DNA from: an uncultured Pelagibacteraceae bacterium
GTDB taxonomy: Bacteria; Pseudomonadota; Alphaproteobacteria; Pelagibacterales; Pelagibacteraceae
Length of the DNA stretch: 42,463 nucleotides
Reading direction: 5' to 3'
Assembly: GCA_902624045.1 (NCBI GenBank)
Contig: CACNVX010000009.1
Coordinates: forward strand, 1 to 42,463
Below are positions 1 to 42,463 of the stretch, in pieces. Positions within the stretch are counted from its first letter, which is position 1; every line of letters begins with the position of its first letter. Both the position numbers and the translations under genes were made by a program. The notes under the pieces are model-generated. The model was given only the letters and a program-made list of their open reading frames with translations, did not search any database and was not told the DNA's origin.

Positions 1-19
1 TATCTTAGATTATTAAAAA

Positions 20-273
20 ATGACAAAAGAAAGAAACAAAAATCCTATTCAACCAGTAAGTGGAACAAAAGTACCACGATTTGCTGGACCGAGTACTTTT
101 GCAAGATTGCCAGAATTGAGAGACGTTAAAAGTTGTGATGTTGCGATTGTCGGTGTTCCATTTGATGCCGGAACTAGTTATAGACCTGGAGCAAGATTTG
201 GCCCTCAGAGTATCCGACAAGCATCTAGACATTTAAGAACAAACTATCACCCAAGTTATGATGTGGAGCCTTC
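20..273 (+). pseudogene. speB: Agmatinase/ureohydrolase, 5' fragment only
   Basis: The first ~84 residues read as the N-terminus of an agmatinase-type ureohydrolase: the segment GVPFDAGTSYRPGARFGP (residues 45-62) is the classic early family motif, followed by the RxxS..LR region and a THYHP-like stretch. After Asp81-Val-Glu-Pro the family similarity stops. The frame continues only to a stop at 340 with non-homologous residues, because from about base 271 the DNA encodes part of a cyclophilin in the +2 shifted frame. All metal ligands of the family (GGDHS, DAHxD, DxDxxDP) are missing, so the fragment cannot be active. A full-length but different ureohydrolase lies at 26130-27116. The family call is seen in the sequence; whether this is a real deletion or an assembly join cannot be told from the window. 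Confidence 0.8.
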
Positions 274-639
274 TATAAAGTGGTTGAAAATACTCTGGTA
301 CAAGCTGGTGATATTGAATTTGGTAACATTAAGTATTTAGATTACTCAAAAATTGGAAGTGGCAAATCAGGATTGGGATTATTAAAATCAGAGATTAGTG
401 ATGATTTTGAATTTACTGAAGGTAGTGTTGGTTTTGCAAGATCCACAGAATTTGACTCTGAAGATAGTGAGTTTTTTATAACTTTAAAAGAAATCCCAAT
501 TTATCAAGGAGAATACACTCCAATTGGAAAAGTGAGATTTGGCCTAGATATTCTTAAGAAAATTAAAACAGGGAATAAAGCAATATATGTACTTAGACCT
601 GATTATATAAACACTTTTAGAATGCTAGAGATTAATTAA
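271..639 (+). pseudogene. Cyclophilin-type peptidyl-prolyl isomerase, 3' fragment
   Basis: In the frame opened at base 262 the translation reads FYKVVENTLVQAGD, matching the FHRVIxxFMxQGGD core of cyclophilins. It then has GSVGFARS and a SEFFITL segment equivalent to the SQFFI motif, and YTPIGKVRFGLDILKKI, equivalent to the usual YTxFGxVxxGxDVVxxI. The N-terminal beta strands and any signal peptide are absent. The catalytic Arg of the FHR motif is Lys here, and the Gln of SQFF is Glu, so it may have been a divergent family member. No good start codon with a ribosome site exists; the GTG at 280 lies inside the conserved core. The stop (637-639) overlaps the convergent fadN-like stop by 8 bases. 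Homology is clear; expression is doubtful. Confidence 0.75.
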
Positions 640-2854
640 CTAAAGGTTTTCCAGTTGAAAGAGTGTGTTTAATTCTATCTTGAGTTTGTTTCGTTTCTAT
701 CAATCTCATAAAAGAATCTAACTCTAATTTATAAAGATCATCTTCTGATAAAGTTTTATCTAAATTTGTATCGCCGCCACTTAAAACATTTGCCAGTTCT
801 GTTCCAACATTCATTCCATGGTCTAATATAATTTTTTCATTATATAATTTCTCTAAAACTTTAATCATCTTCTCTTTTAATGGTTTTCCAGTTAGATTAA
901 ATTTACACTCTTCTGGAGGAACAAAATCTTTGTTTTGATGAATAAGTTTTCTCGCCTCCTCAAAAAGACTGTTTCTATTCATGATTTTTTTATCTTCGGG
1001 TTTTAAATATTTTAAAGGCTCTGCTTCTACAGGTGAGGTTGCAGTTTTTGCGTATCCAATAATATCAAATACTTTCAAAGGAGCATAATCAGGATCAGAT
1101 TTTGCTTCATCAGTTTGTGACCATCTCCAAAGCATTTCTTTACATCCACCTCCGGCTGGCACTAATCCAACAATTGTCTCTACAAGACCAATCACAATAT
1201 TTGTATGTGATGCAACAAAGTTACTTTGAACTAAAACTTCAAAACCGCCACCCAAAGTAAGACCAGAAGGCGCAGACACTACTGGGTACTTAGAATATTT
1301 TAATGTTTTGCAGGTATCTTGAAAATATTTAATAAATTTTTCTATAGATTTGAAATCACTCTTATCTGCAAAATTCATCGTATAACTTAAATTCACACCT
1401 GCAGAAAATTGCATACTTTCATTCATAACAATAAGCGGTTTATCAGTTGCATTTTTTAATGCATCCATTGAATCATAATCTAGTGCACAAGCTTTTGTGG
1501 TAAATTCAACAATATTAAAATCTTTAAAACGGTGAATTTCAGCAGAGTTATTTTTATCTACTTTAATTGCTACTGGTCTAATTTTTCCCAGTGTTTCAAT
1601 ATCAGTGTAAAGTTGTCTTTCTCCATAAAAGTTTTCATCTTTTGATTTAGATAAATCCTCTAAAAATTTATTGTTTTCAAAATTATCTATTCTTGAAAAA
1701 AAATTTTCTACTCCAATTGATTTTAACATTTCAAAAGGACCCATTGTCCAATTAAAACCAAGTCTCATTGCTTCATCTATATCGTTAAACTTATCTGTAA
1801 TTCCTGGAACTAGAGAAGACGCATATTTTATTATTTTAGAAATTACTTCCCAAGCATATTCTCCATATTTATCTTTTCGATTAATTAAATTATTTATATC
1901 TACAGTCTCAAATCCTAAATCTATTTTTTTGGAGGTTGTATATTCACCTGTTTCTAAATTAATAGCTTCTAATATTTTTTGGTTTCCACTTTTATTCATT
2001 CTATAAAAACCACCTTTTCCTTTACGTCCAGTATAACCAGTATCAATTAATTTTTTTACTAATGGAATTTCTTTTGCAACTGTTTGAAATTCATCATTTT
2101 CAGAAAGTTCTTTGATAAAACTTTTTAAAACATCAGCCATCAAATCAATTCCGATTAGGTCATATAAACCAAAAACTCCTGTTTTAGGAATACCCATTGG
2201 TCTTCCAAACACTGCATCAGCTTCTTCAATTGATAATTTCATCTTGAATGCTTCAGTCATTGCTACCTGCATTGCATAAACACCTATTCTATTTCCCAAG
2301 AAACCAGGTGTATCATTACAAACAATAGCCCCTTTACCTAATTCAATTTCACAGAATTTTTTAAGAGAATTAATTTTATTTAAATCATTATTCTCATTCT
2401 TAACAATTTCTAACAATCCCATGTATCTAACTGGATTAAAGAAATGAGTTATACAAAAATCTTTTTTTTCTTCTTCAGTTAATTTTTCTGACAAAACTTT
2501 TATTGGGATAGATGATGTGTTTGATGAAACAATTGCTCCCTTTTTTCTATTCTCAAATATTTTTTCATAAATATTGTGTTTTATATCAATTCTTTCAACA
2601 ACAGCTTCCACAACCCAATCAGCTTCTTTTACTGCATCAAAATTATCATTAATGTTCCCAACTTTAATATTTTCAATTTTACTTTTATCTAAAAGTAAAG
2701 GTGGTCTTGATTTATGAATTCTATCTCTAGCTTTTTCTGATATTTCTGTTGTTAAATCTAAAAGAGTTACTGGTACATTGGCATTACAAAGGTGTGCTGC
2801 AATTCCACTACCCATCGTACCAGATCCTATAACAACTACTTTTTTTATATCCAT
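632..2854 (-). CDS. fadN: Bifunctional 3-hydroxyacyl-CoA dehydrogenase / enoyl-CoA hydratase
   Basis: This 740-residue cytoplasmic enzyme performs the hydration and NAD-dependent oxidation steps of fatty-acid beta-oxidation. The N-terminus carries the NAD-binding GSGTMGSGIAAHL motif, the catalytic-region HFFNPVRYMGLLEIV follows near residue 140, and a 3HCDH C-terminal domain with TPGFLGNRI comes next. The last ~300 residues are a crotonase domain with GLTLGGGFEVLVQ and GLVPAGGGCKEML. Dehydrogenase first and hydratase second is the order of Bacillus FadN and many alphaproteobacterial homologues, the reverse of E. coli FadB. I chose the ATG at 2854 rather than the in-frame TTG at 2863 because it leads directly into the Rossmann fold. 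The thiolase partner is divergently transcribed 105 bases away, which supports a shared beta-oxidation role. Chain-length preference cannot be read. Confidence 0.9.
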   Translation of the reverse strand: MDIKKVVVIGSGTMGSGIAAHLCNANVPVTLLDLTTEISEKARDRIHKSRPPLLLDKSKIENIKVGNINDNFDAVKEADWVVEAVVERIDIKHNIYEKIFENRKKGAIVSSNTSSIPIKVLSEKLTEEEKKDFCITHFFNPVRYMGLLEIVKNENNDLNKINSLKKFCEIELGKGAIVCNDTPGFLGNRIGVYAMQVAMTEAFKMKLSIEEADAVFGRPMGIPKTGVFGLYDLIGIDLMADVLKSFIKELSENDEFQTVAKEIPLVKKLIDTGYTGRKGKGGFYRMNKSGNQKILEAINLETGEYTTSKKIDLGFETVDINNLINRKDKYGEYAWEVISKIIKYASSLVPGITDKFNDIDEAMRLGFNWTMGPFEMLKSIGVENFFSRIDNFENNKFLEDLSKSKDENFYGERQLYTDIETLGKIRPVAIKVDKNNSAEIHRFKDFNIVEFTTKACALDYDSMDALKNATDKPLIVMNESMQFSAGVNLSYTMNFADKSDFKSIEKFIKYFQDTCKTLKYSKYPVVSAPSGLTLGGGFEVLVQSNFVASHTNIVIGLVETIVGLVPAGGGCKEMLWRWSQTDEAKSDPDYAPLKVFDIIGYAKTATSPVEAEPLKYLKPEDKKIMNRNSLFEEARKLIHQNKDFVPPEECKFNLTGKPLKEKMIKVLEKLYNEKIILDHGMNVGTELANVLSGGDTNLDKTLSEDDLYKLELDSFMRLIETKQTQDRIKHTLSTGKPLVN

Positions 2855-2959
2855 AATTAGCAAACTTTTATAGAATTAATCAAAAACTTGAAATAAGACA
2901 AATTTCCTGATTAATTAAATCGGTAAGCTATATAAATTAACATAATATTAAAGAGAAAA
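2855..2959. promoter_or_regulatory. Divergent fadN/fadA promoter region
   Basis: This AT-rich 105-base spacer separates the two divergent beta-oxidation genes and must hold both promoters. I see TTGAAA at 2889-2894 as a loose -35 for the thiolase direction, but no convincing -10 at the right distance, and no strong dyad. A binding site for a fatty-acid regulator is plausible but not visible. Confidence 0.35.
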
Positions 2960-4087
2960 ATGTACAATTCAGTAATAGCTGGTTACTCTAGATCACCTTT
3001 TGCAATGGCTAATAAGGGGAAATTAATTGAAGTAAAACCTGTTAATCTTCTAGCTGAAGTAATCAAAAACCTTGTATCACAATCAAAAATTAATCCGAAA
3101 GAAATTGAAGATGTTGTTATTGGATGCGCTTTTCAAGTTGGAGAGCAATGTTTTAATATTGGAAGATTGGTAACTTTTTTATCAGACTTAGACATAAGAG
3201 TGCCAGGAATGTCTATAGATAGATGGTGTGGATCTTCTATGGAAGCAATTCATATTGCTGCAGGAAAAATAGCAATGGGTTCTGGTAAAGCATTCATTTG
3301 TGGAGGCGTAGAAAGCATGACAAGAGTTAAAACTGGCTTTGATCCTTTACCTTATCCTTACTCAGATGATGAAAAACAAAATCCACATTTATATTTATCA
3401 ATGGGCATTACTGCAGAGAATGTTGCAAAAAAATATAATATTTCAAGAACAGAGCAACAACAGTTCTCATTAGAAAGTCATAGAAAAGCAAATGAGGCAC
3501 AGCAAAAAGGGAAATTTATTACTGAGATTACTAAAATAGGTAATTATGAAACTGATGAAAATATCAGGCCTAATAGCACAATGGAAAAATTAAATAGTTT
3601 AAAATTAGCTTTTGATCAAAATGGAACTGTAACAGCCGCAACTTCATCTCCCCTAACTGATGGAGCTGCTGCAACTCTTTTATGTGAAGAAAATTTTGCT
3701 AAAGAAAATGGCTTAGAAATTCTTGGAAGAATAAAATCTACTGCTGTTGAGGGTTGTGATCCAAATTATATGGGATTAGGTCCTATTGCAGCCACTAGAA
3801 AAGCATTGGAAAGAGCAAAACTTTCAATTAAAGAGATAGATATAATTGAACTTAATGAGGCTTTTGCGTCTCAATCACTAGCTTGTATAAAAGATCTGGA
3901 TATTGATATTGAAAAAGTAAATTTAGATGGTGGCGCAATCGCTTTAGGACATCCTCTAGGCGCAACAGGTGCGCGGATAACAGGAAAAGCCGCACAACTT
4001 TTAAAAAGAGAGAATAAAAAATTTGCTCTTTCTACACAATGCATTGGTTTAGGAATGGGAATTGCAACGGTAATAGAAGCAGTTTAA
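2960..4087 (+). CDS. fadA: Acetyl-CoA acyltransferase (thiolase)
   Basis: This 375-residue thiolase cleaves 3-ketoacyl-CoA to acetyl-CoA and a shortened acyl-CoA. The acylated nucleophile is Cys90 in DRWCGSSMEAIHIAAG. The second catalytic pair is visible as GGAIALGHPLGATGAR (His, near residue 330) and STQCIGLGMGIA (Cys, near 363), and NEAF is also present. The length is slightly below the family's usual 390. It is divergent from the FadN-like bifunctional enzyme, so the two probably form the degradative FadNA-type complex. The role could instead be acetoacetyl-CoA thiolysis, useful because the carnitine pathway in this window releases acetoacetate. The start ATG follows an AAAGAGAAAAA tract acting as a weak ribosome site. 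Its stop lies 2 bases from the stop of the convergent potC-like gene with no terminator between. Confidence 0.92.
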   Translation: MYNSVIAGYSRSPFAMANKGKLIEVKPVNLLAEVIKNLVSQSKINPKEIEDVVIGCAFQVGEQCFNIGRLVTFLSDLDIRVPGMSIDRWCGSSMEAIHIAAGKIAMGSGKAFICGGVESMTRVKTGFDPLPYPYSDDEKQNPHLYLSMGITAENVAKKYNISRTEQQQFSLESHRKANEAQQKGKFITEITKIGNYETDENIRPNSTMEKLNSLKLAFDQNGTVTAATSSPLTDGAAATLLCEENFAKENGLEILGRIKSTAVEGCDPNYMGLGPIAATRKALERAKLSIKEIDIIELNEAFASQSLACIKDLDIDIEKVNLDGGAIALGHPLGATGARITGKAAQLLKRENKKFALSTQCIGLGMGIATVIEAV

Positions 4088-4089
4088 TT

Positions 4090-4944
4090 TTATCTATTAA
4101 TTCCTCTTAATCTCTCTGATCTTCTTCTTAATAATTCTGCACTAATTAAAATCAAAGTTGAAAGAATAATTAAACATGTTGCAACAGCAAGAATTGTTGG
4201 GCTTAATTGTTCTCTCAATCCTGTCCACATTTGGATTGGAATAGTTGTATTTTCTAAACCTGCTAAAAACAGTACAACAACAACTTCATCAAAAGATGTT
4301 ACAAATGCAAATAATCCTCCTGAAATAACTCCAGGCAATATTAAAGGGAGTGTAATTTTCATAAACGTATTTACAGGGTTACTACCAAGACTTGCGGCAG
4401 CTCTTGTTACACTGTGATCAAAACCTGAGAGTGTAGCTGTAACGGTAATTACAACAAAAGGAGTTCCTAAAATTATATGGGCTAATACTATTCCAGTATG
4501 AGTTGCTGCTAAACCAACCTTTGCCATAAAAAAGAAAATTGCAACTCCAGAAATAATTAACGGCACAATCATTGGAGAAATTAAAGTAGCCATTATAATT
4601 CCTTTATATGGCATATGCCTGCTGCTTAACCCTAATGCAGCTAAAGTACCTAAAATTATTGAGCCAATTGTTGCAAATATAGCAATAATAAAACTATTTT
4701 GTGCAGCTAAACCCCAAGGGTTTTTAGTTCCATAAATCATATCTTTATACCATCTTAAAGAAAATGCATCTGGATCAAGATTCTTCATTCCTTCCGAAAA
4801 AACTAAAAATTCTTCTGCGTTAAATGATAATGGAAAAATTACAAATAATGGCGCAATCAAGAAAAAAAATACAAAAGTACAAATTGCAATATATATATAG
4901 TGCCAAATTCTGTATCTTGTCTCTGTATAACTTGGTAAAGCCAT
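4090..4944 (-). CDS. potC: Pot-family ABC transporter permease (PotC type)
   Basis: An inner-membrane permease of 284 residues with about six hydrophobic segments. It has the cytoplasmic EAA loop in the form AAASLGSNPVNTFMKITLPL followed by ILPG, which docks on the ATPase. It matches the PotC/YdcV branch of the polyamine/opine/phosphonate importer family in length and layout. It is the last gene of the minus-strand operon and starts 2 bases after the PotB-like gene ends, so it is translationally coupled to it. Substrate cannot be inferred from the permease. Polyamines are the default family annotation, but the two enzyme genes upstream in the same operon point to an ectoine-like or other amino-acid-derived solute. 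Confidence 0.85.
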   Translation of the reverse strand: MALPSYTETRYRIWHYIYIAICTFVFFFLIAPLFVIFPLSFNAEEFLVFSEGMKNLDPDAFSLRWYKDMIYGTKNPWGLAAQNSFIIAIFATIGSIILGTLAALGLSSRHMPYKGIIMATLISPMIVPLIISGVAIFFFMAKVGLAATHTGIVLAHIILGTPFVVITVTATLSGFDHSVTRAAASLGSNPVNTFMKITLPLILPGVISGGLFAFVTSFDEVVVVLFLAGLENTTIPIQMWTGLREQLSPTILAVATCLIILSTLILISAELLRRRSERLRGINR

Positions 4945-4946
4945 AA

Positions 4947-6209
4947 TTATCCTAATTTAATATTATCTACTCCAACTAGTTTATTATAAATCCAATAAAC
5001 AACTAAAACTCCAGTCAGTAACATTAGCCCCATTGCAGAAGCAAAACTCCAGTCTAATGTAGTTTTCATATGATAAGCAATTTGATTACTAATTAAAGTT
5101 CCTGACGCACCACCAACTAACGCTGGTGTTATGTAATATCCAATTGCTAAAATAAAAACCAATAAGCACCCTGCTCCAATACCTGGTATGGTTAAGGGAA
5201 AATAAACTTTCCAAAATGCTACGAAAGGAGTTCCTCCCAATGATTTACCAGCTCTCATTAAACTTGGAGATATGGTTTTCATAACACTGTAAAGCGGAAG
5301 GACCATAAAAGGTAGTAATATTTGAGTCATTGCTACATAAGTTCCTACCTTATTGTACATCATCTCTGGGCGGCTATCATCTGATACAAGACCAATCATC
5401 ACAAAGAAATCATTAACAACTCCTTGCTGTTGTAATAAAATCATCCAACTAGCTGTTCTCACTAACAAAGATGTCCAAAAAGGTAATAGAACACAAATCA
5501 TCAATAAATTTGAGTACTTCATTGGTAAGGTTGCAAGTAAATGAGCTATAGGATATCCCATTAAAAAACAGAAAATAGTTACTAATAACGCAATCTCTAA
5601 AGTTCTTAGCCACAAAATCCGATGAATCCTTCTATCTTCCTCAACTTGGACAATACTGCCGTCAGCAGCATAATACATGTCCATTCCTTTGAGGTATTTT
5701 GCCATAGTATATGGAGGAGCTGTTCTTTTAATAGCTTGCCAGTACTCAACATTTCTCCATCTTTTATGAATTGCCATTATCTGTTCTTTAATACCAATAC
5801 TTTCATCAATCTTCTTCCTTTTTACTTGCCTAAATAGTTTTTTGGTTATGGAATTAAAACCATTTTTTTCTTTATTTAATCTTTGACCAAGTTTGCCATG
5901 TTCTTGCTTCTCAACAAGAACTTTAAAATCATAGTAAAAAGCTGCAAATACTTCTTCGGGGGGTAGCTCTTGTCCATCCCACTTTTCCATTTCATTAAAA
6001 GTTTTTGGAAGCATATTTGTAATCATTTTATCGTCTATACTTCTACTAAACATTTCCCCAATAGGAAAAACATATGTAATAATTAAAAATAAAAGTAAAG
6101 GAGCTACGAGAAGAAAGGCTTTGATTTTATTTTTCTTCTCAGCTTTTTTTAAACTGACCTCTAAAGGAATTCCGTCAGTCGTTAAAATTTGTTTTGTTTC
6201 AGAGCTCAT
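4947..6209 (-). CDS. potB: Pot-family ABC transporter permease (PotB type) with large loop insertion
   Basis: Residues 28-50 form the first membrane helix; the remaining helices and the EAA loop (SLGGTPFVAFWKVYFPLTIPG) occupy residues ~200-415. Between them lies a hydrophilic, Lys/Glu-rich stretch of about 150 residues (roughly 55-200) that ordinary ~285-residue PotB proteins lack; it should be periplasmic. The ATG at 6207-6209 sits at the end of the T-run of a perfect terminator hairpin (6217-6242) and has no visible ribosome site, so expression probably depends on partial read-through from potD and on coupling or internal initiation. It precedes potC by 2 bases. Family assignment is firm; substrate is unknown. 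Confidence 0.85.
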   Translation of the reverse strand: MSSETKQILTTDGIPLEVSLKKAEKKNKIKAFLLVAPLLLFLIITYVFPIGEMFSRSIDDKMITNMLPKTFNEMEKWDGQELPPEEVFAAFYYDFKVLVEKQEHGKLGQRLNKEKNGFNSITKKLFRQVKRKKIDESIGIKEQIMAIHKRWRNVEYWQAIKRTAPPYTMAKYLKGMDMYYAADGSIVQVEEDRRIHRILWLRTLEIALLVTIFCFLMGYPIAHLLATLPMKYSNLLMICVLLPFWTSLLVRTASWMILLQQQGVVNDFFVMIGLVSDDSRPEMMYNKVGTYVAMTQILLPFMVLPLYSVMKTISPSLMRAGKSLGGTPFVAFWKVYFPLTIPGIGAGCLLVFILAIGYYITPALVGGASGTLISNQIAYHMKTTLDWSFASAMGLMLLTGVLVVYWIYNKLVGVDNIKLG

Positions 6210-6216
6210 AAAAAAA

Positions 6217-6242
6217 TAGGGCGGTTAATAATAACCGCCCTA
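6217..6242 (-). terminator. Intrinsic terminator/attenuator between potD and potB
   Basis: A perfect 11-bp GC-rich inverted repeat (TAGGGCGGTTA / TAACCGCCCTA, 4-base loop) is followed on the minus strand by a run of six T that leads straight into the ATG of potB. It stands out sharply in this AT-rich sequence. Placed after the binding-protein gene, it would give excess potD mRNA over the permease genes, a common arrangement for ABC importers. Confidence 0.85.
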
Positions 6243-6277
6243 AATATATTATATAAATTCAGTGTTTAAAACTGAAA

Positions 6278-7396
6278 TTATAGGCCTGCTTTCATTGCTT
6301 CCCATTTTTCACCAATCTCTGTTCCATTATCAGCCCAGTAGAAAGGATCAACTAAGAAATAACTCTTAGTGTTTGCAGGAGCAGTTGGCATTTGAGGCAT
6401 CATTTCAGTTTTACCATCTTTGTACCATGGCTCACCAGCTTTGATAATCTCGAGAGAAGATTTTCTCCATGGAGCATATGCAATGTACTTCGCGCTACCA
6501 GCTAACATTTCTGTATTAGTCATCATAGCTAAAGCTTTTTTAGCATTTGCTTCATCTGGTCCACCTTTAACAAGTGCAAAATATTCATAATCAAGACCTT
6601 GTCCATCCCACACTTGTTTAATTGGAGCATTTTCACCCACTTCAGCATTAAAGAATCTTCCGTTCCAACCAGTTGCCATAACAACCTCACCAGCAACTAA
6701 TAATTCTGGTGGTTGAGCACCTGCAGACCAGAATACACATCCACCATTTGGATCTGTACAAAGTTCTTTAATTTTGTTCATGGCTCTATCAACTCCACCT
6801 TCTTTTTCTAAGAATCTGTAAAGTCTTTCACCGCCTTTACCCATTTTAACACCGTCAGCAGCTAAAGCGATTTCTAAATTAGTTAAAGCACTTTTGTAGA
6901 TTGCTCTTTTACCTGGAAATTTTTTAGTGTCAAAAAAGTCCTTTATTGTAGTAGGCTCTTTACCACCAAAAGCTCTTGTATCAAAAGCGTAGTTCCAAGA
7001 ATATAAAATGTTACCTACAGCACATTCACTAGGCATTCCTGTAAAGAAGTCCTGACTTGCAGGAGTTCCATCTGGTGCAGCTGGGAAATCTTTGTCAAAA
7101 TCAAATTTAACAAATAAACCTTCATCACATCCGTTAATAGTATCGAATGCAAATAAATCTATAATATCCCAAGTTATAGCACCTGCCTCTTTTTGTGCTT
7201 TTATTTCTGATAAACCACCAGAATAATCAACCCAGTTGATTTCTATTCCAAGTGCTTTAGCAGTAGGATCACCATACCCTAACTTTTGAGACTCTGTATA
7301 AGCTCCACCCCAAGATGCAACCGTTACTGCAAATGCTGATGAAGTTATAGAAAGAGCAAAAGAAAGAGCTAGTAATAATTTACTTATTTTCTTCAT
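6278..7396 (-). CDS. potD: Pot-family periplasmic substrate-binding protein
   Basis: A secreted 372-residue solute-binding protein. Residues 1-23 are a signal peptide (Lys-rich start, hydrophobic core, SSAFA cleavage site). The mature protein begins VTVASWGGAYTESQ, typical of the PotD/IdcS-like extracellular binding proteins (cluster D). Acidic and aromatic residues typical of amine-binding pockets are present (FWSAGAQPPELL, WNGRFF, DPFYWAD), and two Cys pairs could form periplasmic disulphides. A good ribosome site, GGAGGA, precedes the ATG, and a consensus promoter lies at 7443-7471, so this gene is probably the most expressed of the operon. Its GC content is higher than its neighbours, as usual for abundant SAR11 binding proteins. 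Ligand unknown: polyamine by family, ectoine-like by gene neighbourhood. Confidence 0.88.
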   Translation of the reverse strand: MKKISKLLLALSFALSITSSAFAVTVASWGGAYTESQKLGYGDPTAKALGIEINWVDYSGGLSEIKAQKEAGAITWDIIDLFAFDTINGCDEGLFVKFDFDKDFPAAPDGTPASQDFFTGMPSECAVGNILYSWNYAFDTRAFGGKEPTTIKDFFDTKKFPGKRAIYKSALTNLEIALAADGVKMGKGGERLYRFLEKEGGVDRAMNKIKELCTDPNGGCVFWSAGAQPPELLVAGEVVMATGWNGRFFNAEVGENAPIKQVWDGQGLDYEYFALVKGGPDEANAKKALAMMTNTEMLAGSAKYIAYAPWRKSSLEIIKAGEPWYKDGKTEMMPQMPTAPANTKSYFLVDPFYWADNGTEIGEKWEAMKAGL

Positions 7397-7417
7397 TATT
7401 CCTCCGTTTAAACGTTG

Positions 7418-7435
7418 ATATAAATTAATTTATAT
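7418..7435 (-). promoter_or_regulatory. 18-bp AT palindrome at predicted potD transcript start
   Basis: ATATAAATTAATTTATAT is a perfect palindrome located just downstream of the potD promoter, about where transcription should begin. A second short palindrome, CGTTTAAACG, lies at 7405-7414. Either could be an operator or a 5' mRNA hairpin. Chance palindromes are common in AT-rich DNA, so confidence is low. Confidence 0.3.
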
Positions 7436-7442
7436 AAACAAA

Positions 7443-7471
7443 ATTACAACAAATAGACTAACTGAAGTCAA
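7443..7471 (-). promoter_or_regulatory. Sigma-70-type promoter of potD
   Basis: On the minus strand TTGACT (7471-7466) and TGTAAT (7448-7443) are separated by exactly 17 bases, a near-consensus housekeeping promoter, followed by a ~45-base leader to the potD start. It lets potD be transcribed independently of the upstream potA. Confidence 0.65.
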
Positions 7472-7514
7472 CAGCTCATTTTATCTTGGTATGTTTAATT
7501 TTTTTAAAAAGAAA

Positions 7515-8600
7515 TTACTTAGGATCTAATGCCCTGGCATCAGTACTATTCCATCCAATTTTAATATCTTGAGTTACTTTTAGCTCTAAGTTTGAGGTGC
7601 TATTTGGAACTTTTAAAATAAATTCTGAACTTTCTAAAAGGTTTAATCTTACTCTAGTATGATCACCATGGTAAATTACCTCCTCAATTTTTCCTGTGAA
7701 CATATTATCCATTTTATCAGTTGGATTTATTAAAGCTCTTTCAGGTCTAAGTGACACTGTAGTTTTTTCTCCTTTAGACTTAACTGAAATAGGATTAGCT
7801 AATATTTCTGAATTTGCTAACTTAACTTTACATTTATTTTTATCTATATCGATTACCTCTCCATTAAAGGTATTATTCTCTCCAATAAACTCAGCAACAA
7901 AAGAATTTACAGGTTTTTCATACAACTCAGCTGGGTCTGATAACTGTTGAACTTTTCCGTCATTAAATACAGCAATTCTATTTGACATGGTTAAAGCTTC
8001 GCTTTGATCATGAGTAACATATACAACTGTTACACCAATACTTTCATGGATATGCTTAATTTCGTATTGCATGCTTTCTCTTAAATTTTTATCTAATGCT
8101 CCAAGAGGTTCATCCATTAAAACAACAGCAGGATCAAATACTAAAGCTCTTGCAACTGCAACTCTTTGTTGCTGACCCCCTGAAAGCTGAGCAGGCATTC
8201 TAGTCTCGAATCCATTTAGTGAAACCATTGATAAAGCTTTATCAACTTTTTTATCAATTTCATCTTTTTCAACTTTTCTTACTCTTAACGGAAAAGCCAA
8301 ATTTTCATAAACTGTCATATGAGGAAATAATGCATAGTTTTGAAAAACCATACCAATACCTCTTTTATGTGGAGGAATATTTGAAATTATATTTCCATCT
8401 AACAATATTTCACCATGAGTAGGTGTTTCAAAGCCAGCCAACATCATCAGACATGTTGTTTTCCCTGAACCAGATGGTCCAAGCATTGTAATGAATTCAC
8501 CTTCTGCAATATCTAACTGTAGATCTTTAACGACAAGAACTTTGCCATCATAACTTTTATCAACTTTATCAAACTTTACAAATTCCGGATTTTTACCCAT
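7515..8600 (-). CDS. potA: Pot-family ABC transporter ATPase
   Basis: The 361-residue ATPase energises the importer. Walker A is GPSGSGKTTCLMML (residues 42-55), the Q-loop lies in VFQNYALFPHMTVYENL, the signature is LSGGQQQRVAVARAL, Walker B is VLMDEPLGALD, and the switch His is in VTHDQSEAL. Residues ~280-355 form a TOBE-type regulatory domain with SLRPE, as in PotA/UgpC-type proteins. It starts 45 bases after the DoeA-like gene and is separated by 118 bases from potD, which has its own promoter. The order ATPase, binding protein, permease, permease is shared by several alphaproteobacterial opine/polyamine-family systems. Confidence 0.92.
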   Translation of the reverse strand: MGKNPEFVKFDKVDKSYDGKVLVVKDLQLDIAEGEFITMLGPSGSGKTTCLMMLAGFETPTHGEILLDGNIISNIPPHKRGIGMVFQNYALFPHMTVYENLAFPLRVRKVEKDEIDKKVDKALSMVSLNGFETRMPAQLSGGQQQRVAVARALVFDPAVVLMDEPLGALDKNLRESMQYEIKHIHESIGVTVVYVTHDQSEALTMSNRIAVFNDGKVQQLSDPAELYEKPVNSFVAEFIGENNTFNGEVIDIDKNKCKVKLANSEILANPISVKSKGEKTTVSLRPERALINPTDKMDNMFTGKIEEVIYHGDHTRVRLNLLESSEFILKVPNSTSNLELKVTQDIKIGWNSTDARALDPK

Positions 8601-8645
8601 AAGTGTGAATATAAAACATTTGTATAGATATAATTCAATAGCTAA

Positions 8646-9815
8646 TTAACTCTTAATATGAAGCTCTTTTGGAAAATTACAAAATAATTCAGATCCATTC
8701 TCTGTAACCCTAATAGCCTCTGATGCTTCAACACCCCAATCTCCAAATTGCATTACAGCAATCATATGAAAACAAACATTGGGCTCAAGTACTGTCATAT
8801 CTCCTTTATATATATTAAGAGTGTGCTCACCCCAATCAGGAGGATATCCAATTCCAATCGAATAACCTGTCCTAGATTTTTTTTCTATTCCATATTTATC
8901 TAAAATTTTCCAGAATGCTTGTGCAACGTCATCTGCTGTATTTCCTGGTCTGATTGCACTAATTCCAGCGTTCAAAGCTTCAATTGTTTTATTCATTGTA
9001 TCAATTTTTAATTGATCAGGTTTTCCAAGCAGAACTGTTCTGGCCATCGGAGCGTGATATCTCTTATAAACTCCAGATAATTCAATAATTGTAGCCTCTC
9101 CTTCTACAAATTTGTCTTGAGTTGCTGTTAAATGTGATGCTGAAGTTCCTTTTCCTGTTGGAAGTAAAGTTGCAATACTTGAATATTCCCCACCAAACTC
9201 GTCTGTTCCATAAAATAAAGTTTTTTGAATTTCACCAACTGCATCACACTGTCTAATACCTGGTTTAATAACCTCCATTGCAGTTTTCATTCCTTTTTCT
9301 GAGATTTTTGCAGCAGATTTCATGTAGCCAATTTCAGCATCAGATTTAACTAACCTTGCCCAATTAACTAAACGATCACTATCTATAATTTTTGCGTTTG
9401 GTAATCCTTGTTTAATTTTTTCATAACAGAATGCAGTAAAATAATGTGCATCCATCTCAACGCCTATATTAAGTTTATCCCACTTTCTCTCTTTAATTAT
9501 CTCAACTAAATAATCGTAGGGATGTTTTGGCCATTTATGAATATAGTTTTCATCATAAACAATAATACTTTCGTTTTTAAGGTAGGTTGTTATATATGCG
9601 CCACCAGCATCTTGTGCTCTTACGAAACACAAAGGTTCATCTTCATTCACATGAACAATAGCACATTGAGCATAATAGAAGGACCATGCATCATAGCCTG
9701 TTAAATAATTCATATTATTCGTATCATGAGATATCAAAAGTTCGATGCCTTTTTCTTGCATCATCTTTTTAACTTTTGTTAATCTTTGTTTATATTCCTC
9801 TTTGGTGAATAGCAT
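8646..9815 (-). CDS. doeA: DoeA/EutD-like ectoine hydrolase (M24 creatinase/prolidase fold)
   Basis: A 389-residue cytoplasmic protein of the creatinase/Xaa-Pro peptidase fold (small N-domain to ~165, pita-bread domain after). It follows the DoeA/EutD pattern closely: NMNYLTGYDAWSFY near residue 32, EMDAHYFTAFCYE, VNWARLVKSDAEI, GVYKRYHAPMARTV, GIGYPPDWGE and a DWGVEASEAI end. The Asp metal ligands of true prolidases are replaced at the YKRYHAPM site, as in DoeA and creatinase, arguing against ordinary dipeptidase activity. DoeA/EutD opens the ectoine ring to acetyl-2,4-diaminobutyrate. The gene overlaps the EutA-like gene by 1 base (TAATG), and eutA and eutD co-occur in roseobacter ectoine operons. 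No DoeB deacetylase or later pathway gene lies in the window, so the substrate is inferred. Confidence 0.7.
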   Translation of the reverse strand: MLFTKEEYKQRLTKVKKMMQEKGIELLISHDTNNMNYLTGYDAWSFYYAQCAIVHVNEDEPLCFVRAQDAGGAYITTYLKNESIIVYDENYIHKWPKHPYDYLVEIIKERKWDKLNIGVEMDAHYFTAFCYEKIKQGLPNAKIIDSDRLVNWARLVKSDAEIGYMKSAAKISEKGMKTAMEVIKPGIRQCDAVGEIQKTLFYGTDEFGGEYSSIATLLPTGKGTSASHLTATQDKFVEGEATIIELSGVYKRYHAPMARTVLLGKPDQLKIDTMNKTIEALNAGISAIRPGNTADDVAQAFWKILDKYGIEKKSRTGYSIGIGYPPDWGEHTLNIYKGDMTVLEPNVCFHMIAVMQFGDWGVEASEAIRVTENGSELFCNFPKELHIKS

Positions 9816-10561
9816 TAATTTGCTTGGAATAATTTTCCAAATCCCTCTATTGAATTATTTTTTTTTATTTTTACAAGGGTATCCCAAATTAACGCCTGAT
9901 TGCTAGATAAAACTATGGTATTTAATTTTTTTTCTAATTTATCAATAATTTCTAAAACTGGTAGAGCAGTACATGAAACAAACAAAGCGTCTGCTCCATT
10001 CAAATCTATTTTTGAGAGAACATCATATAAATAATTTTGATCAACTTTTCCAATATCATAATCATCTTGAATATCAAAGTATGAATTTGAAGTAACTTCG
10101 AAACCTTCACTTTTAAAATAATCTAAAACATCATCGTTTAATTTTTTACTGTAAGGTGTAAAAATTGAAACTTTATTAATATTTAATTTCTTTAATGCTT
10201 TAATAGCTGCAGTGCTTGGTGTTGAGACTTCTGCCATTGGTTTTGCAACTTTGACTTTTTTTTCTATTGAATCGTGTCCTGCTGCAATAGTCCCTGATGT
10301 ACAACCATAAACTACACAATCCAAATCTTGATTAGGCAAAATATCTTTAGTTACTTCCGTCACTTTATTAGACATTTTAATCAGGTTCTCTTTCGTGAGA
10401 GGGTTGTAGCATTCAATACGATTAACAAAAAAATCAATTTTCCTATTTTTAATCACATTAATAAAATCTTTTTCAATCATAAAGTCACTTGCAAGAGCAA
10501 TTAATCCAACTCTAGGATTAGCTTGGCTTATAAACTTTGGATCTATTTTTGTTGAATTCAT
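9815..10561 (-). CDS. eutA: EutA-like Asp/Glu racemase-fold protein
   Basis: 248 residues of the Asp/Glu racemase superfamily, closest in layout to maleate cis-trans isomerase, arylmalonate decarboxylase and EutA. Two cysteines occupy the catalytic positions: Cys87 in VVYGCTSGT and Cys197 in LFVSCTALPV. NPRVGLIALASD near the start and a PSTAAIKALKKL segment are also typical. Its place immediately upstream of and overlapping the DoeA-like gene mirrors the eutA/eutD association of marine ectoine-degrading bacteria; the exact reaction of EutA is not well established. It is the first gene of the minus-strand operon. An alternative is a maleate or hydantoin-related racemase; the family is firm, the role is inference. 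Confidence 0.7.
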   Translation of the reverse strand: MNSTKIDPKFISQANPRVGLIALASDFMIEKDFINVIKNRKIDFFVNRIECYNPLTKENLIKMSNKVTEVTKDILPNQDLDCVVYGCTSGTIAAGHDSIEKKVKVAKPMAEVSTPSTAAIKALKKLNINKVSIFTPYSKKLNDDVLDYFKSEGFEVTSNSYFDIQDDYDIGKVDQNYLYDVLSKIDLNGADALFVSCTALPVLEIIDKLEKKLNTIVLSSNQALIWDTLVKIKKNNSIEGFGKLFQAN

Positions 10562-10618
10562 ATTTTAAAAAGTGAATATATCACAAGTTCTTTAATAATC
10601 ATTAATATTAAAATAGGC
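10562..10618. promoter_or_regulatory. Divergent promoter region, eutA-like / DMT genes
   Basis: Only 57 bases separate the two divergent starts. GTGA-ATATA-TCAC at 10572-10584 is a small inverted repeat that could be an operator; no consensus promoter elements are clear. Confidence 0.3.
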
Positions 10619-11494
10619 ATGAATATAAAAGATACTTTTGTAGCATCCTTGGTGCCTATTTTTTTAGGCTTCGGTTTTGTAATTGCAAAACCTGCTTTTG
10701 AATCTTTCCCCCCAATACTTTTAATGGGTATAAGATTTACATTTGCTGCATCATTATTAATTTGGTGGTTTCCAATACCAAAAGGATATTTGAAAAGAAT
10801 ATTTGCTGCATCATTAGTGGCTAATACGTTGCAATATAGTATTACATATACTGGTTTAGATTTAATTGATGCATCTTCAGCAGTTCTTTTGGTTCAGATG
10901 GAAGTTCCGTTTGGAGTTATTTTTGCTTACTTCATTCTTAAAGAAAAACCAACTATTAGAGCTTTGATTGGTATAGCTATCGCTTTTGTTGGTGTTTATA
11001 TTTTAACTGGATCTCCTAACTTAGATGGAAAGTTTATTGGAATTAGCCTTACAATTTTAGGGTCAGCTATATGGGCTCTTGGACAAGTTATGGTTAAACC
11101 TTTAAGCAAGGAGATAAATCCTTTAGCTCTAGTTGCTTGGTTAGCATTTTTCTCTGGTCCAATTTTAATATTGCTTTCTTCAATAATTGATGGAAATACA
11201 ATTAATTATTTAACAAATGCCAAGATTGATCACTGGATCATTGCAATTTATATTGGTTTAATCATGCAACCAATTACTTATGGTTGTTTCTATTATGTTT
11301 TAAAAAACAACCCACTTTATAAAGTGCTACCCATCGTTACCATGGGTATACCCCCAACAGGTTTACTAGCTGCTATATTTCTTTTAGGTGAAAAACCAAC
11401 ACAAGAATTATTTATAGGTGGTGCAATAATAATAGTAGGTGTGATTTTAATTGTATTTACAAAAAATAAAAAAAAAGAAGAGGAAATAAAATGA
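10619..11494 (+). CDS. DMT-superfamily (EamA) transporter
   Basis: An inner-membrane protein of 291 residues with ten predicted helices in two EamA repeats (about 1-135 and 145-285). Each repeat ends with the LGEKPT or LKEKPT motif followed by a GxxIxxxGV helix. The C-terminus is a basic Lys-rich tail facing the cytoplasm. Family members export amino acids or other metabolites, and some import; nothing in the sequence fixes the substrate. The stop overlaps the next gene's start as ATGA, so it is co-transcribed with a beta-hydroxyacid dehydrogenase and an aldehyde dehydrogenase. Confidence 0.85.
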   Translation: MNIKDTFVASLVPIFLGFGFVIAKPAFESFPPILLMGIRFTFAASLLIWWFPIPKGYLKRIFAASLVANTLQYSITYTGLDLIDASSAVLLVQMEVPFGVIFAYFILKEKPTIRALIGIAIAFVGVYILTGSPNLDGKFIGISLTILGSAIWALGQVMVKPLSKEINPLALVAWLAFFSGPILILLSSIIDGNTINYLTNAKIDHWIIAIYIGLIMQPITYGCFYYVLKNNPLYKVLPIVTMGIPPTGLLAAIFLLGEKPTQELFIGGAIIIVGVILIVFTKNKKKEEEIK

Positions 11495-12432
11495 AAATAG
11501 GTTTTATTGGTTTAGGAAATGTAGGCGGTAAACTAGCTGGAAGCTTAATAAGAAATAATTTTGATCTAACTGTTAGAGAAATAGATGAAAGTTTAACAAA
11601 TGAATTTAAAAAGCTAGGTGCTAAAGTTGCAAAGTCTCCTAAAGAATTGGCAGAACAAACTGATCTAATTATTACTTCACTTCCCTCACCTGAAGTTTCT
11701 GCAGAGGTTATGGAAAGTGAAGATGGAATTCTAAATGGTTTAACAGAAAATAAAATTTGGTTAGAAATGAGCACAACTGATGAAGATGAGGTTAAAAGAC
11801 TTGGAAATAAGGTGCTATCAAAAAAAGCTATCCCACTAGATGGACCTGTTAGTGGAGGATGTCATAGAGCAGCCACAGGTAATATTGCTATATTTGTAGG
11901 AGGAGATAGAAAAGCTTTTGAAAAAATATTACCTGCCTTAACTATAATGGGTAGAAAAGTTTTACATACTGGGGAGTTAGGTAGTGCATCAATTCTTAAA
12001 GTTATAACAAATTATTTGGCATCAGTTCATTTGGTAGCTTTAGGTGAGGCGTGGACTATTGCGAAAAAATCAAATTTAGATCTAAATAAAACATTTAAAG
12101 GTATAGCAGTCTCATCTGGAAATTCATTCGTTCATGAAACAGAAAGTCAGGTTATTTTAAATGGATCTTATAATATTAATTTTACAATGGATCTTGTTTT
12201 GAAAGATACCGGTTTATTCGACAATTTAGCTAGGAAATTAAATGCTCCTTTAGAAATTTCTCCAAAAATAGTTGAGATATTTAAAGATGGACAAAAAAAA
12301 TATGGTTCAAGAGCATGGTCATCAATGATTGTAAAAAGAATGGAAGATTTAAATAAAATTGATTTTAGAGCCGATGGATTTCCTGAGGAGCTTGTAGATA
12401 ATGAGCTAGAAGAAAAAGGCTATGAAATTTAA
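11491..12432 (+). CDS. NAD(P)-dependent beta-hydroxyacid dehydrogenase (3-hydroxyisobutyrate dehydrogenase family)
   Basis: A 313-residue oxidoreductase with the N-terminal dinucleotide motif GFIGLGNVGG (residues 4-13), the substrate-binding DGPVSGGCHRAATG near residues 113-126, and the catalytic Lys in LKVITNYLA near 170. These are the three standard signatures of the 3-hydroxyisobutyrate / tartronate-semialdehyde / gamma-hydroxybutyrate dehydrogenase family. It overlaps the upstream DMT gene by 4 bases and precedes an aldehyde dehydrogenase by 21. Together they would oxidise an alcohol or hydroxyacid to an aldehyde and then an acid, for example in valine or 4-hydroxybutyrate catabolism. The Cys in SGGCHRA is less usual than the Ser/Val seen in MmsB. 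Exact substrate unknown. Confidence 0.85.
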   Translation: MKIGFIGLGNVGGKLAGSLIRNNFDLTVREIDESLTNEFKKLGAKVAKSPKELAEQTDLIITSLPSPEVSAEVMESEDGILNGLTENKIWLEMSTTDEDEVKRLGNKVLSKKAIPLDGPVSGGCHRAATGNIAIFVGGDRKAFEKILPALTIMGRKVLHTGELGSASILKVITNYLASVHLVALGEAWTIAKKSNLDLNKTFKGIAVSSGNSFVHETESQVILNGSYNINFTMDLVLKDTGLFDNLARKLNAPLEISPKIVEIFKDGQKKYGSRAWSSMIVKRMEDLNKIDFRADGFPEELVDNELEEKGYEI

Positions 12433-12453
12433 TTAATATGTTAAAGTTAATAA

Positions 12454-13884
12454 ATGTTAGATAAAAGAAAATTTTATATTAACGGTAAATGGGTTGACCC
12501 AGTAGAAAATAATGATTTTGAGGTAATCAATCCTTGTAATGAGGATCCTTTTGCAATTATTTCATTAGGCTCTAAAGAAGATACTGATAATGCTGTAAAA
12601 GCGGCAAAAAAAGCATTTGAAACCTGGAAAGAAACTAGCAAAGAAGAAAGGTTAGATTTGCTAAAAAAACTATTAACAGTTTACAAAAAAAGATTTGGAG
12701 AAATGGCAGAGGCTATTTCACTAGAAATGGGAGCACCAATAGATTGGGCAACAGATGTTCAAACTGGATCTGGACAAACACATTTAGAAGATTTTATTTT
12801 AAGATTGAAAGAATTTAATTTCGATGAACACTTTGATCAAAAATCTAATAATCACATTTATTATGAACCAATTGGAGTATGTGGATTAATTACTCCATGG
12901 AACTGGCCAATAAACCAAATAGCTCTTAAAGTCATCCCCGCATTTGCAACTGGGTGTACGATGATACTTAAACCATCTGAAATAGCTCCTATCTCTGGAA
13001 TGTTATTTGCTGAAATGATTGATGAAGTTGGATTTCCTAATGGTGTATTTAATCTAGTAAATGGTGATGGCGCAGGTGTTGGAACACAAATGTCAAGTCA
13101 TCCTGATATTGATATGGTTTCTTTTACAGGATCAACTCGTGCTGGAAGACTTATTTCCAAAAATGCAGCAGAAACAATTAAAAGAGTTTGTTTAGAGCTT
13201 GGAGGAAAAGGTGGAAATATAGTTTTTTCAGATAGTTACAAAAATGCTGTTCGAGATGGCATAAGAAATGTAATGAGTAACTCTGGCCAATCTTGTGATG
13301 CTCCTACAAGAATGCTAGTTGAAAAATCTATTTATAAAAGAGCAGTTGAGGAAGCAGTTGATGAAGCAAATAAAATAAATGTGGATCAAGCCTCAAAGAA
13401 AGGTGATCACATAGGACCTGTAATATCTAAAACTCAATATGATAAGATCATCAATTTAATTGAAAGCGGAATTTCTGAAGGTGCAACATTAGCAGCCGGT
13501 GGTCCAGAGTTACCTAACGGATTAAATAAAGGTTATTTTATAAAACCAACGATTTTTACAAATGTTACAAACGATATGAGAATAGCAAAAGAAGAAATCT
13601 TTGGTCCTGTCCTTTCTATTATTCCGTTTGAAACTGAAGATGAAGCAGTAAATATTGTTAATGATACTTCTTATGGTTTGGGGAATTATTTACAGACAGA
13701 AGATAGAGAAAAAGCGCATAGAGTTGCTAAAAAATTACGCTCAGGGTGTGTTTACATTAATGGTAATGCAGCTGATGCTGGTACACCTTTTGGAGGTTAT
13801 CGACAGTCAGGAAATGGCAGAGAAGGTGGAGTTTGGGGTCTTGAGGAATATCTTGAAGTTAAAACTGTTACTGGTTGGAATTAA
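12454..13884 (+). CDS. NAD(P)-dependent aldehyde dehydrogenase
   Basis: A 476-residue member of the ALDH superfamily with all key residues: Asn150 in TPWNWP, Lys173 in LKPSE, Glu248 in CLELGGKGGN and the nucleophile Cys281 in NSGQSCDAPTRM. The C-terminal PFGGYRQSGNGREGG segment is canonical. It most resembles the broad betaine-, amino- and aliphatic-aldehyde group, but a specific substrate cannot be read. The ATG at 12454 gives MLDKRKFYINGKW, a standard N-terminus. It follows the hydroxyacid dehydrogenase by 21 bases and precedes a glycerophosphodiesterase by 6, so the group is one transcript. With a choline-dehydrogenase-like gene 10 kb away, a betaine-aldehyde role is possible but not supported by linkage. 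Confidence 0.9.
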   Translation: MLDKRKFYINGKWVDPVENNDFEVINPCNEDPFAIISLGSKEDTDNAVKAAKKAFETWKETSKEERLDLLKKLLTVYKKRFGEMAEAISLEMGAPIDWATDVQTGSGQTHLEDFILRLKEFNFDEHFDQKSNNHIYYEPIGVCGLITPWNWPINQIALKVIPAFATGCTMILKPSEIAPISGMLFAEMIDEVGFPNGVFNLVNGDGAGVGTQMSSHPDIDMVSFTGSTRAGRLISKNAAETIKRVCLELGGKGGNIVFSDSYKNAVRDGIRNVMSNSGQSCDAPTRMLVEKSIYKRAVEEAVDEANKINVDQASKKGDHIGPVISKTQYDKIINLIESGISEGATLAAGGPELPNGLNKGYFIKPTIFTNVTNDMRIAKEEIFGPVLSIIPFETEDEAVNIVNDTSYGLGNYLQTEDREKAHRVAKKLRSGCVYINGNAADAGTPFGGYRQSGNGREGGVWGLEEYLEVKTVTGWN

Positions 13885-13890
13885 AAATTA

Positions 13891-14532
13891 ATGCATTTAA
13901 TCCATCGAGGGATTGTAAGCAAAAAATATAAAGAAAACCTTTTAAATTCATTTAAACAATCATTTCAAAAAGGATTTGGAATAGAAACCGATATACACGC
14001 AACTAAAGATCATAAATTTATCTGTTATCATGACTTTACTTTAAAAAGAATTTTTAAAAAAAAAGAGAGTATAAAAAACCTAAATTATCAAAAAATTAAA
14101 GAAATCAGCGTTAAGTATCAAAAGCCAATACCTCTGCTCCAAGATTTGCTTAAGATATCAAAAAATAAATTCTTTTTATTTATTGAGATTAAACCTAAAT
14201 TTTCAACAAAATTGCTTAAAAAACTGATTAAAGAAACATCTAAATATTCAAAATGTGTATTTATCTCCTTTAAACATCAAAATATTTATAACCTTTTAAA
14301 ATTAAATAAAAAAACAAAGGTAGGTTTATCTTTTTCACCACCTACAAACATAAAATCAATATCAAAGAAATCAAAAATAAAAAATGTTGATTGCTTAATT
14401 CTTGATAAATCTTACATAAAAAACAAAAAAATTCAGGGCTTAAAAATTAAAAAATATTTTTATACAATTAAAAACAAAACCGAATTTATAAAATATAATA
14501 AAAAAAATAACTTAATATTTGAAAATTTATAA
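13891..14532 (+). CDS. ugpQ: Glycerophosphodiester phosphodiesterase
   Basis: A 213-residue TIM-barrel GDPD enzyme that would release glycerol-3-phosphate and an alcohol (such as choline or ethanolamine) from deacylated phospholipids. His5-Arg6 begin the barrel (HLIHRG), Glu32 and Asp34 are metal ligands in GIETDIHAT, His47-Asp48 are in CYHDFT, and EIKPK holds Glu99 and Lys101. It is shorter than E. coli UgpQ (~247) and extremely Lys-rich, with the C-terminal barrel strands poorly conserved. No signal peptide, so it is cytoplasmic. Its 3' end overlaps the convergent dioxygenase gene by 6 bases. Choline released here could feed the betaine genes nearby, which is inference. Confidence 0.8.
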   Translation: MHLIHRGIVSKKYKENLLNSFKQSFQKGFGIETDIHATKDHKFICYHDFTLKRIFKKKESIKNLNYQKIKEISVKYQKPIPLLQDLLKISKNKFFLFIEIKPKFSTKLLKKLIKETSKYSKCVFISFKHQNIYNLLKLNKKTKVGLSFSPPTNIKSISKKSKIKNVDCLILDKSYIKNKKIQGLKIKKYFYTIKNKTEFIKYNKKNNLIFENL

Positions 14533-15651
14533 TTTCTGCTTTAGATAATTTAATCTTCCAATTATTTCATCTCTATCCATATAATAACCTTGGAGATGTC
14601 TATTACCTGAATTAGGATCAAACTCAGTTCTGCCGTGAAGCAGTCTTCTATTATTAAATGAAAAAATATCTCCTGGTTCTAACCTAAAATTAATTTGAAA
14701 TTTGGAATCATGTAAAAGATTTCCAAAACGATGGTGTGCTTTATAAACCGAATCCATTATGTCTGGATGACAATCTAATGCATCTAAAGTTGCAATGCTA
14801 TATCTAACATCATTATAGTCCCCATCTTTAGTTAGTGAAATAGCTGTACCATGGACGCTTCTTATTGCTTCTTGTGTATAATCTTTATCTCTAAATTTTA
14901 ATGGTGTGTTTACTAAAATATCGAAAATATCTTTTTCGTTTTTTCTCAAAAAATCAGCAACCGCAAAAGCATCAACAGCTGATGAATCTCCTCCTTTTGC
15001 TGAATTTACTAAACAATGTAGGAATTGATAACCTGGAGGATTTTCAAACCAAGGTAAATCCATATGATTATTTAATGCATGAGCTGTATAAGCAGAATTA
15101 TTCGGTTTAGGAATATTTATTACCTCAAAAGGGGTTTTAAAAAATGTTTCACGAGTATGACTTATACGATTTAAAACATTTAATGCAGAATTTTTTTCAA
15201 TTGGTGAATTTTTTACAATTGCAATACCAGTATGGTGCAAAAGTTCTAACCATTTAATTAATCCAGATTCAGAATTTATTATTTCATCATGATCAATTTG
15301 AATAGATTTTAAATCTTTTTCTAAAGAGTTGTCCCAAAGCTTGTATGGTGAAATATATTTGCGTTTATGTTTTAAAGTATAACAATTTTCTCGTAACCAT
15401 TTAGGATCATAATAACTTTTATGATCTCCCTCGCTCCATTCAATTTCCAATTTTCCATCTGAACTCATTGAATATGTTTTGGGATTAATACTTTGAGACA
15501 CTTTTAAAATATTAAACATTCTGTGTCTCGAATCTTTATCGTGCGCAGATGGACAATTATCTCTTAGCCAGAGATAGTTAAATTTACTCTCTTCACCATC
15601 ATTCCAAACAATTTTTAGATATGTAGAATTTTTTTCTAATTTCGAAATCAT
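14527..15651 (-). CDS. Gamma-butyrobetaine hydroxylase-like Fe(II)/2-oxoglutarate dioxygenase (BBOX/TmpA type)
   Basis: 374 residues in two parts: an N-terminal DUF971-type domain (to ~100, with YLWLRDNCPS) and a TauD-type catalytic domain. The iron ligands are His196 and Asp198 in NNHMDLPWFENPPG and His339 in NNRRLLHGRTEF, with the 2-oxoglutarate Arg in GNRHLQGYYMDRD. BBOX makes L-carnitine from gamma-butyrobetaine. The closely related TmpA hydroxylates 2-trimethylaminoethylphosphonate, and sequence inspection cannot separate the two. The N-terminal zinc site is reduced: Cys33 remains but the following CxxC cysteines of BBOX are Ser/Ala/His. The gene is divergent (137 bases) from the ProXWV-type importer and close to carnitine dehydrogenase, which favours carnitine synthesis feeding degradation. 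Confidence 0.8.
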   Translation of the reverse strand: MISKLEKNSTYLKIVWNDGEESKFNYLWLRDNCPSAHDKDSRHRMFNILKVSQSINPKTYSMSSDGKLEIEWSEGDHKSYYDPKWLRENCYTLKHKRKYISPYKLWDNSLEKDLKSIQIDHDEIINSESGLIKWLELLHHTGIAIVKNSPIEKNSALNVLNRISHTRETFFKTPFEVINIPKPNNSAYTAHALNNHMDLPWFENPPGYQFLHCLVNSAKGGDSSAVDAFAVADFLRKNEKDIFDILVNTPLKFRDKDYTQEAIRSVHGTAISLTKDGDYNDVRYSIATLDALDCHPDIMDSVYKAHHRFGNLLHDSKFQINFRLEPGDIFSFNNRRLLHGRTEFDPNSGNRHLQGYYMDRDEIIGRLNYLKQKL

Positions 15652-15709
15652 TATCAGTATTAATATTTATATAAATGAGTATTCAAATCAACTCAATTAA
15701 TGGTTGTAT

Positions 15710-15721
15710 TTTGAATTCAAA
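15710..15721. promoter_or_regulatory. Palindrome in the divergent dioxygenase/proX promoter region
   Basis: TTTGAATTCAAA is a perfect 12-base palindrome in the 137-base spacer (15652-15788) between the divergent dioxygenase and proX genes, 67 bases before the proX start. It resembles TTGAATATTCAA upstream of livK (35910-35921). It may be an operator; the rest of the spacer is plain AT-rich sequence with no clear consensus promoter. Confidence 0.3.
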
Positions 15722-15788
15722 GCTTGTTTTTTATCTTTATTCATTATTAAATCTTCTTATTAAAACTTAACCTTAAGGAGATAATTTA

Positions 15789-16805
15789 ATGAAGTTTTTA
15801 AAAAGATTAACTATCTCGATTTTCCTTTTATCATCTTTGGTTGTGTCCAATGCAAACGCAGGTGACTGTAAGGCTAGATTGGGAGATTTTGACTGGAGTA
15901 GTGCTAATATTCATACAGCTATTACTACTTTTATTCTTGAAAAAGGATACGGTTGTGAAGTTTCTGTAACTAAAGGAAGTACAACTCCGATTATGGCTGC
16001 TCATTATGACGGTCAATTAGATGTTATTACTGAAGTTTGGTACGACAACATCATTGGTAATTACAAACCTCACGAAGAGGCAGGTACAATTATCCATATG
16101 GGAACAAACACACCAGACTCTCAGCAAGCATTCTATGTTGATAAAGCTACTGCTGATAAATACAATTTAAAATCAGTTGAAGATATGAAAGATCCAAAAA
16201 TAGCTGCGCTATTTAAAGATCCAGAAGATCCTTCAAAAGGTAGAATGACAAGCTGTATATCTGGTTGGACATGCTACACTGTTAACTTGGTTAAACAAAA
16301 GGAGTATGGTTTAGATAAATACTACACAAACTTTGATCCAGGTTCAGGAGGTGCATTGGATGCTGCAATAGCGGGTGCATTTGCTAAGAAAAAACCAATC
16401 TTTACTTATTACTGGGCACCAACTGGTTTAATGGGTAAAGTTGATCTTGTAAGATTAAAGGAACCTAAATTTGATCAAGCATGCTGGGATGCAATGTCTG
16501 CAGTTGTAGAAGACATTAAAGCAAATGGTCCAGATGCTTATAAACCTTCTTGTGCAAGTGAGTACAGAGATATGGCTTTAACTAAATCTGTTCTTGCTAC
16601 TTGGGCAAAAGCTCATCCAAAAGAAAATGAGTTTATTGGAAAATATACTATTCCAACAGCTACTGTTAACAAGATGTTGGCATTTTATGAAGATGAGTCA
16701 GGTGGTGATATGGAAGCTACTGCAATAGAGTTCTTAAAATCAGAAACTATGTGGAAAGACTGGGTACCAGCTGATGTTGCTAAAAAAGTTTCAGCAGCAT
16801 TATAA
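15789..16805 (+). CDS. proX: Glycine betaine/carnitine/choline-type ABC substrate-binding protein
   Basis: A secreted 338-residue OpuAC-family binding protein. Residues 1-24 are a signal peptide ending in NANA before GDCKARLGDFDW. The mature protein has the DFDWSSANIHTAI opening of ProX/ChoX-type proteins and several Trp/Tyr residues (VWYDNI, TYYWAPTG, WTCYTV) of the kind that form aromatic boxes around trimethylammonium groups. Cysteine pairs suggest disulphides. A strong ribosome site, AAGGAG, lies 8 bases before the ATG. It is followed by a perfect terminator hairpin and then by permease and ATPase genes. Proximity to a complete carnitine-to-betaine route suggests carnitine or gamma-butyrobetaine as a ligand, but glycine betaine, choline or DMSP are equally possible by family. 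Confidence 0.87.
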   Translation: MKFLKRLTISIFLLSSLVVSNANAGDCKARLGDFDWSSANIHTAITTFILEKGYGCEVSVTKGSTTPIMAAHYDGQLDVITEVWYDNIIGNYKPHEEAGTIIHMGTNTPDSQQAFYVDKATADKYNLKSVEDMKDPKIAALFKDPEDPSKGRMTSCISGWTCYTVNLVKQKEYGLDKYYTNFDPGSGGALDAAIAGAFAKKKPIFTYYWAPTGLMGKVDLVRLKEPKFDQACWDAMSAVVEDIKANGPDAYKPSCASEYRDMALTKSVLATWAKAHPKENEFIGKYTIPTATVNKMLAFYEDESGGDMEATAIEFLKSETMWKDWVPADVAKKVSAAL

Positions 16806-16827
16806 TCACTAAGAAAAATTTATTGAT

Positions 16828-16848
16828 AGAGCCCCTTTATGGGGCTCT
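16828..16848 (+). terminator. Intrinsic terminator between proX and proW
   Basis: AGAGCCCC-TTTAT-GGGGCTCT forms an 8-bp GC-rich stem with a 5-base loop, followed by TTCTTT, 22 bases after the proX stop. It should cut most transcripts after the binding-protein gene and let a fraction continue into proW and proV. Confidence 0.88.
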
Positions 16849-16869
16849 TTCTTTAAATAAAGTAAAACT

Positions 16870-17901
16870 ATGGAAGCATTAAAGAAAAATAAAAAAATAT
16901 TTTTTAATATTGGTTTGTTAGCTATTTTTGTTTGGTTGTTAATAACTAGTTACAGTCAATCAAAAAGAAAACCTGATAATATAGGAGAATTATTAAATGA
17001 TTTTTCATGGTTAGGAGGTAAATGGCCTAAGTGGTTAGACCTACCATTAATGAATTGGATAAATTCTGGTTTTAAAACACTTAACGAAAAATATGGATAT
17101 ATATTTGAGGCTATAAATAATGTTCTTCTTTATATGCTAATGCTTGTAAAAAACTTTTTAATTCAAGCTCCATGGCCTTTAGTAATACTTGGTGTTATAG
17201 TATTAACTTATTTTGCAAGCGGTAGAAAAATAGGAACAACAGTATTTGTAGGTTTTTGTACTTTTTTTATAGGTTTTCTTCACCCAATATTTTGGCAAAA
17301 AGCGATTGAAACAACTGCTATAATGTTAATTGGGATATTTCTTTGTGTAGTTGCAGGTATTCCATTAGGAATAGCGATGGCAAGAAGTGCAAGAACTAGA
17401 AATGTCATTTTACCAGTTTTAGATTTAATGCAAACTATTCCTAGTTTCTGTTATTTGATACCTGGTATTATGTTATTTGGCTTAGGAGCAGTCCCTGCGA
17501 TTATAGCCACATTTATTTATGCAGTTCCACCTTTGGTAAGGCTTACAGATTTGGGAATAAGATTAGTTGATACTGAAGTTATTGAGGCTGCAGACGCATT
17601 TGGTGCAAGTAAAAAACAAAAGTTATGGGGAGTACAAATGCCTTTAGCTTTACCAAATATAATGCAAGGGATTAATCAGTGTACAATGATGGCATTAGCT
17701 ATGGTTGTTATAGCATCGATGATAGGTACTAGAGGTTTGGGAGATGAAGTTTTACTTGGTCTTCAACAATTAAATGTGGGAAGAGCTGCAGAAGCAGGAA
17801 TTGCTATTGTCCTTTTGGCAATAGTTCTTGATAGAATAACCCAATCTTACGGAGAAACTCTCCAAGAGAGAACAGCACCGAATACAAAGAAAGGTAAATA
17901 A
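16870..17901 (+). CDS. proW: Quaternary-amine ABC transporter permease (ProW type)
   Basis: A 343-residue inner-membrane permease. The N-terminal ~90 residues hold one helix and an amphipathic segment, as in ProW. The transport domain after ~130 carries the long EAA loop IEAADAFGASKKQKLWGVQMP and the conserved MQTIPSFCYLIPGIMLFGLG helix. It lies downstream of the proX terminator and overlaps proV by one base (TAATG). No ribosome site is strong; TAAAGTAAAACT precedes the ATG. The assignment to the ProU/OpuA class is firm, the individual substrate is not. Confidence 0.9.
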   Translation: MEALKKNKKIFFNIGLLAIFVWLLITSYSQSKRKPDNIGELLNDFSWLGGKWPKWLDLPLMNWINSGFKTLNEKYGYIFEAINNVLLYMLMLVKNFLIQAPWPLVILGVIVLTYFASGRKIGTTVFVGFCTFFIGFLHPIFWQKAIETTAIMLIGIFLCVVAGIPLGIAMARSARTRNVILPVLDLMQTIPSFCYLIPGIMLFGLGAVPAIIATFIYAVPPLVRLTDLGIRLVDTEVIEAADAFGASKKQKLWGVQMPLALPNIMQGINQCTMMALAMVVIASMIGTRGLGDEVLLGLQQLNVGRAAEAGIAIVLLAIVLDRITQSYGETLQERTAPNTKKGK

Positions 17902-18926
17902 TGTCAAAAATTGAAATTAATAATGTTTACAAAATTTTTGGTAATAATCCTCAATCAGTAATGCCTATGGTAAAAGAAGGAGCAAACAAAGAGGAAGTTC
18001 TTGAAAAAACAGGTCATACAGTTGGTCTAGATAACGTTTCATTAAAAATAGAAGAAGGTGAAACTTTTGTTTGTATGGGTTTATCTGGATCTGGAAAATC
18101 AACTTTAATTCGACATTTAAATAGACTAATCGATCCTACAGATGGTGAAATAATTGTTGAAGGAACAAATGTAATGTCTTTCAATAAAGAACAGCTTATA
18201 GAATTTAGAAGACATAAGATGAGTATGGTATTTCAGAGATTTGGTTTATTTCCTCACAAAACAGTTATTCAAAACGTTGGATATGGATTAGAAATGCAAG
18301 GTAAACCATTGGAAGAAATAAACAAGACCGCTATGGAAAAAATTGAAGCAGTTGGTTTAAGTGGATTTGAAAACCAATTTCCTAATCAATTGTCAGGTGG
18401 TATGCAACAACGTGTTGGTTTAGCAAGAGCTCTAGCAACTGATAGTGATATAATGTTAATGGATGAAGCTTTCAGTGCTTTAGATCCTCTAATTAGAAGT
18501 GACATGCAAAAACAATTGCTTGATCTTCAATCAGAATTAAAAAAGACAATCGTATTTATTACTCATGATTTAGATGAGTCTTTAAGACTCGGGGATCACA
18601 TTGGAATATTGAATGCTGGAAAACTAGTTCAAGTTGGAACTCCAGTTGATATTATTATGAATCCTGCAGATGATTATGTTAAAGCATTTGTTAAAGATGT
18701 TAATAGAGCAAAAGTAATTAAAGCTAAAATTATTATGAAAAGTACTAACGAGTCGGATGATATTGATAAAACAAATTTAATTAAAGTAAATGAAGATCAA
18801 TTTATTGAAGAATTTTTACCACAAATTGTATGCTCAAATTCTAATTGTGAAGTAGTTGATAAGAATGGAAATGTTAAAGGCTATATATCTAATAAAGAAT
18901 TACAGACATCATTAACAAAAACGTAA
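17901..18926 (+). CDS. proV: Quaternary-amine ABC transporter ATPase (ProV type)
   Basis: A 341-residue ATPase of the quaternary-amine transporter class: the N-terminal extension with a glycine-linker before VGLDNVSLKIEEGE is class-typical. Walker A is GLSGSGKSTLIRHLNRL, the signature LSGGMQQRVGLARAL, Walker B IMLMDEAFSALDPLIR, and the switch His lies in FITHDLDESLRL. The C-terminal regulatory part (~275-341) is short, with only one recognisable CBS-like repeat (CEVVDKNGNVKGYISNKEL), whereas E. coli ProV has two over ~400 residues. Osmotic gating through a CBS pair may therefore be lost, fitting a nutritional rather than osmoprotective role. Co-translated with proW. Confidence 0.9.
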   Translation: MSKIEINNVYKIFGNNPQSVMPMVKEGANKEEVLEKTGHTVGLDNVSLKIEEGETFVCMGLSGSGKSTLIRHLNRLIDPTDGEIIVEGTNVMSFNKEQLIEFRRHKMSMVFQRFGLFPHKTVIQNVGYGLEMQGKPLEEINKTAMEKIEAVGLSGFENQFPNQLSGGMQQRVGLARALATDSDIMLMDEAFSALDPLIRSDMQKQLLDLQSELKKTIVFITHDLDESLRLGDHIGILNAGKLVQVGTPVDIIMNPADDYVKAFVKDVNRAKVIKAKIIMKSTNESDDIDKTNLIKVNEDQFIEEFLPQIVCSNSNCEVVDKNGNVKGYISNKELQTSLTKT

Positions 18927-18929
18927 TTA

Positions 18930-19718
18930 ATGATTAATCAATCATTAAAGGGTAAAAAAATTATAATATCTGCTGGTGCGTCTGGTATTGGATTAGCTAC
19001 AGCTAAGATTTGTCTTTCACGTGGAGCGTATGTATATCTTTGTGATGTTGATAATAAATCGTTAAATAAACTAAATAAACATTCTCTTAAAAATAAGAGA
19101 CTCTTTACATTTAATTGTGATGCTTCAGATGAAAGCCAAGTGTCAGATTTATTTAAGAAAATAGTTAAGAGAACAAAAATAATTGATGCTTTAATAAATA
19201 ATGTTGGAATTGCTGGACCAACAGGATCGCTTGATAAATTAAAATCTAAAGACTGGGAAAGAACTATTCAAGTAGATGTGAATAGTCATTTTTATTTTAC
19301 TAAAAAGGCTATACCCTTAATAAAAAAATCTAGAAACGGATCAATAATTAATATTTCGTCAACAGCTGGGATACTTGGTTTTCCTTTAAGATCACCTTAT
19401 GCAGCAAGTAAATGGGCAATAATTGGCGTTACCAAAACTTTGGCAATGGAACTTGGAAAATTCAATATAAGAGTTAATGCAGTATGCCCAGGTTCTATTA
19501 AAGGTAAGAGAATGAAAAGAGTAATAAGAGATAAGGCAAAATTTACAAATATTTCATCAAAAAAAATAGAAAAAGACTTTATTTCGATGAGCTCAATGAA
19601 AAAGTGGATACTTGAAGAGGATATTGGAAAAATGTGTGCCTTTTTAATTTCAGATGACTCTAGTAAGGTTTCTGGACAAGTAATTTCTGTAGATGGACAT
19701 ACAGAAAGAAACGACTAA
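18930..19718 (+). CDS. Short-chain dehydrogenase/reductase
   Basis: A 262-residue classical SDR. The cofactor motif is SAGASGIGLA (14-23), NNVGIAGP follows at ~90, and the catalytic residues are Ser143/144, Tyr157 and Lys161 (SPYAASKWA). The C-terminus, SGQVISVDGH, is typical. Substrate unknown: the segment between 185 and 225 that shapes the pocket shows nothing diagnostic. It begins 3 bases after proV and so belongs to the importer transcript, suggesting it oxidises or reduces an imported amine or a product of it. Its last 4 bases overlap the end of the convergent GFA-family gene. Confidence 0.88.
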   Translation: MINQSLKGKKIIISAGASGIGLATAKICLSRGAYVYLCDVDNKSLNKLNKHSLKNKRLFTFNCDASDESQVSDLFKKIVKRTKIIDALINNVGIAGPTGSLDKLKSKDWERTIQVDVNSHFYFTKKAIPLIKKSRNGSIINISSTAGILGFPLRSPYAASKWAIIGVTKTLAMELGKFNIRVNAVCPGSIKGKRMKRVIRDKAKFTNISSKKIEKDFISMSSMKKWILEEDIGKMCAFLISDDSSKVSGQVISVDGHTERND

Positions 19719-20113
19719 TTTGAAAATCTTTTGTACTTTGGGAGTTTATCAGTTATTTGATAAAAATCTGATTTAGTACCAACAAATATATTTCTCATTG
19801 TTTTAAGACCTGTTTTTCCGTTAAACATACCTGCTGCTATCGAAATATTATCTGAGTTTTTAAACTTAAAAAAAATACTAGCTCCACATTTATTACAAAA
19901 ACCTCTTTTTGCTCTGCTAGATGATTTAAACCATTTAAGTGTTTTTTTATTTATAAATTTAATATCCTTTTCTTTAACATTAGAATAAGCACCATATGAT
20001 CCATGAGTTTTTCTACACTGAATACAATGACAATTTGAAACGTTTCTGTGTTCACCACTAGTTTTAAATTTAACTCCCTTACACAAACAATTTGCTGTTA
20101 AAGTTTTTTTCAT
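19715..20113 (-). CDS. GFA/CENP-V family zinc protein
   Basis: A 132-residue protein with the seven-cysteine pattern of the glutathione-dependent formaldehyde-activating (GFA) family. A structural zinc site comprises Cys9, Cys11, Cys73 and Cys76 (FCNKCGAS), and a second site comprises Cys28, Cys30 and Cys33 (NCHCIQCRKTHGSYGAY). It is the last gene of the carnitine dehydrogenase operon, overlapping the preceding gene by one base. Formaldehyde is released when methylated amines are demethylated, so a detoxifying role would fit, but many GFA proteins have no demonstrated enzyme activity and I do not assign one. Confidence 0.8.
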   Translation of the reverse strand: MKKTLTANCLCKGVKFKTSGEHRNVSNCHCIQCRKTHGSYGAYSNVKEKDIKFINKKTLKWFKSSSRAKRGFCNKCGASIFFKFKNSDNISIAAGMFNGKTGLKTMRNIFVGTKSDFYQITDKLPKYKRFSN

Positions 20114-21057
20114 TATCTTCTAATTTTATTTTCGTATTTTTTTCTTAATTTTTGAAGGTCAACTAAATACTGATCTCTTATATTTGATATCATTGCAACT
20201 GATTTACCTTTTGCTTGTTTTGCTGTCCCTGAAATAAGTCTAGATGATAGTTTTTTTGATAATTTTGGAGCTTTTAATTTTGTCCAAGGTAATTTTAAAG
20301 CAGGTCCAAATTGTTCGAGCATATGTTTCATTCCAGTTTTTCCACCTGCTAGATGAAAAGTTAAAAATGTACCCATTAAGGACCATCTTAGTCCTGGACC
20401 ATCTTCAATTGCTCTATCTAATTCTTCTGTTGTTGCATATCCCTCATTAATAATATGTAAACCTTCTCTCCATAAAGCTTCTTGTAATCTATCAGATAAA
20501 TATCCAGGTAATTCATTCTTTACCATAATTGGATTCATGGAGATAGATTTATAAAATTTTTTAGCTAAATTTAAATTTTTTCTTGAGGTTCTTTTGCCTG
20601 GAACAATTTCTACAGCAGGTAAGAGATAAACGGGGTTAAAAGGGTGTCCAATTATACCTCTTTCTGGATTTTTACATTTTGAATAAATTCTTGATGGCAA
20701 CAATCCTGATGAACTTGAGGAGATTATTGAATTTGATTTAGTATATTTTCCAATTGTTTTCATCAATTTAGTTTTTAAATAATAATTTTCTGTTGCACAT
20801 TCTTGGATAAAATCTGCATCTTTTAATGCTTGTTCTATTGAGGTAAAAAAATGAAAATTTTCTAAATTTAATTTTTTTTTGTTAAAAAGTTTTTTTACAA
20901 ATGGCCATGTTCTTTTTATTTCAGATATTAAATTTTTTTTTAACTTAATATCCTTATCAAAGGCAAAAACGATTTTGTTGTGAGCTAAACAGCGTATGAT
21001 CCACCCCGCTCCAATCACTCCAGTTCCAATGACTGCAACTTTTTTCAAGTGAGACAT
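20113..21057 (-). CDS. cdhA: L-carnitine dehydrogenase
   Basis: A 314-residue NAD-dependent enzyme of the 3-hydroxyacyl-CoA dehydrogenase fold that oxidises L-carnitine to 3-dehydrocarnitine. The Rossmann motif is GTGVIGAGW (11-19), and the catalytic His137 lies in GHPFNPVYLLPAVEIV with Glu149. The C-terminal part carries features I associate with carnitine dehydrogenases: LWREGLHIINEGYAT, DGPGLRWSLMGTFLTFHLAGG and GMKHMLEQFGP. Many bacterial homologues are fused to a thioesterase; here the enzyme is unfused and a separate thioesterase lies at 22709-23176. It overlaps the BKACE gene (TAATG), the usual partner. Lambda-crystallin-like dehydrogenases are the alternative, made unlikely by the neighbours. 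Confidence 0.87.
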   Translation of the reverse strand: MSHLKKVAVIGTGVIGAGWIIRCLAHNKIVFAFDKDIKLKKNLISEIKRTWPFVKKLFNKKKLNLENFHFFTSIEQALKDADFIQECATENYYLKTKLMKTIGKYTKSNSIISSSSSGLLPSRIYSKCKNPERGIIGHPFNPVYLLPAVEIVPGKRTSRKNLNLAKKFYKSISMNPIMVKNELPGYLSDRLQEALWREGLHIINEGYATTEELDRAIEDGPGLRWSLMGTFLTFHLAGGKTGMKHMLEQFGPALKLPWTKLKAPKLSKKLSSRLISGTAKQAKGKSVAMISNIRDQYLVDLQKLRKKYENKIRR

Positions 21058-21944
21058 TACTTGTGTTTAACAAGTTTTAATTTTTCTCTTGTTTCAGCTG
21101 GTGTCATTGGTGAATATCCAAGTTCATCTATTATTCTTATTGCTTTTTCAACTAATTGAGCATTAGTAGCAAGTTTACCTTTAGATAAATATAAGTTGTC
21201 TTCCAGTCCAACTCTGGGATTTCCTCCCATTAGAACAGTTTGAGCAACAAATGGCATTTCGTTTTTTGAAATTGCAAATCCTGACCATACACCCTCCTTG
21301 GGCATTATATCTTTCATTGCTTGCATTGCTGATATTGTTGCAGGTGCTCCCCATGGAATTCCTAAACACATTTGAAAAAGAGGTGGATCACTTAGTAGTC
21401 CCTCTTTGTAAATCTGTGAACCAAACCACATATTACCTAAATCAAAAGCTTCTATTTCTGGTTTAACTTTAATTTCTTGCAACTTTTTTGCAGCTTTTCG
21501 TAAATCATTTGGAGTGTTAACTGTAATAACAGAACTATCACCAAAATTTAGAGTTCCAGCATCAAGTGTACAAATCTCAGGAAGAAATTGTTCTGCATTT
21601 GCAATTCTTTCCATTACATTTGCCATATCAGTCATCGGTCCAAATTCTAAAGGATTTTTTCCTTGTCCAATATCAAGGTCTCCTCCCATACCAGTTGTTA
21701 AATTCAAAATTACATCTGTGTCACTTGATCTGATTCTATCAATAACCTCTTTATATAATTCCAATCTTCTACTTGGAGTTCCGTCATCCTCTCTAACATG
21801 AATATGAGCGATTGCAGCTCCAGCTTTTGCAGCCTCTATTGAGGCTTCGGCAATTTGTTCTGGTGTTTTTGGTAAATCGGGATGCTTACCAGCAGTATCA
21901 CCTGATCCAGTTACTGCACACGATATAAAAACTTTATTGCTCAT
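21057..21944 (-). CDS. cdhB: BKACE-family beta-keto acid cleavage enzyme (3-dehydrocarnitine cleavage)
   Basis: A 295-residue zinc-dependent TIM-barrel enzyme (former DUF849). His47 and His49 in AHIHVRED are the zinc ligands; GGNPRVGLEDN near 245 and the FDLGNM segment are family signatures. In carnitine operons this enzyme converts 3-dehydrocarnitine plus acetyl-CoA to betainyl-CoA plus acetoacetate. Its position directly upstream of and overlapping carnitine dehydrogenase makes that assignment strong. It starts only 35 bases from the divergent aldolase-like gene, with a dyad between them. The family is otherwise broad (3-keto-5-aminohexanoate cleavage and others), so the substrate rests on context. 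Confidence 0.85.
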   Translation of the reverse strand: MSNKVFISCAVTGSGDTAGKHPDLPKTPEQIAEASIEAAKAGAAIAHIHVREDDGTPSRRLELYKEVIDRIRSSDTDVILNLTTGMGGDLDIGQGKNPLEFGPMTDMANVMERIANAEQFLPEICTLDAGTLNFGDSSVITVNTPNDLRKAAKKLQEIKVKPEIEAFDLGNMWFGSQIYKEGLLSDPPLFQMCLGIPWGAPATISAMQAMKDIMPKEGVWSGFAISKNEMPFVAQTVLMGGNPRVGLEDNLYLSKGKLATNAQLVEKAIRIIDELGYSPMTPAETREKLKLVKHK

Positions 21945-21950
21945 AAATTG

Positions 21951-21973
21951 TAAATTAAATATAGTTTAATTTA
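21951..21973. promoter_or_regulatory. Dyad in the 35-bp divergent carnitine promoter
   Basis: TAAATTAAA-TATAG-TTTAATTTA is a perfect 9-bp inverted repeat with a 5-base spacer, filling most of the gap between the BKACE gene and the divergent aldolase-like gene. TATAGT (21960-21965) could be the -10 toward the plus strand, and TATATT on the other strand could serve the minus direction, so both transcripts would be nearly leaderless. An operator covering both -10 boxes is a natural reading, but AT-rich chance is possible. Confidence 0.45.
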
Positions 21974-21979
21974 ACAAAA

Positions 21980-22708
21980 ATGGAAATAACCGAATTACAA
22001 AAAGATTTAGCTGCTACTTTTAGATGGACTGCAAGACTAAATATGCACGAGGGTGTTGCGAACCATTTTAGTGCGTGCCTTCCAGGCTCCTCAACAGATT
22101 TTTATGTCAATAAAGCTGGTATACATTTTAGTCAAGTAAAAGCTAGCGATCTAATTTTAGTGACTAAAGAAAATATTAATGAATTAAAGAATAAGCCTAA
22201 TTTAATTGATCCTACAGCAATTAGTATCCATGGTGCAATACATCAAAAAATTCCACATGCAAAATGTATTTTTCATTGTCATTCAAAATATGCAACAGCA
22301 TTATCAACATTAAAAGATCCTATAATGAAACCTATAGATCAAAATACTATGATATTTTATAATAGAGTCTCAGTTTATAATGAATTTGGAGGATTAGGAT
22401 TTGAAGATGAAGCTATGAAGATGGCTAGTGCTTTAGGAAACAAACAACACATGTTACTTGCTAACCATGGAATTATTACAACAGGACAGACCGTTGCAGA
22501 AGGTTTTAATTATTTATATTATTTTGAAAAAGCAGCAGAAACTTATTTAACTGCTTTATCCTCAAATAAGGAATTGAACATAGTTAGCGAAGATATCGCT
22601 GAAAAAACAGCTCAAGAAACTGCAAACTATCCAATTGATTTAGCAAAATTACATCTTGATCAAATAAAATTAATTTTAGATAAAGAAGAACCAGATTATA
22701 AAAATTAA
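21980..22708 (+). CDS. Class II aldolase/adducin-family protein
   Basis: A 242-residue protein of the class II aldolase fold. Zinc ligands are visible as His99 and His101 (FHCHSKYA) and His163 (ANHGII), and the N-terminal NHFSACLPG segment matches the phosphate/substrate loop. The position of the usual catalytic Glu in fuculose- and ribulose-phosphate aldolases/epimerases (PSSE) reads PTAISIHGAIH, so it lacks that acid and belongs to the adducin-like branch whose reactions are mostly undefined. It begins the plus-strand operon with the thioesterase abutting directly (0-base gap). It may act on a hydroxylated or keto intermediate of the quaternary-amine pathway; I cannot name one. Confidence 0.82.
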   Translation: MEITELQKDLAATFRWTARLNMHEGVANHFSACLPGSSTDFYVNKAGIHFSQVKASDLILVTKENINELKNKPNLIDPTAISIHGAIHQKIPHAKCIFHCHSKYATALSTLKDPIMKPIDQNTMIFYNRVSVYNEFGGLGFEDEAMKMASALGNKQHMLLANHGIITTGQTVAEGFNYLYYFEKAAETYLTALSSNKELNIVSEDIAEKTAQETANYPIDLAKLHLDQIKLILDKEEPDYKN

Positions 22709-23176
22709 ATGTCAATACATATAGCAAATCAAATTATCAAAAAAGAATGGACAGACTATAATAATCATATGAACATGGCTTACTATGTTCTTATTTTTGA
22801 TCAAGTTTGGGAAATAATGTTACAAAAATTTAAGATGGGTGAAGACTCTGCGAAAACTGACAAGATGAGTACCATGGTTGTTGAAACACACACAACTTAT
22901 AACAATGAGGTAAAGGAAGGTGAAGAGGTGGAAATTAATCTTACCTTTTTTGATCACGATAAAAAAAGATTGCACTTCAAAATGGAAATGCTTGAAAAAA
23001 CCACAAAAAAATTATCAGCAACTTTGGAAATGTTATCTTTGTATATTGACTTAAATAAAAGAAAAGTAGCAGAATTTGAAGAAGACAAAATTAAGTTAAT
23101 GGGCGATTTTATTAAATTAAACAAATCAAATTTTAAAGATAATGATCTTGTAATAACTGGAAAGTTGAAAAAATAA
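22709..23176 (+). CDS. cdhC: Hotdog-fold acyl-CoA thioesterase (likely betainyl-CoA thioesterase)
   Basis: A 155-residue 4-hydroxybenzoyl-CoA-thioesterase-type hotdog protein: EWTDYNNHMNMAYY (13-26) is the active-site loop with Asp16 and the HxN turn, followed by the long helix and VVETHTTYNNEVKEGEEV. In known carnitine catabolic operons such a thioesterase hydrolyses betainyl-CoA to glycine betaine, completing the route begun by cdhA and cdhB, which diverge 700 bases away. It abuts the aldolase-like gene and overlaps the dioxygenase gene by one base. The fold is certain from the motif; the substrate is inferred from context. Confidence 0.8.
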   Translation: MSIHIANQIIKKEWTDYNNHMNMAYYVLIFDQVWEIMLQKFKMGEDSAKTDKMSTMVVETHTTYNNEVKEGEEVEINLTFFDHDKKRLHFKMEMLEKTTKKLSATLEMLSLYIDLNKRKVAEFEEDKIKLMGDFIKLNKSNFKDNDLVITGKLKK

Positions 23177-24009
23177 TGGAAATTAAGTTACTTTCTGGTG
23201 CATTAGGAGCTGAAATAAAGGGTATAGATTTAACTGATGTTTCAGATTTCAATTTTAAGAAAATAAATGATCTTCTTTTAGAACATAAAGTTATTTTTTT
23301 TAGAGACCAACCTATTACAAAAGAACAACAAATTGCACTTGCTGAAAAGTTTGGACCTTTAGAAACTCATGCTTATGTAAAAGGATTAAATGATTATCCC
23401 GAAATTGTCAGAATAATAAAAGGTAAAGAAGAAAAAAACCAATGGGGTGAGAATTGGCATAGTGACGTTAGTTATAATGCAAAACCAACAAAAGCAGTAA
23501 TATTAAAATCTTTAAAAATCCCTCCTGTTGGTGGTGATACCTGTTTTTCCAATATGGAGTTAGCTTGGGAAACACTAGATAATAAAATTAAAGAGAAAAT
23601 AAAAGATAGAAAAGCAATTCATAGCTCACTTGGTGCAGAATTTTTCATAGATAACTATAAGTATATGGAAGGAAATGAAAAAAGAAATTATGACTCTTAT
23701 TCAAATGAACATCCAATTGTTAGAACACATCCAGAAACGGGTAAAAAAATTTTATTTGTTAATTGGACTTATACCAAACAAATTATTGGATTGGAGAAAG
23801 AGGAAAGTGATCAAATATTAAAAGAAATATTTGAGCATCAAGCAAGATTGGATCTAACATGTAGATTTAGCTGGACAGAAAATACTGTTGCGATCTGGGA
23901 TAATAGAAGTGTTATTCATTATGCAATTGCAGATTTTTTTCCTGGAAGAGGTTTGGGATATGAGAGAATTATGGATAGAATTGCAATTGAAGGGGATAGA
24001 CCTCAATAA
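23176..24009 (+). CDS. TauD/TfdA-family Fe(II)/2-oxoglutarate dioxygenase
   Basis: A 277-residue single-domain dioxygenase. Iron ligands: His95 and Asp97 in NWHSDVSY, and His248 in IWDNRSVIHYA; the 2-oxoglutarate Arg lies in GYERIMDRI (264-268). EHPIVRTHPETGK and KIPPVGGDTCF are classic TauD-family segments. Family members hydroxylate taurine, alkylsulfates, aryloxyacetates and some amines or phosphonates. Here the next gene, 5 bases on, is a PhnZ/TmpB-like HD oxygenase. Such oxygenases act on a 1-hydroxyphosphonate made by a preceding 2-oxoglutarate dioxygenase, so this protein is the best candidate for that first hydroxylation. PhnY and TmpA come from other dioxygenase branches, so the pairing would be new or the substrate different. 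Confidence 0.83.
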   Translation: MEIKLLSGALGAEIKGIDLTDVSDFNFKKINDLLLEHKVIFFRDQPITKEQQIALAEKFGPLETHAYVKGLNDYPEIVRIIKGKEEKNQWGENWHSDVSYNAKPTKAVILKSLKIPPVGGDTCFSNMELAWETLDNKIKEKIKDRKAIHSSLGAEFFIDNYKYMEGNEKRNYDSYSNEHPIVRTHPETGKKILFVNWTYTKQIIGLEKEESDQILKEIFEHQARLDLTCRFSWTENTVAIWDNRSVIHYAIADFFPGRGLGYERIMDRIAIEGDRPQ

Positions 24010-24014
24010 TTATA

Positions 24015-24551
24015 ATGCAAGTAGTTGAAAAAATAATATCAAATTTTACCAATAACCAATCTCTATATATTGGTGAGAATGTAACTATGTCTCAACACAT
24101 GATACAAGCTGCAATGTTAGCTGAAAAAGCTAAATGTAAAAAAGAGGTCATATGCTCATGTTTATTACATGATTATGGGCATTTCATTATTGAAAATCCA
24201 GACGAATTAGTTGAATCTAATTTGGATGGCGAGCATGAAAGTATAGGATATGAATATTTAAAAAGTTTTTTTAAAGAAGAGATTGTAGAACCAATTAAAT
24301 ATCATGTTCTCGCTAAGCGTTATTTAGCTAGGAATAAAAATTATTATAATAAACTCTCAGAGGCTTCAAGAGTAAGCCTTAACTTACAAGGTGGAGTTTT
24401 AAATGATGACGAATGCAGTGAGTTTGAGAAAAAAAAATATTTCAAATCATCAATTCTTGTTAGAAAATTTGATGAAGCGGCAAAAAAGACAGACATCAAA
24501 ATGAAGTCTATTCATCAATATAAAAAATTACTAACATCAAGTCTTATATGA
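24015..24551 (+). CDS. HD-domain mixed-valent diiron oxygenase, PhnZ/TmpB-like
   Basis: 178 residues. The spacing of key residues matches PhnZ (numbers recalled from the literature) almost one to one. The substrate-gating pair is Tyr18-x-x-Glu21 in LYIGENVTMSQHM. Candidate iron ligands are His28, His52-Asp53 (LLHDYGH), His74, His97 and Asp153, with His56 and Lys101 (YHVLAKRYL) as phosphonate contacts and a SLNLQGG loop at 121-127. Such enzymes cleave the C-P bond of a 1-hydroxyphosphonate with O2. PhnZ yields glycine and TmpB yields glycine betaine, each plus phosphate. The gene follows a 2-oxoglutarate dioxygenase by 5 bases and overlaps the GMC gene (ATGA). In a trimethylamine island TmpB-like chemistry is the attractive reading. 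myo-Inositol-oxygenase-like or hydrolytic HD proteins are less likely given the Tyr/Glu pair. Confidence 0.75.
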   Translation: MQVVEKIISNFTNNQSLYIGENVTMSQHMIQAAMLAEKAKCKKEVICSCLLHDYGHFIIENPDELVESNLDGEHESIGYEYLKSFFKEEIVEPIKYHVLAKRYLARNKNYYNKLSEASRVSLNLQGGVLNDDECSEFEKKKYFKSSILVRKFDEAAKKTDIKMKSIHQYKKLLTSSLI

Positions 24552-26128
24552 ATTTTGATTATTTAATAATTGGTGCTGGTTCAGCTGGCTGTGTGCTTGC
24601 AAATCGATTAACTGAAAATGGCAAAAACACTGTAGCAATATTTGAAGCTGGTAAACCTAGTGATATTTGGAAAGTAAACATGCCACTTGCAATTTTATAT
24701 ACAATGCATGATCCAAAATATAATTACAAATATTATTCAGAACCAGAGCCCTATTTAAACAACAGAAAATTATTTTGCCCAAGAGGAAAAATGATTGGTG
24801 GTTGCTCTGCTCACAATGGAATGGTTTTTGTAAGAGGAAATCCAAACGATTATCAAAGATGGGCATCTTTTGGATTAACAGATTGGTCATATGAAAAGGT
24901 ATTGCCTTATTTTAAAAAAATAGAAACTTGGTCTGAAGGAGAGAATGAATATAGAGGTGGAAAAGGTATATTGCCAGTTAATCAATCTAAAAATAAAAAT
25001 CCCCTATTTAAAGCATTTATCAACTCGGCTGGAGAAGCTGGTTATAAAATAAATAATGATATGAATGGTAAGGAACAAGAAGGCTTTGGTATGTATGATG
25101 TAACTATTCATAATGGAGAAAGAGCCAGTGTTTCAAAATATTATTTAAATCCTGCAAAAAAAAGAAAAAATTTAAATATTTTTACTGACTCATTTGTTGA
25201 AAAAATTATTTTCGATGGAAAAAAAGCAATAGGTATTGAAGTAAAAATAAAAAATAAAGTTGAAAAAATTTACGCAAATAAAGAAGTTATACTAAGTGGT
25301 GGTGCAATTAATTCTCCTCAGTTATTAATGATATCAGGAGTTGGACCAAGTCAACATTTAAAAGATAAAGGAATTAATGTTGTTCACAATCTTGAAGGTG
25401 TGGGTAAAAATTTGCAGGATCATTTAGAAACTTACGTACAACAAGAGTGTAAAACATCTGACACTCTGTATTCATATATTAATAAATTGAATATGTTGAG
25501 AATTGGTATTCAGTGGTTTTTATCAAAAACTGGTCCATGCTCAACCTCATTTTTAGAAGCTGGCGGATTTTGTAAATCATCGCCTGAACGAGAATATCCT
25601 AATATTCAATTTCATTTTTTTCCTGCGTTTGTGATTGATCATGGATTAGTAGATCCTGATAGGCATGGATATCAATTACATGCAAGTCCAAACCATCCAA
25701 AGAGCAGAGGTCACATAACTTTAAATAGTTCAAATCCATACGACTATCCAAAAATTCAATTTAATTATTTAGAACATGAAGATGATTTAAAACAAACAAT
25801 AGAATGTATTCATGTTGCAAGAAAAATTTTAGGACAAAATTCTTTAAAACCATTTGCAGGAAAAGAAATTGGACCTGGAGAACATGCTGACACTAATGAA
25901 GTATTTGAGGAATATATTCGATCTAAGGCTGAAACTGCTTATCATCCATCTTGTACTTTAAAAATGGGAGAAGATAATATGGCTGTTGTCGATCAAAAAA
26001 TGAAAGTTCATGGTTTAGAAAATCTGAGAGTTGTTGATGCATCTGTAATGCCAGAAATAACAAGTGGAAACTTAAATGCTCCAACGTTAATGATAGCTGA
26101 AAGAGCTTCAGATTTTATTTTAAATTAG
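24548..26128 (+). CDS. GMC-family FAD oxidoreductase, choline dehydrogenase-like
   Basis: A 526-residue flavoprotein. The FAD motif is IIGAGSAGCVLANRLTE (7-23) followed by FEAG. The GMC signature 1 region reads RGKMIGGCSAHNGMVFVRG and signature 2 reads GAINSPQLLMISGVGP. The catalytic His lies in AYHPSCTLKMGED, with the C-terminal LNAPTLMIAERASDFIL ending typical of BetA. BetA oxidises choline to betaine aldehyde, but this family also covers many other alcohols. It is the last gene of the plus-strand operon after the HD oxygenase (4-base overlap), and its stop lies one base from the convergent ureohydrolase's stop. In this setting choline or a related trimethylammonium alcohol is plausible; no dedicated BetB or BetI is adjacent. 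Confidence 0.85.
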   Translation: MNFDYLIIGAGSAGCVLANRLTENGKNTVAIFEAGKPSDIWKVNMPLAILYTMHDPKYNYKYYSEPEPYLNNRKLFCPRGKMIGGCSAHNGMVFVRGNPNDYQRWASFGLTDWSYEKVLPYFKKIETWSEGENEYRGGKGILPVNQSKNKNPLFKAFINSAGEAGYKINNDMNGKEQEGFGMYDVTIHNGERASVSKYYLNPAKKRKNLNIFTDSFVEKIIFDGKKAIGIEVKIKNKVEKIYANKEVILSGGAINSPQLLMISGVGPSQHLKDKGINVVHNLEGVGKNLQDHLETYVQQECKTSDTLYSYINKLNMLRIGIQWFLSKTGPCSTSFLEAGGFCKSSPEREYPNIQFHFFPAFVIDHGLVDPDRHGYQLHASPNHPKSRGHITLNSSNPYDYPKIQFNYLEHEDDLKQTIECIHVARKILGQNSLKPFAGKEIGPGEHADTNEVFEEYIRSKAETAYHPSCTLKMGEDNMAVVDQKMKVHGLENLRVVDASVMPEITSGNLNAPTLMIAERASDFILN

Positions 26129-26129
26129 G

Positions 26130-27116
26130 TTATTTATTACGATAAACAGAAATTAAAGAGATTATCTCAAACATTATTGAAGCAGCTACCATAGCTGTTA
26201 TTTGATTTGGGCTGTCTTTGGTTGGCATTAAACAAACCACATCACCACCAATAATATTTTTTCCTTTCAAGGACTGAAGAAGTTTTCTTACCTCGTCCAT
26301 ATTAAATCCTTTATATGCTGGTTCAATGTTTGCAACACCTGGAGCAACCGATGGATCTAAACAATCTAAATCAAAAGTTATGTAGATTGGATTATCCCCT
26401 AGTCTATCTAAAATCATATTCGCACATTTTTCGTGACCCCATTCTCTATACTCATCCATTGTTATTACTTGATAACCAACATCGTAACTAGCTTGAAGCC
26501 AATCTAATGTTCTTGGATTTCCTCTTATACCTATTTGAGTACTTGTATGTGGATCAACGTTTCCCTGTTTAACTAAGTAAGAAGCCCAATGAGCTGCTGA
26601 TTTTTTTGCACCAAGAAAATGATCTAATTTTTCAAAACAATCTGTGTGAGCATCGAAATGAACGAAAGTTATTTTTTTACCTTTTGTAAGTTTTGAATTT
26701 TTCTTTGCTAAGCTTTGTACAATTCCACCTGTTATTGAGTGATCTCCACCGATTGATACAACTGGTTTCTCTGCTTCCTCAATTTGATCATAAAAAGCTG
26801 AAATTCTCTCAATACATTTTTCATTATTATTTGCTTCTGGAAAAGGAACATCTCCTAAATCATGAATTTTATTTTCTTTCCAAGGATCAATTTTATAATC
26901 AAAATGCGAACGTTTTAGCATTGCAGAAATATTTCTAACTGCCCTTGGACCTAGATGTTGATCTCTTTCTGTGGTCCCATTTCCTGTGCTATGTGGAACA
27001 CCAACTAATGCTATATCGCAATTCTTTGGTTCAGGATCATTTTTACATCTAAATAAAGTTGGAATACCCCACCAATAAAGGGTTTCCATCATTATCTTAT
27101 CTTCATCCGAACTCAT
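26130..27116 (-). CDS. Agmatinase/guanidino-acid hydrolase family protein
   Basis: A complete 328-residue ureohydrolase. Manganese ligands are all present: His126 in SIGGDHSITGG, Asp155, His157 and Asp159 in HFDAHTDC, Asp249, Asp251 and Asp254 in FDLDCLDPSVAPG. It releases urea from a guanidino compound (agmatine, guanidinobutyrate, guanidinopropionate or similar). The early loop, TGNGTTERDQHLGPRAVRN, differs from the canonical agmatinase loop GTSYRPGARFGP found in the fragment at the start of the window, suggesting a different substrate. It is transcribed alone, divergent from a pair of DMT transporters 54 bases away and convergent with the GMC gene. Confidence 0.88.
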   Translation of the reverse strand: MSSDEDKIMMETLYWWGIPTLFRCKNDPEPKNCDIALVGVPHSTGNGTTERDQHLGPRAVRNISAMLKRSHFDYKIDPWKENKIHDLGDVPFPEANNNEKCIERISAFYDQIEEAEKPVVSIGGDHSITGGIVQSLAKKNSKLTKGKKITFVHFDAHTDCFEKLDHFLGAKKSAAHWASYLVKQGNVDPHTSTQIGIRGNPRTLDWLQASYDVGYQVITMDEYREWGHEKCANMILDRLGDNPIYITFDLDCLDPSVAPGVANIEPAYKGFNMDEVRKLLQSLKGKNIIGGDVVCLMPTKDSPNQITAMVAASIMFEIISLISVYRNK

Positions 27117-27132
27117 ATGATGAATATGTCAT

Positions 27133-27147
27133 AAATTTAATAAATTT
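27133..27147. promoter_or_regulatory. Inverted repeat in the divergent ureohydrolase/DMT promoter
   Basis: AAATTTA-A-TAAATTT is a perfect 7-bp inverted repeat centred in the 54-base spacer between the divergent genes. It is a possible operator; the AT-rich background makes it weak evidence. Confidence 0.3.
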
Positions 27148-27170
27148 AAAAACATATTCTTTTTTGATAT

Positions 27171-28130
27171 ATGTCATCAATGAGTACTCCAAATAATAAT
27201 CCTAAAGGAATAGCTTACATATTAATTGCCATGATGGTTTTTTCTGTACAGGACGGAATTATGAAGCATATTTATAATTTTGTTTCACTATATGAAGTTT
27301 ACTTAGTAAGGACAGTAGTTAGTTTTGTGCTTATTTTATTATTTTTAATAATTACAAAAAAACCAATAGTATTTAAAAGCCAATATCCTCTTTTAACTTT
27401 TACCCGTGTAATACTTTTTTTCTTTGGTTTTAGTTCTTTTTATGTTTCTTTGACTGTGTTACCGCTTGGGACTGCTACAGCTTTATTTTTTGTTACTCCA
27501 TTTTTAATTACAATATTTGCTCATTTTTTTTTAAAAGAAGAAATAGGATTAAGAAGATGGTCTGCTGTGGTTGTGGGATTTATTGGTGTTTATGTGACAT
27601 TAAATCCTGATTTCAGTAATTTTAACTATTTAAGTTTATTACCTATCTTATGTGCGTTTTGTTATTCATTATCTATGATCATTATAAAAAAAACATCTGA
27701 TAAGGATAGCGTTTATACCCAAACTTTTACATTTTATATTGGTGCAATTATTCTAAGTATAATTTTCTATTTTGTTATTGGTGATGGTCAATATAACACT
27801 TTAAATCATCCAGCTTCTCAATTTATATTTAGAGAATGGTTTGTTAATTTTAATTCCAATATCCTATTAATGACTGCAACTGGTGTTACAGCTACAATTG
27901 CTTTCTTTTTTTTATTTACAGCTTACAGCATAGCTTCACCTTCTGTAGTTTCGCCTTTTGAATATTCAATATTATTTTGGTCTCCACTAGTAGGATGGCT
28001 ATATTTCGATGAAATACCCTCGTTAAACACTATAATTGGAATTTTAATAATTGTATCAAGTGGAATTTATATTTTTATGCGTGAAAAAGCACAAAATCAA
28101 TCAATTGCTACAGAAAAACCTCTAAGATAA
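27171..28130 (+). CDS. DMT-superfamily (EamA) transporter, tandem copy 1
   Basis: 319 residues with ten predicted helices in two EamA repeats, an SxQDGIMKHIYNFVSLYEVYL-type first loop, LPLGTATALFFVTPFL in helix 4 and a SIASPSVVSPFEYS helix in the second half. The C-terminus REKAQNQSIATEKP recurs in the adjacent copy as REKARDQYIATETP, so the two are tandem duplicates. Start choice: ATG at 27171 or 27180 (MSTPNNNPKG); both lack a clear ribosome site. No gap to the next gene. Likely a metabolite exporter; substrate unknown. Confidence 0.87.
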   Translation: MSSMSTPNNNPKGIAYILIAMMVFSVQDGIMKHIYNFVSLYEVYLVRTVVSFVLILLFLIITKKPIVFKSQYPLLTFTRVILFFFGFSSFYVSLTVLPLGTATALFFVTPFLITIFAHFFLKEEIGLRRWSAVVVGFIGVYVTLNPDFSNFNYLSLLPILCAFCYSLSMIIIKKTSDKDSVYTQTFTFYIGAIILSIIFYFVIGDGQYNTLNHPASQFIFREWFVNFNSNILLMTATGVTATIAFFFLFTAYSIASPSVVSPFEYSILFWSPLVGWLYFDEIPSLNTIIGILIIVSSGIYIFMREKAQNQSIATEKPLR

Positions 28131-29084
28131 ATGACAAGAGATAATAATTCAAAAGGTATATTTTTAATTATCATTGCGATGACTTTATTTGCAATGCAAG
28201 ACTCTTTAATAAAATATATTTTTGAAAAATCCTCTCTTTATGAGATTTTTTTTGGAAGATATTTTGTTGCAGCTGTTTTGCTTTTTAGTTACATAAAATT
28301 TAGGAAACAGAAAGTTTCATTAAAAACTTATTATCCTATTTTAACAATTGTTAGAGTGGTTCTTCACTTTTTAGCATTTTCAGCTTTCTTTATTTCTCTT
28401 ACTTATATGCCCTTAGCAACAGCAAATGCCCTATTTTTCTCTTGTCCTTTTTTTGTATCTATTTTTGCTAAATTTTTTTTGAAAGAGTTTATTGGGATAA
28501 GAAGATGGTCAGCAATTGTATTTGGTTTTGCGGGAGTTTTTATTGTGCTTGATCCAAACTTTTCTGACTTTGAATATAAAAGTTTGCTTCCAGTTTTATG
28601 TGCATTTTTTTATGCTGCATCCATGACAATAACAAAATACACATCTGATAAAGACGATGTAAATACTCAACTATTTTATTTTTATTTAATAGCCCTAATT
28701 TTATGTGGTCTTATATATTTGTTAATGGGAAATGGACAATTGAATAACCCAGACTTTGATCCAACTACACAGTTTATTTTTAGAGAGTGGTTTTCAAACA
28801 TTGAATATACATGGAAATTTATCTTATTTTTTGGTTTTGTCGCCTCGATAGCTTTTCTCTGTATATTTTCAGCTTACATTGTGGCTTCACCTTCTGTAGT
28901 TTCTCTATTTGAATACTCATTGATTATTATGTCAATGATACCTGGGTATTTTTTATTTAATGAAATTCCGTCAGGCAGAACATTTTTTGGAGTTGGGTGT
29001 ATAATAGCAGCTGGAATTTATATTTACTTTAGAGAAAAAGCTAGAGATCAGTACATTGCAACAGAAACTCCCGTAAGAAGATGA
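28131..29084 (+). CDS. DMT-superfamily (EamA) transporter, tandem copy 2
   Basis: 317 residues, colinear with the preceding gene throughout: MTLFAMQDSLIKYIFEKSSL, LPLATANALFFSCPFFVSI-like helix 4, LKEFIGIRRWSAIVFGFAG and VASPSVVSLFEYS. It begins on the base after the first copy's stop, and its own stop overlaps the following dioxygenase gene as ATGA. Two adjacent non-identical EamA proteins could work as separate exporters of related substrates or as a heteromer; some DMT families do pair, but full ten-helix EamA proteins usually do not need to. Confidence 0.87.
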   Translation: MTRDNNSKGIFLIIIAMTLFAMQDSLIKYIFEKSSLYEIFFGRYFVAAVLLFSYIKFRKQKVSLKTYYPILTIVRVVLHFLAFSAFFISLTYMPLATANALFFSCPFFVSIFAKFFLKEFIGIRRWSAIVFGFAGVFIVLDPNFSDFEYKSLLPVLCAFFYAASMTITKYTSDKDDVNTQLFYFYLIALILCGLIYLLMGNGQLNNPDFDPTTQFIFREWFSNIEYTWKFILFFGFVASIAFLCIFSAYIVASPSVVSLFEYSLIIMSMIPGYFLFNEIPSGRTFFGVGCIIAAGIYIYFREKARDQYIATETPVRR

Positions 29085-30049
29085 CAAAATGCTATATACC
29101 AACAATTAATGTATCATCGCTAATTGAAAACAATTTTGAAACCCAAAGTGCTTTTAAAACAATTAAAGAGATTGAAAAAGCTTGTGTTAATATAGGATTT
29201 TTTCAAATTACAGGTCATGGAATTAATTTAAAAGAAATTTACAAAATCTGTGAGGTAGGAAATAAATTTTTTAATTTATCAGCTAATAATAAAAGAAAAT
29301 TATCTCCAAAAAAATGGAATAAAAAAAATAAAAATTTCTATAGGGGGTATTTTCCTAACGATGTAAATGGAAAAGAAGGTTTAGACATAGGTGATTTAAA
29401 AGTAACAGAAAAATATTCTACAAATCTAAACAATCAATATATAGAGTATCTTAAACTAGATAAATGTTTTAACAAAAAATCAATTAACATTTTAAATAGA
29501 TATTTTGATAACATTTACAGTATAAGTGAAACTTTATTTAAAAGTATAATCAAACTTAATAGAAAGAATCCAAATATTTCAAAGAAAGCTTTTTCAAGAT
29601 TAAAAACATTAAGTACATTGAGATTTAATTATTATCCTAATCAAACTAAGCCAGTAGAAATATCAAAACAAGATGGGGTTGCTCTTGGATGTGAAACTCA
29701 TGTAGACAGCGGAATATTTACAGTTCTCTATCAAGATAAAAAAGGTGGATTGCAAGTTCAAAATAGAAAAAATAAAAAATGGTATGATGTACCATTTAAT
29801 AAAAAAGCTCTGGTCGTAAATACTGGTAGAGCTCTAGAATTTCTAAGCAAAGGTAAATTTAAGGCTACTAATCACAGAGTTTTGTGGAATAAAAGCAAGA
29901 GACTCTCGATTCCTTTTTTTTTTGAGCCTTCCTACGATTTCAAAATGGACAAATCATTTTTAAATGGAAATAAATTTAAAAATAATGGCGAAATTTATGA
30001 GAAATTTCTTAACAAATCTCTAAAGAAATTTATTGAATATCAACGTTAG
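29081..30049 (+). CDS. Isopenicillin-N-synthase-like Fe(II)/2-oxoglutarate oxygenase
   Basis: A 322-residue protein of the DIOX_N plus 2OG-FeII_Oxy architecture. The N-domain has ACVNIGFFQITGHGI (35-49). The iron ligands are His207 and Asp209 in CETHVDSGIFTVL and His265 in ATNHRVLW; the co-substrate motif RLS (Arg274, Ser276) is followed by IPFFFEPSYD. Bacterial relatives hydroxylate or desaturate small metabolites, but the substrate is not predictable. It is the third gene of a DMT-DMT-dioxygenase transcript, so the transporters may move its substrate or product. Lys/Asn-rich throughout, like its neighbours. Confidence 0.85.
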   Translation: MTKCYIPTINVSSLIENNFETQSAFKTIKEIEKACVNIGFFQITGHGINLKEIYKICEVGNKFFNLSANNKRKLSPKKWNKKNKNFYRGYFPNDVNGKEGLDIGDLKVTEKYSTNLNNQYIEYLKLDKCFNKKSINILNRYFDNIYSISETLFKSIIKLNRKNPNISKKAFSRLKTLSTLRFNYYPNQTKPVEISKQDGVALGCETHVDSGIFTVLYQDKKGGLQVQNRKNKKWYDVPFNKKALVVNTGRALEFLSKGKFKATNHRVLWNKSKRLSIPFFFEPSYDFKMDKSFLNGNKFKNNGEIYEKFLNKSLKKFIEYQR

Positions 30050-30082
30050 TAATTATAAGGTTTGTATATAAAGCGATACATA

Positions 30083-30150
30083 ACTCGTCGATAAATTCAT
30101 AGATTTACGAAAGTGGGATCGGTCGTCTTTAAATTAACTTTTAAAGGAGG
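30083..30150 (+). promoter_or_regulatory. Possible structured leader with ribosome-site-masking hairpin
   Basis: In the 105-base gap before the monooxygenase gene, ACTCGT (30083-30088) can pair with ACG-AA-AGT (30107-30114) around an inner AAAT/ATTT hairpin with loop TCATAG. CTTTAAA (30127-30133) pairs perfectly with TTTAAAG (30140-30146), whose last four bases are the start of the strong ribosome site AAAGGAGG (30143-30150). The gap is also more GC-rich than typical spacers here. Translational control is a reasonable inference; I do not recognise a known riboswitch class. Confidence 0.4.
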
Positions 30151-30154
30151 CTTT

Positions 30155-31324
30155 ATGAAATTTGGTTATTTTTGTAATACCACAAACTGGACACACAAAC
30201 CTTATCACAAACTATTAGATGAAACTAAAGAAATCACAGAGTATTGTGATCAAAATAAATGGAATTCTATTTGGTTTACAGAACATCACTTCAATCACGA
30301 GGGAATGGAATCTTGTACAAATCCATTAATGATGGGTGCAGATGCTGCTGCTAGAACAAAAAATATTCGAATTGGTCAAGCTGCAAATGTTATTACTTTT
30401 CATAACCCAATTAGATTAGCTGAAGATATTGCTACGTTAGACCAGCTTTCTAAAGGACGAGTTGAGGTAGGAGTTGCACGAGGAGTTTATGGGAGAGAAG
30501 CAATAAATTTAAATAAAGAAGCAGATTTAAAAGACCAAGCAAAAAATTTTAGATTGTTTGCTGAAACGTTAGAAGTTTTAAAAAAATCTTGGACAGAAAA
30601 ATTTTTTAAACATGAAGGAGAGTTTTATACTTATCCTTCGCCAAATTATGTTTGGCAACACGATATGAGCCCACCGAGTGAAGAATTTATGAATATGGAA
30701 GATAACACAATGAAAAAAATAAGTGTATTACCTAAGCCATATCAAGATCCTCACCCACCAATTCATCAAGTTGTAGATGGAATTAGATCAATAGAATGGG
30801 CTGCTGAACAAAATATAAATGTAATTATGTGGATACCAACTGTTAAGGCTTTAAAGGCAAGATTTGAAGCCTATAAAAATAAAAGATCAGAGGTTACAAA
30901 AAAAAATGTTCCTCTTGGAGAAGGGGTATCTCTTGTAAGAGATATGTTTGTTGCCGACACGATGGAAGAAGCAAAAGAAAAAGCTGGTGAACATATGGTA
31001 AATTATATGAGATGGGTTTGTCATTGGAGAGGTTTAGGAAATCATATGGATCCAGGTGAGGAATTACCTGAAACAAAAGGTAAATTAGATTTATTAAATT
31101 ATGAATTTTTGCATAAAAGAAACATGTTATTTGGAACACCAGAATACGTGATTGATAAGATTCATGAATTAAAATCTGAACTCAATTTACAAAATTTACA
31201 AGTTTGGTCTAATTTCCCAGGTGTAAAGCATAAAGATTGCATGAAAAGTATTAAACTTTTTACAGAAAAAGTTATGCCTCACTTTCAAGATGATTTTGAT
31301 ACTGAAGTAAAAAAAGTTTCGTGA
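30155..31324 (+). CDS. LLM-class (luciferase-like) flavin-dependent monooxygenase
   Basis: I place the start at the ATG at 30155, 5 bases after a perfect AAAGGAGG site, giving 389 residues; an in-frame upstream start at 30113 would add 14 residues of untypical sequence. The luciferase-like TIM barrel is clear: KFGYFCNTTNW at the N-terminus, IWFTEHHFNHEG, RIGQAANVITFHNPIRLAEDI, TLDQLSKGRVEVGVARGV, and a C-terminal FGTPEYVIDKIHEL. Such enzymes use reduced flavin from a separate reductase to oxygenate small substrates (aldehydes, sulfonates, pyrimidine rings, amines). No reductase gene is adjacent. It begins a five-gene operon, overlapping the ThDP enzyme gene as GTGA. Confidence 0.87.
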   Translation: MKFGYFCNTTNWTHKPYHKLLDETKEITEYCDQNKWNSIWFTEHHFNHEGMESCTNPLMMGADAAARTKNIRIGQAANVITFHNPIRLAEDIATLDQLSKGRVEVGVARGVYGREAINLNKEADLKDQAKNFRLFAETLEVLKKSWTEKFFKHEGEFYTYPSPNYVWQHDMSPPSEEFMNMEDNTMKKISVLPKPYQDPHPPIHQVVDGIRSIEWAAEQNINVIMWIPTVKALKARFEAYKNKRSEVTKKNVPLGEGVSLVRDMFVADTMEEAKEKAGEHMVNYMRWVCHWRGLGNHMDPGEELPETKGKLDLLNYEFLHKRNMLFGTPEYVIDKIHELKSELNLQNLQVWSNFPGVKHKDCMKSIKLFTEKVMPHFQDDFDTEVKKVS

Positions 31325-33024
31325 AAAAAATACGGAAGAGGATAAGCGGTGGTCAAGCCGCGGTTCAATCTTTAAAAAAAGAAAGAGTAAAGCATGTATT
31401 TGGACTTATTGGTTCAGCAACAATGGAAATGTTTGATGCTCTTTATCATGAAAAAAATATAAAATTTATTGGTGTTAGGGATGAAAGAACTGGTACACAC
31501 ATGGCTGATGGATATGCACGAGCTTCAAATAAACCTGGAGTAATTATTGCAGGTCAAAATGGACCTGGTGCTACTAATTTAGTTACAGGAGTTGCACAAG
31601 CAAAAGCAGCGTTTTCTCCGGTAGTTGCTATTGCAGGTTCCTATTCAACTAAAGATAAAATGGAAGATGCATTTCAAGGATTAGATCAACAATCTTTATT
31701 TGCACCTATTACTAAAAAAACTTGGACCGTAAAAAATTCAAAAATTATTCCAAAAATTATGAGTGATGCTTTTAAATTGGCCATGAAACCTAGAAGAGGA
31801 CCAGTATGTATAAATTTACCAAGAAATATATTAGCTGAGTCAAACTCTTATAATATTAATACTAAAAAACCATCATTTACAAATGAGATTAAACAAAAAG
31901 GAAGTAAAGATAATATCAAAAAGGCTGCAAAACTAATTAAAGCCTCAAATTGTTCAGTAATTATTGTTGGTGCAGGTATAAAATATAATTCTAAATACAA
32001 GGAAGTAATAAAATTAGCTGAACTGTGTAATATACCTATTGTTACAGCAGCAGGTCATGGAGATGCAATCCCATTTGGTCATAAATTAAATGCAGGACAA
32101 ATGGGGCCTAGGGGCAATCCTGTTGCTTCAAGATTAGTTAAAAATGCAAATGTTATTTTAGCGATTGGAACACGTTTAGGGTTTAACTCAACTTTTTATT
32201 CTTATGAAAATATAAATAAAAAAGCAAATATTATACAAATAGAGCTAGAAAAAAAAATGCTTGGAAAATATTTTCCTGCAACAGTTAAAATTCATGCTGA
32301 TGCTGCTACTGCAACTAAACAACTCTATAATCAAATCAAAAAAGATAAGATTAAATTGAATTTAAAAAATTGGACAAATTTGTATTTAAAAGAAAGAAAC
32401 GAGTATTTACAAAAAAGAGATAAAGAAAATTTAGGTTCAAATTTTCCTATACAGCCTAAAGGTCTATTTAAACAACTAAGAAAAGCGCTACCAAAAAACT
32501 CTGCCATTACACTAGATGCTGGGACATTATGCTTGCAAGCAACTGATGCTCTAGAATATTACGACCCTCCATCTTTATTTACTCCCTTAGATTTCGGCCT
32601 TGTGGGGTTTTCTTTCGCATGTGGTCTTGGTGTTAAAATTGCAAAACCTAAAAAAACAGTTGTAAGTTTAATGGGTGATGGAGGTTTTGGAATGACAATA
32701 TCTGAATTAAGCAGTGCTGTTGAATATGGAATTAATACAACAACTATTGTGATGAACAATAAAAGCTGGGGAGCAGAAAAAGCTTATCAAAAAGATTTTT
32801 TTGGTAAAAGATATTTAGGTGCGGATATTACTAGTCCATCGTTTGATAAGGTTGCAGAACTCTATGGCGCAAAGGGTTTTAAAGTTAAAAAAATTTCTGA
32901 GATTAATGAAGCTGTAAGAGCTGCGGTTAAATCAAGTAAGCCATCTGTGATAGATGTTGATGTAGACCCAAAAGCATTATACAGTTTTCGAAGAGATAGT
33001 TTCAAACATAGAGCAAAAAAATGA
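31321..33024 (+). CDS. Thiamine-diphosphate-dependent enzyme (acetolactate synthase/decarboxylase family)
   Basis: A 567-residue three-domain ThDP enzyme. The cofactor-activating Glu55 lies in GVRDERTGTHMADGYAR, NGPGATNLVTGVA follows, and the ThDP/Mg motif is MGDGGFGMTISELSS ending about 30 residues later in MNNKSWGAEK. The central domain has IIVGAGIKYN. Start is GTG at 31321, overlapping the previous stop. It is too far from amino-acid synthesis genes to be IlvB and lacks a regulatory subunit, so it probably decarboxylates or ligates a 2-oxo acid in a catabolic route; the aldehyde dehydrogenase two genes downstream could take the resulting aldehyde. Benzoylformate decarboxylase, sulfoacetaldehyde acetyltransferase and oxalyl-CoA decarboxylase are relatives I cannot exclude. 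Confidence 0.88.
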   Translation: MKKIRKRISGGQAAVQSLKKERVKHVFGLIGSATMEMFDALYHEKNIKFIGVRDERTGTHMADGYARASNKPGVIIAGQNGPGATNLVTGVAQAKAAFSPVVAIAGSYSTKDKMEDAFQGLDQQSLFAPITKKTWTVKNSKIIPKIMSDAFKLAMKPRRGPVCINLPRNILAESNSYNINTKKPSFTNEIKQKGSKDNIKKAAKLIKASNCSVIIVGAGIKYNSKYKEVIKLAELCNIPIVTAAGHGDAIPFGHKLNAGQMGPRGNPVASRLVKNANVILAIGTRLGFNSTFYSYENINKKANIIQIELEKKMLGKYFPATVKIHADAATATKQLYNQIKKDKIKLNLKNWTNLYLKERNEYLQKRDKENLGSNFPIQPKGLFKQLRKALPKNSAITLDAGTLCLQATDALEYYDPPSLFTPLDFGLVGFSFACGLGVKIAKPKKTVVSLMGDGGFGMTISELSSAVEYGINTTTIVMNNKSWGAEKAYQKDFFGKRYLGADITSPSFDKVAELYGAKGFKVKKISEINEAVRAAVKSSKPSVIDVDVDPKALYSFRRDSFKHRAKK

Positions 33025-33608
33025 AATTAGAATTAAGAAAATTTACAAAATTTGTAGACAAAACTTTTATCGAAGGTGGTAAAGAAGCGAAAGAACCAGT
33101 TTTAATGGTATCAGTAGCAGCAGTCTTTAAGAATCCGTGGGATGGTCAGGGTTTTGTTGAAGATCTTAGACCAACTATTTTAGATCTTGCGCCAAAGCTA
33201 GGAGATTTACTTGTTCCAGAATTGATAAAAGAAATAGGATCACCTGAAAAAATATTAGCTTATGGTAAGGCAGGTATAGTTGGATTGAACGGTGAAATAG
33301 AGCATGCTTCAGCTTTTATTCATACTTTAAGGTTTGGAAATAAATTTAGAGATGCGGTAGGTGGAACTTCCTATTTAAGTTTTACAAATACCAGAGGACC
33401 TGCTGGATCAAAGATTGCGATTCCTATGATGCATAAAACAGATTCTGGATTGAGACCATATTACCTAACTCATGAATTTACTATTCATGATGCACCCTTC
33501 GATGATGAGGTGGTTATTGCAATTGGTGGGGCATCAAGTGGTAGAGCACATGCAAGAACTGGTGATAGATATCAAGATATGAAAGAAATGGGTATTGAGC
33601 CAAAATAA
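33021..33608 (+). CDS. PF06684 (DUF1185, 'amino acid synthesis') family protein
   Basis: A 195-residue protein that I place in the PF06684 family from its characteristic motifs: PVLMVSVAAVFKNPW, GQGFVEDL, ILAYGKAGIVGLNGEIEHA and the C-terminal ASSGRAHARTGDRYQDM. A structural study of the family reported a chorismate-mutase-like fold; the biochemical function is not established and the family name is misleading. Overlap with the preceding gene (ATGA) and the 6-base gap to the hydrolase bind it to this operon. It could be a ring-opening or tautomerising/deaminating enzyme in the pathway, by analogy of fold only. Confidence 0.8.
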   Translation: MKLELRKFTKFVDKTFIEGGKEAKEPVLMVSVAAVFKNPWDGQGFVEDLRPTILDLAPKLGDLLVPELIKEIGSPEKILAYGKAGIVGLNGEIEHASAFIHTLRFGNKFRDAVGGTSYLSFTNTRGPAGSKIAIPMMHKTDSGLRPYYLTHEFTIHDAPFDDEVVIAIGGASSGRAHARTGDRYQDMKEMGIEPK

Positions 33609-33614
33609 TTCTTG

Positions 33615-34397
33615 ATGACGACCGGAACCACTGCATCAGGAACTTATTACTTATACAATAAAAAGTATCAAGATGTGCCAATAGTATTTGTGCATGGTGT
33701 AGGTCTTACTCACGAAATATGGCAGCCTCAGCTTGAATTTTTTAATTATCATTCAACTCTTGCTTATGACATTTTAGGTCATGGAAAATCGCCATTAGAA
33801 AAAGGAGAAATCAGTTTTCATGATTTTTCTGACCAACTAATTGAGTTGATAGATCATCTTAATATTAAAAAAATTCATCTTGTTGGTTTTTCGATAGGGT
33901 CTTTAATTGCAAGAGATTTTGCAACGAAACATAATGAACGATTACATACATTAACTCTTTTGTGTTCTATTTATAAAAGAACTGAGGAACAGCAAAAAAT
34001 TATAAATCAAAGGTTTGAACAAGCAAAACAAGAATTAAAACTTTCAAAACAAGCCTTGAAAAGATGGTTTACTGATAAATATCTAGAAAATAATCCAGAA
34101 ATATATGAAAAAATAAGTTCAATTTTATCTGCTAATAATATGAATAATTTTCTAAAGGTTTACGAATTATTCGTTAAACATAAAAATGATGAAGATTTTA
34201 ATAAAATTAAAGCTAACACACTGGTTATGACAGGTGAATATGACATTGGCTCAACTGTAAAAATGTCTCAAGAATTGAATGCTTTGATCTCTAAAAGTCA
34301 GTTAAAGATCGTAAAAGATGGAAAACATCTTTGTGGTATTGAGTGTGCTGATGATGTAAATTTAACAATCAAAAAATTTATTGAATCAGATGAGTAA
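33615..34397 (+). CDS. Alpha/beta-hydrolase
   Basis: A 260-residue alpha/beta-hydrolase. Oxyanion loop FVHGVGLTHEIW (26-36), nucleophile Ser93 in VGFSIGSLIAR, acid Asp in VMTGEYDIG and His in KDGKHLCGIE near the end. It resembles enol-lactone hydrolases such as PcaD and the aminoacrylate hydrolase RutD. The ATG at 33615 is preferred over the adjacent TTG at 33612. It overlaps the start of the aldehyde dehydrogenase by 8 bases. In an operon with a flavin monooxygenase it would hydrolyse an ester, lactone or imine/enamine product of oxygenation; the exact substrate is unknown. Confidence 0.87.
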   Translation: MTTGTTASGTYYLYNKKYQDVPIVFVHGVGLTHEIWQPQLEFFNYHSTLAYDILGHGKSPLEKGEISFHDFSDQLIELIDHLNIKKIHLVGFSIGSLIARDFATKHNERLHTLTLLCSIYKRTEEQQKIINQRFEQAKQELKLSKQALKRWFTDKYLENNPEIYEKISSILSANNMNNFLKVYELFVKHKNDEDFNKIKANTLVMTGEYDIGSTVKMSQELNALISKSQLKIVKDGKHLCGIECADDVNLTIKKFIESDE

Positions 34398-35871
34398 ACT
34401 TAAACAATATAAAATGTTTATTAATGGTGAGTGGGTTGACTCCGAAAGTAAAAAAACATTTGAAACTCTTAATCCAGAACATAATGAGCCTTGGGCAGTT
34501 GTTCCAGAAGCAAGTGCTAAAGATGTTGATAATGCAGTTAAGGCTGCTCAAAAAGCATTTGAGGGTGAATGGCCAAAGTTACTACCTAGAGAAAGAGCTA
34601 AATTTTTAAGAGCTATTGGAAATCAATTGCGAGAGAATGCAGAGATGCTTGGTGAAATAGAAACTATTGATACTGGAAAGCTTTTTAGGGAAACAAAAAA
34701 ACAAGCTATTTATATTGCAGAATACTATGACTATTATGCAGGTTTAGCAGATAAGGTTGAGGGAACTGTTCTTCCAATAGACAAACCAAACATTCAAGCA
34801 ATAACAACCAGGATTCCTATTGGAGTAGTGGCAGCAATTATTCCTTGGAATTCTCAAATGTTTTTAACAGCAACTAAATTGGCTCCTGCACTTGCAATGG
34901 GCAATACAGTTGTAATTAAATCTTCAGAACTAGCCCCAGCTGTTTTGTTCGAATTCGCAAAATTAATTGAAAAAACTGGTATTCCGAAAGGTGTGGTAAA
35001 TGTAATTACAGGATTTGGAGATCCTTGTGGTAAAAGCTTAACCACTCACAACTTGGTTGAAAAAGTTGCTTTTACTGGTGGTCCTGAAACAGCGAGGCAT
35101 ATAATTAGAAACTCAGCAGAAAATTTATCAGAGGTAAGTTTAGAGCTAGGTGGAAAAAGTCCAGTAGCCGTCTTTAACGATGCAGAGCAAGAAAATGCAA
35201 TAAATGGGATTACAGCTGGAATTTTTGGTGCAAGTGGACAGAGCTGTATAGCTGGTTCAAGACTTTACTTACAAAAAGGAATTTATGATGAATTTTTAGA
35301 CAAACTCTCAAAACGTGCATCAAAAATAAAAATTGGAGCACCAATGGATCCCGAAACAGAGATGGGACCTTTAAGTAACTTTAAACAATTAGAGGTAATT
35401 GAAAAAAATATAAAAGATACAATTGATCAAGGTGGAAAAATTAAATGTGGTGGTGAAAGACATTCTTTTTCAAATAAAGGATATTACTTTCCTCCAACAA
35501 TTATCGAATGTGATAATCACAATCTACCTGCTGCAGAAAATGAATTGTTTGGACCTGTATTATCAGTCATGAAATTTGACACAGAAGAAGAAGTAATTCT
35601 AAAAATGAATGATAATCAATATGGGTTATCTTCTGGGGTTTATACTAGTAATTTGTCACGAGGGATGAGAGTCTCTAAAGCAATTCGAGCGGGTATAACT
35701 TTTGTTAACACTTATAGACTTATATCTCCATCTGCACCTTTTGGAGGTATTAAAGATAGCGGCTATGGCAAAGAAGCTGGGATCGACTCAATTAAAGACT
35801 ATACAAGAGTTAAAACTACTTGGTTTTATACCTCAGACGAGCCATCTCTAGACCCCTTCTCAATTAGATAA
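34390..35871 (+). CDS. NAD(P)-dependent aldehyde dehydrogenase
   Basis: A 493-residue ALDH from the ATG at 34390 (an upstream TTG at 34381 is less likely). Key residues: Asn154 (IPWNS), Lys177 (IKSSE), Glu252 (SLELGGKSP), Cys286 (ASGQSCIAGSRLY), and PFGGIKDSGYGKEAG near the end. The Ala-Gly after the Cys and the KLFRETKKQ segment resemble the 2-hydroxymuconic/aminomuconic/betaine-aldehyde group. It ends the five-gene operon; a hairpin follows 8 bases later. It would convert the aldehyde product of the pathway to an acid with NAD(P). Confidence 0.9.
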   Translation: MSKLKQYKMFINGEWVDSESKKTFETLNPEHNEPWAVVPEASAKDVDNAVKAAQKAFEGEWPKLLPRERAKFLRAIGNQLRENAEMLGEIETIDTGKLFRETKKQAIYIAEYYDYYAGLADKVEGTVLPIDKPNIQAITTRIPIGVVAAIIPWNSQMFLTATKLAPALAMGNTVVIKSSELAPAVLFEFAKLIEKTGIPKGVVNVITGFGDPCGKSLTTHNLVEKVAFTGGPETARHIIRNSAENLSEVSLELGGKSPVAVFNDAEQENAINGITAGIFGASGQSCIAGSRLYLQKGIYDEFLDKLSKRASKIKIGAPMDPETEMGPLSNFKQLEVIEKNIKDTIDQGGKIKCGGERHSFSNKGYYFPPTIIECDNHNLPAAENELFGPVLSVMKFDTEEEVILKMNDNQYGLSSGVYTSNLSRGMRVSKAIRAGITFVNTYRLISPSAPFGGIKDSGYGKEAGIDSIKDYTRVKTTWFYTSDEPSLDPFSIR

Positions 35872-35878
35872 TTTTTTC

Positions 35879-35904
35879 AAATTAGCAGTTAAATGAGCTA
35901 ATTT
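35879..35904 (+). terminator. Hairpin after the aldehyde dehydrogenase gene
   Basis: AAATTAGC and GCTAATTT form a perfect 8-bp stem with a 10-base loop just after the operon's last stop codon. The following tract is TTGTCG, so it is a weak terminator at best, or a processing or operator element. Confidence 0.45.
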
Positions 35905-35909
35905 TGTCG

Positions 35910-35938
35910 TTGAATATTCAATTTATTCATACTTAAAT
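35910..35938 (+). promoter_or_regulatory. Candidate livK promoter with overlapping palindrome
   Basis: TTGAAT (35910-35915) and TTAAAT (35933-35938) are 17 bases apart, a plausible sigma-70 promoter 38 bases before the livK start. The -35 box is the left half of the perfect palindrome TTGAATATTCAA (35910-35921), which could be a repressor site. Confidence 0.4.
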
Positions 35939-35976
35939 TACCTTTTTATAAATTGTTAACAATATAGAGGAAGATA

Positions 35977-37167
35977 ATGAGAAAACTATTTATTGCTGCA
36001 TTTATGTTTGTTTCAGCTTTTACAACAAACTCTTTTGCAGACGGACATGGTATCAAAATGGGTATCATTTTAGGATTTACAGGTCCTATTGAATCTCTTA
36101 CACCAGCAATGGCTGATTCAGCTGAGCTTGCATTTAAAGAAGCTTCTGACTCAGGTTCATTACTAGGTGGTAAATATATTAAAGCTGAGAGAGCTGATTC
36201 AACTTGTGTTGACTCTGCAGCAGCAACAACAGCAGCTGAAGGTTTAATTGCTGGTGGTGTTGTGGCAATCATGGGAGCGGACTGTTCTGGTGTAACTGGT
36301 GCAATTGCAACGAATGCAGCAGTACCAAATGGTGTAGTTATGATTTCACCATCTGCTACTTCTCCAGGTTTGACTACTTTAGATGATAATGGGTATTTCT
36401 TTAGAACAGCTCCATCAGATGCTAGAGGTGGTCAAGTTTTAGCTGATATTACAAAAGATAGAAAAGTAAAAACTATTGCAGTTACACATACAAATAATGA
36501 CTATGGTAAAGGTTTAGCAGATGTTTATGTTGCAGGTGTTAAAGCTCATGGAATTAAAGTAACGGCAGTAACAGCTCACGAAGAAGGTAAAGGTGACTAC
36601 GGTGCTGAAGTTGCAACACTTGCAGCAGCAGGTGGTGATGCTTTAGCAGTTCTTGGTTACCTAGATCAAGCAGGTGGAATGATTATCCAAGGATCTTTAG
36701 ATGCTGGATCATTTGATACTTTCGTTTTATCTGATGGTATGATTGGAGATTCTTTAACAGATAGATTTGGTAAAGATCTTAATAAATCATTTGGATCTCT
36801 TCCAGGATCAACTGGAAAAGGTGCTGGTAAATTTGCAGAAGTTGCAAAGGCTGCAGGAATTGATTCTTCAGGACCATACACTGGTGAGTCATATGATGCT
36901 GCTGCGCTAATTGCTTTGGCGATGCAAGCAGGAGGAAAAGCAGATAGAGCAACTGTACAAGCAAATGTAATGGCTGTTGCTAACGCACCAGGAACAAAAA
37001 TCTATCCAGGTGAACTTAAAAAAGGTCTTGATTTATTAGCTAAAGGTAAGCAAATAAACTATGAAGGCGCAACTGCTGTAGAATTTACAGATGTTGGTGA
37101 AGCTTTTGGTTCTTTCTTAGAGAAAGAAATTAAAGGTGGAAAATTTAAGACCAAAAAACAAAGATAA
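35977..37167 (+). CDS. livK: LivK-type periplasmic binding protein of a branched-chain-amino-acid-family ABC importer
   Basis: A secreted 396-residue type-I periplasmic binding protein. Residues 1-21 are the signal peptide (ends NSFA). The mature N-terminus, HGIKMGIILGFTGPIESL, and the region AIMGADCSGVTGAIA are Peripla_BP_6 features, with a disulphide-capable Cys pair (TCVDS and ADCSG). Ribosome site GAGGAAG precedes the ATG. It has richer GC and simple Ala/Gly codons, as for abundant proteins. It lies 105 bases after the five-gene operon, and its permeases and ATPases are encoded convergently at 39217-42463, separated by two other transporters. Ligand unknown: amino acids, amides, urea or aromatic acids are all bound by this family. 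Confidence 0.88.
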   Translation: MRKLFIAAFMFVSAFTTNSFADGHGIKMGIILGFTGPIESLTPAMADSAELAFKEASDSGSLLGGKYIKAERADSTCVDSAAATTAAEGLIAGGVVAIMGADCSGVTGAIATNAAVPNGVVMISPSATSPGLTTLDDNGYFFRTAPSDARGGQVLADITKDRKVKTIAVTHTNNDYGKGLADVYVAGVKAHGIKVTAVTAHEEGKGDYGAEVATLAAAGGDALAVLGYLDQAGGMIIQGSLDAGSFDTFVLSDGMIGDSLTDRFGKDLNKSFGSLPGSTGKGAGKFAEVAKAAGIDSSGPYTGESYDAAALIALAMQAGGKADRATVQANVMAVANAPGTKIYPGELKKGLDLLAKGKQINYEGATAVEFTDVGEAFGSFLEKEIKGGKFKTKKQR

Positions 37168-37177
37168 TTAGATTAAT

Positions 37178-37210
37178 AAAAACCCCAGTAAAATTTTACT
37201 GGGGTTTTTT
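37178..37210. terminator. Bidirectional intrinsic terminator
   Basis: CCCCAGTAAAATTTTACTGGGG is a perfect inverted repeat (at least 9 bp plus a 4-base loop) flanked by five A on one side and six T on the other. It can stop transcription from livK and from the convergent TauE/SafE operon, whose stop codon it overlaps. It is the only convergent junction in the window with a clear terminator. Confidence 0.92.
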
Positions 37211-37970
37211 ATATAGTGTTAAATACTCTCAAAATCCCAAAAACTGAAATAAATATCAGAAAATAAAATACAACTTTTCTGTAAAGCGCTTCTTTACTTT
37301 TTACAAAAAACTTATTACCAATAAAAACTCCTATTGGCAGCATAATTATTAATGGAACTGTCCGATAGATTGTTGTCATATCTACAATATCTGCAAAGTA
37401 ACTTAAAATAAATGCATACACATCCGTTACAAAAAATAATGCAGCTAAAGATCCTCTAATCACACTCGGTTGAATACTGGTAACTAATAAAAAGAGTGCA
37501 ACTGGCATTCCTCCTAATGTTGTTAAACCATTTAGAGTACCTGATAAAATACCAACTGAAATTTTTGTTTGGCTATTATTAATTTTGATATTTTCATAAC
37601 CCTTCATAAGTAATATTGAAAAAAATATAATTATTACACATACAGATAAATGAGTGATGTCTGCTGACAAATATTTGAGTAAAAATAAACCTATTGGAGA
37701 CCCAATAGCCATACCTATTAATATAGTGAAAACAAATCTCCAATCAATTTTGTTCCAAACATAAGGTGCCATAAAAATACTAATAAGAACTTCAAGAATT
37801 AAAATGATTGGAACAATTTCTATTGCAGGAATAATAAAAGAAAATCCAGAAATACATGTTGCCGAAAATCCAAAGCCGTTAAATCCTCTAATAATCGAAG
37901 CAATAAGCACAGTTGAAATAATTAAAATGAATTCTACTAAGGTTAAATCCAGATAATTTAACCAATTCAT
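37209..37970 (-). CDS. TauE/SafE-family sulfite/organic anion permease
   Basis: A 253-residue inner-membrane protein with about eight hydrophobic segments. GFNGFGFSATCISGF near residue 30 and LSGTLNGLTTLGGMPVALFLL near 140 are the two internal repeats of the TauE/SafE family, whose members export or import sulfite, sulfoacetate and other anions. It overlaps the MFS gene by 4 bases (ATGA) and is the last gene of the Liv transcript. Function beyond the family cannot be stated. Confidence 0.85.
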   Translation of the reverse strand: MNWLNYLDLTLVEFILIISTVLIASIIRGFNGFGFSATCISGFSFIIPAIEIVPIILILEVLISIFMAPYVWNKIDWRFVFTILIGMAIGSPIGLFLLKYLSADITHLSVCVIIIFFSILLMKGYENIKINNSQTKISVGILSGTLNGLTTLGGMPVALFLLVTSIQPSVIRGSLAALFFVTDVYAFILSYFADIVDMTTIYRTVPLIIMLPIGVFIGNKFFVKSKEALYRKVVFYFLIFISVFGILRVFNTI

Positions 37971-39139
37971 TTAATACTCTTTTTCATATCTGCTCTTATA
38001 ATTGAAAATAAAATTAAAACTAAAAATGGAATACACATTAAATTTAAGACTTTCCAACTGGTAATTGAAATTAATACTCCTGCAGAAAGACTTCCTATTG
38101 CTGTTGCAGAAAATACAACTAAATCATTAAATCCTTGTGCCTTAAATTTTTCGTGATCTTGATATGTTGTAACTAGCAAACTAGTCCCTGAAATATATAG
38201 AAAATTCCATCCGATACCTAACAAGATAAGTGATATTAAATAATTTATAAAATTTGGTTCAAAAAAGCTCATTATAATTGTTAGTAAATAAAAAAAGGTT
38301 CCAGCATACATTATATTTGAAGGACCATATTTATTTATTAAATTCCCTGTAATTAAAGATGGTAAAAACATTCCAAGAACATGAAATTGAATTACAATTC
38401 CAACTTTATCGACACTAATGTTGTGTATAAAATGCATACTAATTGGTGTTGCTGTCATTAAGAATGCCATAACAACATAACCAAATGTTGCTGAAAACAT
38501 AGCTTGAAGAAATTTTGGATCTAAAAAAAACTCTTTATAACTCCTGACTTCTTTATTAAGATTAATTTCATCATTTTGTACATTAGTATTTTTGTAAAAA
38601 CTTAAGATAATAGCTGGCATAATTGTGAAACATGCTAAAGCAAGATAAGATCCAACATAAACATGATCACTTACAAGATTTTTTGTAAAATTTGCAAGAC
38701 TTATTCCTATAAATGCAGAAACTATTCCTGCTAATAGAAGCATCGAAACAGCTTTTGGAGCTTTTTGTTTTTCAACACTTTCTGCTGCTGCAAATCTGTA
38801 CTGATGAATGAAAGCCATACCTGTACCAAGAAAAAAACATGATAATGAAAAAATTATAAAGTTATTATTTAGAATTGCATAAGCTGATAGTAGACTTGCA
38901 AGTGAACTACCAATTGAAGCTAAAACAAAACCAAGTCTTCTCCCTATTACAGACATTACTTTTGCAGCAAATACAGTTGAAATAGCTATCCCAACTACAT
39001 AAATTGAGGGTGGAAAAGTTGCTAATGCTTTTATTGGAGAAATTTCACTCCCTATTATACCACTTAAAAAAACAGTTACATTCGCTGCGGTGAAACCAAA
39101 TATTTGGCTTAAAATAAGTAACCAAAGATTTCTATTCAT
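37967..39139 (-). CDS. MFS transporter
   Basis: A 390-residue protein with twelve predicted helices. The loop between helices 2 and 3 reads MSVIGRRLGFVLAS, a form of the MFS loop motif GxxxDRxGRR, and a central cytoplasmic loop separates the halves around residue 195. YRTYQ-like end helices are followed by a short basic tail. It begins within the stop of a 23-residue peptide gene (TAATG) and overlaps TauE by 4 bases. Being in the Liv transcript it may export a by-product of the imported compound; no specific substrate can be read. Confidence 0.85.
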   Translation of the reverse strand: MNRNLWLLILSQIFGFTAANVTVFLSGIIGSEISPIKALATFPPSIYVVGIAISTVFAAKVMSVIGRRLGFVLASIGSSLASLLSAYAILNNNFIIFSLSCFFLGTGMAFIHQYRFAAAESVEKQKAPKAVSMLLLAGIVSAFIGISLANFTKNLVSDHVYVGSYLALACFTIMPAIILSFYKNTNVQNDEINLNKEVRSYKEFFLDPKFLQAMFSATFGYVVMAFLMTATPISMHFIHNISVDKVGIVIQFHVLGMFLPSLITGNLINKYGPSNIMYAGTFFYLLTIIMSFFEPNFINYLISLILLGIGWNFLYISGTSLLVTTYQDHEKFKAQGFNDLVVFSATAIGSLSAGVLISITSWKVLNLMCIPFLVLILFSIIRADMKKSIK

Positions 39140-39210
39140 TAAAAAAATAAATACTTATCAGCCATATACATGGCCCAAGCTATTGCGGCACCTAATATAA
39201 TATATTTCAT
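39139..39210 (-). CDS. 23-residue single-helix membrane peptide
   Basis: A short open frame between livM and the MFS gene, beginning ATG at 39210 and stopping TAA at 39139, encodes MKYIILGAAIAWAMYMAD plus KYLFF. One hydrophobic helix with a Lys at each end fits a membrane micropeptide. Its start is 6 bases from the livM stop and its stop overlaps the MFS start as TAATG, the same coupling used by established genes here. The 77-base gap is otherwise unexplained. There is no clear ribosome site, which is common in this window. It could assist the Liv permease or simply couple translation; existence as a protein is inferred. Confidence 0.5.
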   Translation of the reverse strand: MKYIILGAAIAWAMYMADKYLFF

Positions 39211-39216
39211 ATGAGT

Positions 39217-40587
39217 TTATTTTATTTCTATTTTTTCAGGAAGTATACCTTTTGGTCTATATCTCATAATGGTTAGCAACCCTATGCCAATAACTAAAAA
39301 CCTAAAATATGGTGCACTTTCAATTAAATGAACTCTTACTGAATTTGTCTCAGGTAAATGAGACGTGAATAAGTTTATTAAAAATAAAGCCATTGGAGCA
39401 GCTTCAACCCATAAGAACCAAACTACAAAACCTCCTAATATTGCACCAAAGTTATTGCCGGTACCGCCAACAATTACCATTACCCAAATTACAAATGTGT
39501 ACCTCATTGGTCTATAACTTCCTGGGGTAAATAAACCATCGTTTGTTACCATCATGGCTCCAGCAATACCAACAATTGCTGAACCTAAAATAAAAATAAA
39601 TAAATGCTCTTTTACTATATTTTTACCCATGGCGCTTGCTGCTTCTTCATTATCTCTTATCGCTCTCATTTTTCTTCCCCAGGGTGAATAAAGAGCTTTT
39701 TGCGTCACAATAAGCAAAACTATGACGACAGACAAAAATAATCCTGTGAAACAAAGCTTGACGTAAATTGAGGACGCATCAATGACTAGTTGACTAAGGG
39801 CATCTTGTCTCTCTGTAAATGAATTAATCATACTGAGTTTTTTTGTATGAAATTTTTCAACCAAATTAATAAACCATTGTGAGGTTTGAAGATCTATCTC
39901 ATAAGGGGCTGGTCTTTTTAAACCAATCACATTTTTTACACCTCTTGCTAACCACTCTTCATGTTTAATTATTGAAACCACAATTTCTGCAATCAATAAT
40001 GTGGCTATTGCTAAATAATCTGCTCTTAAACCTAAAGCTATTTTTCCAACAATGAAAGCTAATCCACCGGCCAAAAAAGCTCCACCAATCCAAGAAAATA
40101 AAACCGGCAATCCCATTCCTCCAAGAAATCCTGTTTTTGCAGGATCAACAGCCTCTATTGCCTCTATACCTGGAGTAGCAGTTAATCTTAATAATAATAT
40201 TCCACCAATTATTATAAATGCAATTCCATAAGTTCTATATTTTGACTTATTAAAGTATTTTAACAAGTAACGAATTAAAACTATCATCACGACAATTATC
40301 CAAAAACAAATAAGAATATTCAGTCCACCAGCTTGCCATGCTTGTTGTACAGGATCTACAGATACCAAAACAACTGCTAAACCACCTAAAGCAGTGTAAC
40401 CCATTATTCCAAAATTTATTAGTCCAGCATAACCCCATTGTATATTAGCTCCAATTGTCATAACTGCAGAAATTAAGCAATAATTTAGAATTGTTAGAGC
40501 AATTGACCAGGATTGAAATATCCCAACTAATAAAATTAATACAAGCATTATTGAGTATGCAGCTATTATATTCGAATACTTTCTCAT
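39217..40587 (-). CDS. livM: LivM-type ABC permease with inserted loop
   Basis: A 456-residue inner-membrane permease of the branched-chain-amino-acid family. Conserved LivM features include INFGIMGYTALGGLAVV, LRADYLAIATLLIAEIV and AIRDNEEAASAMGKN with the following helices. At 456 residues it exceeds E. coli LivM (~425). About 65 extra residues around 215-285 form a hydrophilic loop, and a periplasmic or cytoplasmic segment is added near 110-160. It overlaps livH as ATGA. A small membrane-peptide gene follows 6 bases downstream. Confidence 0.9.
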   Translation of the reverse strand: MRKYSNIIAAYSIMLVLILLVGIFQSWSIALTILNYCLISAVMTIGANIQWGYAGLINFGIMGYTALGGLAVVLVSVDPVQQAWQAGGLNILICFWIIVVMIVLIRYLLKYFNKSKYRTYGIAFIIIGGILLLRLTATPGIEAIEAVDPAKTGFLGGMGLPVLFSWIGGAFLAGGLAFIVGKIALGLRADYLAIATLLIAEIVVSIIKHEEWLARGVKNVIGLKRPAPYEIDLQTSQWFINLVEKFHTKKLSMINSFTERQDALSQLVIDASSIYVKLCFTGLFLSVVIVLLIVTQKALYSPWGRKMRAIRDNEEAASAMGKNIVKEHLFIFILGSAIVGIAGAMMVTNDGLFTPGSYRPMRYTFVIWVMVIVGGTGNNFGAILGGFVVWFLWVEAAPMALFLINLFTSHLPETNSVRVHLIESAPYFRFLVIGIGLLTIMRYRPKGILPEKIEIK

Positions 40588-41594
40588 ATTGTTTTTCCTT
40601 TAAATATTCCAGAGGGTCTTATCAATAAGACTATTACTAAAATTGAAAATGAGACTGCAAATTTATAATCTGTAGATAATAATTGCATTAAAGAGTCTGG
40701 TTCCATACTCTCGGGTACCAAGTAGGCAATAAATCTTTTATAGGCATATGTTATAAGTATTTCTGCAAAAGCTATTACATATCCACCAAGGAAAGCTCCA
40801 AAAGGATTTCCAATTCCTCCAACTATTGCAGCTGCAAATATAGGTAACATGTTATTAAAATAGACGAATGGTCGGTAACTTTTATCTAAACCATATAAAA
40901 TACCACCAACCGTGGCTAAAACCCCAGCGATTACCCATGTTATAAGAACAACTCTTTTTGGATCTATACCTGAAAGTAAAGCTAAATCTTCATTATCTGA
41001 GTAAGCCCGCATACTAGTCCCAGTTTTTGTTTTATTGAGAAACCAAAACATTATCGAAACTATAATTAAAGTTATAACAATTGTAATGGCTTGTGTTGAT
41101 TTAAGTGTTAGGCCTTCATTTAAACCAGTCATCTCTTTAAATTCTGTTGCTTTTAAAATAAATTTTTCCCCATCTAAAAATCTTCTATCAGATGGACCTA
41201 TTATAATTCTTATAATTGCTTGAGTAACAAACATTACACCAACACTTACCATTGCGAATTGGACTGGTGGACTTTTTTTTATTCTATAGTAACTAAAAAC
41301 GAATTTATCAATTAACAGCATATATAAAATCATCATTACAATAGCAAATGGGATTGTTAAAAGAGCTGTGGGTAAAAAACCAAGTCCTAGCCCTATTGAT
41401 TGAAAATAATAAGTTAATAAAACAGCAAACATAGTTCCAAATGACATCATGTCTCCAGTAGCAAAATTTGCAAATCTCAAAACTGCATAAATTAGTGTTA
41501 CAAAAATTGCACCTAATGCTAATTGAGATCCATAAGCTAACGCTGGTATTATTGTAAAATTTGTTAGAACAACTATTGCATTTATAAAATCCAT
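40584..41594 (-). CDS. livH: LivH-type ABC permease
   Basis: A 336-residue permease with the LivH hallmarks: YGSQLALGAIFVTLIYAVLR with ANFATGDMM, MRAYSDNEDLALLSGID as the ATPase-docking loop, and PIFAAAIVGGIGNPFGAFLGGYV. Two loops (after the fourth and eighth helices) are longer than in E. coli LivH (~308). It lies between livF (TAATG overlap) and livM (ATGA overlap), so LivF, LivH and LivM are strictly co-translated. Confidence 0.92.
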   Translation of the reverse strand: MDFINAIVVLTNFTIIPALAYGSQLALGAIFVTLIYAVLRFANFATGDMMSFGTMFAVLLTYYFQSIGLGLGFLPTALLTIPFAIVMMILYMLLIDKFVFSYYRIKKSPPVQFAMVSVGVMFVTQAIIRIIIGPSDRRFLDGEKFILKATEFKEMTGLNEGLTLKSTQAITIVITLIIVSIMFWFLNKTKTGTSMRAYSDNEDLALLSGIDPKRVVLITWVIAGVLATVGGILYGLDKSYRPFVYFNNMLPIFAAAIVGGIGNPFGAFLGGYVIAFAEILITYAYKRFIAYLVPESMEPDSLMQLLSTDYKFAVSFSILVIVLLIRPSGIFKGKTI

Positions 41595-42301
41595 TATCCT
41601 CCTAAAAACGAACGTCTTACTTCAGGATCGTTAAGTAATTCATTGCCCGATCCTTCAAATTTATTTTGTCCAGTAACTAATACATATCCTCGATCTGATA
41701 TACTTAGAGCTTGTTTTGCATTTTGTTCTACCATTATTACTGCAACATTTGTCTTTTTAACTTTAATAATGTGTTCAAACAGTTCATCCATAACGATTGG
41801 AGAAACACCAGCAGTTGGTTCATCTAACATTAACACTGAAGGTTCGCTCATTAATGCTCTACCAAGAGCTACTTGTTGCCTTTGACCACCAGATAATTGT
41901 CCAACTATTTGTGATTTTTTTTCACTTAATATAGGGAATAAATTGTATATATTTTCTATCATTTGATCTAAACCCTCTTCTCTTAAAAAGCCTCCAATTT
42001 CTAAATTTTCTCTAACTGTAAGCTCTGCAAATACATTTCTTGTTTGAGGAACAAATGAAATACCTTGTTTCACTCTGTCTTGTGGTGAAATTTTAGAAAT
42101 ATCCTTTCCATCAAGAGTTACACTTCCAGACTTTAAATTTAAAAGCCCTAACATTGCTTTCATAGCGGTAGATTTTCCCGCTCCATTAGGACCTAAAATT
42201 GCAACGATCTCTCCTCTATTTGCGCTTATGCTACATGAGCTAATAATATCAGGACCATCTCCATAACCAGCTGTCATTTGTGTTCCCTCAAAAAAAGCCA
42301 T
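41594..42301 (-). CDS. livF: LivF-type ABC ATPase
   Basis: A 235-residue ATPase: Walker A GPNGAGKSTAMKAM, Q-loop FVPQTRNVF, signature LSGGQRQQVALGRAL, Walker B VLMLDEPTAGVSP, switch region MVEQNAKQAL, and the C-terminal RRSFLGG ending typical of LivF. It overlaps livG upstream by one base (TAATG) and livH downstream by one base. Length equals the family norm. Confidence 0.93.
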   Translation of the reverse strand: MAFFEGTQMTAGYGDGPDIISSCSISANRGEIVAILGPNGAGKSTAMKAMLGLLNLKSGSVTLDGKDISKISPQDRVKQGISFVPQTRNVFAELTVRENLEIGGFLREEGLDQMIENIYNLFPILSEKKSQIVGQLSGGQRQQVALGRALMSEPSVLMLDEPTAGVSPIVMDELFEHIIKVKKTNVAVIMVEQNAKQALSISDRGYVLVTGQNKFEGSGNELLNDPEVRRSFLGG

Positions 42302-42463
42302 TATGCTTTATCTCCCGTAACATTAGATCTACCTAAATAACTTTCTATAACTTTTTCATTTTTTTTAACTTCATCTGATGTTCCCTCAAATAAAACTGAT
42401 CCTTCTGCCATCACAATAACAGGATCACACATTCTACTAATAAAATCCATGTCATGTTCAATC
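42301..42463 (-). CDS. livG: LivG-type ABC ATPase, C-terminal part (runs off the window)
   Basis: The last 54 codons of an ATPase are readable on the minus strand: IEHDMDFISRMCDPVIVMAE then GSVLFEGTSDEVKKNEKVI and ESYLGRSNVTGDKA. The IEHDMD switch motif and the ExYLG ending identify LivG. Its TAA overlaps the ATG of livF. The rest lies beyond base 42463. Confidence 0.88.
   Translation of the reverse strand, partial: IEHDMDFISRMCDPVIVMAEGSVLFEGTSDEVKKNEKVIESYLGRSNVTGDKA

Follow-up and report, generated by a model that had tools for sequence, protein, structure and literature searches.

The window analysed here is a stretch of 42,463 nucleotides from an uncultured Pelagibacteraceae bacterium of the SAR11 group, and forms contig C9 of its source genome, which measures 1.15 Mb and is 83% complete. 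On its forward strand an aldolase-II-like gene (21980-22708) is followed by a 4HBT thioesterase, a TauD-type dioxygenase (TauD), an HD-domain protein (HD) and a choline-dehydrogenase-like gene of the GMC type (Table 1). The 4HBT stop and the TauD start overlap (TAATG), five bases separate TauD from HD, and HD in turn overlaps the GMC gene. An earlier note on this DNA had proposed that TauD and HD form an oxygenase pair cleaving carbon-phosphorus (C-P) bonds, and both open reading frames lie, intact, where that note had placed them.

Table 1. Features of the window that bear on the function of HD.
Feature	Position	Strand	Remarks
Gamma-butyrobetaine dioxygenase (BBOX)-like enzyme	14527..15651	-	N287 and R288 of TmpA missing, as is second Asn pair of BBOX
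ProX-ProW-ProV betaine-type ABC transporter	15789..18926	+	Possible importer of zwitterionic phosphonate (inferred)
L-carnitine dehydrogenase-like	20113..21057	-	PRK07066, 348 bits vs cut-off 414
BKACE, probable dehydrocarnitine cleavage enzyme	21057..21944	-	Function inferred from adjoining carnitine dehydrogenase
4HBT thioesterase, probable betainyl-CoA thioesterase	22709..23176	+	Resembles thioesterase part of carnitine 3-dehydrogenase fusions
TauD-type Fe(II)/2-oxoglutarate (2OG) dioxygenase	23176..24009	+	277 aa; triad H95/D97/H248, 2OG Arg264, clamp H65/R268, altered amine pocket V68/G91
HD-domain oxygenase, PhnZ/TmpB type, TmpB-like pocket residues M25, M29, F57	24015..24551	+	178 aa; sequence and model
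Y18-x-x-E21 gate of HD	24066..24077	+	Role in PhnZ/TmpB from PMC8177086
Span of diiron ligands H28, H52, D53, H74, H97, D153 and anion contacts H56, K101, S118, S121, R150	24096..24473	+
GMC choline-dehydrogenase-like gene	24548..26128	+	ATGA overlap with HD

Carnitine dehydrogenase, BKACE and a thioesterase are among the parts of the route from carnitine to glycine betaine. Such a predicted gene set adjoins here a choline route, represented by the GMC choline dehydrogenase, and this carnitine/choline-to-betaine operon around HD is conserved across SAR11. The view that the surrounding genes all lead to betaine holds for the carnitine dehydrogenase, BKACE, the 4HBT thioesterase, the GMC choline dehydrogenase and ProXWV, but not for agmatinase-like, EamA, LLM, TPP-enzyme and Liv genes, which have no obvious fit. 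No PhnD-type binding protein above its cut-off was found in the 83%-complete genome, and an Rfam scan of the window gave no match. ProXWV might admit a trimethylammonium phosphonate, which is a zwitterion.

Judged by its sequence and predicted fold, HD is a diiron oxygenase of the PhnZ/TmpB type, as the earlier note had it. A phmmer comparison with PDB sequences returned TmpB (E 2.4e-34) and PhnZ (7e-28) with no other match up to E 10, and hence no MIOX. These E-values, together with purifying selection on the gene (dN well below dS), rule out a chance match or a pseudogene. The AlphaFold2 model, built from 51 sequences (pLDDT 92.9), superposes on TmpB with Z 26.4 and rmsd 1.5 over 167 residues at 41% identity, and on PhnZ with Z 26.0; MIOX, the next family, is a weak fold match (Z 10.4). 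Since the Z-scores for TmpB and PhnZ are tied, the fold does not separate one from the other. This model comparison leaves HD close to both and far from MIOX, and in it the clustering with non-phosphonate HD oxygenases that would have spoken against the proposal was not observed.

The active site tells the same story. HD keeps Y18-x-x-E21, H28, H52-D53, H56, H74, H97, K101, S118, S121-LNLQGG, R150 and D153, in agreement with the earlier reading; of these, H56, K101, S118, S121 and R150 are presumed to contact the phosphonate, by assignment after PhnZ. Across a 51-row alignment that includes Phn-HD proteins from outside SAR11, H28, H52, D53, H56, H74, H97, K101, Q125 and R150 are invariant, while conservation reaches at least 90% at Y18, E21, S118, S121 and D153. 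None of the ligand and gate positions reported for PhnZ and TmpB (PMC8177086) is lost. TmpB, the (R)-1-hydroxy-2-trimethylaminoethylphosphonate oxygenase of Leisingera caerulea (PDB 6npa), shares with HD its fold, YxxE gate and six diiron ligands, and PhnZ (HF130_AEPn_1, PDB 4mln/4n71) shares the fold, the ligands and the phosphonate contacts. Profile scores are nevertheless below every curated cut-off: 170 bits (E 3.5e-50) against 214.6 for the Phn-HD profile TIGR03276, 158 against 300 for the TmpB profile NF049941, and, lower than for TmpB, 140 against 300 for the PhnZ1/HMP profile. Because its scores stay below these cut-offs and its neighbour is not a TmpA, HD is not filed as TmpB. Two divergent Phn-HD proteins (L183, L184) carry Gln, Gly and Cys at the places of His56, Gln125 and the final Asp, and are possibly not phosphonate oxygenases.

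The pocket of HD looks TmpB-like rather than PhnZ-like. At positions 25, 29 and 57 TmpB has M, M and F, PhnZ has Q, S and Y, and HD has M, M and F, within a signature (VTM-x-x-HM and HD-x-GHF) common to HD and TmpB; these residues come from the alignment pattern and not from published contacts, and the signature is a correlation. We sampled 60 Phn-HD loci of non-SAR11 Alphaproteobacteria, found their neighbours and placed their HD proteins in one alignment with those of SAR11 and with TmpB and PhnZ. The combination of Met/Ile25, Met29 and Phe/Tyr57 was present in 8 of 13 HD genes adjoining a BBOX/TmpA-type gene, against 1 of the 47 without such a neighbour (Fisher p 4e-6, which ignores the kinship of these related loci); five BBOX-paired genes lack it. 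The signature supports a TmpB-like pocket and is the main evidence for a trimethylammonium substrate.

Phn-HD proteins of SAR11 fall into two groups, found in 32/297 (group a, to which HD belongs) and 34/297 genomes. All 23 group a proteins examined, HD included, carry the TmpB signature, and none of 13 examined from group b has all three residues. Some group b genes (L037-L041, L046, L047, L036) lie near phnC/D/E-like transporter genes and have no adjoining dioxygenase, as if an already hydroxylated phosphonate were used; one of them (L036) adjoins phnX- and phnW-like genes. Phylogeny does not settle the placement of group a, whose branch is long and whose sequences, like those of SAR11 generally, have a deviant, AT-rich composition. 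A tree of 96 rows puts group a on a long branch with group b (84/59), whereas a careful search with 52 rows joins it to the TmpB clade (70/84, weak), and the grouping of a with b is not rejected against the latter tree (p-AU 0.39).

The neighbouring TauD has its closest PDB matches in RdpA/TauD and scores 228 bits with the taurine dioxygenase profile NF007104, below the curated cut-off of 313. Its AlphaFold2 model is poor (pLDDT 58), and comparison was made with the E. coli TauD reference sequence, a 100% match to 1gqw. The iron triad and the equivalents of the 2OG-binding Arg266 and of the anion/sulfonate clamp His70/Arg270 are kept. In contrast, Phe159 is replaced, and Tyr73 and Asn95, which contact the amine of taurine in E. 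coli TauD (PMC9304159), are changed to Val and Gly in 38/38 orthologues. Retention of the clamp with loss of both amine contacts would fit a substrate whose anionic end is a sulfonate or phosphonate and whose amine, which might for instance be quaternary, forms no hydrogen bonds of that kind. The pocket residues are alike whether HD is present or absent. Orthologues occur in 83/297 SAR11 genomes, and none was found outside SAR11 at E 1e-85 in 385 alphaproteobacterial genomes. This subfamily (23176-24009 in the window; L109-L128) accompanies the GMC choline-dehydrogenase-like gene in many islands that lack HD; in the other SAR11 family, an EamA transporter is encoded close by. Where TauD and GMC occur together without HD, the substrate might be a quaternary sulfonate, giving betaine aldehyde.

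To gauge the dependence of TauD and HD on one another, we used the islands of 80 genomes from the closest family, each defined by a GMC gene of at least 73% identity, with counts read off by hand. Both genes are present in 26 islands, HD alone in 6, TauD alone in 30 and neither in 18 (Fisher p 0.086; one genome with TauD on another contig was entered under neither). Each gene thus occurs without the other, so that neither depends on its companion, and the count does not support an obligate pair. The proposed pairing has partial support. Among 80 loci from named genomes, GMC directly follows HD in all 79 where this is visible, and the gene directly upstream is TauD in 63 and 4HBT in 16. HD proteins without TauD keep every key residue and are under purifying selection (pN/pS 0.16); where sampled, their loci form one clade in the 96-row tree and may therefore reflect a single loss of TauD. 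In one genome (G236, locus L067) a stop codon or a change of frame interrupts TauD, and HD is intact. In none of the 60 sampled non-SAR11 loci does a TauD gene stand directly upstream of Phn-HD. The adjoining TauD gene is, on this sequence evidence, a possible partner of HD.

Other hydroxylases were considered. Neither usual partner lies beside HD: a TmpA-type gene is absent there, the TmpA-like gene of this genome being on another contig, and the operon has no PhyH-type PhnY, the PhyH matches of this genome also lying on other contigs. The BBOX-like gene of the window (14527-15651) was rejected as a good candidate for the missing TmpA because, where HD-paired TmpAs read N-[NA]-R, its orthologues in SAR11 read S-[IVT]-A; it lacks N287 and R288, whose roles in TmpA have been described (PMC9296572). 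TmpA-like enzymes paired with HD elsewhere keep Arg288. The Asn residues that serve BBOX and TmpA are thus replaced in the BBOX-like protein, whose true substrate is uncertain. A better candidate for hydroxylation of 2-trimethylaminoethylphosphonate (TMAEP) would be a TmpA-like enzyme encoded elsewhere in the same genome (G000, contig C5:37477-38577; L271:1441-2544, minus strand). Its best family is TmpA (349 bits, cut-off 400; BBOX 275), and it keeps HTDNPYR-PVP and Arg288, with Pro for Asn287. The gene is far from any phosphonate gene. It is present in 30/32 genomes with group a HD, including 4 of the 6 without TauD, and in 170/297 SAR11 genomes overall, mostly with no HD partner; given this spread through genomes lacking group a, TMAEP hydroxylation cannot be its sole job. 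Some SAR11 genomes have a third paralogue (L278, L282, L284, L285), closest to trimethyllysine dioxygenase (L278: 258 bits, cut-off 268).

Most likely, HD is a TmpB-like C-P oxygenase feeding SAR11 betaine metabolism, and we hold it on balance probable that it acts on an N-methylated 1-hydroxyphosphonate and so provides a phosphonate inlet into the betaine operon. This reading builds on the kinship, predicted fold, ligands, pocket signature, gene context and selection of HD. A mixed-valent diiron centre would oxidatively cleave the C-P bond of the substrate, most likely (R)-1-hydroxy-2-(trimethylammonio)ethylphosphonate, to yield phosphate and glycine betaine. The other enzymes of the operon would make glycine betaine from carnitine, by way of the dehydrogenase, BKACE and the thioesterase, and from choline, by way of the GMC enzyme. 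The preceding 1-hydroxylation may be the work of the adjoining TauD or of the TmpA-like enzyme elsewhere, or the phosphonate may be imported already hydroxylated; uptake by ProXWV would suit a zwitterion. That HD instead cleaves some other 1-hydroxyphosphonate, imported or made inside the cell (1-hydroxy-AEP, hydroxymethylphosphonate or partly methylated AEP), is unlikely: its phosphonate contacts are generic and the 96-row tree unites it with group b, in part adjoining phnCDE or phnWX, but its pocket signature is not that of group b, the genes around it are directed to betaine, and the search for PhnD gave no protein above cut-off. We think it very improbable that HD is an oxygenase or hydrolase of a non-phosphonate such as a carnitine-derived or sulfonate intermediate. 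Its tightest ties are indeed to GMC and 4HBT and not to phosphonate genes, and its family scores are below cut-off, yet H56, K101, S118, S121, Q125, R150 and the YxxE gate are all kept and the MIOX-like alternative is structurally far.

As to the source of the hydroxylated substrate, the TmpA-like enzyme of contig C5 might make it in trans while TauD acts independently, perhaps converting taurobetaine to sulfite and betaine aldehyde for GMC. We regard this as possible, if on the unlikely side. The family assignment and conserved residues of the enzyme, its presence in nearly all group a genomes, TauD-less ones among them, and the common adjacency of TauD and GMC without HD speak for it; its occurrence in most genomes without group a HD, its Pro at Asn287 and its distance from phosphonate genes speak against it, and taurobetaine is a guess. 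Somewhat doubtful in our view is TauD as a dedicated partner, hydroxylating C1 of the phosphonate that HD then cleaves, which would add a third kind of dioxygenase partner to PhnY and TmpA. The tight operon, the frequency of TauD directly upstream, the kept clamp with its invariant Val and Gly, and the lack of TmpA phosphonate residues in the BBOX-like enzyme of the window favour such a role, but the many islands with one gene of the two, the likeness of the TauD pocket with and without HD, the selection on HD in the absence of TauD and the want of this pairing in the 60 non-SAR11 loci weigh against it. The fuller proposal of a new oxidative pair, in which TauD would 1-hydroxylate a quaternary phosphonate (a quaternary sulfonate in genomes without HD) and the TmpB-like HD would release betaine and phosphate, is likewise doubtful.

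Four oxidative routes are known, with TmpA, PhnY or PhoF as dioxygenases (PMC10574752). As in these, a 2-oxoglutarate dioxygenase here shares an operon with a probable C-P cleaving HD oxygenase; unlike theirs, it is of TauD type and often occurs without HD. HD differs from TmpB further in its carnitine/choline operon setting. A search limited to one literature library found no paper on this SAR11 gene set. One study describes a split of phnZ into substrate-specific subclades (PMC8316502), and a survey of marine phosphonate genes, in which 45% of marine phnZ belonged to Pelagibacterales, treated phnZ as a 2-AEP gene (PMC9381506). The SAR11 bacteria in which HD is found are very abundant in the ocean and are its commonest heterotrophs. 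If the reading of HD as a TmpB-like oxygenase is right, some of what counts as SAR11 'PhnZ' signal would reflect the use of betaine-like phosphonates and not of 2-AEP, and such use would yield both phosphate and glycine betaine, an osmolyte and carbon source.
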